Assembly (NCBI RefSeq): GCF_030684675.1
Contig: NZ_JAUXXZ010000009.1
Coordinates: forward strand, 62,001-126,000
DNA: 64,000 nt
Origin: Daejeonella sp.
GTDB lineage: Bacteria; Bacteroidota; Bacteroidia; Sphingobacteriales; Sphingobacteriaceae
Direction of reading: 5' to 3'
In this document: in pieces, positions 1 to 64,000 of the stretch
Layout: each line of letters starts with the position of its first letter
Numbering within the stretch: position 1 is the stretch's first letter
Notes under the pieces: generated by a model
Seen by the model: only the letters and a program-made list of their open reading frames with translations
Databases searched by the model: none
What the model was told of the DNA's origin: nothing
Made by a program: the position numbers and the translations under genes

Positions 1-1
1 A

Positions 2-352
2 GGTAGTTTTGATAGTCTGAACACAGCTTTCGATAAGGCAACAGTCAGCCTCAGGGAAATGGCTGATACCAATATTGATTCTAAATCATACCATGAGCAG
101 GTAAATAACCTGGCAAGAAATATTTCAGCACTCAACGCTGTATATGAGCTTGAATTACAGGATTCAAGTGCTCATTTGAAGTCAATGAACAAATTCTATC
201 AGAATCTTTCTCTGACCATGCAAAATTTTAATGAGTCAATGGAAGATTCCAAACAATTCAAAGAGGAAGTAGGCAAACTGGCGAAGAATTTATCATCCTT
301 AAATTCTATTTACGGAAATATGCTTTCTGCTATGAATCAACCTAATCGGTGA
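2..352 (+). CDS. gldL: GldL, C-terminal part (5' end outside window)
   Basis: The reading frame is open from base 2 and ends at 352, giving about 116 C-terminal residues. The visible part is Asn/Ser-rich and predicted to be helical or coiled-coil (recurrent LAKNLSSLN / LARNISALN heptad-like segments). This fits the long cytoplasmic tail of GldL, the inner-membrane protein whose two N-terminal helices form the type IX secretion/gliding motor with GldM. No membrane helix falls inside the window, so the call rests mainly on the gldM and gldN genes that follow. The first internal ATG is at 59, but the frame is already open before it, so 59 is not the true start. Confidence 0.85.
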   Translation, partial: GSFDSLNTAFDKATVSLREMADTNIDSKSYHEQVNNLARNISALNAVYELELQDSSAHLKSMNKFYQNLSLTMQNFNESMEDSKQFKEEVGKLAKNLSSLNSIYGNMLSAMNQPNR

Positions 353-399
353 TAATTGCCAAACGAATTATAGATCTTTAATTTTTTAAATATAATTGC

Positions 400-1932
400 A
401 TGGCTGGAGGTAAACAAACCCCAAGGCAGAAAATGATTGGAATACTTTACCTGGTGTTATTGGGTTTAGTAGCACTGAATATTAGTGATTCAATCTTAGA
501 AGCTTTCAAAAATTTAACGGACAGTTTAAATGCTTCAACACAGAATGTCCAAATTGGTGTTGATGCAACTTATGCTTCATTTGAAGCAACTAAACTAAAA
601 AATGAGCCCGAAAGAGCGCGTCCAATTTATGAGAAGGCTAAAAAGGCAAGTTCATATACAAGTGAATTAAATGCTTATGTTGAAGAACTCCAGAAACTTT
701 TTGAAACTGAGGGTGGCGGATATAATGAGTCGACGGGGGACATAAGCAAAAGAGATAATCTTGATATTTCTCCAAGGTTAATGATCAATAAGCCACGTGC
801 TACTGAATTGAAGAATAAAATCAATGCAACACGAGAAAAGTTAATTTCATTAATGGATGTAAAAGATCGTAAAAATGTCAGTTTTTCTCTAGAGGCGAAA
901 GATCCTGCAAATCGCGGTGGTGTTAACAGAACCTGGGAACAATCAAATTTTGGTGATGGTATTCCATTGACTGCAGCTTTAACCGCATTGGCAAAGATAA
1001 AGGCAGACAGCAAAAACGCTGAGGCTGAAGTTGTAAAGAGGATACTTGGGCAGATGGATATGGCTGTTGTCAATCTGGATCAGTTTTCTGCAGTTGCCGT
1101 TGCCCCAACTTCCTATCTTATTGCCGGTCAGCCATATACAGCTGAGGTGTTTTTGACTGCATCAGATTCGAAATCTAGCCCCGAAATATCTGTTGGTGGT
1201 TCAAGATTGCAGGTAAAGGAAGGGAGAGGAACGTATACAGTCAATACTTCCAGAGAAGGAATGTTCAGTTGGACAGGTACTGTTCGTGTTAAGCAAACAG
1301 ATGGAACAATAAAAACCTACACTACTACAGAACAGAAATATCAGGTAGCCCGCCCTTCGGCAGTCGTTTCTCCGGATAAAATGAATGTATTCTATGTGGG
1401 TGTTCCGAACCCTGTATCAGTTTCGGCTCCAGGCATTCCCAAAGAGAACTTAGTGGTTACCATGAGCGGAGGAACAATATCAGGGTCCAATGGAAAATAT
1501 ACAGTTACAGTAAGTACTCCCGGAACAAATGCTAAAGTAAATGTTTCGGCGAATGTTAGTGGTAAGGTTCAAAACATTGGTTCAAGTGATTTCAGGGTTA
1601 AGCGGATTCCGGATCCCAAAGCGAAATTTGCAGGTAAAACCGGAGGAGCTTTAAGTTCTGTAGTTATAAAATCACAAAATTCAATTTTTGCGATTCTTGA
1701 AGGTTTCGATTTTGATGCCAAGTTTAATGTTACCCGCTTTAGTTTGGTGATTGCCAGACCTCGTGCAGATGTTGTTGTACTTCAAACAAATGGAAATACG
1801 TTAAGTGCTCAAATGAGTGCAGCTGTGGCCGCAATAACACCTGGCACAAGGGTAATATTTGACGATATAGTTGCCGTTGGCCCTGATGGAACCCAAAGAC
1901 AGCTTGACCCTATGGCTTTTAAAGCAAATTAA
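400..1932 (+). CDS. gldM: GldM, gliding motility / type IX secretion motor protein
   Basis: The product is 510 aa, the usual size for GldM. A single N-terminal membrane helix (about residues 12-33, ILYLVLLGLVALNI) is followed by a large periplasmic region that in known GldM/PorM folds into a helical D1 domain and three beta-sandwich domains. GldM spans the periplasm as a dimer; with GldL it turns proton-motive force into motion for the type IX secretion system and gliding adhesins. It lies 47 bp after gldL and 5 bp before gldN, so the three genes are very probably one operon. The MAGGKQTPRQKMI start is typical of the family. Confidence 0.95.
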   Translation: MAGGKQTPRQKMIGILYLVLLGLVALNISDSILEAFKNLTDSLNASTQNVQIGVDATYASFEATKLKNEPERARPIYEKAKKASSYTSELNAYVEELQKLFETEGGGYNESTGDISKRDNLDISPRLMINKPRATELKNKINATREKLISLMDVKDRKNVSFSLEAKDPANRGGVNRTWEQSNFGDGIPLTAALTALAKIKADSKNAEAEVVKRILGQMDMAVVNLDQFSAVAVAPTSYLIAGQPYTAEVFLTASDSKSSPEISVGGSRLQVKEGRGTYTVNTSREGMFSWTGTVRVKQTDGTIKTYTTTEQKYQVARPSAVVSPDKMNVFYVGVPNPVSVSAPGIPKENLVVTMSGGTISGSNGKYTVTVSTPGTNAKVNVSANVSGKVQNIGSSDFRVKRIPDPKAKFAGKTGGALSSVVIKSQNSIFAILEGFDFDAKFNVTRFSLVIARPRADVVVLQTNGNTLSAQMSAAVAAITPGTRVIFDDIVAVGPDGTQRQLDPMAFKAN

Positions 1933-1937
1933 GTGCT

Positions 1938-2804
1938 ATGAAAAAGATATTTTTTGCCCTGATTTTGATTGCCGGTACTCTTCAATTGAGTGCCCAGGCA
2001 CCTAATTTAACGAATGATACCAAACCAAAAGCGGTAGAAAAGCCCCTGGATGGATATTATCAAAAGACCAATGTTATTAATGCTAAGGTTGCTCCATATG
2101 CCAGTCTGAGAGAATCGGATGTGATGTTCAGCAAACGTGTATGGCGGGAAATAGATGTCCGCGACAAGGTGAATATGATTTTTGCATCACCTAAAGCCCG
2201 TCTGATTACAATTTTAACAGATGCAATTATTGCTGGTGAGCTTACTGCATACGATGCCAGCAGCACTAAGGATGATGTTAATGGAGATGAGTTTAATGTC
2301 ATTTTGAAACCTGAACAGGCAATGGCAAAGTTTGCTGACAGTGTTTTGGTTCCAATTTTTGATACAGATGGTAACCAAACCGGGACGGTAGTAAAAGCTG
2401 GGGAATTCAACCCTGACAGTATCTTAAAATTTCGTATAAAGGAGGATTGGATTTTTGATAAGCAACGTTCAGTTTTTGAACCGCGTATCATCGGTATAGC
2501 ACCAATGATTCGTATTTCAGCAGCTGGTCAATCTTTTGATGAGCAACCTGCATTCTGGATATACTTCCCTGAAGTTCGTCATTTATTGGTAACTAAGCCC
2601 GCAGTAAACAGAAATAATGACGCCACCGGACTCAGTTTTGACGATTTATTTATGAAGCGGATATTTGCGAGTTATATTGTAAAGGAGTCTAATCCCGAAG
2701 ATTTACGTATTAAAGATTATGCAATGGGAATAGATAAACTTTATGAATCTGAACGTGTGAAGAAAGCCCTGATGGATTTTGAACACGATCTCTGGTCATA
2801 TTAA
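1938..2804 (+). CDS. gldN: GldN, gliding motility / type IX secretion ring protein
   Basis: The product is 288 aa and has a cleavable signal peptide (MKKIFFALILIAGTLQLSAQ). GldN/PorN works in the periplasm, where it binds the PorK/GldK lipoprotein ring and the tip of GldM. The body is the typical globular GldN domain, including the DRIKEDWIFD-like region and a charged C terminus. It starts 5 bp after the gldM stop and is the last gene of the operon; a hairpin terminator follows at 2830. Only one gldN-type paralog is seen here. Confidence 0.93.
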   Translation: MKKIFFALILIAGTLQLSAQAPNLTNDTKPKAVEKPLDGYYQKTNVINAKVAPYASLRESDVMFSKRVWREIDVRDKVNMIFASPKARLITILTDAIIAGELTAYDASSTKDDVNGDEFNVILKPEQAMAKFADSVLVPIFDTDGNQTGTVVKAGEFNPDSILKFRIKEDWIFDKQRSVFEPRIIGIAPMIRISAAGQSFDEQPAFWIYFPEVRHLLVTKPAVNRNNDATGLSFDDLFMKRIFASYIVKESNPEDLRIKDYAMGIDKLYESERVKKALMDFEHDLWSY

Positions 2805-2829
2805 TCAGGATCTTAAAATATTTAGAAAT

Positions 2830-2865
2830 GCCGCCCTGTTATTTATTCGGGACGGCGTTTTTATT
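2830..2865 (+). terminator. Terminator between gldN and uvrC
   Basis: GCCGCCC (2830-2836) pairs with GGG-A-CGGC (2849-2856) across a 12-nt loop, with one bulged A, and GTTTTTATTT follows. It closes the gldLMN operon on the plus strand. The A/T flanks may also slow minus-strand transcription at the convergent uvrC end. Confidence 0.75.
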
Positions 2866-4657
2866 TAAAGTAATCCAATAAGGCAGCAGTCTGACTTTTA
2901 TTCAATACCTTCAGCAGTTCTATTTCAGAAGCTTCTTTTATCTTTTTGACAGACCTGAAATGTCTCAGCAATTTTTCGGCAGATGCCTTTCCTACTCCAG
3001 GAATACTTTCAAGTTCACTTGCCAGAGTCGCATTATTTCGTTTTTTTCTGTGAAATGTAATTCCAAAGCGGTGGGCTTCGTCCCTTAACTGTTGAATAAT
3101 TTTTAATGTTTCAGACTTTTTATCCAGATACAATGGGTATTGATCTCCTGGATAATAGATTTCTTCGAGTCTTTTGGCAATGCCAATAATAGTTACCTGC
3201 TTATCTATTCCCAATAATCTTAAGCTTTTTATTGCAGATGATAACTGTCCTTTGCCGCCATCAATTACGATCAGTTGTGGCAGACTTTGTTCTTCATCAA
3301 GCAATCTTCTGTATCTTCTGAAAACAGCTTCCTCCATGGTCGCAAAATCATCAGGGCCTTCAACTGTCTTTACATTAAAATGCCTGTAATCCTTTTTGGA
3401 TGGCTTTGCATTCTTAAAAACTACTATTGCCGACACCGGAAATTTTCCATGAAAGTTCGAGTTGTCAAAACATTCAATATGTATTGGCAATTGATTTAAA
3501 CGGAGATCTTTCATCATCTGGGCCAGAAGTCGGTCTGTTCTTAATCCCGGATTCAGTTTTTCATATTGATCTAATTTTTCACGCTTGAAATAGGCCACAT
3601 TCTTTTGTGAAAGTTCCAGTAATTTCTTTTTCTCGCCAAGTTTTGGAACAGTGAATTTAATTCCTGAGTCGGGAATCTCAAGTTCAAAAGGAATGATAAT
3701 CTCTTTTGAATTGCTGTCAAACCTCGATCTGAATTCGGTTATCGCTATACTTAGCAACTCTTCATCAGATTCGTCAAGTCGTTTTTTGATTTCCAGGGTC
3801 TGAGTCTGAATAACTGTCCCATTCATTACTTTCAGGAAATTCACAAAGGCATGTTTATCGTCTGTTGCGATACTGAATACATCCACATCTGTTATGGATG
3901 AATTCACAATAGTCGATTTGCTTTGATAGTTATCGAGCAGGTCGAGCTTTTGCTTCAGGCTATGTGCAAGTTCAAAGTTTAGTCCGCTTACAGATTCTTC
4001 AAGTTGACTTTTAAGGCGTCTGATCACGGAACCTGTTTTTCCGTTCAGGATTTCTTTGATCTCCGAAATGCTCTGATCATAATCATCCTCTGATTGATAG
4101 GCCTGGCAAGGTCCTTTGCAATTACCAATCTGATATTCCAGACAAACTCTGAACTTTCCTGAATGAATATTTTCACGGGTCAGGGGCAATGTGCAGGTCC
4201 TTAAAGGATAAATTTCTTTGATCATCCCTAAAATGGTGTGCATCATCCCCACGGATGCATAAGGTCCAAAATAGGTTGAACCATCGCGGATAATCCTTCT
4301 TGTCCAAAAAATGCGGGGAAACTTTTCGTTTTTGATGATGATCCATGGATAGGTCTTATCATCCTTGAGCATCACATTGTACTTCGGTTGATGTTTCTTG
4401 ATCAGGCTATTTTCAAGCAGCCAGGCATCGATTTCGGTATCTACAATGGTGAAGGTGATTTTCCTGATCTTGCTGACCAGAATCCGGGTCTTAGCATTCA
4501 CCCGAATATTATCTTTATTGAAATAGGATGAAACCCTGTTTTTTAAGTTCTTGGCCTTACCGATATAGATAAGCTCTTCGGTCTCCGACCAAAATTGGTA
4601 TACACCGGGTTTTTGCGGAATATTCTTTAACTCAGGCCGGGGATCAAATTCTTTCAT
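2861..4657 (-). CDS. uvrC: UvrC, excinuclease ABC subunit C
   Basis: UvrC makes both incisions during nucleotide excision repair after UvrA/UvrB damage recognition. The N terminus carries the GIY-YIG nuclease domain (PGVYQFW ... LIYIGKAKNL). A UVR-type segment sits near the middle, then the UvrC RNase H-like domain (IECFDNSNFHG, VIDGGKGQLSSA), and a C-terminal helix-hairpin-helix pair (LESIPGVGKASAEKLLRHF). I chose the ATG at 4657 (598 aa) because MKEFDPRPELKNIPQ matches the usual family start. An in-frame ATG at 4693 would add 12 residues. It is the last gene of a leftward group after the PBP gene. Confidence 0.95.
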   Translation of the reverse strand: MKEFDPRPELKNIPQKPGVYQFWSETEELIYIGKAKNLKNRVSSYFNKDNIRVNAKTRILVSKIRKITFTIVDTEIDAWLLENSLIKKHQPKYNVMLKDDKTYPWIIIKNEKFPRIFWTRRIIRDGSTYFGPYASVGMMHTILGMIKEIYPLRTCTLPLTRENIHSGKFRVCLEYQIGNCKGPCQAYQSEDDYDQSISEIKEILNGKTGSVIRRLKSQLEESVSGLNFELAHSLKQKLDLLDNYQSKSTIVNSSITDVDVFSIATDDKHAFVNFLKVMNGTVIQTQTLEIKKRLDESDEELLSIAITEFRSRFDSNSKEIIIPFELEIPDSGIKFTVPKLGEKKKLLELSQKNVAYFKREKLDQYEKLNPGLRTDRLLAQMMKDLRLNQLPIHIECFDNSNFHGKFPVSAIVVFKNAKPSKKDYRHFNVKTVEGPDDFATMEEAVFRRYRRLLDEEQSLPQLIVIDGGKGQLSSAIKSLRLLGIDKQVTIIGIAKRLEEIYYPGDQYPLYLDKKSETLKIIQQLRDEAHRFGITFHRKKRNNATLASELESIPGVGKASAEKLLRHFRSVKKIKEASEIELLKVLNKSQTAALLDYFK

Positions 4658-4723
4658 GTCAGGATAATGGTCAAGGCAGAACCTGATCTGCAAAATTGCA
4701 AATTGTAAAGAAAAACATTAATA

Positions 4724-6961
4724 TCAGAAACCCAGCTTTTTATCAAGTTCGCTCACTCCTGATTGCTGTTTGGTATATTCACCGCAATCAATAACAGTGG
4801 TAATCCCACCTTTTGGAGGAGGAAAATCACCTTTGCTATATTTCAATGCGGGATCTGCATAAACCTTTTGCATATAGATCGCAAATACTGGGAGTGCCGT
4901 ATTTGCACCCTCACCGAAATTGGTTGTACTGAAATGGATGGCACGGTCTTCCGCACCGGTCCAAACACCGGTTACCAGCTCAGGGGTAATTCCCATAAAC
5001 CATCCATCAGAATTATTCTGCGTGGTGCCCGTTTTTCCTCCGATAGGATTAGTTAGTTTATATTTCCAGCCTAATCTGACACCAGTGCCTTCTGTAACTA
5101 CGGCCTTTAACATATCGGTCATAATATAGGCCGTCTGTTCATCCAGAACAACCTTTATTCTTGGACGACGTTCGTAAATAACGTTTCCATTCTTATCAGC
5201 TATTCGTAAGAGGTAGATAGGTTCTGTCCAAACACCATGATTTACAAATACAGAATAAGCACCTACCATGTCGTAAACAGAAGCATCGAATGAACCCAGA
5301 CAAATCGAAGGTACTGCCGGCACATCACTGGTAATACCCATATTTTTCGTCAGGGTTGCAACAGCGGTCTGACCTACCTGTTTCATCATATAGGCAGTAA
5401 TATAATTCTGTGAATTAGCCAATGCCTTTTTTAGTGTAAGCGTTCCTGGTATTGGCTTGTAAGCTTTGGGATACCAGGTAGTGCCGTCACCTGCGTCTAT
5501 ACCAACGGGCTCATTTGCAACGGTGTAACATGGCGAATATCCGCCATTACCAATCGCAACCGCATAGGTAAAAGGTTTTGCTGTAGATCCCACCTGACGG
5601 GTTCCCATTTTTACCTGATCATATTTAAAATGGGTGTAATTCGTACCTCCTACCCATGCCCTGACATAACCGGTTTGGGGTTCCATTGACATGAGGGCAT
5701 TACGAAGCATGAGTTTGTAATATTTAATGGAATCGACAGGCCTCATCAGGGTATCGATTTCACCTCTCCAGCTAAAAATTGTCATTTGGGTTGGTGTCCT
5801 GAAATTTTTGAGGATCTCTTCTTCAGTTTTCCCCTCAGCTTTTAGTTGCTGATAGCGGTCAGAACGGCGCATACCCTGATTTATCAGTAATTTTGCTTCC
5901 GGGATATTAAAAGGGTCGCGGCCTTTCCATGAATTATTGAACTGAACCTGCAGTGTTTTTAAATACTCCCTCTGAGCATCTTCTGCATATTTCTGCATCC
6001 GTGAATTGATTGTTGTATAGATCTTGAGGCCATCTCTATCCAGATCATAAGGTGTGCCATCAGCTTTATAGATCGAATTTTCTTCAAGTGTCTGCTGAAT
6101 ATCTTTCTTGAGTACAGCCCTGAAATAGGGTGCCGATCCTTCGTTATGATCAGAAGGATTGAATGCGAGATTTAAGGGGCTTTTTTTCAGAAGTTCAACT
6201 TCTGCATCACTGATGTAATTTGCGTTATGCATGTTTTCCAGAACCGTATTTCTGCGTCTGAGGGCTCTTTCAGGATTCCGGTTAGGATTATATAATGAAG
6301 GACCTTTCAGCATCCCGATAAGAATCGCAGCTTGTTCAGGTTTAAGCTTATCAGGTGTTGTACTGAAATAAGTTCTTGCCGCCGACTTAATTCCAAATGT
6401 ATTGTAAGACCCAAAATCTACTGTGTTGAGGTACATCGTAATAATCTCCTCCTTGGTATACTGCCTTTCCAGTTTTACGGCAACGATGAGTTCCTGTGAT
6501 TTCTGAATCAGTCGCTTGGTAAAGTTTCTGGATCTTCCTTCTTTTGAGAATAGGTTCAAAGCAAGCTGCTGGGTAATCGTACTTGCGCCTTGTCGTTTTC
6601 CTACCAGGTTATAAAAAATAACTGTAAACGTACGTTTGAAATCAATACCCGAGTGACTGTAAAAGCGGATATCTTCAGTTGCGATCAGTGCATTAATGAC
6701 ATTAGGGGAAATCTCATCATAGCGAACATTAGAGCGATTTTGAACATAATAGGTGCCCAATACAATATCATCACTCGAAATAACCTCTGAAGCCTGATAG
6801 CTCTTTGGATTTTCAAGCATGCGAAGGTCAGGTAGTCTCCCAAATAATCCCAGACCGATGCTGAAGATCAGTATAGCTCCAAATGCAATCAATCCCAGGA
6901 TCCATTTCCAGAACAGGATAGTATAGCGATTTAAGTCATGCTGCGTCAGCTTGGTATTCAT
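4724..6961 (-). CDS. mrcA: Class A penicillin-binding protein (PBP1A type)
   Basis: A bifunctional peptidoglycan synthase of 745 aa. One N-terminal membrane helix (about 15-40) anchors it. The glycosyltransferase-51 domain follows, with catalytic Glu96 in ATEDIRFYSHSGID and the QGASTITQQLALNLF motif. The transpeptidase domain has the active Ser in STAK (Ser459, Lys462), SQN near 510 and KTGTT near 660. It polymerises and cross-links glycan strands in the periplasm. The gene starts 12 bp after the sprE-type gene and uvrC follows it on the same strand, so the three are probably co-transcribed. The mrcA symbol is by family, not by proven orthology. Confidence 0.93.
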   Translation of the reverse strand: MNTKLTQHDLNRYTILFWKWILGLIAFGAILIFSIGLGLFGRLPDLRMLENPKSYQASEVISSDDIVLGTYYVQNRSNVRYDEISPNVINALIATEDIRFYSHSGIDFKRTFTVIFYNLVGKRQGASTITQQLALNLFSKEGRSRNFTKRLIQKSQELIVAVKLERQYTKEEIITMYLNTVDFGSYNTFGIKSAARTYFSTTPDKLKPEQAAILIGMLKGPSLYNPNRNPERALRRRNTVLENMHNANYISDAEVELLKKSPLNLAFNPSDHNEGSAPYFRAVLKKDIQQTLEENSIYKADGTPYDLDRDGLKIYTTINSRMQKYAEDAQREYLKTLQVQFNNSWKGRDPFNIPEAKLLINQGMRRSDRYQQLKAEGKTEEEILKNFRTPTQMTIFSWRGEIDTLMRPVDSIKYYKLMLRNALMSMEPQTGYVRAWVGGTNYTHFKYDQVKMGTRQVGSTAKPFTYAVAIGNGGYSPCYTVANEPVGIDAGDGTTWYPKAYKPIPGTLTLKKALANSQNYITAYMMKQVGQTAVATLTKNMGITSDVPAVPSICLGSFDASVYDMVGAYSVFVNHGVWTEPIYLLRIADKNGNVIYERRPRIKVVLDEQTAYIMTDMLKAVVTEGTGVRLGWKYKLTNPIGGKTGTTQNNSDGWFMGITPELVTGVWTGAEDRAIHFSTTNFGEGANTALPVFAIYMQKVYADPALKYSKGDFPPPKGGITTVIDCGEYTKQQSGVSELDKKLGF

Positions 6962-6973
6962 ATAAAGCTTGTA

Positions 6974-9691
6974 TTAATAGTTCTTTTTGTAATACTCGAC
7001 ATAAAGGTCGAGTGTCTCTTTATCAATTATTTTTTCGAGATTCTGAGAATTAATTATGAAGGTATTGTATTTGCCAAGGGGTATCTTCATAATTGCCCTC
7101 ATCAGGGGGCTGATATTTGTAAAATAAGTTGTGACCAGTTCCTTTCCTGCGAACGGGCCTACAAATATCAGTTGATTTTGGTTAGCAACCGATTTTAATT
7201 GATGTTTTATTGCTGATCCAGGTAAATTGGCCCGGTTAAACTGCCCGATCCCAAATCGGGATGAACTTAAGTTAACTGAAGGGTCAGAAATATTCACTAC
7301 GAAATAATGCTCTGCAGAATCATCCTTCCTGAAAAGACCGGTTTCTAACTCAGTTTCTAATTTGACGGTTTGAGGTTTCTCCTTATTATCAGCAATTGGC
7401 TTATTGTCATTAGGTTCCACGACTAAGATCGCAGGCTGTTCAATTTCGGCCTCCTGTAAAAATCTGTTATTGAAATCCAGGTCACTTAATGCTACAATCC
7501 GATCTGCCATTGCGACCCTGTTCGAATCGATGAATGCAAGATGTTGCTTAATGAGAGGAACGATTAGTTTTTCGTCGGGGAAATTGCTGACTATCTCTTT
7601 AAAAGCATTTTCCAGACCTGGAAGTTTTTGCGTATGGCCAATGGCCAGCGAATTTAAGTAAGCTAATTGTGCAGGCACTTTTTGTACCCCTGAAACTTGT
7701 CTGTACTTTTCAACAGAATTAAGCATTTCTGTATAATTCTTTTTAACGTAAAGGTCGTAAATGTCATTATATAGACGGTTGAAGGCAGCTTCCTGCTCAT
7801 CCTGCTTTTGACTGAAATTCGGGTCCAAAATTATTTTTGCAAATGGGGACTCAGGGAATTTAGTAAGAAGGATATTTTTGTATTCGTCAGAGCGTTTCTT
7901 GTTGGCAGTGCTGTAAAGTCTGTATAAATTATAATAGACGGCCAGTTTGTCCTGATTTTCAGGGAAGCGGTTTAATAATTGTTCATAGGTTTTTACGGCT
8001 TCGGCAGTATCGGCAGAGATATCACGATAATAATTGGCAATGTCGTATAGTGCTACTGCTATTTTCTGATTTGACTCGGCCTTTTGTTCAGGGCTTATAG
8101 GAACCGACAGGAGATATTCCTTTATCCGGGCATCCATATTGGCCTCAGTTTTTATTTCCTGCATCGGAAAAGGGTTTGCGCCACTGCCCGGGTCCGGTAG
8201 AATTGCAGAAGGCATCTCAGATACTGATCTCTGGCTTCGTCGCCAGTTATCTTCCAATTTTCTTGGACCCCAGCGTTTCTTAAAATCGGCGAGACCCTGA
8301 CTTAATGCCGCTGAATTATTAAAATAGAATCTCGTATCCCTGGAATTAGTAGAAATTTGAGTTGTTGGCATAAATGCATTTCCGCCAACAGGAATTCCTG
8401 AACCAGCCTGTGCTTTTTCGGTTTGTGCCAGCATTATTTTGCCAATTCTTTCTTTGCGCTCAGCATCAGACAATTGCGCCAACATTTGCAGGGTATCCTG
8501 CTGGGCTATGATATTTAAACTGTTTGCCAGTACCTCCAGATTATCGGCTTTCTTTTTAATCAGAAGGTAATCAGGGTAGTTTTTAGGTAAGCTGATGAGC
8601 GTACTGTCATAATAGGCCTTGGACATCAGAAAATCTGACTTCGTAAAGTAAATTTCGGCAAGCTCAAGATAGGCCAGTCCTTTCAGGTTTAGATTTTTTG
8701 TGCTTTTCGATACCGCCAGATTATAATTTTCGATTGCTTTTTCAAAATTATTTACTTGTGCATAGCTATTGGCTATCTGAAAATAGACCTGGTCAAGAAG
8801 TTCCCTGTTTTTGTCATCCTTAAGAAGAGCCATGATCTCTCTGGTTCTTCCTGAAGTATCCCCGCTTAATTCAGTTTTAAGATTAATTCTACTAAGGTTT
8901 GCATTAAATGCCATATCGAAAGGGGCATTGCTTTTAATTACTTTCGTATAATTCGATAATGCATTCTGTGCCTGGTCGGTAATTTCATAAAGCTGAGCAG
9001 TAAGATAGGTCCAGCGGATCTTCTTCTGTTTATTTTTGACCGTTTTCAGGGCCTTTTCGAGCAAGTTTATTGCTTCCTCATCCTGCTTTGCATAAATGTA
9101 AAGCTGAGCACGTGTTGCATATATATCAGCAACAGATTTTTTTTCTGATAATATATTGCTGATGGCTGTGTCAAGGGTGCTTTCAGCTTCCTCCAGACGG
9201 TCGGATGCAATCAGGGATCTTGCTTTCCATGAAAGTGCCGCCTGCCTTATCTCTTTCTCTGTGGGATAATTAATATACACGTAGTTAAAAAATTCAACTG
9301 CATTGAAAAAATTAGACTTCAAATGGTTTGCCTTAGCGATTAGAAAATAAGCATCATCAACATACTTACTCAATGACTTTTCATTGGCAATGGTGTTTGC
9401 CTTTAAAATTGCATCATCCAGATTTTTTAATTCTGATCGTGAAAGACTCTCATTAGGCTCTTTATATACAGAAATCACCCGGTCATAATTATCAGCGTAA
9501 TTTAACTGAATGTTTTTTTCGCTTAGATTAATCAGTTCTTTAGCATTATAAAGGATATTATAATGCGCTGTTAAATTCTGCATACCTCTGCTGGCCACAG
9601 TTTCTTTCTGTGAGCTGCATGAAAGCAGGCAAAAGCAAAAAAAGCAGCTTAGGAATATAAAACGAAATGCAATCAGAATATTTGAATTCAA
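6974..9691 (-). CDS. sprE: TPR lipoprotein of the SprE/PorW type (type IX secretion)
   Basis: The product is 905 aa. The N terminus is a lipoprotein signal with lipobox LLSC, followed by the GMQNLTAHYNILYNAKELI region that recalls SprE/PorW proteins. Many tetratricopeptide-like helical pairs follow (for example residues 130-420 and 570-700). SprE/PorW is an outer-membrane-associated lipoprotein thought to link the PorKN ring to the Sov translocon. The Lys/Glu-rich stretch near 770-790 looks like a flexible linker before a C-terminal domain. It heads the leftward sprE / PBP / uvrC group. TPR lipoproteins are hard to tell apart, so the specific name is less certain than the architecture. Confidence 0.75.
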   Translation of the reverse strand: MNSNILIAFRFIFLSCFFCFCLLSCSSQKETVASRGMQNLTAHYNILYNAKELINLSEKNIQLNYADNYDRVISVYKEPNESLSRSELKNLDDAILKANTIANEKSLSKYVDDAYFLIAKANHLKSNFFNAVEFFNYVYINYPTEKEIRQAALSWKARSLIASDRLEEAESTLDTAISNILSEKKSVADIYATRAQLYIYAKQDEEAINLLEKALKTVKNKQKKIRWTYLTAQLYEITDQAQNALSNYTKVIKSNAPFDMAFNANLSRINLKTELSGDTSGRTREIMALLKDDKNRELLDQVYFQIANSYAQVNNFEKAIENYNLAVSKSTKNLNLKGLAYLELAEIYFTKSDFLMSKAYYDSTLISLPKNYPDYLLIKKKADNLEVLANSLNIIAQQDTLQMLAQLSDAERKERIGKIMLAQTEKAQAGSGIPVGGNAFMPTTQISTNSRDTRFYFNNSAALSQGLADFKKRWGPRKLEDNWRRSQRSVSEMPSAILPDPGSGANPFPMQEIKTEANMDARIKEYLLSVPISPEQKAESNQKIAVALYDIANYYRDISADTAEAVKTYEQLLNRFPENQDKLAVYYNLYRLYSTANKKRSDEYKNILLTKFPESPFAKIILDPNFSQKQDEQEAAFNRLYNDIYDLYVKKNYTEMLNSVEKYRQVSGVQKVPAQLAYLNSLAIGHTQKLPGLENAFKEIVSNFPDEKLIVPLIKQHLAFIDSNRVAMADRIVALSDLDFNNRFLQEAEIEQPAILVVEPNDNKPIADNKEKPQTVKLETELETGLFRKDDSAEHYFVVNISDPSVNLSSSRFGIGQFNRANLPGSAIKHQLKSVANQNQLIFVGPFAGKELVTTYFTNISPLMRAIMKIPLGKYNTFIINSQNLEKIIDKETLDLYVEYYKKNY

Positions 9692-9832
9692 TTTAATCTT
9701 GCTTGAAATATATAACAGAATCTTTGCAAAGATATTTTATCATAACGGATTTGTCCTGATAAATATAAACTCTTTCTGTCATAAAACTCTTTCAATAGAG
9801 GGCGCTAACTATTTTTGGCTTTGATTTATTTC

Positions 9833-9863
9833 GTTGAATGCAGCTTATATTTTGATAATTTTG
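9833..9863 (+). promoter_or_regulatory. Candidate promoter of the ATP synthase operon
   Basis: TAATTTTG at 9856-9863 matches the Bacteroidota -7 consensus TAnnTTTG. Exactly 19 bp upstream is GTTG (9833-9836), one base from the -33 consensus TTTG. Transcription would begin near 9870, about 12 nt before the AtpZ-like start at 9882. Placement is by eye only. Confidence 0.5.
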
Positions 9864-9881
9864 CGATATAAAAATGAGTTT

Positions 9882-10136
9882 ATGGAGCAGGAGGATGAAA
9901 ATCACAAGAATAGTGACAAAACTGACGGAATTGAAGCTGAAAAGCAGGCCCTGAACAGTTATGTAAAATATACCGGTGTGGCTTTTCAGATGATGGCTAT
10001 TATCGGACTTTCGGCATATATTGGTTATAAGACCGATCAGTATTATGAACATAAGACGCAGTGGGTAACGGCAATTGCCTGTGTTTTGGGTGTCTTTTTA
10101 TCAATTTATCAGACCATCAGACAGTTAAAGCCATGA
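9882..10136 (+). CDS. AtpZ/AtpI-family small membrane protein
   Basis: An 84-aa protein with a charged N terminus and two membrane helices (about residues 30-50 and 57-77). The GVAFQMMAIIGLSAYIGYKTDQ segment is typical of AtpZ/AtpI proteins encoded ahead of F0F1 ATP synthase genes. In other bacteria they assist c-ring assembly or Mg2+ handling. I chose the ATG at 9882 because the in-frame extension back to 9834 would place the coding region over the candidate promoter. The stop overlaps the next start by 4 bp (ATGA), which indicates translational coupling. Confidence 0.8.
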   Translation: MEQEDENHKNSDKTDGIEAEKQALNSYVKYTGVAFQMMAIIGLSAYIGYKTDQYYEHKTQWVTAIACVLGVFLSIYQTIRQLKP

Positions 10137-10522
10137 ATACTAGTCGTTTTTTCATTTATTTCATTCTGTTCACAATTTTCCTGGCCATTGCTCCCCTGGT
10201 ATTTCAGTTCTTTTATCCTGAAATTAAGTTCCTGATTCCAAAATTCTGGGCCCTGTTCTGGATATTTGAAATTTTAACCTTAAGTATCTATCTCCTGGCT
10301 TCCTGGAGGATGAGAATCAGCGATAAAGCATCCGGTCAGGCATTGCTTGGCAGTGTTACTATAAAGTTGCTTTTTTGCATGATAATAGCCTTTGTTTACA
10401 TCAACGCAAACCCGGTTGATCCCTTTAAATTTATCATCAATTTTTTTTATCTATATTTCTTTCATACAGTGTTTGAAATATATTGTTTGTTATGTAACTT
10501 GCGCAACCAAAAATTTAAGTAA
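10133..10522 (+). CDS. Four-helix membrane protein of the ATP synthase operon
   Basis: A 129-aa hydrophobic protein with about four membrane helices (residues 6-25, 33-53, 67-88, 92-115). Its place between the AtpZ-like gene and atpB is the slot that AtpI/UncI fills in other phyla, so it is probably the functional counterpart, but no family motif is recognised. It starts inside the stop codon of the preceding gene. It is AT-rich, with runs of Phe and Ile codons. A role in c-ring assembly is inferred from position only. Confidence 0.65.
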   Translation: MNTSRFFIYFILFTIFLAIAPLVFQFFYPEIKFLIPKFWALFWIFEILTLSIYLLASWRMRISDKASGQALLGSVTIKLLFCMIIAFVYINANPVDPFKFIINFFYLYFFHTVFEIYCLLCNLRNQKFK

Positions 10523-10536
10523 ATTCCTTATAATAA

Positions 10537-11682
10537 ATGGATTTGAGCCATATTTTCAATTCAAAAAAATTCTTCAGCGTAGCTATTTGTGCAGTTTTAT
10601 TTTCGTTTTTGAGTTTTTCCGCTTTTTCTCAGGAGCATGCATCATCAGATACAGCACATGCTACAGCAGCAGAGGCACATGATGCTAAACCAGAAAAAGA
10701 AGAAGATATTTCAAAGGTAATTCTTCATCATATCGCGGATTCGCACGAATGGCACTTTTTTGGTCATGTAGCACTTCCTTTACCGGTTATTTTGTGGACT
10801 GATAATGGATTGGTTAGTTTTCTTTCCAATAAGTTTGGACATAATGATCATGGGACTGAATTGTTAGATGCGGATGGGACTAAATTGGTTTATTATCATG
10901 GAAAGTATTACTACCCGGAATCGGTAAAAAGTGCAGATGGAACTTACATCGCATACAACAACAAGGGGGAGATCATGAATACTAAGCCTCTTGATATTTC
11001 AATTACCAAGAATGTGGTTTCTCTGTTAATCTCAGTTACAATTTTGCTTGTGGTGTTTATCGGCGTTGCAAATGCTTACAAGAAGCGTGAAGGTAAAGCC
11101 CCAAAAGGTTTGCAGTCTATTCTAGAGCCAATCATCATCTTTGTCCGCGACGATATTGCCAAGCCACAATTAGGCCATAAATACAGAGGTTTTATGCCCT
11201 ATTTATTAACGGTATTTTTCTTTGTATGGTTGAATAACCTGATGGGATTGATTCCTTTTTTCCCGGGAGGTGCAAACTTAACTGGAAATATTGCGGTGAC
11301 TATGATGTTAGCACTCTGTACCTTTATTTTAACAACTGTAAATGGTAACAAGAATTACTGGGGTCACGTATTTACCCCACATGTTCCATGGTGGTTATAT
11401 CCATTAATGATCCCGGTTGAGATCATTGGTTTGTTTACCAAGCCCATCGCTCTGATGATTCGTTTATTTGCAAACATTACTGCAGGTCACATCCTTATTT
11501 TAAGTTTGATCTCTCTGATCTTTATCTTAAAGTCGGTTCTTGTTGCAGGTATTGCAGTTCCGTTTGTTCTTTTTATCAGTGTGATCGAGCTAGTGGTAGG
11601 TTTTATTCAGGCATTTATTTTCACAATTCTGTCGGCCTTATTCATAGGGATGGCAGTTGAAGAGAAGCATGCTGAGCATTAA
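10537..11682 (+). CDS. atpB: ATP synthase F0 subunit a
   Basis: Subunit a forms the proton half-channels against the c-ring. At 381 aa it is about 100 residues longer than the E. coli protein. The extra length is an N-terminal signal-like helix (residues 11-31, ending FSAFSQ), then a His-rich acidic region and a soluble extension before the conserved membrane domain starts near residue 160. Such an extension is common in Bacteroidota. The essential Arg is R309 in KPIALMIRLFANITAGH. The C-terminal helices (340-372) are intact. The gene lies 14 bp after the small membrane protein gene. Confidence 0.95.
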   Translation: MDLSHIFNSKKFFSVAICAVLFSFLSFSAFSQEHASSDTAHATAAEAHDAKPEKEEDISKVILHHIADSHEWHFFGHVALPLPVILWTDNGLVSFLSNKFGHNDHGTELLDADGTKLVYYHGKYYYPESVKSADGTYIAYNNKGEIMNTKPLDISITKNVVSLLISVTILLVVFIGVANAYKKREGKAPKGLQSILEPIIIFVRDDIAKPQLGHKYRGFMPYLLTVFFFVWLNNLMGLIPFFPGGANLTGNIAVTMMLALCTFILTTVNGNKNYWGHVFTPHVPWWLYPLMIPVEIIGLFTKPIALMIRLFANITAGHILILSLISLIFILKSVLVAGIAVPFVLFISVIELVVGFIQAFIFTILSALFIGMAVEEKHAEH

Positions 11683-11704
11683 TATGAATTTATTTTTTGT
11701 TTAA

Positions 11705-11947
<243 letters not shown>

Positions 11948-11948
11948 A

Positions 11949-11990
11949 AAAATAAGGCTTGTGCGATTGGCACCGGCCTTATTTTATTGT
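11949..11990 (+). terminator. Intra-operon terminator or attenuator after atpE
   Basis: AAAATAAGGC (11949-11958) pairs perfectly with GCCTTATTTT (11976-11985). Inside it GTGC (11961-11964) pairs with GCAC (11970-11973), leaving a 5-nt loop. The descending arm itself supplies the T tract. It begins 2 bp after the atpE stop and lies between two co-directional operon genes, so it should act as a partial terminator or an mRNA-end stabiliser. Confidence 0.65.
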
Positions 11991-12020
11991 TTTGATTGAT
12001 TTATTAAATAATATAACAAA

Positions 12021-12533
12021 ATGACATTACTGGCATTAAATCCATTAGTTTCTCCGGATCCGGGTTTATTTATCTGGTCAACAGTAGCTTTTTTAATACT
12101 GTTCTTCCTTTTAAGCAAGTTTGCATGGAAGCCGATTGTAAAGGCACTTGATGAGCGTGAGCGTTCAATTGAGGATGCTTTATCGAAAGCCGAAATGGCG
12201 AAGGCTGAAATGGCTAAGCTAATCAGCGAGAATGAGGATCTTTTAAAAGAAGCACGTTTAGAGAGAGACAACATCCTTAAAGAAGCCAAAGAAATTAAAG
12301 ATCAGATCATCAATGATGCGAAAGATCAGGCTAAGACTGAAGGAACTAAATTGATCGAAAAAGCAAAAGACGAGATCACGAACCAAAAGCTTGCTGCTAT
12401 GGCAGAGATCAAGAATCAGGTTTCAAGCTTGTCATTAGCTATTGCTGAGAAAGTATTGCGCAAGCAACTGGAGGATCAGGATAAACAACAGGCTCTTGTA
12501 AATGACCTGTTGAAGGAAGTAAAACTTAATTAA
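12021..12533 (+). CDS. atpF: ATP synthase F0 subunit b
   Basis: The peripheral-stalk subunit, 170 aa. One N-terminal membrane helix (about 10-30, [16 protein letters not shown]) is followed by a long charged, Ala/Lys/Glu-rich helix that dimerises as the stator stalk and contacts F1 through subunit delta. The motif [14 protein letters not shown] just after the membrane helix is typical. It starts 73 bp after atpE, downstream of the terminator-like hairpin. Confidence 0.94.
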
Positions 12534-12655
12534 GTTGACACCCGATAGCTATCGGGTTGAAAGTGGAGAATGGAGAGTTGAGAGTGGAGAATGGGAGTAG
12601 GACTTAACAATGGAAAGGCCAAACGACCAACAACTAGCAACCAACAACTAATACA
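12534..12655 (+). repeat. Repeat-filled atpF-atpH gap: heptads, palindrome and CCAACAACTA repeats
   Basis: Three elements fill the 124-bp gap. A 7-bp-periodic array (units such as GTTGACA, GTTGAAA, GTGGAGA, ATGGAGA, GTTGAGA) starts at the first base after the atpF stop and runs to about 12596. It is interrupted at 12540-12557 by the perfect 18-bp palindrome ACCCGATAGCTATCGGGT. CCAACAACTA-type repeats (about 12627-12655) then lead to the atpH start. Similar heptads and CCAACAACTA repeats occur elsewhere in the window. Confidence 0.75.
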
Positions 12656-12657
12656 AT

Positions 12658-13197
12658 ATGTCAGAAATACAAGTTTCATCGCGTTACGCAAAATCTATCA
12701 TTGACCTGGCTGTTGAGCAGAATGCTCTTGAACTGGTTAAGAAGGATATTGAGTTGTTTCTCGGAACATGCAGAGAAAATCCTGCTTTACAGGCAATTCT
12801 AAAGAATCCGATTATAAGCCTTGAAAAAAAGGCAAATATTCTGGATGGCTTATTTGGTGATAAGTTGCATAAGATGATTCTTTCTTTTTTCCATATTGTG
12901 ATCAGGAAGGGTCGTTCAGAAATTTTATATGCAACAGCTAAGGAATTTATCAGTCAGTACAACATCATTAAAAATGTGGTAAAGGCTACTGTAACCTCAG
13001 CTTCTCCATTGAGTAAAGAAAATATTGCTCAGATAGAAGATGTGGTGAAGCAGGCAACAAAGGGTGAGGTTATCCTTTCGGCTCAGGTTGATCCTGATCT
13101 GATTGGAGGGTTTATTCTGAAAGTTGGCGATAAGCAGTTTGATACCAGTTTATCCAGCAAGCTGAATAAGCTGAAAAAGGAATTTGAAAATAACTAA
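12658..13197 (+). CDS. atpH: ATP synthase F1 subunit delta
   Basis: A 179-aa delta (OSCP-type) subunit that joins the b stalk to the top of the alpha3beta3 head. The N terminus (VSSRYAKSIIDLAVEQNAL) and the C-terminal DPDLIGGFILKVGDKQFDTSL motif are diagnostic. The order b, delta, alpha, gamma is the normal F1 order. The 91-bp gap to atpA contains a degenerate AACCCC ... AGGGGTAGGGG pair that looks like a decayed inverted repeat. Confidence 0.95.
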   Translation: MSEIQVSSRYAKSIIDLAVEQNALELVKKDIELFLGTCRENPALQAILKNPIISLEKKANILDGLFGDKLHKMILSFFHIVIRKGRSEILYATAKEFISQYNIIKNVVKATVTSASPLSKENIAQIEDVVKQATKGEVILSAQVDPDLIGGFILKVGDKQFDTSLSSKLNKLKKEFENN

Positions 13198-13288
13198 ATA
13201 ACCCCAAATCCTTTAAAGGGCTATTGATTGCTTCCTTATAGGGGTAGGGGGCGTAAGATTTACAATATAAAACTCAAAAAATACTACT

Positions 13289-14863
13289 ATGGTAGAGGTA
13301 AGACCAGATGAAGTTTCGGCGATTTTAAGACAACAACTGTCGGGCTTTAAGTCGGAGGCTGAACTCGAAGAGGTTGGCACCGTGTTACAGGTGGGTGATG
13401 GTATCGCACGTGTATACGGTTTAACTAAGGTTCAATCAGGAGAGCTGGTTGAATTTGAAAGCGGTTTACAGGGTATCGTATTAAACCTTGAAGAAGATAA
13501 CGTGGGTGTTGTATTGCTTGGCGCTTTTGATGAGATCAAAGAAGGTGCTACAGTAAAACGTACCAATAAAATTGCTTCCATCAAAGTTGGTGAAGGAATG
13601 CTTGGCCGTGTTGTTAACACACTGGGTCAGCCAATTGATGGTAAAGGACCAATTTTGGGCGAAACTTATGAGATGCCATTGGAGCGTAAAGCACCGGGTG
13701 TAATTTATCGTCAGCCGGTTACTGAGCCATTGCAAACTGGTATCAAGGCAATTGATGCGATGATTCCAATTGGTCGCGGACAGCGTGAGCTTGTGATCGG
13801 TGATCGTCAAACTGGAAAAACTGCGGTTTGTATTGATACTATCATCAACCAAAAGGAATTTTATGAAGCAGGCAAGCCTGTATTCTGTATATATGTGGCC
13901 ATCGGTCAGAAAAACTCTACGGTAGCTCAAATATTAAAAGTATTGGAAGAAAATGGTGCATTACCATATACAGTGATTGTTGCGGCTTCTGCTGCTGATC
14001 CTGCTCCAATGCAGTTCTATGCTCCTTTCGCTGGTGCTGCAATTGGTGAGTTCTTCCGTGATACCGGCAGACCTGCATTGATCGTTTATGATGATCTTTC
14101 AAAGCAGGCTGTTTCTTATCGTGAGGTTTCTCTTTTATTACGTCGTCCTCCGGGCCGTGAGGCTTATCCTGGAGACGTATTCTACCTGCACAGCCGTTTA
14201 CTGGAGCGTGCGGCAAAGATCAATCAGAACGACTCTATCGCACAGTCAATGAATGATCTTCCTGAGTCAATTAAGCATATCGTTAAAGGTGGTGGTTCCC
14301 TAACTGCTCTGCCGATCATTGAAACTCAGGCAGGTGACGTTTCTGCATATATTCCAACCAACGTAATTTCGATTACTGATGGTCAGATCTTCCTTGAGTC
14401 TAACTTATTCAACGCAGGTGTTCGTCCGGCTATCAACGTAGGTATTTCGGTATCACGTGTGGGTGGTAATGCGCAGATCAAATCGATGAAGAAAGTTGCA
14501 GGTACCTTGAAACTTGATCAGGCTCAGTACCGTGAATTAGAGGCTTTCTCAAAATTCGGTTCCGACCTTGATGCGGCTACTAAATCTGTCTTGGATAAAG
14601 GTGCGCGTAACGTGGAATTGTTAAAGCAGGCACAATTCTCTCCTGAGACAGTTGAAAAGCAAGTTGCAATTCTTTACATAGGTACCAAGAACCTGATGAG
14701 AAATGTTCCGGTTAATAAAGTGAAAGCTTTTGAAGCAGAATTCATCCAGCAATTGGAGCAACGTCATCCGGAAGCTTTACAGGGTTTAAAAGCCGGTAAA
14801 CTTGATGATGCTATTACAGGTGCTCTGGAAACAGTAGCGAAAGAGCTAAGTGATAAATATTAA
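13289..14863 (+). CDS. atpA: ATP synthase F1 subunit alpha
   Basis: The non-catalytic nucleotide-binding subunit, 524 aa, full length. It has the N-terminal beta-barrel, the P-loop GDRQTGKT (about residues 171-178), the PAMQFYAPF-like region, [34 protein letters not shown] (read here only by its key residues), and the C-terminal helical domain. No frameshift or missing motif is seen. Codon use is smooth, as expected for a highly expressed gene. atpD (beta) and atpC (epsilon) are not in the window; in this phylum they are often at a separate locus. Confidence 0.97.
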
Positions 14864-14872
14864 AAGATATTA

Positions 14873-14928
14873 GTATTGAGTATTGAGTATTGAGAAACAC
14901 AAATCTCACTACTCAAACTCACTACTTT
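14873..14928 (+). repeat. Heptad arrays in the atpA-atpG gap
   Basis: Three units of GTATTGA followed by G (14873-14894) begin 10 bp after the atpA stop. They are followed by the oppositely biased CTCACTACTCAAACTCACTAC. GAGTATTGAG and CTCACTACTC are complementary at 9 of 10 positions, so the transcript can fold into a stem between the two genes. Confidence 0.7.
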
Positions 14929-14940
14929 GTACTCCTTAAA

Positions 14941-15822
14941 ATGGCTAATTTAAAAGAAGTAAGAAATCGTATAGCATCTGTCAGCTCGACTCAGCAGATC
15001 ACCAAGGCCATGAAAATGGTTTCTGCAGCAAAGTTGAAACGGGCAACCAGTGCGATTATTCAGCTGCGTCCTTATGCAAATAAGATGAAAGACATTCTTT
15101 CAAATCTTTCAGCAAGCATGGACGGTTCCAATTCTCCATATACTCAGGAGCGTGAGCCGAATAAAGTATTGATTATCAGTATTTCATCTAATCGGGGTCT
15201 TGCAGGAGCATTCAATATGAATGTGATCAAGACGACCAATAATCTGATTTCAGAAAAATATTCAGAGCAACTCCGTAAGGGCAATGTTCACATTGTTGCT
15301 ATCGGTAAAAAAGTTCAGGATTTTTATGAGAAGAGAAAATATACTGTTGTTGGGAATAACAATGAATTATTTAGTGATCTGAGTTTTGAAAATACCTCTA
15401 AGATTACTGAATCGGTGATGACTGCTTTTGCAAAAGGTGACTATGACAGGGTTGAACTGGTGTATAATCAATTCAGAAATGCTGCTGTACAGATCCTTAC
15501 AACCGAGCAATTGTTACCTGTACCTAAATCGGATAACCTTACAGCAAAAACAACACAGGTTGATTATATACTTGAGCCTTCACAGGATGAGATTGTTGAA
15601 CAACTGATCCCTAAATCAATCAACACTCAGGTTTATAAAGCTGTTCTTGATTCCCATGCTTCCGAGCATGGTGCACGTATGACTGCAATGGATAAGGCAA
15701 CTGAAAATGCGGGCGACTTATTGAAAGCTTTAAAACTTTCTTACAACCAGGCCAGGCAAGCTGCTATTACAACTGAGTTGACAGAGATCGTAAGTGGTGC
15801 TGCTGCTTTATCGAATGGCTAA
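14941..15822 (+). CDS. atpG: ATP synthase F1 subunit gamma
   Basis: The central rotor shaft, 293 aa. The start is the ATG at 14941, giving MANLKEVRNRIASVSSTQQITKAMKMVSAAK, the classic gamma N terminus (key residues I, Q, T, K). An in-frame extension to 14890 would read through repeat DNA and is rejected. The C terminus (ARMTAMDKATENAGDLL ... RQAAITTELTEI) pairs with the N-terminal helix to make the coiled-coil shaft. It is the last recognisable ATP synthase gene here. Confidence 0.96.
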   Translation: MANLKEVRNRIASVSSTQQITKAMKMVSAAKLKRATSAIIQLRPYANKMKDILSNLSASMDGSNSPYTQEREPNKVLIISISSNRGLAGAFNMNVIKTTNNLISEKYSEQLRKGNVHIVAIGKKVQDFYEKRKYTVVGNNNELFSDLSFENTSKITESVMTAFAKGDYDRVELVYNQFRNAAVQILTTEQLLPVPKSDNLTAKTTQVDYILEPSQDEIVEQLIPKSINTQVYKAVLDSHASEHGARMTAMDKATENAGDLLKALKLSYNQARQAAITTELTEIVSGAAALSNG

Positions 15823-15889
15823 TATTTAGCAGATTCAGTTTTGAACTGTAAAATAGATTTGTAAATTTATACTTTCTCAATAAAAGGAA

Positions 15890-16099
15890 ATGGAAGACAC
15901 ATCAAACAACAATAACTCTACCGCTGAAGCTAACGATCCTTCACATTATACCACTATTACGGTAGGTATAGTAATCGGTCTTATCGGTATCTTTTTACGT
16001 TTTACCGGTACATGGCCTATGATCGACATCGTGTCGAACATTATTTGGGTTGTTGGAATTGTAATCTGCTTAAGATCAGTTTTAAAAATATTAAAATAA
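15890..16099 (+). CDS. Small two-helix membrane protein, unknown function
   Basis: A 69-aa protein with a hydrophilic Asn/Ser-rich N terminus (about 20 residues) and two membrane helices (about 24-41 and 45-66). No family is recognised. It lies 67 bp after atpG on the same strand and ends at a terminator, so it may be the last cistron of the ATP synthase transcript or a separate small gene. Its coding status rests on the ATG, the hydrophobic pattern and the position before a terminator. Confidence 0.6.
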   Translation: MEDTSNNNNSTAEANDPSHYTTITVGIVIGLIGIFLRFTGTWPMIDIVSNIIWVVGIVICLRSVLKILK

Positions 16100-16116
16100 A
16101 CTTGTTTTAAGGTGAA

Positions 16117-16150
16117 GGGCTCATATCCTAGCGGTTATGGGCCTTTTTTT
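16117..16150 (+). terminator. Terminator between convergent genes
   Basis: GGGCTCATA (16117-16125) pairs with TATGGGCC (16136-16143), allowing one G-U pair, and a run of seven T follows. It ends plus-strand transcription from the ATP synthase side, just at the patatin gene stop. Confidence 0.7.
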
Positions 16151-16922
16151 ATTTTGCGGCAAGCAGACTTTTTAGTTTAGAGTCTGTTTTCAGTTTTCTT
16201 AAAGCTGCTTCATAAGATAACCAGAATATCTCTTCAGTTTTTCTAACATCAAATACACTGGTTGCCCCCATACCATGGGGCTCGATTATTACATCACAAT
16301 ATTCTGCTTTCACGGCCATGTCTGAATTGATTGACATGATTATTGACCGTTCTACGAGCCTGCGATAGCTTTCAATTCTATCAGCTTCAGGCAGATGGTT
16401 ACAGGATGAACCGATAATAAAATCGCATTCTGATCGTATTGGCTCAACCGGGAAATTATTTAAAATACCACCGTCGATATAAATTTTTCCGCCCATATGG
16501 ATTGGTTTAAAAAAGACAGGTATAGCGCTTGAAGCTAATATGGGATTAATTAATTCACCGGAACGGAAATAGGCTACTTTACATTCATTAAAATTTGTAG
16601 CGGTAATAACCGTAGGAATCTTGAGGCCTTCAAATGAATCGTGCGGAAGGTATTCCAATAAAAGAGTTCTGATTTTATCCAGTGACATCAGTCCTTTAGC
16701 CCCGAAAGCAGGTCTGATGTATTTATAAAGATGGGTCTTCATAAAGACCTTAAGAATTTCGGCAGGTTCAATACCTTGTGCGAAAAGTGCGCCAACAATC
16801 GAGCCTGCACTGGTTCCACTGATCATGTCAAATTTAATCCCAGCTTCTGTAAGTGCCTGGAGAACACCTAAATGTGCTACACCTCGTATTCCCCCTCCGG
16901 ATAGTACCAGCCCTATTTTCAT
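16149..16922 (-). CDS. Patatin-like phospholipase
   Basis: A 257-aa single-domain patatin (RssA/YlbK size class). It has the oxyanion motif GGGIRG near residue 9, the nucleophile Ser38 in GTSAG, and the catalytic Asp150 in DGGILNNFP, so the Ser-Asp dyad is complete. It probably hydrolyses acyl esters of membrane lipids. There is no signal peptide, so it is cytoplasmic. It lies 12 bp after gldB on the same strand and is probably co-transcribed with it. Confidence 0.9.
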   Translation of the reverse strand: MKIGLVLSGGGIRGVAHLGVLQALTEAGIKFDMISGTSAGSIVGALFAQGIEPAEILKVFMKTHLYKYIRPAFGAKGLMSLDKIRTLLLEYLPHDSFEGLKIPTVITATNFNECKVAYFRSGELINPILASSAIPVFFKPIHMGGKIYIDGGILNNFPVEPIRSECDFIIGSSCNHLPEADRIESYRRLVERSIIMSINSDMAVKAEYCDVIIEPHGMGATSVFDVRKTEEIFWLSYEAALRKLKTDSKLKSLLAAK

Positions 16923-16934
16923 TTCCTTAAGCCA

Positions 16935-17963
16935 TTAATCTCTTGGTTTGTATTTAGATCCGGCAAGAATTTTTTGCGCATCTTTCTCAAGCATTAGTTC
17001 TTGAAGACTAATATCCGGATTCTTTTCCATGTATTGTCTGACGATTTGCCAACCTGTCCAGACCCCCAATTTAGGAGCCGAGGAGGAGTTTTCTCCGATT
17101 CCGGGAGTGAAAGGGGCCTCAGCAAGATATTTTTGAATTTTAAGATAATCGCTTTCGAACAGAAGTTCATTATCCAGAAAGTATGCCCAAATTCCGGCTT
17201 CAGAATCCTTGCACCACTGTAGCTGTTCTGTGGTATAGCCTATTTTCAGAATATCAGGAGTGTCAGCTAAAACGGCGTCCATGAAATATAGAATTTTGCC
17301 ATTGTAGATCATTTTTGATATCAGATTTCGATCTGAATCATTCTCAGGGAACATCTCTTCACGGATGAAGGCCTCAATTACCCGGGGACTAATATTCTCC
17401 GGACTGAATCTTCTGGAAATGTATTGAGGAATGCTCTGTCTTAAAGCCGGATAGAACCGGTCGCCATTCTTTCCCAGAAACATGTCGAGACCAATTCCGA
17501 TATAATCATTACCGATGGGGGTTTGTACTGCAAATCCCGAAATAAAGCTGATGAGACGGGGAAATTTCTGCTTTGGGTAATAGTAGCGGATATACTTAAA
17601 TGCCTGATCAAGTTCGAGCTGCTGCTTATTCAAATCAGGAAATGTTTGGGCTACTGTTGACCGGAGTTCGAGGTAGTCCTTATTTCCAAGTATTGTACGA
17701 AGATTGCTGTAATAGGCCGTGTCTCTGGTATATCCTGCGCTGATCATCTTTTCCATATAATCATCGTAGAACCAGGTATATTTTTTTCTGAGATCGGGAG
17801 CTTTTACTTCAATAGAACCAGGATTTACATTATTGAGTTCCTGGTCAAACCGCTCAATAGGAATACTGACTTTGATCTTGCTGATATCAGGTGACTTTTT
17901 GTTATTGCAGGAAAGAGCTGCAAGGCATATAAAAAAAAACAGGTAAATTTGAAGGTGTCTCAT
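16935..17963 (-). CDS. gldB: GldB, gliding motility lipoprotein
   Basis: The product is 342 aa with a lipoprotein signal (LFFFICLAALSC). The body fits the GldB family, whose members are needed for Flavobacterium gliding and occur in all gliding and many non-gliding Bacteroidota. Its biochemical role is unknown; a link to the type IX secretion lipoproteins is inferred. The GldB-typical VIEAFIREEMFPENDS and GVWTGWQIVRQYMEKNP segments are present. It heads a two-gene leftward unit with the patatin gene and is divergent from nadE. Confidence 0.85.
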   Translation of the reverse strand: MRHLQIYLFFFICLAALSCNNKKSPDISKIKVSIPIERFDQELNNVNPGSIEVKAPDLRKKYTWFYDDYMEKMISAGYTRDTAYYSNLRTILGNKDYLELRSTVAQTFPDLNKQQLELDQAFKYIRYYYPKQKFPRLISFISGFAVQTPIGNDYIGIGLDMFLGKNGDRFYPALRQSIPQYISRRFSPENISPRVIEAFIREEMFPENDSDRNLISKMIYNGKILYFMDAVLADTPDILKIGYTTEQLQWCKDSEAGIWAYFLDNELLFESDYLKIQKYLAEAPFTPGIGENSSSAPKLGVWTGWQIVRQYMEKNPDISLQELMLEKDAQKILAGSKYKPRD

Positions 17964-18072
17964 GGATACAGATTATCTGCTAAATTATAAAAATGCTCAT
18001 GAAATATTTACGGACCCTCTTCTTAAATTGGCCGGAAAAAATTCATAGCCTTTCATATTAACGAAATACGGG

Positions 18073-19713
18073 ATGAAGATTGCGCTTGCTCAACTAAATT
18101 ACATTATTGGCGACTTTGAACACAATACACAGAAAATAATCGAGACTATTCAGGATGCCCGAAAAAAGGGTGCTGATCTGGTAGTTTTTGCAGAGTTGTC
18201 TGTATGTGGCTATTCACCCAGGGATTTTCTTGAATTTTCTGAGTTTATAGAACTGTCTGAGCAATCAGCAAAGAAAATAGCAGCTGCCTGTACGGATATT
18301 GCCTGTATCCTGGGGCTGCCAACTCCAAATCCTAAAATCGAAGGGAAGGATCTTTACAATTCAGCTTGGTTCATTGAGAACACAAAGGTAAAGGCAATTG
18401 TAAACAAGGCTTTATTACCCAATTATGATGTTTTTGATGAATACCGTTATTTCGAACCTTCTGTAGATTTTGCATGTGTAGATTTTATGGGGCATAAAAT
18501 TGCTTTGACTATCTGTGAGGACCTGTGGAACATCAATGATAATCCGATGTACACAATTTGCCCCATGGATGAACTGATCAAAGAGAAGCCTGATCTGATG
18601 ATAAATATTGCCGCTTCTCCTTTTGCATATAATCATGATGAAGAAAGGGTGCGGATACTCGGAGATAATTGCCGGAAATACAAACTACCACTATTCTATG
18701 TAAATCAGGTCGGAGCGCAGACTGAAATCATTTTCGATGGTGGTTCATTGGCTTTCGATGATTCCGGGATGCTTTTGGATGAAATGGCCTATTTCTCTGA
18801 AGACCTGAAGATATATGAGTTTGAAGGCCGAAAAGTGAAAGGCTTTGAACCCAAAGTTCACGATGCCCAGAATGATATTCATCAGGTTCATGATGCGCTG
18901 ATACTCGGAATTAAGGATTATTTTCAGAAATCAGGGTTCAGCAAAGCCATACTCGGACTTTCAGGTGGTATAGATTCGGCCCTTGTATGTGTCCTGGCCG
19001 CAGAAGCTCTTGGCCCTGAAAATGTGATGGCAGTGCTAATGCCATCAGAGTTTTCTACTGATCATTCTGTACAGGATGCTTTGGATCTGGTTAAGAACCT
19101 GGGGTGTAAACATGAAATCATACCGATCAGGGAAGCAGCTTCAGCATTCGAAAATATGATGAAGCCGGTATTTAAAGACCTGCCTTTTAGTGTTGCTGAA
19201 GAGAATATCCAGGCAAGGAGCCGGGCAATTATTGTAATGGCGATGTCGAATAAGTTTGGATACATATTGCTTAATACTTCTAATAAGAGTGAGTGTGCTG
19301 TAGGCTATGGCACCCTATACGGAGATATGGCAGGTGCTATTGCGGTACTTGGGGATGTTTATAAAACACAGGTATATAAATTGTCAAATTATATTAACCG
19401 CGAAAGGGAAATTATCCCAATGAATAGTATTACCAAACCGCCTTCAGCCGAACTGCGCCCCGGACAGAAGGACTCAGATTCCCTACCTGAATATGATATT
19501 CTGGATGCAATATTATTTCAATACATCGAACTTAAGAAGAGCTCCGCAGCAATAATTGAACAGGGATTTGATGAAAGCCTTGTAAAAAGGGTGCTACGAA
19601 TGGTTAATGTTGCCGAATTTAAGCGAAATCAGGCACCACCAATATTAAGGGTGTCTCCTAAAGCTTTTGGGATGGGCAGGAGACTGCCGATTGTAGGGAA
19701 ATACCTTAGTTAA
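18073..19713 (+). CDS. nadE: Glutamine-dependent NAD(+) synthetase
   Basis: A two-domain, 546-aa enzyme that amidates nicotinic acid adenine dinucleotide to NAD+. The N-terminal nitrilase-type glutaminase domain has the triad Glu41 (FAELSVCGYSPRDF), Lys112 (NKALLPNYDVFDE) and Cys148 (LTICEDLW). The C-terminal synthetase domain starts near 270 and has the PP-loop SGGIDS (297-302). The two-domain form can draw ammonia from glutamine. It is divergently transcribed from gldB and ends at a perfect terminator. Confidence 0.96.
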   Translation: MKIALAQLNYIIGDFEHNTQKIIETIQDARKKGADLVVFAELSVCGYSPRDFLEFSEFIELSEQSAKKIAAACTDIACILGLPTPNPKIEGKDLYNSAWFIENTKVKAIVNKALLPNYDVFDEYRYFEPSVDFACVDFMGHKIALTICEDLWNINDNPMYTICPMDELIKEKPDLMINIAASPFAYNHDEERVRILGDNCRKYKLPLFYVNQVGAQTEIIFDGGSLAFDDSGMLLDEMAYFSEDLKIYEFEGRKVKGFEPKVHDAQNDIHQVHDALILGIKDYFQKSGFSKAILGLSGGIDSALVCVLAAEALGPENVMAVLMPSEFSTDHSVQDALDLVKNLGCKHEIIPIREAASAFENMMKPVFKDLPFSVAEENIQARSRAIIVMAMSNKFGYILLNTSNKSECAVGYGTLYGDMAGAIAVLGDVYKTQVYKLSNYINREREIIPMNSITKPPSAELRPGQKDSDSLPEYDILDAILFQYIELKKSSAAIIEQGFDESLVKRVLRMVNVAEFKRNQAPPILRVSPKAFGMGRRLPIVGKYLS

Positions 19714-19750
19714 TTGAGAGTTGAGAATTGACAGTTGAAAATTGTTGAAA
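19713..19750 (+). repeat. Heptad array directly after the nadE stop
   Basis: Units ATTGAGA, GTTGAGA, ATTGACA and GTTGAAA follow in 7-bp steps. The array begins inside the stop codon itself (TAATTGAG). It is the same family as the arrays after atpF, atpA, pyruvate carboxylase and the SIMPL gene. Confidence 0.7.
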
Positions 19751-19763
19751 CTCCAGACTAAAT

Positions 19764-19789
19764 AAAAAACCTCCGAAAGGAGGTTTTTT
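19764..19789. terminator. Bidirectional terminator nadE / lipoprotein
   Basis: A perfect hairpin: AAAAAACCTCC (19764-19774), a GAAA tetraloop, then GGAGGTTTTTT (19779-19789). A run of A before and T after the stem make it effective on both strands for the convergent genes. Confidence 0.92.
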
Positions 19790-19816
19790 ATTTGTAAAAA
19801 TGGGGTTTACCTTGTA

Positions 19817-20308
19817 TTAATTATTAGGCTTAACCTTTACACTATCGCCATCTATCTTCACTTTACCGTCTTCATCTTTCATCTTCATCTCATCTCCGTC
19901 AATTTTGATCTTAGCACCATCCGGGTATTTAATTTTGATCTTATCACCATCGCGTTTAACTTTTGTTTCATCAAGCATCCATTTACCATCTGCTTGCATG
20001 AGCGCATGATTCACAACCAAACCTGTTTGAAATAAAGTATCACCCGCATTATTGGTATAGAACTCTACAGGAACTCTTTCAATACTGTCAATAGCCCATC
20101 CTGTTTGTGGATCCATAATGATATAAACTGTCTTTCCGGTATTCAGATTCGTATAATTCCCGGGTACGACTCTGGCTTCAGCTTCGGTATACTCAGACTC
20201 AGTAGCCATCGTTGAATCGCCATCCATATCGTTCTTTTTATCGCTGTTACATCCTATAAAAGCTGAACTTATAATCACAGCAAATAGAATTGATTTAATG
20301 TTTTTCAT
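19817..20308 (-). CDS. Lipoprotein with C-terminal KIK/DGD repeats (paralog 1)
   Basis: The product is 163 aa with a lipoprotein signal (AVIISSAFIGC). Residues about 45-110 form a small globular region (VPGNYTNLNTGKTVYII, GWAIDS, NNAGDTLFQTGLVVN) shared with the next gene. The tail (about 115-163) alternates Lys-Ile-Lys with Asp-Gly-Asp, giving short amphipathic strands between acidic turns. No family is recognised. The shared domain and adjacent position show that it arose with the 20441 gene by tandem duplication. It is probably on the periplasmic or outer membrane surface. Confidence 0.75.
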   Translation of the reverse strand: MKNIKSILFAVIISSAFIGCNSDKKNDMDGDSTMATESEYTEAEARVVPGNYTNLNTGKTVYIIMDPQTGWAIDSIERVPVEFYTNNAGDTLFQTGLVVNHALMQADGKWMLDETKVKRDGDKIKIKYPDGAKIKIDGDEMKMKDEDGKVKIDGDSVKVKPNN

Positions 20309-20440
20309 TTTTTTTAGTTTTAAAAGGCTTAATGATTAGAAAGCAATGTGGCGTGTTTTGCTTATCAGAAAAGAATGTTCTTCAATCCCACATAACAAAT
20401 ATTCCATTTGTAATACTCTCTTAATTTTTATATATGAAAT

Positions 20441-20971
20441 TTAATTTTTTTGTTTTGTGACAACTCCGTCTTCAATTTTTGTTTTTGAATCGCCGTCTTT
20501 GATCTTTACATCGCCGTCTTCATCAATTTTCTTTTTGTAGTCACCATCTTTGATCTTTATATCACCATCACCTTCAACTTTGATCTTGTAATCACCATCT
20601 TTAATTTTATAGTCATCACCATCAACTTTTTTCTTGTAATCGTCATATTTGATCTTTATTTCTTCATCATCAATTTTAACCTTGGTTTCATCCACATCAT
20701 AGTATCCTCCTTCTGAAGCAATAAGTTTATCGTTTACAATAATACCGGTAGTGAAGATGGTGTCCTTATTGTTGTTAACGTAGAGATAAACCGGCTTCCT
20801 GGTTTCACTGTTGATGGCATAGCCTGTTTCCGGGTCGGCAATAACCATAATTGAATCTCCGGTATTGAGATCTACATAGGTTCCGGGTTCAACTTTGCCT
20901 CCATTGTTACAGGATGCGAGAGCCAGTAAGGATACTGCGCTCATTAATTTAATAGAAGTTTTCATAGTCAT
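20441..20971 (-). CDS. Lipoprotein with C-terminal KIK/DGD repeats (paralog 2)
   Basis: The product is 176 aa with a lipoprotein signal (LMSAVSLLALASC). The N-terminal domain (EPGTYVDLNTGDSIMVIADPE ... NNNKDTIFTTGIIVN) clearly aligns with the 19817 gene. The C-terminal 75 residues are a longer and cleaner repeat of about 9-11 residues (KIKDGDYK-type units), rich in Lys, Asp, Gly and Ile. The DGD turns could bind divalent cations, but this is inference. The repeat number differs between the paralogs, as expected if the tail expands by slippage. Function unknown. Confidence 0.75.
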   Translation of the reverse strand: MTMKTSIKLMSAVSLLALASCNNGGKVEPGTYVDLNTGDSIMVIADPETGYAINSETRKPVYLYVNNNKDTIFTTGIIVNDKLIASEGGYYDVDETKVKIDDEEIKIKYDDYKKKVDGDDYKIKDGDYKIKVEGDGDIKIKDGDYKKKIDEDGDVKIKDGDSKTKIEDGVVTKQKN

Positions 20972-21107
20972 TTTTGGTTAATAAAGGGTTAACAATCAAT
21001 CTGGTAAAAGTTTTAAAAAATAAAACCGGGTAATTAAGAATTCAGACTGAAGTTTGAGAATGGAAAATTTCATATTTCCCATTCCCTATTCCCATTATTA
21101 AAAATGC

Positions 21108-22073
21108 CTATATCATCGTTGCACGTACACGTTCAAGCAGGGCTTTGGTTTTAAGGATACCTTCATATTCTCCCAATTGCTCCCCTTCGTATTCAATCCC
21201 CACATAGCCTTTAAATCCTGAATCCTTAACAATTTTAAGCATTCTATTATAATCGGTTTCGATGCAATTACCTTGTGCATCAAAGTCCATAGATTTTGCA
21301 CTTACCGCTTTGGCATAAGCCATCATTTCATAAGTACCTTTATATTTATCATATTCTTCAATGCATTTATTCTTACTATCACGAGTGAGGCAAAAGTTAT
21401 TAAAGTCTGGTAGGGTACCTACATTTTTCATGCCAACATTCTTCATTACGGTCGAAAGCCAGTAACCATTTGAGCTATATCCTCCATGGTTTTCAACGAT
21501 GACATTGATATTCTCTTTTACAGCATACTCACCTAAAAGTCCGAGACCCTCAATAGCTGCCTTCTGTACATCTTCTGCGCTGCCTACCCCATAAGCATTC
21601 ACCCGGATAGAGCTGCAGCCCAGATATTTGGCAGCTTCTACCCACTTTTTATGGTTATCTACAGCCTGAGTGCGCTTTGTGGTATCGAGTTCTCCTAAAT
21701 TGCCTTCTCCATCACACATGATCAGATGATTTTTTACACCATTATCAGAGCAGCGTTTCAGTAATTCGTTCAGGTATGCGGTGTCCTTTGCTTTATCCTT
21801 GAAAAAGGTGTTAACATATTCCACTGCACTGATACCAAATTCTTTTTTGGTTATCACCGGAAAATCCAGATTGTCTATTTTTTTGCTACGAAGTGTTCTG
21901 TGCAATGACCACTGTGCAAGAGAGATCTCGAAAAATGAGTTTTTTATATCTGCTGCGTTTGAATGATTACGCGGGTTCATTTTCCCTGAACATGAATAAA
22001 ATGCAGAGGGCAAAATTGCAATTCCTGCAAGGCCTGTGACCTGTTGTATGAATTTACGGCGGTTGTTAGACAT
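21108..22073 (-). CDS. Exported sugar phosphate isomerase/epimerase-like TIM-barrel protein
   Basis: A 321-aa xylose isomerase-like TIM barrel. The N terminus has a Tat-type signal (NNRRKFIQQVTGLAGIAILP) ending in a Cys (FYSCSGK), so the protein may be exported folded and possibly lipidated. Barrel residues likely to bind metal include the Glu in NVIVENHGGYSS, the Asp in TLPDFNNF and the Glu in YVGIEYEGEQ. Exported members of this family occur with keto-sugar and glycoside pathways in Bacteroidota. It stands alone here, so its substrate is unknown. Confidence 0.85.
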   Translation of the reverse strand: MSNNRRKFIQQVTGLAGIAILPSAFYSCSGKMNPRNHSNAADIKNSFFEISLAQWSLHRTLRSKKIDNLDFPVITKKEFGISAVEYVNTFFKDKAKDTAYLNELLKRCSDNGVKNHLIMCDGEGNLGELDTTKRTQAVDNHKKWVEAAKYLGCSSIRVNAYGVGSAEDVQKAAIEGLGLLGEYAVKENINVIVENHGGYSSNGYWLSTVMKNVGMKNVGTLPDFNNFCLTRDSKNKCIEEYDKYKGTYEMMAYAKAVSAKSMDFDAQGNCIETDYNRMLKIVKDSGFKGYVGIEYEGEQLGEYEGILKTKALLERVRATMI

Positions 22074-22365
22074 GTATCGTTTTTTTAAATTGGTGAATTT
22101 TGAATTTACGATAAATAAAATTATGGTGAAAATTTAAGGGAGATAATATTTAATGGTCAATTATTGGAATCGTGTTTTAAATGCCGGAATTAATCATTTA
22201 TCATAGAACCGTCAGATGCTTGTAACAAAGCTGAAAATTGAACATTTTGCCCTTCAAAATACGTTCCTTTGTATAGTGAATTAATGAATTATAAAGGTTC
22301 TGTGATCCTTATATAAAGCACGAGCCTGAATAAGATCTGGTTTTTAGTTTAGTTTTAGTTTAGTG
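22074..22365. other. Gene-free stretch upstream of an orphan plus-strand terminator
   Basis: No coding frame stands out. The region lies between two minus-strand genes but ends in a hairpin and T tract oriented for plus-strand transcription. A run TTTTTAGTTTAGTTTTAGTT sits just before the hairpin. It could encode a small RNA; no clear TAnnTTTG promoter was found. Confidence 0.3.
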
Positions 22366-22400
22366 AGATCCGTTCTTTTCAGAACGGATCTTTGTTTTTA
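22366..22400 (+). terminator. Orphan plus-strand terminator
   Basis: AGATCCGTTCT (22366-22376), loop TTTC, and AGAACGGATCT (22381-22391) form a perfect 11-bp stem followed by TTGTTTTT. On the minus strand no T tract follows, so it is not a good terminator for lnt, whose stop is at 22398. Confidence 0.7.
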
Positions 22401-24029
22401 AAATACCTCAGAATTTCGTTTTTTCAATAATGCTATTACCAGAATAAGTGCAAATACACCACTTCCTATTGATCCGCCTCTGGCTATATAATCGCCAAAC
22501 CTGACATAAAAACTAAGTTCTTCATTCAGGTTAATATCCTGTTTAATAGCTCCCTGAACCCACCATTGGGTTCGCTGAACAATATCGCCACGTTGGTTAA
22601 TAAATGCTGAAATTCCGGTGTTTGCCGACCTTGCCACCCATCTTCTGGTTTCAATTGCCCTGAGTTTGGCATAGTGCAGGTGCTGATCTTTGCCTGAAGT
22701 ATTTCCCCACCAGCCATCATTGGTAATTATCGCAATGAATTGCGCGTCTTTTTTTATGTATTCGGCTACATATTCACCCCAGATTGATTCATAACAAATT
22801 ACAGGAGCAGAACCAATGCCACTTTGGGAATAAAATACCGAGGGTTCATCCTGCTTTCCATAACTCCCGGTAGCTCCTCCAAATGCAGCAAAAGCAGGTT
22901 TTAAGAAGGATAATGCGTTCGAAAAGGGGGTTTGTTCGACACCCGGAACAAGTTTCGACTTATGATAGAATTGCAGTGTGCCTGAATTTTCTATAGATAC
23001 TGCAGCATTGAACACATCAAAATAAATTCCGCTATTTCTGTTGTATCGCGCAGTAACTGTCGCAGCTGAATCATAAATGGCAAAACTCTCAATTCCGGAG
23101 ATTAGATTTGAATTTTTGTACTTATTCAGAAAATTCTGAATTGTTTTAAAGTTTTCATCCTCCCTGAATGTTTTCTCTTCCGTGCCCTGTGATATTGCAG
23201 TTTCCGGCCAGATGAAATATTCGGTATTGCTTTGCCCCACTGAATCCGAAAGATGAATCAAACGATTAATTTGTTCGGAAGGTGGCATGGTTCCGAATTT
23301 TTTATAGGGATCGATGTTAGGTTGTACGACAACAATATTAGCCGGATTTGATTTTTCAGTGTGGGTGAAATAAATGAATAGTGAAATTAATATCGGTAAT
23401 GTGACCAGTATTAATGTTGGTAAAATCAAGCGGATTCTATTCAATTTTAAAGTACCAGCCTTTATGGCCAGCCAGATCTCAAAAAATAAAATATTTGAGA
23501 GGAGGACCCATAATGTACCACCGTAAACACCGGTATACTCATACCATTGTACCAACTGATGAGTAGCTGCGAAACCATTTCCGAGGTTCATCCAGGGGAA
23601 TGCGAGGTCCCAGCTTTGATGCAGGTATTCGTAGCCAATCCAGAAACAGATTAGTCCGGCATAAGCCCATACTTTTGAAGTGATTAATCTTAATCTATAG
23701 TAGAGCCAGAATGCAAGAGTCATTAAAACTGCTCCCAAACCAAAGGGGATCAGTGAAATCAGGGCAGCAACCCAGGTAGGTATTGCCGAATCCAGGGAAT
23801 TGAAAACCCAGTAAATACTGGCTGTATTCCATGCAAAAAAGCAAAGAAAGGCTGTCCGGAAAATCAATTTCCCTTTTTTCTTTGCTTGCGCCCCAATAAT
23901 GTTTTCTGTCGCCAGTAATATAGGAACAAGCGCTATTAGTAGAATTGGGGAGCTGAATGGAATCGGTGGCCAGGCGAACCAAAGTAAGAAGGCGCTTAAA
24001 AGTGCAAGCTGATAATTTCTTTTCATCAA
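22398..24029 (-). CDS. lnt: Apolipoprotein N-acyltransferase
   Basis: A 543-aa inner-membrane enzyme that adds the third acyl chain to lipoproteins. About six to seven N-terminal helices (residues 7-225) precede a periplasmic nitrilase domain whose catalytic triad is complete: Glu276 (WPETAIS), Lys357 (YHKSKLVPGVE) and Cys412 (VICYESIWG). One last membrane helix lies at the C terminus (about 518-536). The start overlaps the stop of the upstream 24026 gene by 4 bp (ATGA), so the two are translationally coupled. Confidence 0.95.
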   Translation of the reverse strand: MMKRNYQLALLSAFLLWFAWPPIPFSSPILLIALVPILLATENIIGAQAKKKGKLIFRTAFLCFFAWNTASIYWVFNSLDSAIPTWVAALISLIPFGLGAVLMTLAFWLYYRLRLITSKVWAYAGLICFWIGYEYLHQSWDLAFPWMNLGNGFAATHQLVQWYEYTGVYGGTLWVLLSNILFFEIWLAIKAGTLKLNRIRLILPTLILVTLPILISLFIYFTHTEKSNPANIVVVQPNIDPYKKFGTMPPSEQINRLIHLSDSVGQSNTEYFIWPETAISQGTEEKTFREDENFKTIQNFLNKYKNSNLISGIESFAIYDSAATVTARYNRNSGIYFDVFNAAVSIENSGTLQFYHKSKLVPGVEQTPFSNALSFLKPAFAAFGGATGSYGKQDEPSVFYSQSGIGSAPVICYESIWGEYVAEYIKKDAQFIAIITNDGWWGNTSGKDQHLHYAKLRAIETRRWVARSANTGISAFINQRGDIVQRTQWWVQGAIKQDINLNEELSFYVRFGDYIARGGSIGSGVFALILVIALLKKRNSEVF

Positions 24030-24652
24030 AGTCTGGCTAAGATTTCGGCTTTTTTATTTTCATACTCTTCCTGACTGATGAGTTGTTTTTCGTACAGCGT
24101 TTTTAGTTTCTGCAGCTTTTGGGTTAGTTCGTCTTCAGGCTCTGCTATTTGTACCTCTGCAATTGATGGAGGAGTCTGATCCTCGATTTCTATGTATGAT
24201 GCATAGTCATCCCCAAGATTCTCATTCTGCAAGACGCTGATTTTTTCATCAAATCCTGGCAAGGTCTTTACTTTTTCCAGTTGTTCATTGCAGAACTGAT
24301 AGAGTTTACGTGCCTGAACTTTTGGAATGAAATCTATGGCGATGTTTTCACCTCTCTGCGGGATGGTAATAAACTTAGATCCAAAGAACTCTTCTTTGAA
24401 AGAAACCTCTTTCACTTCAGCCCATGGGAACGTTTTATAAGCCGTAGTAAGCCCCAGATTTTCAGGTATACAAAATACAATACGTTTATTGGTTACTGCG
24501 ATGCAATCTGGAATCAGGGTTACGGCAGGCTTTTTTTGTATTGCCAGATAGATAACGGCCTCACCTGAGGTAAGCATATCCCGTAGTTTCCCTAGAACTT
24601 TTTCTGCAGTTCTTGGATCCTGATCATCTGTTAAATATTGTTCAATTAACAT
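24026..24652 (-). CDS. PH-like domain plus SHOCT domain protein
   Basis: A 208-aa soluble protein. Residues about 25-125 look like a bacterial PH domain (EAVIYLAIQKKP, CIAVTNKRIVFC, FPWAEVKEVSFKEEFFGSKFIT). The last 32 residues form a SHOCT motif (KLKTLYEKQLISQEEYENKKAEIL), a short helical element often at protein ends. It may help recruit partners to membranes; the actual role is unknown. It is coupled to lnt by a 4-bp overlap and lies 26 bp after rsmI. Confidence 0.8.
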   Translation of the reverse strand: MLIEQYLTDDQDPRTAEKVLGKLRDMLTSGEAVIYLAIQKKPAVTLIPDCIAVTNKRIVFCIPENLGLTTAYKTFPWAEVKEVSFKEEFFGSKFITIPQRGENIAIDFIPKVQARKLYQFCNEQLEKVKTLPGFDEKISVLQNENLGDDYASYIEIEDQTPPSIAEVQIAEPEDELTQKLQKLKTLYEKQLISQEEYENKKAEILARL

Positions 24653-24678
24653 AATCTAGTATTTAATAATTATAAATT

Positions 24679-25350
24679 TTATTTGCCTGCTACACAAATA
24701 ACTATCTCACCCTTTAAGGTATGAGTTTCAAAATGTATTTTAATTTCCTCAAGAGTGCCTCTAACAGTCTCTTCAAACAGCTTGGTTAATTCTCTCGAAA
24801 CTGACGCCTGTCTCTCTGGTCCAAAGTACTGTGCGAACTCTTCGAGTGTTTTTAAAAGTCGGTGTGGCGATTCGTAAAATATCATCGTCCGGCTTTCGTT
24901 TACCAGTTCTTTCATTCGCGTTTGCCGACCTTTCTTAACTGGCAGGAAGCCTTCAAATGTAAAACGATCGGCAGCCAGACCTGAATTAACCAGGGCAGGA
25001 ACAAATGCAGTAGCACCCGGCAGGCATTCTATTGGCAGATCATTACGGATTGCTTCACGAACGAGTAAAAATCCCGGGTCGGAGATCGCCGGTGTACCTG
25101 CATCAGAAATTAATGCGATTTGTTTGCCCTCTTTAAGGAAGCGAATTACCTCTGTTACCGACTTATGCTCATTATGCTGGTGGTGCGAAAATAATTTCTT
25201 GTCTATCCCAAAATGCTTCAGCAGAGGCGCGCTGGTGCGGGTATCTTCTGCCAGGATCAGGTCTACTTCCTTCAGAATGCGAACTGCCCTGAAACTCATG
25301 TCTTCCAGATTGCCGATCGGTGTAGGTACAAGATAAAGTCTGCCGCTCAT
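24679..25350 (-). CDS. rsmI: 16S rRNA (cytidine1402-2'-O)-methyltransferase
   Basis: RsmI 2'-O-methylates C1402 in the 16S decoding centre. The 223-aa protein has the SAM-binding tetrapyrrole-methylase fold with YLVPTPIGNLEDMSFRAVRIL at the N terminus (key residues PTPIGNL), LAEDTRTS, ALISDAGTPAISDPG and LPGATAFVPALVNSGLA. I chose the ATG at 25350 (MSGRLYLVPTP); the in-frame ATG at 25377 adds nine basic residues not typical of the family. It leads a leftward rsmI / PH-SHOCT / lnt group. Confidence 0.95.
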   Translation of the reverse strand: MSGRLYLVPTPIGNLEDMSFRAVRILKEVDLILAEDTRTSAPLLKHFGIDKKLFSHHQHNEHKSVTEVIRFLKEGKQIALISDAGTPAISDPGFLLVREAIRNDLPIECLPGATAFVPALVNSGLAADRFTFEGFLPVKKGRQTRMKELVNESRTMIFYESPHRLLKTLEEFAQYFGPERQASVSRELTKLFEETVRGTLEEIKIHFETHTLKGEIVICVAGK

Positions 25351-25421
25351 TATTTCTATTCTTTTTCGGTTATTCATTCTGGAAAAACTCCAAAATCAAA
25401 GCCCAAACCCCAAACTGTTTA

Positions 25422-25429
25422 TATCTTTG
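25422..25429 (+). promoter_or_regulatory. Candidate -7 element of serS
   Basis: TATCTTTG matches the Bacteroidota TAnnTTTG element and lies 17 bp before the serS start codon. No TTTG-like -33 box is seen at 19-20 bp upstream, so the call is weak. Confidence 0.35.
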
Positions 25430-25445
25430 TCTAAAATTATTAAAG

Positions 25446-26717
25446 ATGCTGCAAGTTAGTTATATCCGCGAAAATAGGGAGGAAGTTTTAAATCGTTTAT
25501 CTGTCAGGAATTTTAAAAATCCTGAACTGGTTGATCAGATCATAAAGCTTGATGATGACCGTCGTCAGACTCAAACTCTTTTGGATTCTATTGCTGCCGA
25601 GGCTAATGCCGCTGCAAAAAGGGTTGGAGAACTGATGCGTCAGGGCTTAAAAGAGGAGGCTGAAGCAATAAAGACACAGACTACAACATTCAAAGAACAA
25701 ACACGTATGCTCGGAGATAAACTTTCTGCCATTGAAATCCTCTTGCAGGCTGAGTTGGTGCTTTTGCCTAATTTACCTCATCAATCGGTACCCAAAGGCT
25801 TTGGAGCCGATGATAATCAGGTTGCATCAGAACATGGAGTGATTCCCCAGCTCATGCAGGGTGCCTTACCTCATTGGGAACTCGCCGCAAAATATGACAT
25901 CATAGATTTTGAACTGGGCAATAAAATTGCCGGTGCCGGTTTCCCGGTTTATAAGGGTAAGGGTGCGAAACTACAACGTGCGCTGATAAATTTCTTTCTT
26001 GATAATGCAGATGCAGCAGGTTACCGTGAGATGCAGCCACCAATTGTTGTGAATGAGGCCTCAGGTTTCGGTACCGGACAACTTCCCGATAAGGAAGGAC
26101 AGATGTATCATATTACCGGCGATAATCTTTATCTGATTCCTACTGCCGAGGTTCCGGTCACAAATCTATACCGTGACGTGATTCTGAAAGAGGAAGAATT
26201 ACCGATAAAAAATTGCGCATATACCCCATGTTTCCGCCGTGAAGCAGGGTCTTATGGTGCACATGTTCGCGGATTAAACCGTCTTCATCAGTTCGATAAG
26301 GTTGAGATTGTACAGGTTGTTCATCCTGATCACTCTTACGATGTTTTGGAAGATATGAGCAATTATGTTCAATCCTTATTGAAAAAACTTGAATTGCCAT
26401 ACCGTGTACTTAGTTTGTGCGGTGGTGATATGGGCTTCACTTCTGCAAAAACTTATGACATGGAAGTTTGGTGTGCTGCCCAGGCACGCTGGCTGGAAGT
26501 TTCTTCAGTTTCCAATTTTGAAACATATCAGAGTAATCGCCTTAAACTGCGTTATAAGAGCGGCGATGGAAAGCCTCAGCTCGCTCATACTTTAAATGGA
26601 AGTGCACTGGCATTGCCGCGTATTGTGGCTTCTCTGTTGGAAAATAATCAGGATGAAAAGGGTATAAAAATTCCGACTGCTCTTGTGCCTTATACAGGTT
26701 TTGAGTATATCAACTAG
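25446..26717 (+). CDS. serS: Seryl-tRNA synthetase
   Basis: A 423-aa class II aminoacyl-tRNA synthetase. The N-terminal long antiparallel coiled coil (about residues 27-105) reaches the tRNA(Ser) variable arm. Class II motifs are present: TAEVPVTNLYRD in the serine pocket, motif 2 FRREAGSYGAHVRGLNRLHQF (key residues FRREAG), and motif 3 NGSALALPRIVASLLENNQ. Length and order are normal. It is a single gene divergent from rsmI. Confidence 0.97.
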   Translation: MLQVSYIRENREEVLNRLSVRNFKNPELVDQIIKLDDDRRQTQTLLDSIAAEANAAAKRVGELMRQGLKEEAEAIKTQTTTFKEQTRMLGDKLSAIEILLQAELVLLPNLPHQSVPKGFGADDNQVASEHGVIPQLMQGALPHWELAAKYDIIDFELGNKIAGAGFPVYKGKGAKLQRALINFFLDNADAAGYREMQPPIVVNEASGFGTGQLPDKEGQMYHITGDNLYLIPTAEVPVTNLYRDVILKEEELPIKNCAYTPCFRREAGSYGAHVRGLNRLHQFDKVEIVQVVHPDHSYDVLEDMSNYVQSLLKKLELPYRVLSLCGGDMGFTSAKTYDMEVWCAAQARWLEVSSVSNFETYQSNRLKLRYKSGDGKPQLAHTLNGSALALPRIVASLLENNQDEKGIKIPTALVPYTGFEYIN

Positions 26718-26847
26718 GCTTTTTAACAGAATACGTTTAATTAACCTGAATCGATATAAGGAAGGGTAAAATAATACAGTTATAATTTCCAAATTAGGCT
26801 CCAGAGCCTGAATAATTTGATTTTGTAAAGCAATACCTGCGTGTTAT

Positions 26848-27040
26848 AGGCTAGTTCAGCCCTTTCCTCCGGAGTAGTTCCGGCAAGAAATCGCGTTCTA
26901 CATCAAATTACCAATAGCCGGAAGCTACCTCCTCCGGCAAGGTTTATTTTACCCGCACCTGTATTTCATCGGGAAGGGCAGCCCGGCAAAAGGACCACCT
27001 GGCATTTGAAATAAACCCGGGTGGCGGCTCTAGCTTTTTT
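26848..27040 (+). ncRNA. Candidate structured RNA downstream of serS
   Basis: A GC-rich 190-bp block stands out in AT-rich surroundings without a convincing frame. GGCTAG-TTC-AGCC at its start can pair with GGCT-CTAGC at its end, followed by TTTTTT. Inside, GTAGTTCCGG (26873-26882) pairs with CCGGAAGCTAC (26918-26928) with one bulge, and CCACC (26995-26999) with GGTGG (27020-27024). The size and layout resemble a 6S-like or regulatory RNA, but no known family signature is recognised. The rest of the 483-bp gap (26718-27200) contains another small hairpin (GGCAG ... CTGCC near 27092-27110) and no gene. Confidence 0.35.
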
Positions 27041-27200
27041 GCTTAATGAATTTCATAATATCTATTAAATCTGATGCAAAAAACCAGGGCAGAACACGGG
27101 ACTGCCGGAACCGAAGAGGCACAAACCCTGCTTTCTAAAACAAGAGAAAATCTGTCAAATAAACTTAACTCAGTAAGAGTTGATATCTCCTCAAGTTAAT

Positions 27201-27662
27201 TTAAAAAAGGTCAATAATCAATTCCAGGATTTTCCACATCAGCCAGACAAAAATCAGAATAAAGATGATAAGGAAGATTACGATCCAGAGTAGCGTACCC
27301 TTACCACTGCCCTGATGTTTTCCTTCTTCATAATATTCTTTCAGGAGACGGATGTTTCTTGAGTTTGATTTATAGGCAAAGTCAAATACTTGCCCAATGA
27401 TTGGGATTGCGCCAATGGTTGAGTCCAGAATCACATTCAGAAACATCAGAATTAGAACTTTCCGGCTTAGGCCATGTCTTGCCATGGTGAGTATCAACAC
27501 AATCGAAACTGCAAAACCCGAAATATCCCCCAAAACCGGAATTAAATTTAAGAGGGGGTCGATGCCAAATCTGAAATTCGTTCCGGGGACACGAAATCTT
27601 TCGTCCATCAGGTAGGAAACACGTTCTGCCCAGCTCAATTTTGGACTCAGCTTTTTTTGCAT
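27201..27662 (-). CDS. DUF4112 family membrane protein
   Basis: A 153-aa protein with the DUF4112 signature: LSYLMDERFRVPGTNFRFGIDPLL, then LIPVLGDISGFAVS and GAIPIIGQVFDFAYKSNSRN (key residues PxxGD, PxxGxxFD). Three membrane helices are predicted at about 40-62, 68-90 and 125-150. The function of the family is unknown. It is divergent from pyruvate carboxylase. Confidence 0.85.
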   Translation of the reverse strand: MQKKLSPKLSWAERVSYLMDERFRVPGTNFRFGIDPLLNLIPVLGDISGFAVSIVLILTMARHGLSRKVLILMFLNVILDSTIGAIPIIGQVFDFAYKSNSRNIRLLKEYYEEGKHQGSGKGTLLWIVIFLIIFILIFVWLMWKILELIIDLF

Positions 27663-27750
27663 AAAAAATTGTTTAGTTTATTTTATCCAGATGGCTATCC
27701 AAATTAGTGCCATTTTCATCAAAAAAATAAGTTTTTGAACCAAAATCTTA

Positions 27751-27782
27751 TTTGGTATCAGGTTTTTAATTTTTTACCTTAG
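27751..27782 (+). promoter_or_regulatory. Candidate promoter of pyruvate carboxylase
   Basis: TTTG (27751-27754), a 20-bp spacer, and TACCTTAG (27775-27782), one base from TAnnTTTG. The start codon is 18 bp downstream, so the leader would be short. Confidence 0.5.
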
Positions 27783-27800
27783 GAACAAATTAGGTTATTT

Positions 27801-30800
27801 ATGAATATCAAGAAAATACTGATAGCAAACAGGGGAGAGATTGCAATCAGGATTAGTCGAGCATGTAATGAATTGAATATACAGACTGCGGCTATTTATA
27901 CTTACGAAGATCGCTATTCTCTTCATCGTTACAAGGCGGATGAGGCCTATCAGATTGGAGAGGATAATGACCCCCTAAAACCCTACCTTGATATTCAGGC
28001 CATTATTGAGATGGCTAAATACTGTAAAGCCGATGCTATCCACCCCGGATACGGCTTTTTATCAGAAAATCCTGAGTTTGCCCGTCAGTGTGCTGAAAAT
28101 GGAATTATTTTTATCGGGCCAAGGCCAGATGTAATGATTGCATTGGGGGATAAGATTACAGCAAAAACTGTTGCTAAAAATGCTCAAATCCCTATCATTG
28201 AAAGTAACGAACCGGATCTGAGCAGTCTTGAAATTGCTCTTTCGGAAGCTCATCGTATTGGCTTTCCAATGATTTTAAAGGCAGCTTCCGGTGGTGGTGG
28301 ACGGGGAATGAGGGTTGTTAGAACTGAAGAAGAGCTTAAAAAAGCCTTTCCGGAAGCCAAAAGTGAGGCAAAAAATGCCTTTGGTGATGATACTGTTTTC
28401 CTTGAGAAGTTCATTGAGCGCCCCCGTCATATAGAAGTTCAGATTGTTGCTGATAACCATCAAAATGTGATGCACTTGTATGAGCGTGATTGTTCAGTTC
28501 AAAGGCGTTTCCAGAAGGTCGTAGAGGTAGCACCTTCCCTGAATTTAAAGGATGAGACCCGCGAGAAATTATATCATTATGCTGTAAGCATCGCTAAAGC
28601 TGTTAACTACAATAATGTTGGAACGGTTGAGTTCCTTGTTGACTCGGATGAACAAATCTATTTCATTGAGGTTAATCCAAGGATACAGGTAGAGCATACC
28701 GTTACAGAAATGATTACCGGTATAGATCTGATCAAAACTCAGATTTACATTGCCGATGGTTATGAACTATCAAGTCCGGAGATCGGACTTCCGGATCAGG
28801 CTCATGTCATGAAAAATGGTTTTGCGATGCAATGCCGTATCACCACCGAGGATCCATCAAACGGATTTAAGCCTGATTATGGAACATTGATCACCTACCG
28901 TAACGCAACTGGTTTTGGCGTGCGTTTGGATGAGGGGAGTACCTATCCGGGTATGAAGATCAGTCCATTTTTTGATTCCATGCTCGTTAAAGTTAGTACC
29001 CAGGGAGCTACTTTAATTGATGCGGCCCGTAAAATGAACCGTGCATTACGCGAGTTCAGGATCAGGGGTGTTAAAAACAATATTCAGTTTCTCGAGAACC
29101 TGATCAATCATCCCGTTTTTGTTGAAGGCAAGGCTACCGTAAATTTTATACAGGAATATCCGGAATTGTTTGCCATTACCACCGGGCTTGACCGTGGGAC
29201 ACGTGTTTTATCCTTCCTGGGCGACATTTCATTGAACGGCAATCCCGATGTAAAAAACTTTGATCCGAAGGTACGTCTTGAAAAACCACCGATTCCTGAG
29301 TTTGATCATATTGCCCCTTATCCAAAGGGTACCAAAGATATGCTTACTGAAATGGGTGCTGAAGGATTTTGTACCTGGTTGAAGAACGAAAAGAAGATCT
29401 ATTATACCGATACAACTTTCCGTGATGGTCATCAGTCATTACTGGCGACACGCATGCGTACCTATGATATGCTGAAGGTTGCCGAAGCTTATGCCAAGGA
29501 CCATCCGCAAACTTTTAGTATGGAGGCATGGGGCGGTGCAACTTTTGATGTATGCCTGAGGTTCCTTCACGAAGATCCATGGATCAGATTACAGAAGCTT
29601 AGGGCTGCAATGCCAAATATCCTGATTCAGATGCTGATCAGGGGTTGTAACGGTGTTGGATATTCGGCTTATCCGGATAATCTCGTTGAATCATTTGTTC
29701 AGAAAAGCTGGGAGAATGGAGTGGATGTATTCCGGATTTTTGATTCCCTGAACTGGATGGAAAATATTGCTCCATGTATCGATATGGTGCGCAAAACAGG
29801 CGGTATTGCCGAAGGTGCATTATGTTATACCGGTGATATTCTGGATCCAAAACGTACAAAGTATAATCTTGATTATTATTTACGCCTTGCCAAAGATCTT
29901 GAAAATGCCGGAGCGCATATTCTGGGTGTTAAAGACATGTCGGGTTTACTTAAACCCTACGCAGCCAAAATATTAATTGAGGCATTAAAAGATACAGTGA
30001 AGATCCCAATTCACCTGCATACTCATGATACTTCCTCATTGCAGTCGGCAACTTATATGCAGGCTATTGATGCAGGCGTGGATGTTGTGGATTGTGCTTT
30101 GGGTGCATTATCCGGCATGACTTCACAGCCTAATTTCAATTCCATAGTTGAAATGATGCGTTTCCATGAGCGTGAGAACCCTTACAATATTAAATCTTTG
30201 AATCAGTTCAGTAATTACTGGGAAAGTGTTCGTGATTATTATCATCCCTTTGAATCTGGCATGAAATCCAGTTCTGCGGAAGTATTCCAGCATGAAATAC
30301 CGGGTGGCCAATATTCCAATCTGAAACCCCAGGCGATTGCCCTGGGTCTGGGAGATAAATTTGAAGAGATCAAGGAGCGTTATGCTGATGTGAATGAGAT
30401 GTTTGGAGATATTGTTAAGGTTACACCAAGTTCGAAAGTGGTTGGTGATCTTGCCCAGTATATGGTTGCAAACAATATCAGTAAGGAAGATATATTTACC
30501 AAAGGAGATCAGATCTCTTTCCCTGAATCTGTTGTTTCTTATTTTATGGGAGAGCTCGGACAGCCTGAAGGTGGATTCCCTCAGGAGTTGCAACGAATCG
30601 TGTTGAAAGGCAAAGTGCCTCTTACTGACCGTGCAGGTAAACATATCCCCGCATTGGATCTTGACCAGGATTTTAAGGATTTTAAGAAAAAATTTGGTGA
30701 TGATCTTCCCTACACTACCTATCTGTCTTATAAGTTCTATCCTAAAGTAACTGAAGATTACCTGCTCATGTTCAGGAAATATGGTGATGTAGATGTTGTG

Positions 30801-31244
30801 CCTACCAAATATTTCCTTTACGGGATGAAGCCGGGTGAGGAAACAACGGTGCAAATTGCCCCGGGTAAAACCCTGCTCGTCAGACTGCAATCTATTGGCC
30901 CTGCTGATGATAAGGGAATGCGTACAGCATTCTTTAAGTTGAACGGCCAAACCAGGAATATTGAAGTTCAGGACAGGTCGATTAAGGTGATCCGTCAGGA
31001 AAACAAAAAGGCTGAAAAAGATAATGAACGTCATGTTGCTTCACCTTTGCAGGGGATGCTTTCCAAAGTTTTTGTTAAAAAGGGTGATGAAGTGAAGAAA
31101 AATCAGCCTTTGTTTATGGTCGAAGCCATGAAAATGGAAACCAATATAGCAGCAAATAACGATGGTATTGTTGGGGATATTATTCTAACGCCCGGTACAT
31201 TAGTTAATACGGATGATTTGGTACTGGAGATAGCATCTAGGTAG
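27801..31244 (+). CDS. pyc: Pyruvate carboxylase
   Basis: A single-chain 1147-aa enzyme that carboxylates pyruvate to oxaloacetate and so refills the TCA cycle. Order of domains: biotin carboxylase with ATP-grasp (about 1-450; KILIANRGEIAIRI, ILKAASGGGGRGMRVV), carboxyltransferase (about 535-800; YTDTTFRDGHQS, metal-binding HLHTHDTS), the PYC/OADA allosteric region (about 830-1030), and the biotinyl domain with Lys1111 in EAMKMET. All key motifs are intact. It is monocistronic, with a candidate promoter and a heptad repeat array abutting the stop. Confidence 0.97.
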   Translation: MNIKKILIANRGEIAIRISRACNELNIQTAAIYTYEDRYSLHRYKADEAYQIGEDNDPLKPYLDIQAIIEMAKYCKADAIHPGYGFLSENPEFARQCAENGIIFIGPRPDVMIALGDKITAKTVAKNAQIPIIESNEPDLSSLEIALSEAHRIGFPMILKAASGGGGRGMRVVRTEEELKKAFPEAKSEAKNAFGDDTVFLEKFIERPRHIEVQIVADNHQNVMHLYERDCSVQRRFQKVVEVAPSLNLKDETREKLYHYAVSIAKAVNYNNVGTVEFLVDSDEQIYFIEVNPRIQVEHTVTEMITGIDLIKTQIYIADGYELSSPEIGLPDQAHVMKNGFAMQCRITTEDPSNGFKPDYGTLITYRNATGFGVRLDEGSTYPGMKISPFFDSMLVKVSTQGATLIDAARKMNRALREFRIRGVKNNIQFLENLINHPVFVEGKATVNFIQEYPELFAITTGLDRGTRVLSFLGDISLNGNPDVKNFDPKVRLEKPPIPEFDHIAPYPKGTKDMLTEMGAEGFCTWLKNEKKIYYTDTTFRDGHQSLLATRMRTYDMLKVAEAYAKDHPQTFSMEAWGGATFDVCLRFLHEDPWIRLQKLRAAMPNILIQMLIRGCNGVGYSAYPDNLVESFVQKSWENGVDVFRIFDSLNWMENIAPCIDMVRKTGGIAEGALCYTGDILDPKRTKYNLDYYLRLAKDLENAGAHILGVKDMSGLLKPYAAKILIEALKDTVKIPIHLHTHDTSSLQSATYMQAIDAGVDVVDCALGALSGMTSQPNFNSIVEMMRFHERENPYNIKSLNQFSNYWESVRDYYHPFESGMKSSSAEVFQHEIPGGQYSNLKPQAIALGLGDKFEEIKERYADVNEMFGDIVKVTPSSKVVGDLAQYMVANNISKEDIFTKGDQISFPESVVSYFMGELGQPEGGFPQELQRIVLKGKVPLTDRAGKHIPALDLDQDFKDFKKKFGDDLPYTTYLSYKFYPKVTEDYLLMFRKYGDVDVVPTKYFLYGMKPGEETTVQIAPGKTLLVRLQSIGPADDKGMRTAFFKLNGQTRNIEVQDRSIKVIRQENKKAEKDNERHVASPLQGMLSKVFVKKGDEVKKNQPLFMVEAMKMETNIAANNDGIVGDIILTPGTLVNTDDLVLEIASR

Positions 31245-31299
31245 ATATGAGATATGAGATATGAGATATGAGATGTGAGATGTGAGATGTGAGATGAGG
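31244..31299 (+). repeat. GATATGA/GATGTGA heptad array after the pyc stop
   Basis: Four GATATGA units followed by three GATGTGA units and a partial one, in perfect 7-bp phase. The first unit shares its first base with the TAG stop codon. A module CCCTCCTGCGTCGG (31301-31314) and GAGAGTGGAGAAT (31322-31334) follow, and both recur in inverted orientation near 32567-32610. Confidence 0.85.
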
Positions 31300-31390
31300 T
31301 CCCTCCTGCGTCGGGATGACAGAGAGTGGAGAATGACTATTAATTTGACATTTAGCAGGACATCCCTGACAACTGGCAACAGATAACCCA

Positions 31391-32446
31391 CTAGCTCATT
31401 CTCTTTCCAACAATCTGGTGCAAGCTTTCAAAAACCAGTTTCCCCATCATATCACAGCTTTTGAAAGCCGGGTTCTTATGATAGGATGCAAGTTCTTTGC
31501 CTAGCTGGATGACTTTTTCTTCAGGTGCTATGGAATCAGTATTCATAACTTCGAACAGATCCTGCAAACGGTAGTATCCTGAACGAAAGCGGTTGGCGAT
31601 CAGACTTCTTTCTTCTTCCTGATACTGCCGCATAGTAGTGAGATCCATATGCTGCATCCCAAGCTGAACCAGGGCCAGATTTTCCTTGAAGTAATGCGGA
31701 AGGTACATTTTTAGCCTTCCTTCATAGGATTGCTGATCAAAATCGATTGCCCTGAAACGGTATTGATTGCCTTCAATATCCGGAGTGATATCGACAACGA
31801 AATTATAAGAACGCATATCTCCCAGCAACCTAACAAAACAGCGCTCATTGAATTTAACGAACTCCTTGCAAATACGAATCTGATTAAATTTCGAAGTGTG
31901 GAGGCTTCGCTTAATAAACTCATCGCCAGGCAGACCGGGAATATGCTCTTCAATAAGTGTATTCCCATCCGTCATATAAATTATCCGGTTTGGGGATAAA
32001 ACATGCTCAAGTTCAAGTCCATAAACACGCGATGCATCCCCAACCTTGATGTAGAAATGATCATAATTATCATTCAGACGGTTGATGATCCGCACCCTGA
32101 AAGGCCTTGTATTGGCAAAGGTGCAGTAATCGATACGGGCTACCGAAAGGTGCTCCATCACTGCGGTATCACCATCGGTATTCATTAAGGCATAGATATA
32201 AGTGAGATTCGGGAATAATTCCTTCATCTCACTTTCATCGTAATATACTGTATACCAGAGCGTATCACGCCCTTCCTTATCCCGAAGAGGGGTTTTTAGA
32301 TTGAAGCGAAGTAAATCTTTGTATTGTACAGGTAGCTTTACCTCACGGTCGTATTTGATCAGATAATCACGAAGCCCAGCCCTGATCGGGTAAAGTGTTT
32401 TTTTCTTCGAGGGGACAATACCTCTGGGCTCCTTTTGTACATGCAT
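31391..32446 (-). CDS. Uncharacterised protein with a protein-kinase-like residue pattern
   Basis: A 351-aa soluble protein, no signal peptide. I do not recognise a named family. The residues follow the order of kinase-like/aminoglycoside-phosphotransferase folds: Lys134 in HFYIKVGDASR, a following acidic residue (Glu145 or Glu147), a hinge-like LIEEHIPGLPGDEF near 164-177, then Asp210 and Asn215 in LLGDMRSYNFVV (D-x4-N catalytic loop spacing) and Asp235 in RAIDFDQ (metal-binding position). The lobe after this is helical (about 250-345). It could phosphorylate a small molecule or protein. It sits alone between repeat-rich gaps, with CCAACAACTA-type repeats upstream of its start. Confidence 0.6.
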   Translation of the reverse strand: MHVQKEPRGIVPSKKKTLYPIRAGLRDYLIKYDREVKLPVQYKDLLRFNLKTPLRDKEGRDTLWYTVYYDESEMKELFPNLTYIYALMNTDGDTAVMEHLSVARIDYCTFANTRPFRVRIINRLNDNYDHFYIKVGDASRVYGLELEHVLSPNRIIYMTDGNTLIEEHIPGLPGDEFIKRSLHTSKFNQIRICKEFVKFNERCFVRLLGDMRSYNFVVDITPDIEGNQYRFRAIDFDQQSYEGRLKMYLPHYFKENLALVQLGMQHMDLTTMRQYQEEERSLIANRFRSGYYRLQDLFEVMNTDSIAPEEKVIQLGKELASYHKNPAFKSCDMMGKLVFESLHQIVGKRMS

Positions 32447-32451
32447 GTTTT

Positions 32452-32486
32452 AGTTGGTTGGTTGTTAGTTGGTTAGTTGTTGGTGA
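32452..32486 (-). repeat. CCAACAACTA-type repeat upstream of the kinase-like gene
   Basis: Read on the minus strand it is a run of CCAACAACTAACCAACTAAC-like units that ends a few bases before the start codon at 32446. The same type of sequence precedes the atpH start (12627-12655). Confidence 0.65.
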
Positions 32487-32588
32487 TGTATTACTACATT
32501 GTCAAATTAGTAATACATTCTAAATTTTCAACTATCAATTAAATTCCTATCTGAATGCCGGCAAGGCCGACGCAGGAGGGATCCATCT

Positions 32589-32626
32589 TCACTCTCAATT
32601 CTCCACTCTCAATTCTCAATTAAATT
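32589..32626 (-). repeat. Heptad array directly after the SIMPL gene stop
   Basis: On the minus strand, 7-bp units AATTGAG, AATTGAG and AGTGGAG begin a few bases after the TAG stop of the 32628 gene. It is the same family and the same orientation relative to the upstream gene as the arrays after atpF, nadE and pyc. Confidence 0.7.
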
Positions 32627-32627
32627 T

Positions 32628-33332
32628 CTACTTTATTTCAAACACCGCTCTCATCTGGTAATTCAGCTTGATCTTTTTGAAATCAATGTCGGGCATTGCT
32701 GCTTCAGTTGAAGCCATAGCATCGGCTTTCATCATTACGTTGGCACGATACATTGGCTGAGGATAATATTCATTATTGATTTCCTGAATCTCCATTGGTC
32801 CACCCAAAGTTCCCCCAATTGAAGTAATCAGATAGTCTGCTTTATTTTTTGCAGCCTGAAGTGCTTTTATTTTCAGCTCTTTTTTCAGGGATTCAATTTT
32901 AGAATAATCGTAGCTCTCAATATTGCTATATTCTATTCCTTTAGGATCTACAGCACTCATAATTTCATTGAATTTGGTCAGATCAGTGACTTTAATCCTG
33001 TATTGCTTGCGGGCCAAAAAATCAGGTGCTTTTTTCTTTTCCCACCAGTTATTATAGCTGGAAATATTGTTGATTGTAAAATTTTCCTGAGGAATGCCTG
33101 CTTTCAGAACCGCCGACTGTAACTGACGTTCAAGTTCTTCGATCTCAACTTTCTTCTTGTTATTTGAATCCCTGAAGTATTCTTTCAATGACATTCCGAT
33201 ATAAATAATATCCGGTGTTACTTCAGCTTCTGCTGACCCGTTTACTTCAATTTTTCTTCGTGTGTCTATATTTTGGGAAAAGGCACTTAAGCTGAATACA
33301 CTTAAGAGGGCAATAGCTAAAATATTTTTCAT
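32628..33332 (-). CDS. SIMPL domain (DUF541) periplasmic protein
   Basis: A 234-aa protein with a cleavable signal peptide (MKNILAIALLSVFSLSAFSQ). The SIMPL/DUF541 domain follows (IEVNGSAEAEVTPDIIYIGMSLKEY; key residues GxxxxEVTPD), a fold that forms ring-like oligomers in the periplasm. The function is general and unknown. I chose the ATG at 33332 because it gives the signal peptide; the ATG at 33389 would add a 19-residue hydrophobic lead that does not fit. It follows lspA on the same strand but is separated by 158 bp, a terminator and a repeat. Confidence 0.88.
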   Translation of the reverse strand: MKNILAIALLSVFSLSAFSQNIDTRRKIEVNGSAEAEVTPDIIYIGMSLKEYFRDSNNKKKVEIEELERQLQSAVLKAGIPQENFTINNISSYNNWWEKKKAPDFLARKQYRIKVTDLTKFNEIMSAVDPKGIEYSNIESYDYSKIESLKKELKIKALQAAKNKADYLITSIGGTLGGPMEIQEINNEYYPQPMYRANVMMKADAMASTEAAMPDIDFKKIKLNYQMRAVFEIK

Positions 33333-33394
33333 GTTTCTTTGTTTAATTAAATCTATAAATATAGGATGAAAAATTCGTGCCAAATCCATAAGAA

Positions 33395-33427
33395 GAGTTG
33401 AGAGTTGAGAATTGAGAGTTGAGAATT
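33395..33427 (+). repeat. Heptad array between lspA and the SIMPL gene
   Basis: 7-bp units GAGTTGA, GAGTTGA, GAATTGA and GAGTTGA. It lies about 60 bp upstream of the SIMPL start and is in the opposite orientation to that gene, unlike the post-stop arrays. Confidence 0.7.
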
Positions 33428-33464
33428 AAGATTGGATTTCAGTTTAAAATACGTTAAAGGCAAC

Positions 33465-33485
33465 AAAAAAGGCCCTTTCAGGCCT
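33465..33485 (-). terminator. Terminator after lspA
   Basis: On the minus strand AGGCC, a short TGAAA-type loop, GGCCT and a run of six T follow the lspA stop by a few bases. It ends the ileS-dksA-lspA transcript. Confidence 0.65.
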
Positions 33486-33490
33486 CGGTT

Positions 33491-34141
33491 TTATTCTTCA
33501 ATACTTTCATTGTGTGGGAAGACTTCTTCTTCCTTTTCTTCTTTAAAATATCTTTTCTGGTAGATGAGTATTAGGATTACCCCAATAGATATGGCTGAAT
33601 CGGCTAAATTGAAAACCGGACGGAAGAAAATGAATTCTTCACCGGCCCAGAATGGAAACCATTGCGGATAGATTCCCTGAAGGATAGGGATATAAAACAT
33701 ATCGACCACTTTACCATGGAAGAGGCTGGAATAGCCTCCTTCGGCAGGAAAAAGCACTGAGGGTTCATAATAAGAACTTTCATTGAAAATGATACCATAG
33801 AAGGTTGAATCAATGATATTTCCCAGCGCTCCGGCAAATATGAGCGCAAGATTCATGATCAGTCCCCGATGATACTTCTTTTTAATTAAATGGACCAGCC
33901 CATAACCAATCCCGCAAACGGCCACAATTCGGAATAAGGACAAAGCAAGTTTCCCTGCTTCACCTCCAAACTCGATACCGAATGCCATTCCATTGTTTTC
34001 GGTGAAATGTATAATCGCCCAGTTACCAAATATTTTGTACTCCTGTCCTAAGGACATGTTAAGCTTAATCCAGAATTTTAGTGCCTGGTCGGCTAAAAGA
34101 ATAAGAAAAATTGCAACAAAGGGCTTAGTATAAGCTTTCAT
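33491..34141 (-). CDS. lspA: Signal peptidase II (lipoprotein signal peptidase)
   Basis: A 216-aa inner-membrane aspartyl protease that cleaves prolipoproteins ahead of the lipidated Cys. Four membrane helices are visible (about 8-26, 63-88, 93-115, 177-195). The catalytic Asp pair is Asp147 (GKVVDMFY) and Asp181 (FNLADSAI); GALGNIID (about 104-111) is also conserved. It is longer than the E. coli enzyme because of a periplasmic insertion (about 118-175), as usual in Bacteroidota. Its start abuts the stop of the DksA-like gene, so the two are coupled. Confidence 0.95.
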   Translation of the reverse strand: MKAYTKPFVAIFLILLADQALKFWIKLNMSLGQEYKIFGNWAIIHFTENNGMAFGIEFGGEAGKLALSLFRIVAVCGIGYGLVHLIKKKYHRGLIMNLALIFAGALGNIIDSTFYGIIFNESSYYEPSVLFPAEGGYSSLFHGKVVDMFYIPILQGIYPQWFPFWAGEEFIFFRPVFNLADSAISIGVILILIYQKRYFKEEKEEEVFPHNESIEE

Positions 34142-34525
34142 TTACGCTTGCTTCAATTTAGCTTCCATACTTAAAGTAGCATGCGGAACAGCTCGTAAAC
34201 GTTCTTTTGGAATTAGCTTGCCGGTTTCTCTGCAAACACCATAAGTTTTATTTTCAATACGAACCAAAGCGTTTTCAAGGTTATCGATGAATTTTCTCTG
34301 GCGTGCCGCCAACTGATTGATTGATTCTTTTTCAAGGGTTGCAGAACCATCCTCAAGTGTTTTGTAGGTTCCTGCAGTATCATCTGTCCCGTTCATATTC
34401 GGATTGCTTAACGATTGCGTTAAGGCAGCTAATTCTTCTTTTGAGCTACGGAGCTTCTCAATAATGAGAACTTTAAATTCCTGTAATTCTGTATCGGAAT
34501 ATCTGGTTTTTTCGTGCTTATCCAT
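34142..34525 (-). CDS. DksA/TraR family protein lacking the four-Cys zinc finger
   Basis: A 127-aa protein with an N-terminal helical hairpin rich in charged residues and the C-terminal segment YGVCRETGKLIPKERLRAVPHAT, which matches the DksA/TraR zinc-finger region. Only one Cys remains, so zinc is probably not bound as in DksA; this form is usual in Bacteroidota. It may act on the RNA polymerase secondary channel, but this is not shown. It sits between ileS (2-bp gap) and lspA (0-bp gap), a conserved order in this phylum. Confidence 0.85.
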   Translation of the reverse strand: MDKHEKTRYSDTELQEFKVLIIEKLRSSKEELAALTQSLSNPNMNGTDDTAGTYKTLEDGSATLEKESINQLAARQRKFIDNLENALVRIENKTYGVCRETGKLIPKERLRAVPHATLSMEAKLKQA

Positions 34526-34527
34526 TT

Positions 34528-37500
34528 CTATCCTTTGTTTATTTGTATTATTAAATTCTTATCATCAATGCTTACCGTTTCACCCGAATCAAGATCTGCC
34601 ACAAGCTCTAATGAGTCAGCCAGAATTTCCGCGCAAATATAGGTTAAATTATTTTTCAGGGCTTCAGAAATATACGGATGGTCCTTTACCCGTACCCTGA
34701 TCTTATCCGTTACCTCAAAACCAAGTTCTTTTCTGAGATTCTGGATGCGGTTTACCAATTCTCTTGAAATCCCTTCCTGCTTCAATTCTTCGGTTATTGT
34801 AACATCCAAAGCAACAGTTAAGTTTCCAAGGTTTGCAACCTGCCATCCCGGAACATCCTCAGCAAGAACTTCTGCATCTGCAAGATCCACAACATATGAA
34901 GTTCCCGGAATAGCAATACTGCCTTCATTCTCAAAGCGACTGATATCCTGTTGCGACATCGTGTTCAATGCTTCTGCCACAAGTTTCATATCCTTACCAA
35001 CTTTCGGGCCTAAAGCTTTAAAATTTGGTTTTATTTTTTTGCTGATGATTCCTGAGGTATCGGTAATGTATTCAATACTCTTCAGGTTTGTCTCAGAAAG
35101 GATAAGATCTTTTACCTTTTCAACCTTTGTTTTGAAGCGTTTGTCCAATACCGGGATCATCGCTTTACTCAATGGCTGCCTTACATTGATACTTACCTTT
35201 TTACGTAGTGAGAGTATCAGCGAGGAGATATCCTGTGCCAATGCCATGCGTTCTTCGAGGGCTTTGTCTACCAGCGTCTTGTTATAAACCGGGAAGTCTG
35301 CAAGGTGAACTGAAATTACCTCTTCTTTACCGGTTGCTTTGTTCAGGTCTATGAATAATCGATCGCTGAAGAATGGCGCAACAGGAGACATTAATTTTGC
35401 GATTGTACTCAAACAGGTATAAAGTGTCTGGTATGCCGAGATCTTGTCTTCGGTGTATTCACCTTTCCAGAATCTGCGGCGGCATAAACGCACGTACCAG
35501 TTGCTCAAATGTTCGTCTACAAAATTTTGAATAGCCCGTGTAGCCCGTGTTGGTTCAAAATCTGCATAATAGTTATCCACCTCAAGACTAAGGGAATTTA
35601 ATAAGGAAATGATCCAGCGATCAATTTCAGGACGTTCTTTAATATCTTCTTCTTTATAGCTGAATCCGTCGATATTGGCATACAATGCGAAGAATGCGTA
35701 AGTATTGTGCAGGGTTCCGAAAAACTTGCGGCGAACCTCATCAATTCCTTCAATATTGAATTTCAGGTTATCCCATGGTGATGCATTGCTGATCATATAC
35801 CATCTGGTTGGATCTGCACCATATTTTTCAATGGTCTCAAACGGATCAGCTGCATTCCCAAGACGTTTGGACATCTTATTGCCATTCTTGTCGAGCACAA
35901 GGCCATTTGACACCACGTTTTTAAATGAAATGCTATCATGCAGCATCACCCCAATGGCATGCAGGGTAAAGAACCATCCGCGGGTTTGGTCAACTCCTTC
36001 TGCGATGAAATCGGCAGGGTAGATTGAACCCGGTTCACTGTCAGAACCTGTATGTTTATTCCAATATTCTAAAAATGCTTCCGGACTGATATTACCACTC
36101 TTACCTTCTGCCGTTGGAGGGAGACCCCATTGCGCATAAGGCATAGCTCCTGAATCGAACCAGACATCGATCAGATCAGTCTCACGGATCATTTTCTTGC
36201 CTGATTTGGAAACAAGGATTACATCATCCACATAAGGACGGTGCATATCATTGATCTCAAATGAAGCATCCATAAATCCGGCTGCCACCGCTTTTTTGAT
36301 CTCTAATCTGAGTTCGTCAACAGAACCGATACACTTTTCTTCAGCTCCGTCAACTGTTCTCCAGATTGGCAGTGGGGTACCCCAATACCTTGAACGTGAT
36401 AGATTCCAGTCCACCAGGTTTTCGAGCCAGTTGCCGAAACGACCGGTTCCGGTTGATTCGGGTTTCCAGTTAATAGTCTTATTCAGTTCAACAAGGCGAT
36501 CTTTTACCGCTGTTGTTTTTATAAACCAGCTATCTAAAGGATAATACAGAACCGGTTTATCAGTTCGCCAGCAATGCGGGTAACTGTGTTCGTATTTCTT
36601 AACGTCAAAAGCCTTGTTATCTTCTTTTAATTTGATCGCAATGAGGACATCCGTAGGCCTGAAATCAGGGTCTTTGCGTTCCTCGTCGCTGTAATATTCT
36701 TCTTTTACAAATCTTCCTGCAAAATCACTGACCTCCTGAACAAAACGTCCCTGTTTGTCGACAAGCGGCAGCTCATTTCCTTTTTCATCAGTGATCATCA
36801 CTGATGGCACATTGTTTTCACGGGCCGCCCTGAAGTCATCTGCACCAAAAACAGAAGCAGTATGCACAACACCGGTACCGTCTTCAGTAGTTACGAAGTC
36901 GGCAGGAATAACACGGAAAGCATTCTTCTCAAGATCAGCATTGCTTACGTAAGGCATTAATTGATGATAACGCAAACCGACAAGATCAGAACCCTTAAAA
37001 TCAGCGACCTGATTCCATGGAATTACTTTGTCGCCAGCCTTATAATCGTCAAAGGGCAAGGCTTTGTGTTCCTCTTTAAAGTATTTCGAAACCAGATCCT
37101 TTGCAAGAATCACACTAACCGGTTGGAAAGTATATGGATTGAACGTGCGGATCTTTACATAGCTGATTGATGCTCCAACAGCCAGCGCGCAGTTCGATGG
37201 TAAGGTCCATGGGGTAGTTGTCCATGCCAGTATTACGGTGTCCTCTTCTGCATTCTCAAACACTTTATCCATCAGTGGATGATCCTGATCCCTTTTTAAA
37301 TGGAACTGAGCAACGATGGAAGTATCCTTAAGCATTTTGTAGGTGCCGGGTTGATTCAATTCATGAGAACTTAATCCGGTTCCTGCAGCAGGAGAGTAGG
37401 GCTGAACAGTATAACCTTTGTATAAAAGGCCTTTTTCATGAAACTGCTTCAGTATCCACCAAAGCGTTTCGATGTATTCATTTTCATAAGTGATGTACGG

Positions 37501-37935
37501 ATTTTCGAGATCAACCCAATAACCCATTTTCTCTGTCAGGTCGTTCCAAACGTCGGTATACTTCATCACCTCAGTACGGCAGGCAGCATTATAATCGTCA
37601 ACACTTATCGTTTTGCCGATATCATCTTTAGTAATTCCCAGCTTTTTCTCAACAGCCAGTTCGATCGGCAAACCATGGGTATCCCAACCTCCTTTACGCT
37701 CCACCCGATAACCTTTCAGGGTTTTATAACGACAGAAAATATCTTTGATTGAACGGGCCATTACATGATGAATTCCCGGCATCCCATTCGCAGATGGAGG
37801 ACCTTCATAAAAGATATAAGGTTTAGTAGCAGGACGGTTGGAAATACTTTTATCGAATACCTGGTTTTGTTTCCAGTAATCTAAGATCTCTTTCCCGGTT
37901 TTTGATAAATCAAGTTGCTTATATTCTTTGTACAT
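34528..37935 (-). CDS. ileS: Isoleucyl-tRNA synthetase (long form)
   Basis: A 1135-aa class I synthetase. The HIGH-type motif appears as GIHHVMA in PSANGMPGIHHVMARS, and KMSKR in KNGNKMSKRLGN. The CP1 editing domain (TTPWTLPSNCALAVG) and the anticodon-binding domain are complete. The length and lack of a C-terminal Cys zinc finger match the long eukaryote-like type seen across Bacteroidota rather than the E. coli type. I chose the ATG at 37935 (MYKEYKQLDLS); the ATG at 37953 adds six residues. It leads the ileS-dksA-lspA cluster. Confidence 0.96.
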   Translation of the reverse strand: MYKEYKQLDLSKTGKEILDYWKQNQVFDKSISNRPATKPYIFYEGPPSANGMPGIHHVMARSIKDIFCRYKTLKGYRVERKGGWDTHGLPIELAVEKKLGITKDDIGKTISVDDYNAACRTEVMKYTDVWNDLTEKMGYWVDLENPYITYENEYIETLWWILKQFHEKGLLYKGYTVQPYSPAAGTGLSSHELNQPGTYKMLKDTSIVAQFHLKRDQDHPLMDKVFENAEEDTVILAWTTTPWTLPSNCALAVGASISYVKIRTFNPYTFQPVSVILAKDLVSKYFKEEHKALPFDDYKAGDKVIPWNQVADFKGSDLVGLRYHQLMPYVSNADLEKNAFRVIPADFVTTEDGTGVVHTASVFGADDFRAARENNVPSVMITDEKGNELPLVDKQGRFVQEVSDFAGRFVKEEYYSDEERKDPDFRPTDVLIAIKLKEDNKAFDVKKYEHSYPHCWRTDKPVLYYPLDSWFIKTTAVKDRLVELNKTINWKPESTGTGRFGNWLENLVDWNLSRSRYWGTPLPIWRTVDGAEEKCIGSVDELRLEIKKAVAAGFMDASFEINDMHRPYVDDVILVSKSGKKMIRETDLIDVWFDSGAMPYAQWGLPPTAEGKSGNISPEAFLEYWNKHTGSDSEPGSIYPADFIAEGVDQTRGWFFTLHAIGVMLHDSISFKNVVSNGLVLDKNGNKMSKRLGNAADPFETIEKYGADPTRWYMISNASPWDNLKFNIEGIDEVRRKFFGTLHNTYAFFALYANIDGFSYKEEDIKERPEIDRWIISLLNSLSLEVDNYYADFEPTRATRAIQNFVDEHLSNWYVRLCRRRFWKGEYTEDKISAYQTLYTCLSTIAKLMSPVAPFFSDRLFIDLNKATGKEEVISVHLADFPVYNKTLVDKALEERMALAQDISSLILSLRKKVSINVRQPLSKAMIPVLDKRFKTKVEKVKDLILSETNLKSIEYITDTSGIISKKIKPNFKALGPKVGKDMKLVAEALNTMSQQDISRFENEGSIAIPGTSYVVDLADAEVLAEDVPGWQVANLGNLTVALDVTITEELKQEGISRELVNRIQNLRKELGFEVTDKIRVRVKDHPYISEALKNNLTYICAEILADSLELVADLDSGETVSIDDKNLIIQINKG

Positions 37936-38055
37936 CAGTGCTTTAACTCCCAAAATTTAAGGATGCAAAGTTAAGAAATTTAAGCCTTAAAATGCAGATT
38001 TTTGAAATCATTAATCCGCGTTTGGATGAACAGAATTCAAAATAAGTATTTTGCT

Positions 38056-38063
38056 TACCTTTG
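38056..38063 (+). promoter_or_regulatory. Candidate -7 element of the 38084 gene
   Basis: TACCTTTG matches TAnnTTTG exactly and lies 20 bp upstream of the ATG at 38084. No good -33 TTTG is seen at 19-20 bp. Confidence 0.35.
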
Positions 38064-38083
38064 TATCAAACTGATTGAGTTCT

Positions 38084-38314
38084 ATGGGAAATAAATACAT
38101 GCGTCGCGGCCTTTGGTTGATCCTGATCGGAATTGCATTTAACTTCCTTGGATATTACCTGATGGAAGGGGATGAATTCAAATATGGTTGGGCAATGGTC
38201 ATCGGAACAGTTGCATTTGGCCTTGGTTTTTTGCTGGTGATCTATAGTTTAATCCGCAAAATGGACAGGAGTGCCTTGATTAAAGGACGTTCTGAGACAG
38301 AAACAGAAGAATAG
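38084..38314 (+). CDS. Small two-helix membrane protein
   Basis: A 76-aa protein: a short basic N terminus (MGNKYMRRG), two membrane helices (about 10-27 and 38-62), and a charged tail (ETETEE). No family is recognised. I use the ATG at 38084; a TTG at 38075 is also in frame. It is divergent from ileS. Confidence 0.65.
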   Translation: MGNKYMRRGLWLILIGIAFNFLGYYLMEGDEFKYGWAMVIGTVAFGLGFLLVIYSLIRKMDRSALIKGRSETETEE

Positions 38315-38331
38315 GTTTGTTTAGGTCTGCT

Positions 38332-38571
38332 TGCTAGCGCACGCGTGTGCTTCTTTATTTAATTCCTGGAACCCCCCTTCCCAATTCGTCATTCTGATAA
38401 ATGCTGGAACTCCTCTCCCAATTCGTTATTATAGTAAAAGGGAACCTCCCAATCCTTAAATAATGAAATTGAGCACAGGAGTGCCCTTCTCTTAGTTCAC
38501 ATAATTTATGAGAATAGCACACCCAGCATCCAACAAAGGATTCAATAAAGAATTGCAAGTCTGCAATTCTT
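38332..38571 (+). other. Repeat-rich leader region of gcvH
   Basis: No gene. It contains a half-copy of the TAGCGC hairpin family (TGCTAGCGCACGCGTGTG, 38332-38349), a degenerate 38-bp tandem pair (38366-38403 and 38404-38441; both hold CTGGAAC and CCCAATTCGT), and a perfect hairpin AAGAATTGCA-AGTC-TGCAATTCTT (38548-38571) that could end upstream transcription. gcvH starts 36 bp later. Confidence 0.6.
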
Positions 38572-38607
38572 AGAGTATTTTTGAAAAAAAACTAAAATCA
38601 AAATACA

Positions 38608-38988
38608 ATGAATTTTCCTGCAGAATTAAAATACACTAAAGATCACGAATGGGTACGCGTTGAAGGTAATCATGCTTATGTTGGTATTACTGAATTTGCA
38701 CAGCACGAACTGGGCGATATCGTGTATGTCGATATTAATACTCTGGGAAAAGAAGTAGCTCGTGAAGATGTATTTGGAACGGTGGAGGCTGTAAAAACAG
38801 TTTCAGATCTGTTCATGCCACTAACAGGCAGAATTCTTGAAATCAATAAAAAACTGGATGCAAAGCCTGAACTGGTTAACAGTGATCCTTATGGAGACGG
38901 TTGGATGGTTAAGATCGAGTTGACAGAAACTGCCCAGGTTGAAGAATTATTGTCAGCCGGAGATTACAAAACACAGATAGGGGTTTAA
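38608..38988 (+). CDS. gcvH: Glycine cleavage system H protein
   Basis: A 126-aa lipoyl carrier that shuttles the aminomethyl group between the P and T proteins. The lipoylated residue is Lys63 in [14 protein letters not shown]. The N terminus ([12 protein letters not shown]) and C terminus ([13 protein letters not shown]) are typical. gcvP and gcvT are not in the window. It overlaps the next gene by one base (TAATG). Confidence 0.97.
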
Positions 38989-39389
38989 TGTTCAAATCCT
39001 TACGATACCAGTATCTTTCAATTCTTTGGGCCATTTTCGTGGTCATTCTCTGTGAGATGCCCCCAACTGATACTAGTAAGGTAGGCCTCACCTTCTTTGA
39101 AGGGTTTGATAAATTAGCCCATACAGGCTTTTTCTTCGTCCTAACAGTATTTTTATTTTATGGGAAAATCAGACAGCAGGCAAGTTATTCTTATCGCCCT
39201 CTGACTATCCTGAAAATTCTGGGAATTACATTGTTTTTAGGTGCCGGTATTGAAATCCTGCAACTCGAGGTTTTCACTTACCGTTCTGCCGAATGGTGGG
39301 ATTTATTTGCAGATATGACCGGAGTTGGAATGGGAATCTTTAGCTATATTTTTTTACATAGAGTTCGTTTCAATGAAAAATTGCTTTAA
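38988..39389 (+). CDS. VanZ-like family membrane protein
   Basis: A 133-aa protein with four membrane helices (about 7-23, 42-58, 75-93, 103-125). The pattern DKLAHTGFFFVLTVFLF, ... GIEILQLEVFTYRSAEWWDLFADMTGVGMG (key residues DK-xx-H, E-x-Q, D-xxxN-like D) is that of VanZ-like proteins. The role is unknown; some members affect cell-envelope resistance. Translation is coupled to gcvH by the 1-bp overlap. Confidence 0.85.
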   Translation: MFKSLRYQYLSILWAIFVVILCEMPPTDTSKVGLTFFEGFDKLAHTGFFFVLTVFLFYGKIRQQASYSYRPLTILKILGITLFLGAGIEILQLEVFTYRSAEWWDLFADMTGVGMGIFSYIFLHRVRFNEKLL

Positions 39390-39507
39390 AATTGCCTTTC
39401 TGCTGGTTTTCTTAAGTCTGAGTTCCTGCAGTGTATTTAAGAAGGGGTGTAACTGTCCAAAATTCTACCGGGCTCCTGCTTCTGCCGGAATTCCTCTTCA
39501 ACCCTGA
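39373..39507 (+). CDS. Small lipoprotein, 44 aa
   Basis: A 44-aa peptide with a clear lipoprotein signal (FLLVFLSLSSCSVF), leaving a mature part of about 26 residues with the Cys pair CNC and a Pro-rich end. The ATG at 39373 lies inside the end of the VanZ-like gene (17-bp overlap), which suggests coupling. The small size lowers confidence, but the lipobox and position support it. Confidence 0.6.
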   Translation: MKNCFKIAFLLVFLSLSSCSVFKKGCNCPKFYRAPASAGIPLQP

Positions 39508-39591
39508 TTTCTAATTATTTTGTAAAATCAATTTTCTTATTTGGAATTAATTCAAATAAGCATTATTTTTGGTTCAGAATTAAACAGGGAT

Positions 39592-39807
39592 ATGAAGCTT
39601 TCACAATTAATACCGGGGCAAACAGGGATTATCAAAGAATTTACTGATCTTGAGATGTCTGTTAAGTTGATGGAAATGGGGTGTTTACCGGGTGAATCTA
39701 TCGTTGTTGAGCGTTTAGCTCCACTAGGTGATCCTATGGCCATCAGGGTTTCAGGTTATCAGTTAACACTGAGAAAAAAGGAAGCTTCGACCATTATCAT
39801 GCAATAA
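39592..39807 (+). CDS. feoA: FeoA, ferrous iron transport accessory protein
   Basis: A 71-aa SH3-like FeoA domain (MKLSQLIPGQTGIIKEF, LMEMGCLPGESIVVERLAPLGDPM). It acts with FeoB in Fe2+ uptake. I use the ATG at 39592; the frame extends to a TTG at 39541 with no support. The stop is 7 bp before feoB. Confidence 0.93.
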   Translation: MKLSQLIPGQTGIIKEFTDLEMSVKLMEMGCLPGESIVVERLAPLGDPMAIRVSGYQLTLRKKEASTIIMQ

Positions 39808-39814
39808 TCACCAG

Positions 39815-41929
39815 GTGAACGGCGATTTAAAAATTGCATTAGTTGGAAACCCTAATTCCGGAAAATCTACACTATTTAATGTTCTAACTGGTTTAAACCA
39901 AAAGATCGGTAATTTCCCGGGAGTAACTGTCGAGAAGAAGACAGGATATTGTAAATTCCCCGACCAGCGAACTGCTCAAATCACAGATCTTCCCGGTACC
40001 TACAGTTTTTATCCCAAAAGCAGGGATGAGCGTATTGTGCTTGATGCACTTAGCGATAAAAGCGGGCCTGACTTTCCCGATTTGATCATTTTTGTTGCTG
40101 ATGCATCCAATCTTAAAAGAAATTTACTGCTTTTCTCTCAGATCGCAGATCTGAATATTCCTATCATTATCGCCCTGAATATGATGGATCTGGCTGCACG
40201 CTCAGGGATTGAAATTTCTGTCGATGAGCTGGCGCTGAAGCTTGGAGTTCAGGTTATTCCTGTTTCTGCCCGGAAGCAGGAGGGGATTGACCGTCTGAAG
40301 CAGGCTATACTGAATAATAGTTCTATTCCTCTTCAGTTGCCTTCCATTGAGGTTGAAAGCATAGCACCCGAGCTGATTAAAGCGATTCAGGATGAACTGA
40401 AGATTGATAAGCCTTATACCGCATTGCAGATCGCTCATCAATACGAAGACCTGGCCTTTCTATCCGAAATGGAGAAACAGAAGGTCACCGGACTCAATAA
40501 GGAATTTAACTTTCATTCGCAAAAAGCACAAGCAACCGAGACTATTGCCCGGTATAATTTCATCAACGATGTGCTTTTCGACACTGTGAAAATTCATTCT
40601 GATCCCAAACAGGAGACAATGAGTAACCGGATCGATAAGGTTCTTACCCATCAGATATTTGGTTTCGTTATTTTTTTCGCGATACTTTTCATGATATTTC
40701 AGGCCATATTCTCCTGGTCTGAATATCCAATGTCACTGATTGAGGGCCTGTTCATTTGGTTAACGGAAGTAAGCCTGCAGATCCTGCCTCCGGGAGTATT
40801 TACCGATCTGCTTGTGAATGGGGTACTTGCCGGATTAAGTGGGGTTGTAATTTTTATTCCGCAGATTGCTATTTTATTTGCTTGTATCTCCGTTCTGGAG
40901 GATACCGGATACATGTCGAGGGTTACTTTCATGATGGATAAGATCATGCGCAAAGTGGGCCTGAGTGGTAAATCTATCGTTCCATTGATCGGTGGATTTG
41001 CCTGCGCAGTTCCCTCGATCATGAGTTCCCGGAATATTGAGAGCTGGAAGGACCGGATGATTACTATCATGGTCACTCCATTGATAGCCTGCTCTGCACG
41101 TCTGCCGGTATATACCTTATTGATCTCACTGGTGGTACCTGATGAGAAGGTTTGGGGCTTTATTAATATGCAGGGACTGGCATTGATGTCATTGTATCTT
41201 CTGAGTATTGTGAGTGCAATTTTAGTCGCCTGGGTAATGAAGCACATGATCCGCGCACGCGAACGCGGATACTTCATCATGGAGCTTCCGGTTTATCGAA
41301 TGCCGCGATGGAATAATGTGCTTTTGACCATGTATCGCAGTGTAAAGGCCTTCGTAATTGAAGCCGGGAAAGTCATTATTGCAGTATCCATTATTTTATG
41401 GGTGCTTTCATCTTACGGACCATCAGATCGCTTTGATAAAATTGATAGCAAGTATAACGAAGTTTCAATAAGAAAACAGCTTCCACCTGCAGAAATTGAT
41501 CGTCTGATTGCTTCCGAAAAACTTGAGAACTCCTATGCTGGAATTTTAGGCAAATCTATTGAGCCGGTAATCCGGCCGCTGGGCTTTGACTGGAAGATAG
41601 GTATCGCATTGATTACTTCCTTTGCTGCACGTGAAGTATTTGTAGGTACAATGGCAACCATTTACAGCGTGGAAGGGGATGATTCCCACCTGGAATCTGT
41701 ACGTCAGAAAATGGCTTCTGCACGGAATCCGGAAACGGGATTGCCTGTATTTACTACTGCCGTGGCCTTTTCACTGATGATGTTCTACGCTTTCTCAATG
41801 CAATGTATCAGCACCATCGCCGTGGTTTACCGTGAAACCAAGGGCTGGAGATGGCCTTTAATTCAAATTGTGTACATGACCACTTTGGCTTATCTTGCAA
41901 GTCTGTTTGTATACCAGCTTCTGAAATAA
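39815..41929 (+). CDS. feoB: FeoB, ferrous iron transporter
   Basis: A 704-aa inner-membrane Fe2+ transporter. The N-terminal GTPase has G1 GNPNSGKST (near residue 10), G3 DLPGTYS and G4 NMMD, followed by a helical GDI-like spacer (about 165-265). The membrane part has about nine helices and the Cys-containing gate motifs GFACAVPSIM and the second gate FAAREVFVGTMATIY. The start is a GTG at 39815; no upstream ATG fits. feoA-feoB form one operon, and the SprT-like gene follows by 2 bp. Confidence 0.95.
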   Translation: MNGDLKIALVGNPNSGKSTLFNVLTGLNQKIGNFPGVTVEKKTGYCKFPDQRTAQITDLPGTYSFYPKSRDERIVLDALSDKSGPDFPDLIIFVADASNLKRNLLLFSQIADLNIPIIIALNMMDLAARSGIEISVDELALKLGVQVIPVSARKQEGIDRLKQAILNNSSIPLQLPSIEVESIAPELIKAIQDELKIDKPYTALQIAHQYEDLAFLSEMEKQKVTGLNKEFNFHSQKAQATETIARYNFINDVLFDTVKIHSDPKQETMSNRIDKVLTHQIFGFVIFFAILFMIFQAIFSWSEYPMSLIEGLFIWLTEVSLQILPPGVFTDLLVNGVLAGLSGVVIFIPQIAILFACISVLEDTGYMSRVTFMMDKIMRKVGLSGKSIVPLIGGFACAVPSIMSSRNIESWKDRMITIMVTPLIACSARLPVYTLLISLVVPDEKVWGFINMQGLALMSLYLLSIVSAILVAWVMKHMIRARERGYFIMELPVYRMPRWNNVLLTMYRSVKAFVIEAGKVIIAVSIILWVLSSYGPSDRFDKIDSKYNEVSIRKQLPPAEIDRLIASEKLENSYAGILGKSIEPVIRPLGFDWKIGIALITSFAAREVFVGTMATIYSVEGDDSHLESVRQKMASARNPETGLPVFTTAVAFSLMMFYAFSMQCISTIAVVYRETKGWRWPLIQIVYMTTLAYLASLFVYQLLK

Positions 41930-41931
41930 AA

Positions 41932-42549
41932 TTGGATAAGATTACAGTTCTGAATAATTACCTGCCACCCGGTGCGGCGCCTGTTATCGCGCGCTGGATA
42001 GATTATTTTGAATGTGAGTTTAAGGTCTCCAGAAACCGAAGTACCAAGCATGGCGATTATCGCCACCCTTTTAAAAATGCCGGACACCGGATTTCGGTTA
42101 ATTATAATCTCAATCCCTATGCCTTCCTGATTACATCAGTTCATGAATTTGCTCATTTGTTGACCTGGAATGAATACAAGCGGAAAGCAAAGCCCCATGG
42201 ACAAGAATGGAAAAATAATTTTAAGCGAATGATGAAGCCCTTTTTTGAGCAATCCATCTTCCCGCCGGATATTAATCATGCCATACAAAATTATCTCGAA
42301 AACCCGGCCGCTTCCAGTTGCGTTGATCTCAAGCTTTACCGCGTTCTGAAGCAATACGACAGTAAACCGGACCACATTGTTTGCGTAGAAAAACTTCCGA
42401 TGAAAACCCTGTTCTCATTACCTGATGGACGCGTGTTCAGAAAAGAAACTTTGGTCAGAAAACGCTATCGCTGCGTCGAAATTAAAACCGGTGCTGTGTA
42501 TTTGTTTAACGCGCTTTCTGAAGTAACGGTTTTTGAGCCTAAGCTTTAA
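41932..42549 (+). CDS. SprT-like zinc metalloprotease-like protein
   Basis: A 205-aa protein with the HEFAH zinc site (His71-Glu72, His75), preceded by YRHPF and HRISVNYNLNPYAFLITSV, as in SprT-like proteins. The usual start cannot be an ATG: the frame runs back into feoB, and the TTG at 41932, 2 bp after the feoB stop, gives the sequence (LDKITVLNNYLPPG) that matches the family start. A C-terminal beta region follows (KLPMKTLFSLPDGRVF). The substrate is unknown; a link to iron uptake is only positional. Confidence 0.82.
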   Translation: MDKITVLNNYLPPGAAPVIARWIDYFECEFKVSRNRSTKHGDYRHPFKNAGHRISVNYNLNPYAFLITSVHEFAHLLTWNEYKRKAKPHGQEWKNNFKRMMKPFFEQSIFPPDINHAIQNYLENPAASSCVDLKLYRVLKQYDSKPDHIVCVEKLPMKTLFSLPDGRVFRKETLVRKRYRCVEIKTGAVYLFNALSEVTVFEPKL

Positions 42550-42643
42550 GCATAAAGGTCTACTGGATTCAAAATCACCTCATTTCAGTAGATTCAGATA
42601 ATTCTTAGACATAATTTAACGTCAGTTCGACATATAAATATCT

Positions 42644-42763
42644 AACCACATAGATTGACTTAAATTATGCATTAAAGGAAACATAGATTGAAGCGAAGCT
42701 TCAAGGCTATCTGTGTCTAAAATGGAGGTTGGTAGCTATAAAATGCTATGTTTCTATGCGGTT
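42644..42763. repeat. AACCACATAG inverted-repeat element, copy A
   Basis: The left arm AACCACATAGATTGAC begins at 42644 and the right arm CTATGTTTCTATGCGGTT ends at 42763. Inside is the hairpin TTGAAGC-GAA-GCTTCAA (42688-42704). The layout (outer arms, inner palindrome) is the same as in copies B and C. The element lies in a 323-bp gene-free gap (42550-42872) that holds nothing else recognised. Confidence 0.8.
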
Positions 42764-42872
42764 TTTAAGTATTATGTCGAGTTCACATTAATTTAGATTT
42801 TGATCCGAAATGGAACCTGGCAGTTTTATTGCATTAGAATTTTGTTTAAAATATTTATCAAACATTATACTC

Positions 42873-43328
42873 ATGAAAATATTTAATATTCTAATCCTCG
42901 CAGTTCTTTTGGCCTCATGTAATACTCAGGTTAAGGAAACAGAAACAAGCAGTTCAACTATTGCAAATAAGGATGAACCTTCATCTACAAATTGTTATTT
43001 GTATGCCGGTGCGGCTGATACGGTAAGTTTAAACCTAACCCATTTAGGAGACTCAGTTACTGGCTCTTTGATTTATAATTTTAAAGAAAAGGATAAAAAT
43101 ACCGGAACCATAAATGGAAGGATGAATGGAAATATTTTACTTGCAGAGTATACATTTCTTTCTGAAGGTGTTCAATCCTGCAGGCAGGTAGCTTTTAAGT
43201 TAGAGGGTGACAAGTTTATAGAAGGCTATGGAGAAAGTTATAGCCGAAATGATAGATTCTTTTTCAAATATCCGGACTCTCTGAACTTTGATAGTTCTTT
43301 TAAATTAAGAGAAACAGACTGTCAATAA
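42873..43328 (+). CDS. Lipoprotein of unknown function
   Basis: A 151-aa lipoprotein (signal ILILAVLLASC, lipobox LASC). After a Ser/Thr-rich linker comes a small beta-rich domain (NCYLYAGAADTVSLNLTHLGDSVTGSLIYNFKEKDKNTG, with key residues CY..G..DTVSL and V-GSL-Y), found in some Bacteroidota lipoproteins with two Cys. The ATG at 42873 is chosen because it gives the signal; an in-frame ATG at 42810 adds 21 residues not typical of a signal. Accessory region. Confidence 0.75.
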   Translation: MKIFNILILAVLLASCNTQVKETETSSSTIANKDEPSSTNCYLYAGAADTVSLNLTHLGDSVTGSLIYNFKEKDKNTGTINGRMNGNILLAEYTFLSEGVQSCRQVAFKLEGDKFIEGYGESYSRNDRFFFKYPDSLNFDSSFKLRETDCQ

Positions 43329-43518
43329 TCATCAGCCTTAACTACGTTTTGCCAGAGAGCCAGCAGTCGTGGGAACTTCATAGCAAAAGAATGATTCATG
43401 CTGTAATTCAATCATTAAGCGAATGAATCCGAGGTGTAATTGCTATAATTTAGTTAGAAAAGCCTCTTTAAATGGCAATCTTGTAAATTAGATCATTTAC
43501 TTTTAATGTTTATGTGTA

Positions 43519-43549
43519 TATAAAAATGTTTACTTAAATATAAAAATGT
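43519..43549 (+). promoter_or_regulatory. Candidate operator ahead of the mobile mystery A gene
   Basis: Two direct copies of TATAAAAATGT (43519-43529 and 43539-43549) are spaced exactly 20 bp apart, two helix turns, in the AT-rich leader 40-70 bp before the XRE-type gene. This is typical of a site for self-control by the encoded regulator. Confidence 0.45.
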
Positions 43550-43588
43550 CAATATTTATATTTACTTTTATTAGACATTTCGATTATT

Positions 43589-44050
43589 ATGAGAACAAAA
43601 GGGAAGTTATTGGTTGAGCAACTGGATAGAAAACTCAAACCATTTTCGGATACTGTCAATATAATAATACCTGATCGGGGCTGGATTAACACAATCAGAG
43701 TAACGCTGAATATGACATTAGAGCAATTGGGAAGCAAGCTTAAAATGACCAGACAGGGAGCAAAAAAAGTAGAAGAAAGTGAATCATCCGGGTCAATATC
43801 TTTAAGAGCGTTAAAGGAAATTGGAGAAGTTCTGGAAATGAAATTTGTTTATGGTTTTGTCCCTAAACATGGATCACTGCAAGACCTGATTAGTTACAAA
43901 GCAGAGTCTCTTGCTGAAAAAATTGTGCTAAGGACGAGTCAGAATATGAAGCTGGAGAACCAGGGGAATAATGATGAACAAATTAAACGGGCTATCATTG
44001 ATTTGGCAGATGAATTGAAAAGGGAAATGAGTAAATCTTTATGGGATTAG
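43589..44050 (+). CDS. Mobile mystery protein A (XRE-type regulator)
   Basis: A 153-aa protein. It has a helix-turn-helix (about 45-105: MTLEQLGSKLKMTRQGAKKVEESESSGSISLRALKEIGEVL with key residues LG-xx-LxMTxQ) and the GWINTIRVTLNM lead typical of mobile mystery protein A. It is nearly always paired with the Fic protein B gene. It probably acts as antitoxin or regulator. The last 10 bp overlap the next gene, so the two are translationally coupled. It is flanked by low-GC, gene-poor DNA, a sign of accessory status. Confidence 0.9.
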   Translation: MRTKGKLLVEQLDRKLKPFSDTVNIIIPDRGWINTIRVTLNMTLEQLGSKLKMTRQGAKKVEESESSGSISLRALKEIGEVLEMKFVYGFVPKHGSLQDLISYKAESLAEKIVLRTSQNMKLENQGNNDEQIKRAIIDLADELKREMSKSLWD

Positions 44051-44637
44051 AAATTGCTTATGAAGATGGTCAAACACCCCTCAGTGAAGAGGAGAAAGAG
44101 GGTCTGCTACTGAAAATGATTACTACTCATGCTGATTTAGATGAGCATGAGCAATTAAATATTGAAAAGGCTGTTGAGGGGACAATTAAAACCAAATTCA
44201 GAAAAGAGCAGATACTGACTGAAAAATTTATAAAAGTGCTCCATAAAAAGATGTTCGGTAATGTTTGGTCATGGGCAGGGGAGTTCAGAAGATCTGAAAG
44301 AAATTTGGGAGTAAAATGGATATTAATTGCCACAGAACTGAAAGCCTTACATGATGATACCAACTTTTGGATTGATAAAAATATCTATCCAAAGGGAGAG
44401 ATAGCTATCCGGTTTAAACATCGTCTGGTTAATATCCATTGTTTTTCAAACGGAAATGGGAGACATTCCAGAATGATGGCGGATATTATAATGGAAAGCA
44501 TATTTTTCGAAAATCCTTTTTCCTGGAGCCAATCCAAAATGAACAGGCCTGATCAGACCAGAAAAAATTATATCAATGCGTTAAAAGAAGCCGACAGGGG
44601 AAATATCCGGGATTTGCTGGATTTTGCAAGAAGCTAA
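44041..44637 (+). CDS. Mobile mystery protein B (Fic domain)
   Basis: A 198-aa Fic protein. The active motif HCFSNGNGRHSR (His133 to Arg144) keeps the full HxFxxGNGRxxR consensus, so AMP transfer should be possible. An Asp/Glu-rich N-terminal helix precedes the fold. As in other A/B pairs, it overlaps its partner. The pair looks like a toxin-antitoxin type unit, but the target is not known. Confidence 0.9.
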   Translation: MGLEIAYEDGQTPLSEEEKEGLLLKMITTHADLDEHEQLNIEKAVEGTIKTKFRKEQILTEKFIKVLHKKMFGNVWSWAGEFRRSERNLGVKWILIATELKALHDDTNFWIDKNIYPKGEIAIRFKHRLVNIHCFSNGNGRHSRMMADIIMESIFFENPFSWSQSKMNRPDQTRKNYINALKEADRGNIRDLLDFARS

Positions 44638-45016
44638 TAATTTGTGATTTTGCTTGTTTGATATTGTGCCAATTCTGAAAATTCCAAAAGTATAGGATGG
44701 CAAATTGGATTGCTTTTGCGAATAAAAGTATCAGTCATTTAATGAAATAAGGTTTATTTTTATTCGTGACAGGATATGCGTTTTCCTAAGCCCTGATGGT
44801 AAATATGACCACCCTTAAAATTGGATAAAATACAGATCATAGCTCTCAGTTTAAAGAAAATTACTTATTATAGTCAAATATTAGTGATTCGGGCATTTCT
44901 TGCCAGACTGAAGCCTGGTAAGCCGGAATTATCTAAAGTTTATATCATTTGTAACGACATGGATACCCGGCTAATTGTCCGGAATCAAACGAATAATAAT
45001 TATTTAAAACAGATAG
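44638..45016. other. Gene-free AT-rich stretch
   Basis: No convincing gene, repeat or terminator. A 67-codon frame starting from TTG at 44821 has no family features. It may hold the promoter of the dehydrogenase operon that starts at 45017. Confidence 0.4.
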
Positions 45017-45589
45017 ATGAATAGAAGAGAAGCAGTCAGGAGGGCTACCTTTTTATTGGGAGGAGCAATTACTTTTTCAGGCTTTGGAGCATTGGCCGAT
45101 GTGCTGAGCCCGGTTTCGGGGAAAGGTATTGAATCAAAATCAATAGCTTCACAGGAAGCATTAATTGGAGAAATTGCCGACACCATTATTCCAGATACCA
45201 AAGGAGTACCTGGTGCCAAAGCTGCAGGCCTTGGCCCGTTTATAGTGATGATGATGCAGGATTGTTATACCGCAGACATTCAAAAGCATTTTGCGGATGG
45301 TTTAATGAGAGTAGATGAGGTTTCACAAAGCCAGTATAAGAAATCATTTACATCATTAACTCTTAAAGAACGCGAAGGGATATTTAAATTCTTTAAAGCT
45401 GAGGTTCAGGCACAGATCGCTGCCGGAACTACTCCTTCTCATTTTTTCCAGCTGATGTACGAACTTACCTGCCTCGGTTATTATACTTCTGAGATAGGAG
45501 CTACTCAGGCCTTGCGCTATGTCCATATTCCGGGCAAGTATGAAGCCTGTATTCCATTGCAGCCCGGACAGAAAGCATGGGCTACCTAA
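45017..45589 (+). CDS. Gluconate 2-dehydrogenase subunit 3 family protein (small dehydrogenase subunit)
   Basis: A 190-aa protein with a Tat signal (MNRREAVRRATFLLGGAI, RR motif at 3-4). The mature part has the family pattern IGEIADTIIPDTKGVPGAKAAGLGPFI. Such subunits help fold and export the partner flavoprotein, which lacks its own signal. It lies 31 bp before the GMC gene and is in the same operon. The membrane cytochrome subunit seen in three-part enzymes is absent here. Confidence 0.9.
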   Translation: MNRREAVRRATFLLGGAITFSGFGALADVLSPVSGKGIESKSIASQEALIGEIADTIIPDTKGVPGAKAAGLGPFIVMMMQDCYTADIQKHFADGLMRVDEVSQSQYKKSFTSLTLKEREGIFKFFKAEVQAQIAAGTTPSHFFQLMYELTCLGYYTSEIGATQALRYVHIPGKYEACIPLQPGQKAWAT

Positions 45590-45620
45590 TTATTGATTAA
45601 CAGAATATTGAATAAGATAC

Positions 45621-47324
45621 ATGAATATTAATATAAAAGCAGAGAAGCAAAATACCTACGATGCAATAGTAGTTGGTTCGGGTATTAGCGGTGGTTGGGC
45701 AGCCAAAGAATTGACGGAGAAGGGATTAAAGGTCTTAATGCTGGAGCGCGGTCGGAATGTTGAGCATGTTAAGGATTATGATACGGCCTTAATGAAGCCA
45801 TGGGAATTCAAACACAGAGGAAGAATCACTCCCGAGGAGCGTAGCCGCCATTTGGTACAAACCCGTGCCGGTCAGTACAGCGAGTTTAATGCAAAGTTTT
45901 GGGTAGATGATGTTGATTGTCCTTATACTGAAGTAAAACGATTTGACTGGTATCGTGGCTATCATGTAGGTGGAAGATCTCTTACCTGGGGACGTGGTTG
46001 TCTCCGTTTAAGTGAGATGGATTTTTCGGCCAATGCAAAGGATGGCTATGGCGTTGACTGGCCGGTACGTTATAAGGATATTTCACCATGGTATGATTAT
46101 GTAGAGCGCTTTGCTGGTATCAGCGGACAAAAGGAGGGGCTTGCTCAATTGCCTGATGGAATTTTTCTACCTCCATTTGAAATGAACTGTGTCGAGAAAG
46201 CAGTGAAAGAGCGAATCGAAAAACATTATAACAAAGAGCGGATGATGACCGTTTACCGGATGGCCAACCTGACCGTTCCGCATAATGGCAGAGGTAGCTG
46301 TCAGAATAGAAATCTTTGTAGCAGGGGATGTCCTTTCGGTGCTTATTTCAGTACACAATCGGCGACTCTGCCCGCCGCAATGGCCACTGGTAACCTGACC
46401 CTTCGTCCGTATTCGATTGTAAGTGAGATTCTTTACGATAAAGAAACCAGGAAGGCAAAAGGAGTTATGGTGATTGATTCAGAGACCAATGAGCATATTG
46501 AGTATTCTGCAAAAATTATCTTTATGAACGCCTCAACTCTGGGTACTACACAAATCCTATTGAACTCAACTTCTGATACCTTCCCTGATGGGTTGGGTAA
46601 TAGCAGCGGCCATCTTGGGCATAACCTGATGGATCATCACTTTCAGATTGGAGCATCAGGAAGGGCAGAAGGCTTTGATGATAAATATTACTATGGTCGT
46701 CGCCCGATTGGAATCTATATTCCGCGTTACCGCAACCTCGGTGATAAGCCGGAGCGGGATTATTTACGCGGTTTCCACTACGGAGGAGGTGCAAGCCGTA
46801 CAGGATGGCAGCGTGCTATTCCAGAAATGGGTTTTGGACAAGACTTCAAGGAGGAAATGACAGAACCAGGTCCATGGACTATGGGACTGGGATCTTTCGG
46901 TGAACATTTACCGGAATTTAAAAACCGTGCTTTTCTTGACAGAACAAAGAAGGATAAATGGGGACTTCCATTGCTTGCAGTAGATTGTGAGTTTGGTGAG
47001 AACGAGCGGAAAATGAGAATTGATATGAGAAACGATGCGGCCGAGATTCTGGAGGCTGCCGGAATGAAAGATATTCAGTCGTTCGACAGACCGGCAATAC
47101 CTGGAATGGCAATCCACGAAATGGGTACCGCACGCATGGGGCATGATCCCAAAACTTCAGTCCTGAACAAATGGAATCAGATGCATGATGTGAAGAATGT
47201 ATTCGTTACGGATGGTGCTTTCATGACTTCAAACGCCTGTCAAAATCCGTCATTGACTTATATGGCTTTCACCGCAAGGGCTTGCGATCATGCGGTAGGT
47301 GAATTAAAGAAGGGGAATTTATAA
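45621..47324 (+). CDS. GMC-family flavoprotein dehydrogenase
   Basis: A 567-aa FAD enzyme. The N-terminal Rossmann motif is [17 protein letters not shown] (17-33). The catalytic His499 ([10 protein letters not shown]) and Asn542 (NACQNPSLT) are present. A Cys cluster, Cys227, Cys233 and Cys237 ([15 protein letters not shown]), resembles the iron-sulfur site of FAD glucose dehydrogenases of the three-subunit type. With the Tat-signal partner just upstream it should be carried to the periplasm. Related pairs oxidise sugars or glycosides, often at C3. The substrate is unproven. Confidence 0.9.
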
Positions 47325-47376
47325 AAAAAAACAATTATGTAAACTGTAAATCGGCAGGCAAGAATGATTTGTTTTT

Positions 47377-47440
47377 AACCACATAGATACATAGTTCTGC
47401 ATTAGTGCAGAAATGTGAAAACTGTGTTTCTATGTTGTTA
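47377..47440. repeat. AACCACATAG inverted-repeat element, copy B (left unit)
   Basis: Arm AACCACATAGATACATAG (47377-47394), inner hairpin TTCTGCA-TTAG-TGCAGAA (47395-47412), and a slightly decayed right arm CTGTGTTTCTATGTTGTTA (47422-47440). It lies 41 bp before the decayed GxxExxY gene. Confidence 0.8.
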
Positions 47441-47481
47441 CATTATTAAATACATCGAAGTATTTTCAGTATGATCAACAA

Positions 47482-47731
47482 ATGATAACGCAAAGATATT
47501 TGGACGAATTGACTTATGTTGTTGTGGGTGCGGCCATTGAAGTGCATAAAATAATGGGAAGAGGCTTGCTTGAAAGCGTTTATCATCAATGTTTAAAAGA
47601 GGAATTAGCACTATATGAAACTGTTAAAATCTCCAAAAGGTATTTTAATAAACTTCAATTGTAATAATATCTTTAAAGAAGGACAAAAAACCTATGTAAA
47701 CGAGTATTTTAATTTATTACCTAAAAATTAA
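47482..47731 (+). pseudogene. GxxExxY protein gene, internally deleted
   Basis: The first 46 codons read MITQRYLDELTYVVVGAAIE, VHKIMGRGLLESVYHQCLKEEL, the known N terminus of GxxExxY proteins (PD-(D/E)XK nuclease-like, function unknown). The frame then ends at 47664. From 47615 another frame gives LLKSPKGILINFNCNNIFKEG, the family's C-terminal end, and stops at 47731. The middle, with the nuclease core (about 60-70 residues), is missing and the ends are joined out of frame. It lies between copy B repeats. Confidence 0.85.
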
Positions 47732-47733
47732 TC

Positions 47734-47752
47734 TCTATGTTTCTATGTGGTT
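47734..47752. repeat. AACCACATAG family right arm after the GxxExxY remnant
   Basis: CTATGTTTCTATGTGGTTA, whose reverse complement TAACCACATAGAAACATAG matches the left arm at 47377 in 17 of 18 positions. It starts 2 bp after the pseudogene stop. Confidence 0.8.
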
Positions 47753-47819
47753 AAAAAAATAACCTCACAGAAATTATAAAACCTATACGCTAACATCAAT
47801 AAATTGAACGATATCTAAT

Positions 47820-48905
47820 ATGCAAAATCAAGTAAAACCAGTACGTGTCCTTGTTTTAGGTTGTGGAAACATGGGTGCTTCCCATGCCATGGCTTATCAT
47901 ACAAACCCGGGATTTGAGGTCGTTGGACTTGTATCCCGGGGGAAATCCAAGGAAATATTGAATGCCAGAATGGGGAATAAGTATCCATTATTTAACGATA
48001 TGGATGAGGCGATGGAAGCTACAAAACCGGATGCGGTTTGTATCTCTACTTATCCGGATACTCATGAGAAGTATGCTGTTCAGGCTTTTGAGGCGGGCTG
48101 TCATGTCTTCATTGAAAAGCCGGTTGCCGATTCTGTGGAAGGTGCAGAACATGTAGTTGCAGCTGCGAAGAAAGCAAATAAAAAATTGGTGGTAGGTTAT
48201 ATCCTGCGCCATCATCCATCATGGGAGAAATTTATTGAACTGACCGGAGAATTGGGTAAACCACTGGTCATGAGGATGAATTTGAACCAGCAGAGTGATG
48301 GTGCAATGTGGACCCTGCATCGTAATTTGATGAGTACCCTTAGCCCTATCGTGGATTGCGGGGTTCATTATATTGATGTAATGTGTCAGATGACCCGTTC
48401 CAAACCGGTGCAGGTATATGCTATCGGAGCAAGATTGACTGAGGATATTCCTGCCGGTAATTATAATTATGGACAGCTCCAGATCCGTTTTGAGGATGGT
48501 TCGGTGGGATGGTATGAAGCAGGTTGGGGGCCAATGATCAGTGAAACGGCCTATTTTGTTAAAGATGTATTCGGTCCGAAAGGCTCTGTATCCATTGTAG
48601 CTAAAAATGCCGGTGGCGCAGGTAAATCCTCATCCATTGAATCACATTCCAAAACAGAATCAATACTTTTTCACCACGCAGATCTTGACAAGGATGAAAT
48701 GTTCGCCAAAGAAGATCTCGTAATCAATCTGGAAGATGAGCCCGATCATCAGGAACTTTGTAATCGGGAGCAAAGATATTTCCTGAAATCAATCGTAGAA
48801 GACCTCGATCTGACCGCTCATGCTGAAGATGCAGTGAACAGTCTGAGGATAGCATTTGCCTGTGATGAATCAGTAAAAACCGGTAAAGTAGTTCCCTTAA
48901 GTTAA
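47820..48905 (+). CDS. Gfo/Idh/MocA family oxidoreductase
   Basis: A 361-aa NAD(P)-dependent sugar oxidoreductase without a signal peptide. The Rossmann motif is VLVLGCGNMGASHAMAY, followed by the EKP motif (FIEKPVAD) and the C-terminal substrate domain with DCGVHYIDVMCQM (Asp-x3-His). Some relatives act on 3-keto sugars or inositols. It starts 496 bp after the GMC gene, beyond the repeat and pseudogene segment, and runs in the same direction. Confidence 0.92.
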   Translation: MQNQVKPVRVLVLGCGNMGASHAMAYHTNPGFEVVGLVSRGKSKEILNARMGNKYPLFNDMDEAMEATKPDAVCISTYPDTHEKYAVQAFEAGCHVFIEKPVADSVEGAEHVVAAAKKANKKLVVGYILRHHPSWEKFIELTGELGKPLVMRMNLNQQSDGAMWTLHRNLMSTLSPIVDCGVHYIDVMCQMTRSKPVQVYAIGARLTEDIPAGNYNYGQLQIRFEDGSVGWYEAGWGPMISETAYFVKDVFGPKGSVSIVAKNAGGAGKSSSIESHSKTESILFHHADLDKDEMFAKEDLVINLEDEPDHQELCNREQRYFLKSIVEDLDLTAHAEDAVNSLRIAFACDESVKTGKVVPLS

Positions 48906-48961
48906 TTAGTGGTATTCTATTGAGATTCATAGAATGATCAATAAATAGTTATAATAAGTGT

Positions 48962-49969
48962 ATGTCAATCAAAACAAATGAAATTCCTGTAGGTGTTATC
49001 GGTCTGGGCCTTATGGGTTGCAGTATTACCACCTGCCTTCTGATGGCCGGACATCCTGTGGTGGCAATTGCACCGATCAGCATCGATATGACCACCGCCG
49101 AATCGCGTATCCGAAAACATTTTGTTAAGGCAAAAGAGGAGGGACTGGTCAGTGAAGATCCGGAGTTCTATTTTAAGAACCTGATTATTACTGAAGATTA
49201 TAGAGCGCTGAATCCTTGCAAACTGGCTATCGAATGTACCCTTGAAAGTGAAGAGATTAAAAAGGTAGTTTATGGCAAGATTGAAGCCGTTATTGCTGAA
49301 GATGCATTGATGACCAGCAATACCTCGGCAATTCCGATCAGTATTTTGCAGAAGATGACCAAACACCCTGATCGTTTCTTCGGATTGCACTGGGCTGAGC
49401 CTTCGCATACCACCCGCTTTTTGGAGGTGATTTGCGGCGATCAAAGTGATATTGAAAAGGGAGAATACCTGTATGAGCTTTCTAATTACTGGAACAAGGA
49501 AGCGACTTTGGTTAGAAAGGACATCCGCGGGTTTATCGGCAATCGTTTAATGTATGCCATGTACCGTGAGGCTTTTTATCTGGTTGAAAACGGGTATGCA
49601 ACTGTTGAAGACGTTGACAGGGCATGCCGCAATAATACCGGCTACTGGATGACGCTTGTAGGTGTATTCGGGTGGATGGACCTGACCGGAGTACCTGCCT
49701 ATCATAATGTAATGAAGGATCTCAATCCGACCCTTTGTAATGATACCCGTGTGCCAAAGCTGATTGATGATATCGTGAAGGCTGGCGGAAAGGGAGTTGC
49801 AAATGGTCATGGTTTTTATAAGTACACACCCGAAGAATCGAAGTTGTGGGAAGAAACCTTTGCCGATTTCAATTATGAAATCAGGAATCTGGCGATGAAA
49901 TATCCTTTTGATATCGTAAAAAGAAAGCTGGCTAAACTGAAAGAAGAAAAAGAAGCTAAGGATAGTTAA
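48962..49969 (+). CDS. 3-hydroxyacyl-CoA dehydrogenase-like protein
   Basis: A 335-aa NAD-binding protein with the start VGVIGLGLMGCSITTCLLMAGH and then the SNTSAIPISILQKM and FFGLHWAEPSHTTRFLEVI motifs of this family. The typical HFFNP is replaced by HWAEP, so the substrate may not be an acyl-CoA; sugar acid or hydroxy acid dehydrogenases of the same fold are possible. It follows the Gfo/Idh/MocA gene by 56 bp and the next gene by 1 bp. Confidence 0.85.
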   Translation: MSIKTNEIPVGVIGLGLMGCSITTCLLMAGHPVVAIAPISIDMTTAESRIRKHFVKAKEEGLVSEDPEFYFKNLIITEDYRALNPCKLAIECTLESEEIKKVVYGKIEAVIAEDALMTSNTSAIPISILQKMTKHPDRFFGLHWAEPSHTTRFLEVICGDQSDIEKGEYLYELSNYWNKEATLVRKDIRGFIGNRLMYAMYREAFYLVENGYATVEDVDRACRNNTGYWMTLVGVFGWMDLTGVPAYHNVMKDLNPTLCNDTRVPKLIDDIVKAGGKGVANGHGFYKYTPEESKLWEETFADFNYEIRNLAMKYPFDIVKRKLAKLKEEKEAKDS

Positions 49970-49970
49970 T

Positions 49971-50612
49971 ATGAAGACTCTTTCTGTTCCTTATATCCAT
50001 GCAGATAACATTTATGCTGTAGACGAAATCTCGGCGAAGCTGGATCATGTTCATCAGGAACTAATTAAAATCACACCCTGGGCGGCATACCCCTACAAAC
50101 CCGAGCTAGCTTTTGCAATAGCTTATAGCGATCAGGCTGTATTCCTTAAGTTTTACGTCGAAGAAAAACATATCCGGGCTGTTTATTCTGAACCCAATGA
50201 TCCGGTTTATAAGGACAGTTGCGTAGAATTTTTCGTCTCTTTTGGGGATGAAAAGGAATACTATAATTTTGAGTTCAATTGTGCAGGCACCTGTCTGCTA
50301 AGCTTTGGGGAAAAAAGATCTAACCGTATTATGTCTGGTGATGAGCTGATCAAAACAATAAGCTCACGCAGTGCAATAAAGCCTGCCAATAGTAAAGATT
50401 CCAATATTGGTTGGGAGTTGACCATTTCAATCCCATTCAGCGCATTTCAGTACCATCAGTTCAAATCCCTGAAAGGGAAAAAATGCCGCGCGAACTTTTA
50501 TAAATGCGGAGATGATCTTCCTGAACCACATTTTGTGGTCTGGAATGAGATAAAAACCGAAGAACCGGATTATCATCGGCCGGAATTTTTCGGTTCAGTA
50601 GAATTTAATTAA
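49971..50612 (+). CDS. CBM9-like / carbohydrate-binding domain protein
   Basis: A 213-aa protein with a single CBM9-like beta-sandwich (AFAIAYSDQAVFLKFYVEEKHIRAVY, DSCVEFFVSFGDEKEYYNFEFN, GWELTISIPFSAF). No signal peptide is visible, so its location is uncertain. Such genes often lie in sugar-use clusters. It follows the preceding gene by 1 bp and is probably translated together with it. Confidence 0.85.
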   Translation: MKTLSVPYIHADNIYAVDEISAKLDHVHQELIKITPWAAYPYKPELAFAIAYSDQAVFLKFYVEEKHIRAVYSEPNDPVYKDSCVEFFVSFGDEKEYYNFEFNCAGTCLLSFGEKRSNRIMSGDELIKTISSRSAIKPANSKDSNIGWELTISIPFSAFQYHQFKSLKGKKCRANFYKCGDDLPEPHFVVWNEIKTEEPDYHRPEFFGSVEFN

Positions 50613-50643
50613 CAAATTATTAAAAATATTAATCACAAAGAAA

Positions 50644-51042
50644 ATGGAAAAAATAGAAATACAACACCCGGATAAGGCAGATAAAAGTTTTACTACCGGA
50701 GCATACTCATCAGGGGTTTTGGCGGCAGGCGACTGGCTGTTTGTAAGCGGACAGGCTGCAGTAGATTTTACAACAAGTACTTTCGTTTTGGGTACTATTG
50801 AGGAGGAAACTCATCTGACTATTCACAACGTTAAGCGTATTTGTGAAGCAGCAGGATTTACTCTCGATGATATAGTAAAATGTACGGTTCATTTGAGTGA
50901 TATCAAAGATTTTGATCGTTACAATGCGGTTTATGCGACTTATTTTACAAAAGTTAAGCCGGCGCGTACAACTGTACAATCAGGTTTGGGCCATGGCATA
51001 AAAGTGGAGATTGATGCAATTGCATTTCGCCAGGGACGGTAA
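50644..51042 (+). CDS. RidA family protein
   Basis: A 132-aa RidA/YjgF/YER057c protein. Arg109 in KPARTTVQSGL, the ligand-binding Arg of the active RidA type, is present. RidA hydrolyses reactive imines/enamines released by PLP enzymes. A PLP enzyme is coded 1.4 kb downstream, and the pairing makes sense: one makes a reactive intermediate, the other removes it. Confidence 0.93.
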   Translation: MEKIEIQHPDKADKSFTTGAYSSGVLAAGDWLFVSGQAAVDFTTSTFVLGTIEEETHLTIHNVKRICEAAGFTLDDIVKCTVHLSDIKDFDRYNAVYATYFTKVKPARTTVQSGLGHGIKVEIDAIAFRQGR

Positions 51043-51080
51043 TTTTAGTATTAACCACAATTCGATTGTTAATATAGGTT

Positions 51081-51224
51081 AACCACATAGACACATAGTC
51101 TTTTTGTTTAAATATGAGTGTAATATAGATCCCTAAAGGAATTTCACATAGTTAGAAGCCCGGAAGCCGGGCTTCTAACTATGCCCCTAACATATACACC
51201 CTAAAACTATGTATCTATGTGGTT
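51081..51224. repeat. AACCACATAG inverted-repeat element, copy C
   Basis: Arms AACCACATAGACACATAG (51081-51098) and CTATGTATCTATGTGGTT (51207-51224) pair at 17 of 18 positions. Within lies a perfect 17-bp hairpin stem, CATAGTTAGAAGCCCGG (51147-51163) with CCGGGCTTCTAACTATG (51167-51183), loop AAG. No gene is inside. Confidence 0.88.
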
Positions 51225-51292
51225 TTTAATTGCGACATAAAGAAAGAAAATTTAGCTTTTAAATATTTCTCTTTACTTTTCAGAATAAAGAA

Positions 51293-52381
51293 ATGACTGA
51301 AGAATCAATATTTATTTTTGATTGCCATCTCGATCTGTCGATGAATGCGATTGAATGGAACCGGGATCTTAAAAAATCTGTTTATGAGATCCGGGAGAGT
51401 GAGATGGGAATGACAGATAAACTTGATCGGGGTCTTGGAACGGTAGCATTGCCTGAATTACGCAAGGGTAAGATTGGTCTGGTGGTTGCCACACAGATTG
51501 CCCGTTATGTAGAACGGGGCAGTCTTATTCCGGGCTGGAATTCTCCTGAGATTGCATGGGGAATTTCTCAAGCTCAGTTAGCCTGGTACCGTGCGATGGA
51601 AGATCAGGGTGAGATGGTGCAGATTACTAACCTCAGCCAGATGGAAGCCCATCTGGCACTTTGGTTTGATAAAACCATTCCTGATAAAGGGAAACCGGTG
51701 GGATATATACTCAGTCTTGAAGGCGCAGATTCCTTCGTCAATATTTCTTATCTTGAAAAAGCATATGCTTATGGCCTAAGGGCTTGCGGTCCGGCACATT
51801 ATGGTCCGGGCAGGTATGCTGCAGGTACCGGCAGGACCGAAGGACTCACAGCCGCAGGCAGGGAGCTTGTTGCTGAGATGGATCGTTTGAATATGATTCT
51901 GGATGTTACCCACTTAACAGATAAAGGCTTTGATGAGGCAACATCCATGTATCAAGGACCGGTATGGGCAAGCCATCATAATTGCCGTAAACTGGTAGAT
52001 AACCAAAGGCAGTTAACAGATGATCAGATTAAAGTTCTGATAGAGAGAAATGCTGTGATTGGCGGAGTTTTCGATACCTGGATGCTGACTGACAATTGGG
52101 TGCGTGGAAAAGACGATCCTAAAGAAAGAAATGTACATCTGGAGCTGATTGTAGATCATTATGACCATATCTGCCAACTCGCAGGAAACAGTCTGAACGT
52201 TGCCATTGGCAGTGATCTGGATGGTGCTTATGGGAAGGAACAGTCGCCTTATGATCTTGAAGACATTTCTGATCTGCAAAAACTGAATGGGATGTTAAAG
52301 CGTAGAGGATATTCAGCCGAAGATATTGAGAATATATTTTATAAAAACTGGTTGCGCTTCCTAAGAAAAGCCTGGGCCTGA
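51293..52381 (+). CDS. Membrane dipeptidase (peptidase M19) family protein
   Basis: A 362-aa metal-dependent enzyme of the renal-dipeptidase type. Metal ligands are visible as FDCHLDLS, the Glu in SLEGADS, HLTDKGF and the ASHHNCR pair, with GSDLDGAYG near the end. No signal peptide is seen, so the protein is cytoplasmic despite the family name. Family members cleave dipeptides, including ones with D residues, which fits the D-amino acid enzyme just 15 bp downstream. Confidence 0.92.
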   Translation: MTEESIFIFDCHLDLSMNAIEWNRDLKKSVYEIRESEMGMTDKLDRGLGTVALPELRKGKIGLVVATQIARYVERGSLIPGWNSPEIAWGISQAQLAWYRAMEDQGEMVQITNLSQMEAHLALWFDKTIPDKGKPVGYILSLEGADSFVNISYLEKAYAYGLRACGPAHYGPGRYAAGTGRTEGLTAAGRELVAEMDRLNMILDVTHLTDKGFDEATSMYQGPVWASHHNCRKLVDNQRQLTDDQIKVLIERNAVIGGVFDTWMLTDNWVRGKDDPKERNVHLELIVDHYDHICQLAGNSLNVAIGSDLDGAYGKEQSPYDLEDISDLQKLNGMLKRRGYSAEDIENIFYKNWLRFLRKAWA

Positions 52382-52396
52382 TTTAATGATTATCCG

Positions 52397-53509
52397 ATGA
52401 ACTGGTACACAATAAAAGATGTAGAAAATATTGATTCTCCGGCACTTGTGGTCTACAAGGATCGGGTTGAGCATAATATCCGGAAGGTTTTGACTATGGT
52501 CAAAGATCCGGCACAGCTCAGACCTCATGTTAAGACCAATAAAATGCTTGAGGTCTGCAAAATGATGCGGGATTCAGGAATCAGGAAATTTAAGGCTGCC
52601 AGCATAGCTGAGGCAGAAATGCTCGGAATGGCAGGCGCTGAAGATGTGATACTGGCCTATCAGCCTGTAAAGCCAAAATTTCTTCGTCTTTTGAAGCTGA
52701 TTGATGCATATCCTGCTACAAAGTATTCCTGTCTCGTAGATAACATTGAATCTGCCCGCATGTTCTCCGAACTAATGTCAGCCAGGACCCGGATCGGGTC
52801 CGGGTTGACAGTGTTCATTGACCTGAATGTTGAAATGAACCGAACCGGGATAAAACCTGCTCAGGCATACGACTTATTTAAAGAATTGCAGAAGCTCCCA
52901 GGCATTGAATTCAAAGGTTTTCATGCCTATGATGGCCATATCCGGGATTATGATCTGGCAGAGCGTATTGCCCATTGTGACCGTGATTTTAAAGAAGCTG
53001 AAGAGCTTCGAAATAAAATTCAGTCTGAAGGTTATGGTTTACCACTGCTTGTCGCGGGTGGAACGCCAACATTTGCCATTCACTCATCAAAACAAAACAC
53101 AGAATGCTGCCCGGGAACATTTATTTTCTGGGATAAGGGCTATCATGATGCCTTGCCTGAGCAGGACTTTCAGTATGCAGGGCTTGTCCTGACGAGGGTT
53201 ATTTCACTACCGGCTGAAGATAAAATATGCATCGATCTTGGGCATAAATCGATTGCTTCAGAAAATGATTTGCAGAAGCGGGTTTACTTTTTAAATCATC
53301 CGGAACTGAAGCCCCTTGGTCAGAGTGAAGAACACCTGGTTATTGAGGTAGCTAAGAATCATAATTTTAAGATTGGAGATATTTTATATGCGCTCCCGAT
53401 TCATATATGCCCTACAGTCGCACTTTACGACCGCGCGGTAATTATAAAAGATGGAGAAGTGTGTGATACATGGAAAGTGGTTGCCAGAGACCGACAGATT
53501 AATTATTGA
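52397..53509 (+). CDS. D-threonine aldolase / D-serine dehydratase-like PLP enzyme
   Basis: A 370-aa fold-type III PLP enzyme with an alanine racemase-like barrel. The PLP lysine is Lys46 in RPHVKTNKM. The metal site at the C terminus is His336-x-Cys338 (HICPT); a His/Cys pair is described for D-serine dehydratase, and His/Asp for bacterial D-threonine aldolase. It should act on D-3-hydroxy amino acids. It follows the dipeptidase gene by 15 bp. Confidence 0.88.
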   Translation: MNWYTIKDVENIDSPALVVYKDRVEHNIRKVLTMVKDPAQLRPHVKTNKMLEVCKMMRDSGIRKFKAASIAEAEMLGMAGAEDVILAYQPVKPKFLRLLKLIDAYPATKYSCLVDNIESARMFSELMSARTRIGSGLTVFIDLNVEMNRTGIKPAQAYDLFKELQKLPGIEFKGFHAYDGHIRDYDLAERIAHCDRDFKEAEELRNKIQSEGYGLPLLVAGGTPTFAIHSSKQNTECCPGTFIFWDKGYHDALPEQDFQYAGLVLTRVISLPAEDKICIDLGHKSIASENDLQKRVYFLNHPELKPLGQSEEHLVIEVAKNHNFKIGDILYALPIHICPTVALYDRAVIIKDGEVCDTWKVVARDRQINY

Positions 53510-53536
53510 CAATTTACACGTCCTAAAATAATTATT

Positions 53537-56533
53537 ATGGTTGCAGCCATCTTGCTGAATACAAGGTCTAAGATTTTGTATTCCTTTCTCCGGTCTTTAC
53601 ATTCCGGGCTTATCCTTCTGCCAAATGCTTTTTTCAAAATATTCCTGATCACATTATTGGGATTAATTTTTGAATCTGCCGATCCTTTGTTTGCTGCTGA
53701 TATCATTATTCAGAATGATAAAATCGAATATGCCATTGATGATCAGGGAAAGAACCTGCGTTTTATCGATAAAGCAAGCAAAACGGATTATCTCGATAAA
53801 AAATCAGCTTCTTATATTGCCTCCATAAAAAAAGATGGCAGGGAGTTTCCTGTTAGTGCTGTTTCCTTAAGAGGCAATCTTTTAAAACTGGAGTTTAAAA
53901 CTGCTGGACTGACTGCTGATCTTCTTTTGGATATTGAAAAGGATCGTTTCAGACTGGAAGTTGTGAATGTAAGTGGTTCTGTTGAATCCCTTACCTTTAT
54001 AAATATTCCGCTCAAGCTGGAAGGAATGCCTTATGAACCTTTTGCTGCTTGCGTGCTATCCATGAATCCGCAGACTCATGTTTTTGCACTTCCCGCTTTA
54101 CAATCTCATATGAAAGCCACTGCTTACGAGCGTTTTGGGATGAAAGGTGCAAAGGTGACGGTTTTGGGTGTTCCTCAAAAAGAGATGCTTCCTCTGATTC
54201 GGGAGGTGATGATTAATGCCACAGATATTCCACATTCCAATGCCGGTGGAGCCTGGGCACAGCAGTCGAAGGAAGGTTTCGGCTCTTATCTGATGAATTT
54301 TGGAACACTCACTGAAGATACTGTGGATGAATGGATTAAAATGTGCAAAAGCCTTGGCTTTACTCAGATTGATAATCATGGTGGTGGGAAATTTTTCAGG
54401 TTTGGAGATTTTGAACTTGACCCTGAAAAATGGCCGGATGGATGGGATAATTTCAAGCGAATCAATAAGCGCCTTCATGATGCAGGGATCTCTTCCATTT
54501 TTCATACTTATGCCTTTTTCATCGATAAGAATTCAAAATATGTGACGCCAGTCCCTCGTGAGGATCTGGGCTATTTTAACTCTTTTACCATCGCTAAAGC
54601 AATAGGTGAAGCGGATACTGAAGTTGAAGTTCAGGAATCGACAGCGGATATTTCATTGATTACCGGATTTTTTGTTAGGAATAGCCGTACTATAAGGGTG
54701 GGAACCGAATTGATTGAATTTGACGGCATAAGCAAAAATGCCCCATATAAATTCACCGGACTCAAGCGTGGGGCAAACGGAACAAAAGCATCAGCACATA
54801 CGGTCAATGAAAAGGCCTACCATCTGAGGGAAATGTTTGGCAGGTTTGCACCTGGTGTTGAAACACCCTTATTTAGTGAGATCGCTAAAAGAACCGCTGA
54901 AATTGTGGAACAGGCAAATTTCGACGGAATTTATTTTGATGCGATTGATGGGAGCGATATTCTTGCCGGGCCTGAAAATTTCTGGTATTATGGAGGTAAG
55001 TTCGTTTTTGAAGTTGCTAAAAATTTGAAACGCCCGGTAGGCATGGAAATGAGTTCCATGATTCACCATTGGTGGCATTATCGCTCCAGGTGGCAGGCAT
55101 GGGACCGCCCTACACGGGGTTATAAACGCTTTATTGATATTCATTCATCTTCCATTAAGTCGGATGAGTATGAGCATGGTTTATGGCGCGGAAATGTAGC
55201 CCAGATCAATAAAATTGCACCTGCAGAGAATGGCGGGCTTTTACTTCCGCTGCAGTTGGGCTGGTGGGCACATCAGACCTGGAATCCTCCGCAGGTAGAG
55301 CCGACTTTCTCAGACGATATTGAATATTTGGGAAGCAAAATGATCGGAAATAATGCCGGTTTGGCGATGCTGGGTGGTTTCGATGAGAAAGCCCTGAATG
55401 AAAATCCGGCATTCAGGAGGTTGAATGCAATCATCAAGCAGTATGAGGAATTGCGTCATCAGAATTATTTCAGCGATAGTATTAAGCAACAGCTGAGAGT
55501 CCCGGGCAAAGATTTCTCTCTGTTCCAGTCGGCCGATGGGGCCTGGAAGTTCAAACCCATGAGTTACCAGAAGCACAAAGTTTCAGGTCTTGACCATCCT
55601 TCTGCTATTTGGAAGGTTAAAAATGAATTTGCAGCACAGCCTTTGCAATTAAGAATCGAGCCGCTTATGTCTGTCAAATCATACGATGATCCCGAAAATA
55701 TGGTTTTGTCCGATTTCTCAGGTATATCTGAGTTCAAGCAGGATTCTACAGCAAAAGGAATCAGCGGGGGATTAAAGCCCGCATTGGAGAAGACACTTGC
55801 TGGTGAATCGGCGATTTCTTTTACTGCTCAAAGCACAGGGGCATCAGCAAGGGATGCATCCTGGATCAATATGCAGAAACAATTCGAATCAATCCTGGAT
55901 CTGAAAAACAATAAAGCTTTAGGCGTTTGGGTAAAGGGAGATGGTAATGGGCAGCTTTTAAACCTGAGGATTGAGAGCCCACATCATATCTCACATGGTG
56001 CCCGCGGTGATCATTACATAAAAATCGATTTTGTCGGCTGGAAGTATTTTGAGCTTGTAGAAATTGAATCTTCCGAATTCAGCAATTATGTATGGCCGGC
56101 ACCCTATTCAAGTGCCAGCTTCTATGTGTATGATTCATACCGCCATGAAGTGGCATTCGATAAAGTTGATAAGCTGCAAATATGGTACAACAACCTGCCC
56201 GCGGGTAAGCAGGTTGAAACGCTGATCGGTCTGGTGAAAGCTTTACCCATCGTTTCAAATACGATTGTCAATCCTTCGATTATGATCGGTACTGAAAAGA
56301 TCATTTTCCCGGTCAGCATGGAATCGGGTATGTATCTGGAATTCAAGTCCGAAACAGATTGTAAACTTTACGGACCTAAGGGCGAATTTATAAAAGAGGT
56401 TCAGGTTCAGGGCAAAGTTCCGGCGCTTAGGACAGGGGAAAATCAGATATCATTTGGTGCTGAACCCAATAGTGGAGTTAAACCCCGGGTGCAGCTGACG
56501 ATTATTACTGAGGGGAAGCCTTTGTTGAATTAA
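53537..56533 (+). CDS. Large secreted glycosidase-like protein, uncharacterised
   Basis: A 998-aa protein with an N-terminal hydrophobic signal (FFKIFLITLLGLIFESADPLFA, key residues LLGLIF and FA-A). Residues about 60-220 form a beta-rich lead. A barrel-like core follows, with FTQIDNHGGG, AGISSIFHTYAF and FDGIYFDAIDGSD; the last looks like a glycosidase nucleophile region. A small beta insert (about 350-430; VGTELIEFDGIS, LKRGANGT) interrupts the barrel. A C-terminal beta-sandwich part (about 790-990) may bind sugar. No named family is certain. It lies 27 bp after the PLP gene. Confidence 0.65.
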   Translation: MVAAILLNTRSKILYSFLRSLHSGLILLPNAFFKIFLITLLGLIFESADPLFAADIIIQNDKIEYAIDDQGKNLRFIDKASKTDYLDKKSASYIASIKKDGREFPVSAVSLRGNLLKLEFKTAGLTADLLLDIEKDRFRLEVVNVSGSVESLTFINIPLKLEGMPYEPFAACVLSMNPQTHVFALPALQSHMKATAYERFGMKGAKVTVLGVPQKEMLPLIREVMINATDIPHSNAGGAWAQQSKEGFGSYLMNFGTLTEDTVDEWIKMCKSLGFTQIDNHGGGKFFRFGDFELDPEKWPDGWDNFKRINKRLHDAGISSIFHTYAFFIDKNSKYVTPVPREDLGYFNSFTIAKAIGEADTEVEVQESTADISLITGFFVRNSRTIRVGTELIEFDGISKNAPYKFTGLKRGANGTKASAHTVNEKAYHLREMFGRFAPGVETPLFSEIAKRTAEIVEQANFDGIYFDAIDGSDILAGPENFWYYGGKFVFEVAKNLKRPVGMEMSSMIHHWWHYRSRWQAWDRPTRGYKRFIDIHSSSIKSDEYEHGLWRGNVAQINKIAPAENGGLLLPLQLGWWAHQTWNPPQVEPTFSDDIEYLGSKMIGNNAGLAMLGGFDEKALNENPAFRRLNAIIKQYEELRHQNYFSDSIKQQLRVPGKDFSLFQSADGAWKFKPMSYQKHKVSGLDHPSAIWKVKNEFAAQPLQLRIEPLMSVKSYDDPENMVLSDFSGISEFKQDSTAKGISGGLKPALEKTLAGESAISFTAQSTGASARDASWINMQKQFESILDLKNNKALGVWVKGDGNGQLLNLRIESPHHISHGARGDHYIKIDFVGWKYFELVEIESSEFSNYVWPAPYSSASFYVYDSYRHEVAFDKVDKLQIWYNNLPAGKQVETLIGLVKALPIVSNTIVNPSIMIGTEKIIFPVSMESGMYLEFKSETDCKLYGPKGEFIKEVQVQGKVPALRTGENQISFGAEPNSGVKPRVQLTIITEGKPLLN

Positions 56534-56570
56534 GTGCCCATTATCCAAATAACCGCTTGTTTCTTGTGAT

Positions 56571-56650
56571 TGCTAGCGCATGCGTGTCGCGTGTGCTCTT
56601 TCCATTATGTTTTTAGGGACGATGGAACACGCGGCACGCGTGCGCTAACA
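56571..56650. repeat. GC-rich TAGCGC hairpin element
   Basis: TGCTAGCGCATGCGTGTCGC (56571-56590) pairs with the inverted partner at 56631-56650 (GCGGCACGCGTGCGCTAACA); a few mismatches, mostly G-U tolerant. A half-copy occurs at 38332. It lies just after the 998-aa gene stop and may end transcription. The rest of 56534-56971 (438 bp) holds the 27-bp motif and no gene. Confidence 0.7.
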
Positions 56651-56724
56651 GCGAACATCCTTAGCCGCAATTGTGAAAACCTTTCCCTATAAGATCATTT
56701 TTAATCCAAATCAATTTCTGTAAA

Positions 56725-56751
56725 ATAGTATTACTAATGTAAAAGGAAGTA
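56725..56751 (+). promoter_or_regulatory. 27-bp block shared with the susC upstream region (copy 1)
   Basis: The block begins ATAGTATTACTAATGTAAA and is 24 of 27 identical to 60998-61024. It lies 220 bp upstream of the quinoprotein gene. It may be a promoter or a regulator site common to both genes. Confidence 0.5.
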
Positions 56752-56971
56752 TCAGCTTGTCCTCTTGCTCCAGCTTATTTTTGAATTAATTCCTGTCTTT
56801 TAAGCCAGAAAGAAGATTAAAACAGTATTTTTTTGATTTACAAGCTTCAGACATTTGCAGATGATCTGTACAGGTACACGGCATGGGATTTAATCTTCCC
56901 TATCATATACTCCCTGTCTGATATTCTTCATAAGGGAGAAGAATCATCTCTAAAAAATTTTAAATATTGAT

Positions 56972-59074
56972 ATGAAAAAATTGCTGCAGTTTCTCTGTAT
57001 TCCATTATTTGTTGTATTTGGAATATTCGCATTTACCAATCAGATTGATGATGGGGAAGATTGGCCTTCATATCTCGGAGGACCAGAAATGAACCACTAT
57101 TCTTCGCTTGATCAGATCAACAGATCGAATGTTAGCAGGCTTGAAGTGGCATGGCAATATAATACACTTGATTCAGGGGTATTTCAGTGTAATCCGATAA
57201 TTATTAAGGGGGTTTTATATGGGATCTCTGCGGCTGGAAATGCATTCGCATTAATTGGAGCCACCGGAGAAGAGAAATGGCGATTTAATCCGGACACTGT
57301 TAAAAGATTCCTTGTAAACCGTGGAGTAACTTTTTGGGAGGATGGGGAAGATAAGCGCATTTTATTTAGCTATGATCAGTGGTTGTATGCTCTTGATGCA
57401 AATACCGGAAAACCGGTCAAGGAGTTTGGTATCGATGGCCGGGTGAGTTTAAAATCTGGTTTGGGGAAACCTGAAGCACTCGAAAAGAAATATTTAATGT
57501 CTAGAACACCGGGCACCATTTATAAGGATCTTCTCATAATGCCTACGGTGATGATGGAAAGTGCCGGAGCAGCACCCGGTTTTATCCAGGCCTTCAATGT
57601 CAGGACCGGGAAGATAGCATGGGTTTTTCATACGATACCCTTGCCGGGGGAGTTTGGCTATGATACCTGGCCTGTTGATGTACATGACAGGGGAATTGTT
57701 GGTGGTGCGAATAACTGGACCGGAATGGCGATTGATAAAAAGCGGGGCATAGTTTATGCGCCGACGGGAGCAGCGGCCCCCGACTTTTTTGGCGGAAGCA
57801 GAAAAGGAGCAAACCTATTTGCCAGTACACTGCTTGCTTTGGATGTTAATACAGGCAAGAGGATATGGCACTATCAGTTCGTAAGACATGATATCTGGGA
57901 CCGGGATATTCCTTCACCACCGAATTTGATGACCATCAAAAGAAATGGCAAAAGTATTGACGTTGTAGCCCAGTTTACAAAATCTGGTCATGTCTTTGTT
58001 TTTGACCGGGAAACAGGGAAGCCAATTTTCCCAATCAGGGAAGTTTCAGTGCCAAAATCACCTGTTGCAGAAGAGGAGGCCTGGCCTACCCAGCCGCTTC
58101 CAACTATGCCGGCTCCAGTCTCAAGGAATTTAATAGCTGAATCTGACCTGAATACAGCGTCCCCTGATTACGATTCTTTGCTTCAGGTATTCCGTGGAAC
58201 CTTGAAGGGTATATTTCAGCCTTTCAGTGATAAACCTACGCTAGTAGTGCCGGGATTAAACGGTGGTGCAGAATGGGGTGGCGCAGCAGCAGATCGGGAT
58301 GGTATTTTATATGTCAATTCTAATGAAGTACCATGGATTGTGACCATAAAGTCTAACACAGGCTTTGGCGAAATGAGTCGCGGGCAGGCGATGTATGTAC
58401 AAAACTGTAGTCCCTGTCATGGTGTAGATAAATTTGGGAACCTGGCAAGTGGTTTTCCAGCTCTGAGCACTATCAAAAACAAGTTGAAAAAGTCTGAAGT
58501 TCATGAGATTATTGCCAGTGGTAAAGGAAAGATGCCCGGCTTCCCTCAAATTTCGGATGATGACAGAAAAGCGATCTTAAACTATTTATTTGATGAAGAG
58601 AGTGAGAAAGATAAGCTTGCTTCAGCAAAGAATGTGTTCGGTGCAGTTGAGCCCTGGGATCTGAAGGGTTACAGCAAATTTCTGGACAGCAATGGAGATC
58701 CGGGAATAAAACCGCCATGGGGAATCCTTACTGCAGTTGACCTGAATACCGGCTTGCATAAGTGGAAGGTACCATTGGGGGATGTTAAAAAATATAAGGA
58801 TCAGGGGCTTGCTACCGGGACTGAGAACTATGGTGGTCCGATAGTTACAGCAAGTGGTTTATTATTCATTGCCGCAAGCAAAGATGCCAAATTCAGGGTA
58901 TTTGATAAGCTAAACGGAAAATTGTTATGGGAAGCTGATCTTCCAACGGCAGGGTATGCAACTCCGAGTACCTATATGGTTAATGGTGTACAATATGTTG
59001 TGGTATCATGCGGAGGGGCAAGATTAGGGGCTCAAAAAGGCGATCATGTTGTTGCATTCAAGCTGCGTAAATAA
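56972..59074 (+). CDS. Quinoprotein (PQQ-type) dehydrogenase with inserted cytochrome c domain
   Basis: A 700-aa exported protein: signal or anchor helix at residues 4-22, then an eight-bladed PQQ-type propeller (WPSYLGGPEMNHYS, NNWTGMAIDKKRGIVY, GTENYGGPIVTASGLLFI). A cytochrome c domain (about 468-545) is inserted before the last blades: heme motif Cys479-x2-Cys482-His483 (CSPCH) and axial Met521 (GKMPGF). It resembles quinoprotein glucose or alcohol dehydrogenases. No PQQ biosynthesis genes are near, so cofactor would have to be made elsewhere or taken up. Confidence 0.88.
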   Translation: MKKLLQFLCIPLFVVFGIFAFTNQIDDGEDWPSYLGGPEMNHYSSLDQINRSNVSRLEVAWQYNTLDSGVFQCNPIIIKGVLYGISAAGNAFALIGATGEEKWRFNPDTVKRFLVNRGVTFWEDGEDKRILFSYDQWLYALDANTGKPVKEFGIDGRVSLKSGLGKPEALEKKYLMSRTPGTIYKDLLIMPTVMMESAGAAPGFIQAFNVRTGKIAWVFHTIPLPGEFGYDTWPVDVHDRGIVGGANNWTGMAIDKKRGIVYAPTGAAAPDFFGGSRKGANLFASTLLALDVNTGKRIWHYQFVRHDIWDRDIPSPPNLMTIKRNGKSIDVVAQFTKSGHVFVFDRETGKPIFPIREVSVPKSPVAEEEAWPTQPLPTMPAPVSRNLIAESDLNTASPDYDSLLQVFRGTLKGIFQPFSDKPTLVVPGLNGGAEWGGAAADRDGILYVNSNEVPWIVTIKSNTGFGEMSRGQAMYVQNCSPCHGVDKFGNLASGFPALSTIKNKLKKSEVHEIIASGKGKMPGFPQISDDDRKAILNYLFDEESEKDKLASAKNVFGAVEPWDLKGYSKFLDSNGDPGIKPPWGILTAVDLNTGLHKWKVPLGDVKKYKDQGLATGTENYGGPIVTASGLLFIAASKDAKFRVFDKLNGKLLWEADLPTAGYATPSTYMVNGVQYVVVSCGGARLGAQKGDHVVAFKLRK

Positions 59075-59126
59075 GAATCACCAGTGTCCGTGGAAAGCTT
59101 GAAATGGAATTTCCTAAAAATTTAGG

Positions 59127-59309
59127 AGGTTCCAGCTTTCGCTGAATGACAGCCTATGGGGTGGGATTGGGAATACGGCCTTCGCCGGAATCTGATTGGT
59201 ATCAATTTCTATTTTTAATGCAGGGGCTTTTTCAGGCACTACGATCCTGACGAATTCAGGATCTCCCCAATACTAAAAAAATGCATGTCATTCCCGAAAG
59301 CTGGAACCT
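59127..59309. repeat. 183-bp inverted-repeat element
   Basis: AGGTTCCAGCTTTCG then CTGAATGACA (59127-59151) is nearly the reverse complement of TGTCATTCCCGAAAGCTGGAACCT-like 59286-59309. An inner perfect hairpin GATCCTGA-CGAAT-TCAGGATC lies at 59243-59263. It has no open frame, which suits a miniature non-coding element. Confidence 0.75.
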
Positions 59310-59375
59310 CATTTTGCTTATCCTATAATTTTGATAAAACAGGAGGGCATGCTTTTAAAAACGTTAATAAATTTT

Positions 59376-59484
59376 TCTGCTGTTCGGGATGTTAGCCTGC
59401 GCATCCCGTACTCCAGATAAAAGCGGGTTTAAAACCCGCATCATCTGAAATTCGACATGCCTTGCAGAACATGTCGAACAGCGG
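59376..59484. repeat. 109-bp repeat, copy 1
   Basis: Identical over 109 bp to 60729-60837. Ends are inverted (GCTGTTCG ... CGAACAGC). Inner hairpins: GGGATG ... CATCCC, GCGGGTTTAAAACCCGC, and TTCGACATG ... CATGTCGAA. Located upstream of the ThuA-like gene. Confidence 0.9.
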
Positions 59485-59486
59485 TT

Positions 59487-59514
59487 TCTCATATCTCATA
59501 TCTCACATCTCAAC
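59487..59514 (+). repeat. TCTCATA heptad array before the ThuA-like gene
   Basis: Units TCTCATA, TCTCATA, TCTCACA and TCTCAAC in 7-bp phase ending just before an ATG (59515). This is the complement-strand form of the GAGATTGA-type heptads that follow stops. Confidence 0.7.
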
Positions 59515-59559
59515 ATGAATACACCAATGAACACAACTTTAAATAGAAATTCAATTCTG

Positions 59560-60561
59560 ATGAAATATTTCTTAACCAGTATTTTAATTCTTTCAATGCA
59601 TTTCTCCTTCGCTCAAAAGGAAGGCCCATGGCTTCATTTTTCTCCTCCTGCCGGACAGTCTAACGGGAAATATATAGTTCTTGTTGGCGGGGATGAAGCT
59701 TACAGATCTGAAGAATCATTGCCGATGCTGGCTAAAATTTTAGCTGAGCGTCATGGGTTCCGCACCACGGTATTATTTGCTATTAATCCTGAAACAGGAT
59801 TTATTGATCCGAATTATCATCAAAATATTCCCGGTCTTCAGTTTTTGGCTAAAGCTGATCTGATGATAATTGCGACCCGGTTCAGAGAGTTGCCGGATGA
59901 TCAGATGCAGCACATTCATAATTATTTTGTTGCGGGGAAGCCGGTAATCGGCTTGCGGACTGCCACGCATGCATTTCATTATAGCCGAAATCCGAATAAT
60001 AAATACGCGAAATATGGATTTAAAAGTAATGAGAAAGGCTGGGAGGGTGGTTTCGGGAAACGTATTCTGGGAGAAAACTGGGTGAATCATCATGGAGCCA
60101 GTGGAAAGGAAGGCACCCGGGGATTAATAAATGGACTTGAAGTGGCGGATGCTAACCCGATCTTAAATGGAATTAATGACATCTGGACAACAACAGAGGT
60201 TTACGGTATTAAAAGTCTTCCTTCAAATTCTAAGGTTTTGCTTTGGGGCCAGGGAACAGAAGGCGTATCTCCTGCAGGGCCGGGAATCTGGAAAAGATCC
60301 ATTATGCCGGTTGCCTGGACGAGAACTTATTTAAGTGAATCGGGTAAAAAGGGCAGAGTGTTTACAACTACCATGGGCGCCGCAATTGATTTTACCAATG
60401 AAGACCTTCGGCGCTTAGTTGTGAATGCATCATACTGGGCTGTAGGTTTAGAGAAAAATATTCCTGCGAAGGGCAATGTTGATTATGTCGGAAAATATGA
60501 GCCTACAATGTTCGGAATGGATGGTTTTCAGAAGGGTAAAAAGCCGCTGGATTATAAATAA
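59560..60561 (+). CDS. ThuA-like domain protein, secreted
   Basis: A 333-aa protein with a signal peptide (MKYFLTSILILSMHFSFAQ). The ThuA-like fold, related to class I amidotransferase domains, follows: IVLVGGDEAYRSEESLPML, LIATRFRELPDDQ, VIGLRTATHAF, ENWVNHHG and GRVFTTTMGAAIDF. ThuA-like proteins act in disaccharide or keto-sugar pathways and often lie beside GMC or Gfo/Idh/MocA oxidoreductases. I use the ATG at 59560 since it starts the signal peptide; ATGs at 59515 and 59527 are also in frame. It lies between two copies of the 109-bp repeat. Confidence 0.88.
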   Translation: MKYFLTSILILSMHFSFAQKEGPWLHFSPPAGQSNGKYIVLVGGDEAYRSEESLPMLAKILAERHGFRTTVLFAINPETGFIDPNYHQNIPGLQFLAKADLMIIATRFRELPDDQMQHIHNYFVAGKPVIGLRTATHAFHYSRNPNNKYAKYGFKSNEKGWEGGFGKRILGENWVNHHGASGKEGTRGLINGLEVADANPILNGINDIWTTTEVYGIKSLPSNSKVLLWGQGTEGVSPAGPGIWKRSIMPVAWTRTYLSESGKKGRVFTTTMGAAIDFTNEDLRRLVVNASYWAVGLEKNIPAKGNVDYVGKYEPTMFGMDGFQKGKKPLDYK

Positions 60562-60704
60562 TTAGGTATCATGTGCGATAAGTTCGCCTTTGCTTTCGAA
60601 AGAGCGAGGACTTACGAACTTACTTAGGCGACATGCAAGATAAGTTCGTCAGTCGCCTCCCAGATATGTGACTAACGAAATCTACTTTCCACTCGTTTAG
60701 GTGA

Positions 60705-60856
60705 TTTCGCGAGTCTGAGAGTAAAAACTCTGCTGTTCGGGATGTTAGCCTGCGCATCCCGTACTCCAGATAAAAGCGGGTTTAAAACCCGCATCATCTG
60801 AAATTCGACATGCCTTGCAGAACATGTCGAACAGCGGAGTTTCGCGAGTCTGAGAG
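60705..60856. repeat. 109-bp repeat, copy 2, within a 17-bp direct repeat
   Basis: The 109-bp core at 60729-60837 equals copy 1. Here it is flanked by the direct repeat TTTCGCGAGTCTGAGAG at 60705-60721 and 60840-60856, like a target duplication though longer than usual. AAACTC and GAGTTT extend the inverted ends. The 60562-60704 side also has TAAGTTCG repeats in both orientations. The whole gap 60562-61081 holds no gene. Confidence 0.85.
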
Positions 60857-60997
60857 CGAATACTTAAGCCCCCGTCTCTTCCCGATTTGGATTGATTTCT
60901 ATGGGATAGTTAGTGTCAAATAAACACTCTAAAAGGGAATCTATGAAGGAAATGTTATGAAATAGGGTAATTTCTTAATTAGCTGACTTTTTGGAAT

Positions 60998-61024
60998 ATA
61001 GTATTATTAATGTAAAGAGAAGTA
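60998..61024 (+). promoter_or_regulatory. 27-bp block shared with the quinoprotein upstream region (copy 2)
   Basis: Begins ATAGTATTATTAATGTAAA, 24 of 27 identical to 56725-56751. It ends 57 bp before the susC start, a fitting place for a promoter or activator site. Confidence 0.55.
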
Positions 61025-61081
61025 CTGGATTGAGGCTTATACGAGAGTTAAATTTGATTTCACCTTAAACAATAATTAATT

Positions 61082-64000
61082 ATGAAAAGTATTTTACTAC
61101 TATTTCTCGTGTTGTTTAGTACCTCGTACTATGCAAGTGCGCAAAGCCGAACCGTTACAGGGAAGGTAACTGATACGAAAGGGGAAACTCTACCGGGTGT
61201 CAGTATTAAGTTAAAAGGAACCTCAGTTGGGGCTACTTCTGGTATGGATGGAAGGTACTCGATCAATGTATCGGGTAACAACAGTGTTCTTGTAGTTACT
61301 TACATCGGTTTTGTAACTCAGGAAATTGCCGTAAACAATCAAACTTCACTTGATATTGCTTTAGTTAGCGATGTTCAGGGACTGGAAGAAGTCGTTGTTG
61401 TAGGTTATGGTACACAGAAGAAAGTGAATCTAACAGGTTCAGTAGCTTCGGTAAGTTCCGAGCAATTGGAGAAGAGAGCGGTAACAAAATCTTCTCTTGC
61501 CCTGCAGGGTCAAATGAGTGGTATCCAGGTGCGTCAGGGGGGAGGAAATCCTGCAAGCAACGGAGCTTCTCTGGTTATCAGAGGACAAGGTACATTTAGT
61601 GGTGCGGGCAATAGTCCACTCGTCCTAGTTGATAATATCGAAGCTTCCCTGGATCTCGTGGATCCTAACGATATTGAGAGTGTTTCAATTTTGAAGGATG
61701 CTGCTTCTGCTGCAATTTTTGGTTCAAAAGCTGCAAACGGGGTTATCTTAGTTACAACAAAGAAGGGAATTGCAGGGAAGCCGATATTTACCTATAATTC
61801 CTATATAGGTAAGACAGAAGCAACCATGGTTCCTGAGATGATTAATTCATGGGAATATGCAGAAGTTATTAATCAGGTTTTTGTTGATGCTGGCGCAGCA
61901 AAGAGGTATTCTGACGCTGACATTGAAAAGTTCAGATCTGGAACAGATCCGGTGAACTTTCCAAATTTCGATCACATTGGTAATTTATTTAATTCAGGTA
62001 ATGGTATTTCAACCCGGCATGATATTTCTGCCCGTGGTGGATCGGAACAAACACAATATATGTTTTCTTTAGGTTATTATAATGAAAATGGTATAATCAC
62101 AAAAAATGATGCAAACCGCTATAATATTCGTGTAAACCTTGACAGCAGATTAAACGATAAGCTAAAGTTTAGTCTTAAGATGGCAGGAAATTTAAGCAGG
62201 AATAACCAACCTTCCGGTGTAAATGGCCTGGGCCTTGGAACTATCGTAGGGGGTGCTATGCGTAATGCAAATTCTATCCCTGGAAGAATGCCCGATGGGT
62301 TTTATGGAAGAAATGAGACACTTCATCCGGAAGCAGATTTAGAAAGCGCTTCATTTCTGCAAAACAGAGGCACTAATTTTTATACCAATGGTAGTGTAAT
62401 ATGGGATGTTTTTAAAGATCTTAAAATTACCGGACAAATTGGTCACACTTATGGTTTAGATCAATCTAAAGCTTATGTAGCTAAATATGCAATTACCCCT
62501 ACTTATGGGAATGCTTTAAATAGTTTAAATGAAAATTGGTATCAGGGAACTGCTTTGACTCTTCAAACTATAGCCGAATACAATAAAAAGGTAAAAGATC
62601 ATAACTTCTACCTGCTTGGGGGTGTTTCAGGTCAGACATATGATGACAAAAGTCTTGGTGCTTTCAGGGATGCATTTCCAAACAATAGTATTTATGAAAT
62701 TAATGCAGGATCAACAAGCCGTGGAAGACAATCAGGAGGTGCATCAAGAAATACATTGCAATCCTATTTTGGAAGATTTAATTACAACTTCCGTGATAAA
62801 TACCTATTCGAGGCAAATGCCCGTTATGATGGATCTTCACGTTTCCCACAGGACAGCAGATGGGGCTTATTTCCTTCATTCTCAGCAGCATGGAGAGTAT
62901 CACAAGAGAGCTTTTTCAAGGATGCAAAGGATGGAATGCCATGGTTAAGTGATCTTAAATTCCGTGCTTCATGGGGTAAATTAGGTAATCAATCGATCGG
63001 AAATTATCCGTATCAGGACTTGCTCTCTCTTGCGCCGGTTTACCCATTTGGCAGTACACTAAGTGCCGGTGCAGCCGTAACTACACTAGCTAATAAAAAC
63101 ATTACCTGGGAGACTACAACAATTAATAATGTTGGCCTTGATTTGGGTCTCTTTAATGATAAATTATCCCTTTCAGCGGATTACTTTGTTAAAACTACAG
63201 ATGATATTCTTTATAGTGTTTCTGTATCCAATATGTTGGGAGCTACTCCTGCACTAACCAATGCAGGTTCAGTTGAAAACAGAGGATGGGATTTCAATCT
63301 GAATTATAGAAATGTTGTTGGAGAGTTTTCCTATGGGGTCTCCGCTATTGTTTCATTTGTTAATAATAAGGTAACTAAATTATCAAAGATCGATCGGGAT
63401 ATTGCCAGGGGACTTTTCGTGGGATACCCTATTGGTAGTGCTTACGGATTTAAAAGTGATGGTTTATTCGGAAGCAATGCAGACGTTGCCGGTTATGCAA
63501 CCCAACCATTTGCAGATCAGGCTCAGGGTGGAGGAATTAAGTATTTAGATATTAGCGGCCCAAGTGGTGTGCCTGACGGTGTTGTGAATGCAACATACGA
63601 TAGGACTATCATTGGAAAACCACTTCCTACATCAACCTATGCTTTAACCTTAAACGGAGGATTTAAAAATTTCGATTTTAATTTGATGGTGCAGGGAGAA
63701 GGCGGAAGAAACGATCAGGTCAATCTTGGCCAGTTCTTCTTCCCGCTTGAAAACAATAGTAATGTGCAACGGGATGCTTATGAAAACAGATGGACACCTC
63801 AAAATCCAAATCCGAATGCAGCATATCCTAAATTGCGTAACATAGCTTCCGGATTTTTTAACACCAACCGTGTTGATTTCTGGTATCGCGATGCTACCTT
63901 TTTAAGACTTAAAAATGCTCAGATTGGATATACTTTGCCTAAGAAGCTAATAAGCCGTGCAGGTATGAGCAGTTTACGTCTTTATGTTAGCGGTGAAAAT
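61082..64000 (+). CDS. SusC/RagA family TonB-dependent outer-membrane receptor (3' end outside window)
   Basis: The frame is open from the ATG at 61082 to the window end (973 residues; a full SusC has about 1000-1100). It has a signal peptide (LLLFLVLFSTSYYASAQ), a carboxypeptidase-D-like N-terminal domain (VTGKVTDTKGETLPGVSIKLKGTSVG, key residues GKVTD, PGVS), the TonB box region (LEEVVVVGYGTQKK), the plug domain (LVLVDNIEA, SILKDAASAAIFGSKAANGVILVTTKKG) and most of the beta-barrel. It takes up glycans or other large solutes with a SusD partner, which should follow just outside. No anti-sigma-factor (FecR) gene precedes it. Confidence 0.93.
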   Translation, partial: MKSILLLFLVLFSTSYYASAQSRTVTGKVTDTKGETLPGVSIKLKGTSVGATSGMDGRYSINVSGNNSVLVVTYIGFVTQEIAVNNQTSLDIALVSDVQGLEEVVVVGYGTQKKVNLTGSVASVSSEQLEKRAVTKSSLALQGQMSGIQVRQGGGNPASNGASLVIRGQGTFSGAGNSPLVLVDNIEASLDLVDPNDIESVSILKDAASAAIFGSKAANGVILVTTKKGIAGKPIFTYNSYIGKTEATMVPEMINSWEYAEVINQVFVDAGAAKRYSDADIEKFRSGTDPVNFPNFDHIGNLFNSGNGISTRHDISARGGSEQTQYMFSLGYYNENGIITKNDANRYNIRVNLDSRLNDKLKFSLKMAGNLSRNNQPSGVNGLGLGTIVGGAMRNANSIPGRMPDGFYGRNETLHPEADLESASFLQNRGTNFYTNGSVIWDVFKDLKITGQIGHTYGLDQSKAYVAKYAITPTYGNALNSLNENWYQGTALTLQTIAEYNKKVKDHNFYLLGGVSGQTYDDKSLGAFRDAFPNNSIYEINAGSTSRGRQSGGASRNTLQSYFGRFNYNFRDKYLFEANARYDGSSRFPQDSRWGLFPSFSAAWRVSQESFFKDAKDGMPWLSDLKFRASWGKLGNQSIGNYPYQDLLSLAPVYPFGSTLSAGAAVTTLANKNITWETTTINNVGLDLGLFNDKLSLSADYFVKTTDDILYSVSVSNMLGATPALTNAGSVENRGWDFNLNYRNVVGEFSYGVSAIVSFVNNKVTKLSKIDRDIARGLFVGYPIGSAYGFKSDGLFGSNADVAGYATQPFADQAQGGGIKYLDISGPSGVPDGVVNATYDRTIIGKPLPTSTYALTLNGGFKNFDFNLMVQGEGGRNDQVNLGQFFFPLENNSNVQRDAYENRWTPQNPNPNAAYPKLRNIASGFFNTNRVDFWYRDATFLRLKNAQIGYTLPKKLISRAGMSSLRLYVSGEN

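Follow-up and report, generated by a model that had tools for sequence, protein, structure and literature searches.

Does a GxxExxY gene form one genetic unit with the inverted repeats around it? The question is raised by an intergenic site in the stretch of Daejeonella sp. DNA analysed here (64,000 nucleotides, referred to as the window), at which the remnant of such a gene lies between inward-facing CACATAG arms and is flanked by two complete protein ORFs.

A decayed gene between inverted arms

We found that the CACATAG arms around a GxxExxY remnant, first described in a sequence-only reading of this DNA, are real (Table 1). The open frame of the remnant scores 38.5 bits against TIGR04256 (cut-off 35; model positions 1-36) and 38.5 bits against PF13366 (cut-off 22; model positions 2-37), and AACCACATAG with at most one mismatch has 10 matches in the window, compared to 3.29 expected, a number that 0 of 100 shuffles reached. 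The placement of GxxExxY in the PD-(D/E)XK superfamily was likewise sound, as the PF13366 match and the predicted core fold (see below) agree. The neighbours of the site (window 47325-47820) are presumably genes for a GMC-type oxidoreductase and a Gfo/Idh-type protein.

We took as reference the full-length gene of a congener, G007 (414 bp with stop, 137 codons). In the alignment with this gene, the window copy lacks 164 bp internally (after 47610), so that its frame is shifted and the catalytic D...E-x-K is not intact; 3 bp separate its last stop, which ends at 47731, from the right arm. The window copy also has 65 bp (47408-47472) after the left arm that the G007 copy lacks. They include a degenerate right arm, such that the left end resembles a short but complete hairpin, after which the gene remnant begins, a complication that had gone unmentioned in the original description of the layout, in which the arms were rightly said to bracket the remnant. 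The window site is a decayed copy of a gene-between-arms unit.

Table 1. Positions of arms, palindromes and gene parts in the window
Feature	Position	Strand	Basis
Left arm AACCACATAGATACATAG, two CATAG iterons	47377-47394	+	Sequence, motif count
Right arm CTATGTTTCTATGTGGTT	47735-47752	-	Sequence, alignment with G007
Apparent short hairpin left of remnant	47377-47439	.	Left arm and degenerate right arm 47422-47439
Broken GxxExxY gene, open frame, 60 codons	47482-47661	+	TIGR04256/PF13366; gene-like to 47610
C-terminal part of broken GxxExxY gene, other frame	47611-47731	+	Alignment with G007 gene
Geneless element 1, left arm	51081-51098	+	Sequence, motif count
Geneless element 1, inner palindrome	51147-51183	.	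DNA hairpin z-score -9.18 for 51079-51227
Geneless element 1, right arm	51207-51224	-	Sequence, motif count
Geneless element 2, left arm	42644-42653	+	Sequence, motif count
Geneless element 2, right arm, one mismatch to arm	42746-42763	-	Sequence, motif count
Larger dispersed repeat containing element 2, own outer inverted repeat	42616-42791 (approximate ends)	.	Sequence comparison

Two geneless elements with the same arms had also been reported, and both exist, but they differ in kind. The element at 51081 occupies one orthologous site; it is present in the window genome (G000), G007, G010 and G008 and absent in G018, G012, G011, G003, G009, G002 and G004, and the difference between filled and empty sites reaches beyond the arms. 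The element at 42644, in contrast, lies inside one copy of a dispersed repeat, in which an outer inverted repeat (about TTAACGTGAACTCGACATAATA) encloses the CACATAG arms. DNA hairpin z-scores for three elements are -9.18 (51079-51227), -5.80 and -7.05. At the 42644 site we found no clean boundary, and neither this site nor the 51081 site yielded a clean empty site at the arm ends.

Copies of this dispersed repeat, with outer inverted repeats near TTAACGTGAACTCGACATAATA and CACATAG arms inside, occur in G000 and its congeners (L179, L180, L182, L183, L186, L187 and L192, and also L293, L294 and L297-L300). We considered whether every unit truly ends in outer inverted repeats and rejected this, as only some copies have them (in G000, G007, G010 and G018, and perhaps G043). 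One CACATAG hairpin (L301, in G056:C4) has a diverged direct repeat of about 36 bp on both sides.

The same sites in congeners

Among the 13 congener loci that were found for the window site, those of G007 and G010 have the gene at full length, framed by CACATAG arms, as the proposal that full elements carry the gene between arms had it. At L173, the space between the arms is filled by a 414-bp GxxExxY gene, and no transposase gene is there. A geneless hairpin of about 60 bp occupies the site in G008, G011, G012, G002 and G009, and one arm is left in G004; no CACATAG element is present in G018, G017 or G001, G003 has another repeat, G019 has another upstream sequence, and G000 has the broken form described above. 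A second site, with a CGCAAAG-type unit, gives a similar range of states: the unit is full in G000, G004 and G009, the gene has an internal stop in G012, an arm or part of one remains with the first gene codons in G018 and G002, arm pieces remain in G007 and G010, G017 has a run of related repeats with no recognised gene, and G011 has none. We had also considered that L025 (G009) was the L001 element transposed elsewhere, and dropped this candidate as the same neighbour gene adjoins it.

Both gene sites in the genus look inherited with losses rather than newly inserted. Since the sites are mostly inherited with decay, gene-free forms can be deletion forms. The suggestion that the short elements are deletion forms moved in trans is thereby met halfway: the states in G018 and G002 make a deletion origin possible, but movement in trans is not supported, as the 42644 copy lies within a repeat that has its own outer ends. 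As for target duplication, the 12-bp flanks share 3.27 bp compared to 2.67 ± 0.16 bp, a difference confounded by composition.

Inverted arms around GxxExxY genes in general

The window genome has two more GxxExxY genes without internal stops (141.6 and 128.7 bits to TIGR04256), of which one (L001) lies between AAAGACGC-type arms and the other (L002) between TAGGATT-type arms; neither has CACATAG. Since these genes are framed by arms of their own, the question became whether a GxxExxY gene comes with arms of some kind. We scored inverted repeats (IR) by aligning the left flank with the reverse complement of the right flank, with a threshold of at least 14, in two sets. The related set held 92 loci from 60 genomes, taken from about 117 matches (hand count); it leaves out about 24 weak or partial rows, including the window remnant and L307-L309, and L016, which was dropped as truncated. 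The cross-phylum set held the best 80 of 580 confirmed matches to one query. Flanks were too short at 1 of the 92 and 4 of the 80 loci, leaving 91 and 76.

We found IR scores at or above the threshold at 65 of the 91 related loci, which include orthologs within one genus and are not fully independent, compared to 1 of 300 shifted intervals at the same loci, and at 40 of the 76 cross-phylum loci (from the best 80 of 580, leaning to the query's clade), compared to 3 of 272 shifted controls. Among other ORFs of 110-400 codons at the same loci, 2 of 129 reached it. Conversely, 26 of 91 related and 36 of 76 cross-phylum loci fell below the threshold. The armed cross-phylum loci, mostly from metagenome bins whose taxonomic assignment may err, come from Bacteroidota, Pseudomonadota, Planctomycetota, Chloroflexota, Cyanobacteriota, Acidobacteriota, Verrucomicrobiota, Nitrospinota, Ignavibacteriota and Balneolota.

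These results separate the layout from the particular arm. The claim that AACCACATAG is the arm of GxxExxY genes at large fails, as most intact genes lack these particular arms; the broader idea of a repeat-bound nuclease element survives in that arms plus gene is a general layout, but the arm sequence differs among clades. We considered the strict form of the idea: AACCACATAG arms would be the hallmark of GxxExxY elements, from which the short CACATAG elements would derive by deletion, with movement in trans. It can point to the full-length genes between these arms in G007 and G010, but other GxxExxY clades have other iterons, the 42644 copy is part of a repeat with other ends, and CACATAG is not significantly associated with gene presence (P = 0.28, see below); we regard the strict form as very improbable.

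Iteron arrays that follow the protein lineage

The arms are direct-repeat arrays, in which an iteron of about 7 bp recurs every 8-10 bp; base identity within arms peaks at lags 8, 9 and 10 (0.36-0.37, compared to 0.286 ± 0.01 in shuffles). The most frequent iteron, CRCNNAG (CACAGAG, CGCAAAG, CACGAAG), in many cases follows TTTAACC, and the CACATAG of the window is a one-base variant of CACAGAG. In the 150-bp flanks of the 91 related loci, CRCNNAG faces inward rather than outward 113 to 18 times on the left and 130 to 28 times on the right; at the 76 cross-phylum loci the corresponding counts are 197 to 58 and 199 to 76. At 800-950 bp from the genes there is no inward excess (11 vs 22 and 12 vs 11; 65 vs 82 and 21 vs 22). 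Other iteron types are GGATT (often TGTCTGAAC at the outer end), ACGAAT/ACGAAA and CACAGAT.

We compared the arms of the 114 loci with an IR score of at least 13, of which 105 have full proteins. Arm similarity declines with protein distance (Mantel rho -0.337, permutation sd 0.037), also after removal of pairs closer than 35% (rho -0.306), and the likeness of arms within one genome is hardly higher than between genomes (0.108 vs 0.099). On a maximum-likelihood tree of the 105 proteins, arm types, labelled by our own motif rules with 30 of the 105 as "other", require 26 changes, compared to 46 with shuffled labels (0 of 200 shuffles as low). The CRCNNAG type accounts for 53 of 79 loci in one supported clade and 0 of 26 in the other; CATAG iterons are the mark of the clade to which the window gene belongs, and CACAGAG, CGCAAAG, GGATT, ACGAA, CAGAT and more are found in other clades. 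Among the loci, the four closest to the G007 protein are L174 (G010), L020 (G050, 60%), L234 (G037, 61%) and L247 (G039, 53%), which come from four families; each of them has a CATAG pair in its flanks, compared to 9 of 172 loci overall. Only at L174 and L020 does the gene lie between inward arms; at L247 both arms are upstream, and at L234 the repeats face the other way.

Thus, iteron sequence tracks the protein lineage and not the host. The iterons are probably under selection, since neutral DNA should have lost its likeness at such protein distances. Recognition by the protein would be the simplest reason for the match between iteron and lineage, and descent as one unit would also give lineage-matched arms.

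Arms can also expand locally. At L216 (G044:C11:80800-81700), the arms of one GxxExxY gene have grown into a long CGCAACG array. This rare iteron has 14 matches, 9 of them in the G044 unit and 2 in short geneless stretches of G044; the remaining three (in G050, G043 and G044), read by eye, we take to be tgt-like coding sequence.

Arms, gene presence and signs of spread

We found arms much more often in genomes with a GxxExxY gene than in genomes without one. Of 33 genomes with the gene, 18 have the general iteron pattern ACCRCRRAGNNCRCRRAG, compared to 3 of 27 without (P = 4e-4), with 160 and 15 matches, respectively; these per-genome counts include the CRCRRAG arms that flank genes, and the mirrored control has 3 matches in all across the 60 genomes. 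Arms away from any GxxExxY match are present in at least 15 of the 33 (hand count), compared to 3 of the 27 (P = 0.004). A GxxExxY gene is present in 50 of 99 sampled Bacteroidota genomes, and in this phylum sample 31 of those 50 genomes have the pattern, compared to 9 of the other 49 (P = 9e-6; 261 and 13 matches; 8 for the control), or 29 of 46 and 9 of 47 when six genomes shared with the first sample are removed. CACATAG alone gives no significant association (12 of 33 vs 7 of 27 genomes, P = 0.28). The expected link between arms per genome and the GxxExxY gene therefore holds for the general pattern but not, to a significant degree, for CACATAG. One genome, G025, has 13 CRCRRAG arms with no detected gene.

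A chance or composition artefact was to be considered, since short AT-rich repeats are easily found by eye. The shifted intervals, the other ORFs, the mirrored patterns and the shuffled labels all argue against it, and it is hardly credible.

In 556 kb outside gene regions, we counted 19 inward and 10 outward type-I arm pairs, with overlapping starts of one element counted separately, compared to 2 and 1 for the mirrored motif. Among 20 regions that we read, chosen mostly for a listed pair, 14 have inward pairs (about 60-250 bp), 4 a single arm as judged by the pattern and 2 an outward pair. In G043, moreover, the loci L231 and L243 share 89.7% identity over 484 bp, a stretch that takes in 86 bp upstream and 40 bp downstream of the gene, and no similarity was found in their outer flanks; a block of gene and both arms is present at two different sites of one genome. 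Among the matches listed, this is the only such pair that we kept. L218 and L235, also in G043, were rejected as a moved block, as their shared stretch, with the left arm and most of the gene, ends 16-19 bp before the stop and does not cover the right arm.

Some loci carry additional repeats. At L218, L235 and L304 (G043), a TTGTTACTGTTCGGGT-like sequence lies outside one or both iteron arms, perhaps as another outer repeat, and L330 and L331 (G033) belong to a multicopy sequence whose CRCRRAG arms face outward at a distance of about 26 bp and of which some copies lie at contig ends. A 123-residue part of the G007 protein had no tblastn match in phage records, and one GxxExxY query had 8 matches in plasmid records.

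These observations bear on whether the arms could be cis-regulatory or RNA features, such as operator iterons or an mRNA-stabilising stem, of an ordinary gene in an immobile unit. At many loci the arms lie close to the gene, the left one just upstream and the right one just past its stop; the hairpins are strong, and two sites in the genus show inheritance with loss, all as such features would have it. However, arm pairs occur elsewhere in the genomes without a gene, the gene-plus-arms block is present at two sites in G043, and the CACATAG stem is followed by A-runs and not T-runs, making it unlike an intrinsic terminator. We consider this explanation quite unlikely.

S23 genes with similar frames

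We applied the same measure to S23/four-helix-bundle genes (TIGR02436) in the same genome set, and found IR scores of at least 14 at 18 of 26 loci (26 of the 30 loci L033-L062 were used; examples are L037, L038 and L047). The S23 arms repeat every 7 bp (19 arms; identity at lags 7 and 14 of 0.748 and 0.764, compared to 0.33). Such heptads recall the STRR repeats of cyanobacteria. Since these non-nuclease genes are similarly framed, the frame layout requires no nuclease. This leaves two readings: both protein families act on arms of this kind, or the arms spread otherwise and GxxExxY and S23 are passengers.

The latter would mean that the framed units are real but that GxxExxY is a passenger or modulator, and that host recombination, replication slippage or some other enzyme spreads the arm hairpins. 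In addition to the S23 genes, which have a similar architecture with 7-bp iterons and no nuclease, the local expansion of arm arrays in G044 and the CACATAG arms that lie within a repeat bounded by an outer inverted repeat of its own are in keeping with it. A passenger, however, gives no ready account of arms that track the GxxExxY lineage over large protein distances, and a neutral one explains poorly why arms are concentrated in genomes with the gene. On this evidence a passenger role is rather unlikely, if still to be taken seriously.

The GxxExxY protein

An AF2 model built from 74 sequences (pLDDT 96) has a PD-(D/E)XK core. The best solved fold is that of Cas4 SSO0001 (4ic1; Z 10.2, 4.2 A, 101 aligned), followed by 3ijm (Z 8.3), BpuSI (8.2) and the Holliday-junction resolvase Hjc (7.6), in the tool's middling range. 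Foldseek gave lambda exonuclease (E 7e-3) and, weakly, I-Bth0305I (3r3p; E 0.19), and no match with E of 0.001 or less. D68, E78 and K80 are invariant in the 74 relatives, as expected of an active nuclease. We found no sequence relative in the PDB and only weak partial matches in PADLOC and PHROGs; for the unit's gene we found no family beyond TIGR04256/PF13366, and no S23 family. One report describes PF13366 as expanded in Arctic microalgae (PMC9756366).

A proposed unit of nuclease gene and iterons

We lean, with moderate confidence, towards the reading that a small PD-(D/E)XK nuclease gene and its cognate iteron arms are one genetic unit, possibly mobile, with gene-free derivatives. The GxxExxY nuclease would recognise its own iterons, as DNA or as a hairpin or cruciform, and would cut at its own arms, and this cutting might drive spread or maintenance of the unit. 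Internal deletions would produce the gene-free forms, on which the nuclease may continue to act in trans. Candidate routes to insertion without a transposase are capture at breaks, homing-like repair and cruciform resolution.

A wider proposal is that GxxExxY proteins are the enzymes of a widespread and previously undescribed class of nuclease-only mobile element. Each would recognise its own iteron arms, cut them as hairpins or cruciforms, and spread the unit and, in trans, gene-free arm pairs as well; many unexplained intergenic repeats (CACAGAG, CGCAAAG and AGGATT types) would be traces of these elements, and the S23 units with 7-bp iterons would form a parallel class. We put this forward tentatively, as an appreciable possibility that falls somewhat short of probable.

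For a family of unknown function, the preferred reading, that of one unit of nuclease gene and cognate arms, supplies a concrete and testable candidate substrate, its own flanking iterons. If the nuclease does move or maintain the units without a transposase, this would be a new way for small DNA to persist.

Comparison with known systems

In the accessible parts of the literature we found no mention of arms around GxxExxY genes and, for PF13366/TIGR04256, no arms or layout. A search on the arm sequences, S23, REP, STRR and Sphingobacteriaceae repeats did not find the layout either; subscription papers and preprints were mostly outside this search, and an earlier description is possible. Taken together, the sequence comparisons suggest that nuclease genes with lineage-matched arms are an unrecognised kind of small genetic element.

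Several known systems share some of its features. The Cas4/lambda exonuclease group has the closest folds to the GxxExxY model, which is smaller. PD-(D/E)XK homing endonucleases (I-Ssp6803I, I-Bth0305I) belong to the same fold superfamily, but the window unit is intergenic with iteron arms and does not reside in an intron or intein. Insertion sequences and MITEs likewise have inverted ends and gene-bearing and gene-free forms, whereas the GxxExxY unit examined has no transposase, and its arms are internally repetitive and vary by protein lineage. In 23S rRNA intervening sequences, a small S23 ORF lies inside a hairpin-forming frame. The likeness extends to the S23 genes of related genomes, which lie between inverted arrays; the protein, however, is another one, the S23 period is 7 bp compared to 8-10 bp for GxxExxY, and the window unit lies between protein genes.

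REP/REPIN sequences and their RAYTs (TnpA-REP) also consist of a small enzyme gene flanked by palindromic repeats, with gene-free repeat copies and a repeat matched to the enzyme, and the GxxExxY unit resembles them in all of these respects: a single small enzyme gene, flanking repeats, gene-free copies and an enzyme-matched repeat sequence. RAYTs, however, are HUH/Y1 transposases, whereas GxxExxY is a PD-(D/E)XK protein and its arms are arrays of iterons of about 7 bp every 8-10 bp; the unit contains no HUH/Y1 transposase gene, and its gene matches TIGR04256/PF13366 only. Just as RAYTs linked REPs to a gene, the GxxExxY arms link dispersed short repeats to a gene, with the prediction that changes in specificity could be read straight from the DNA.
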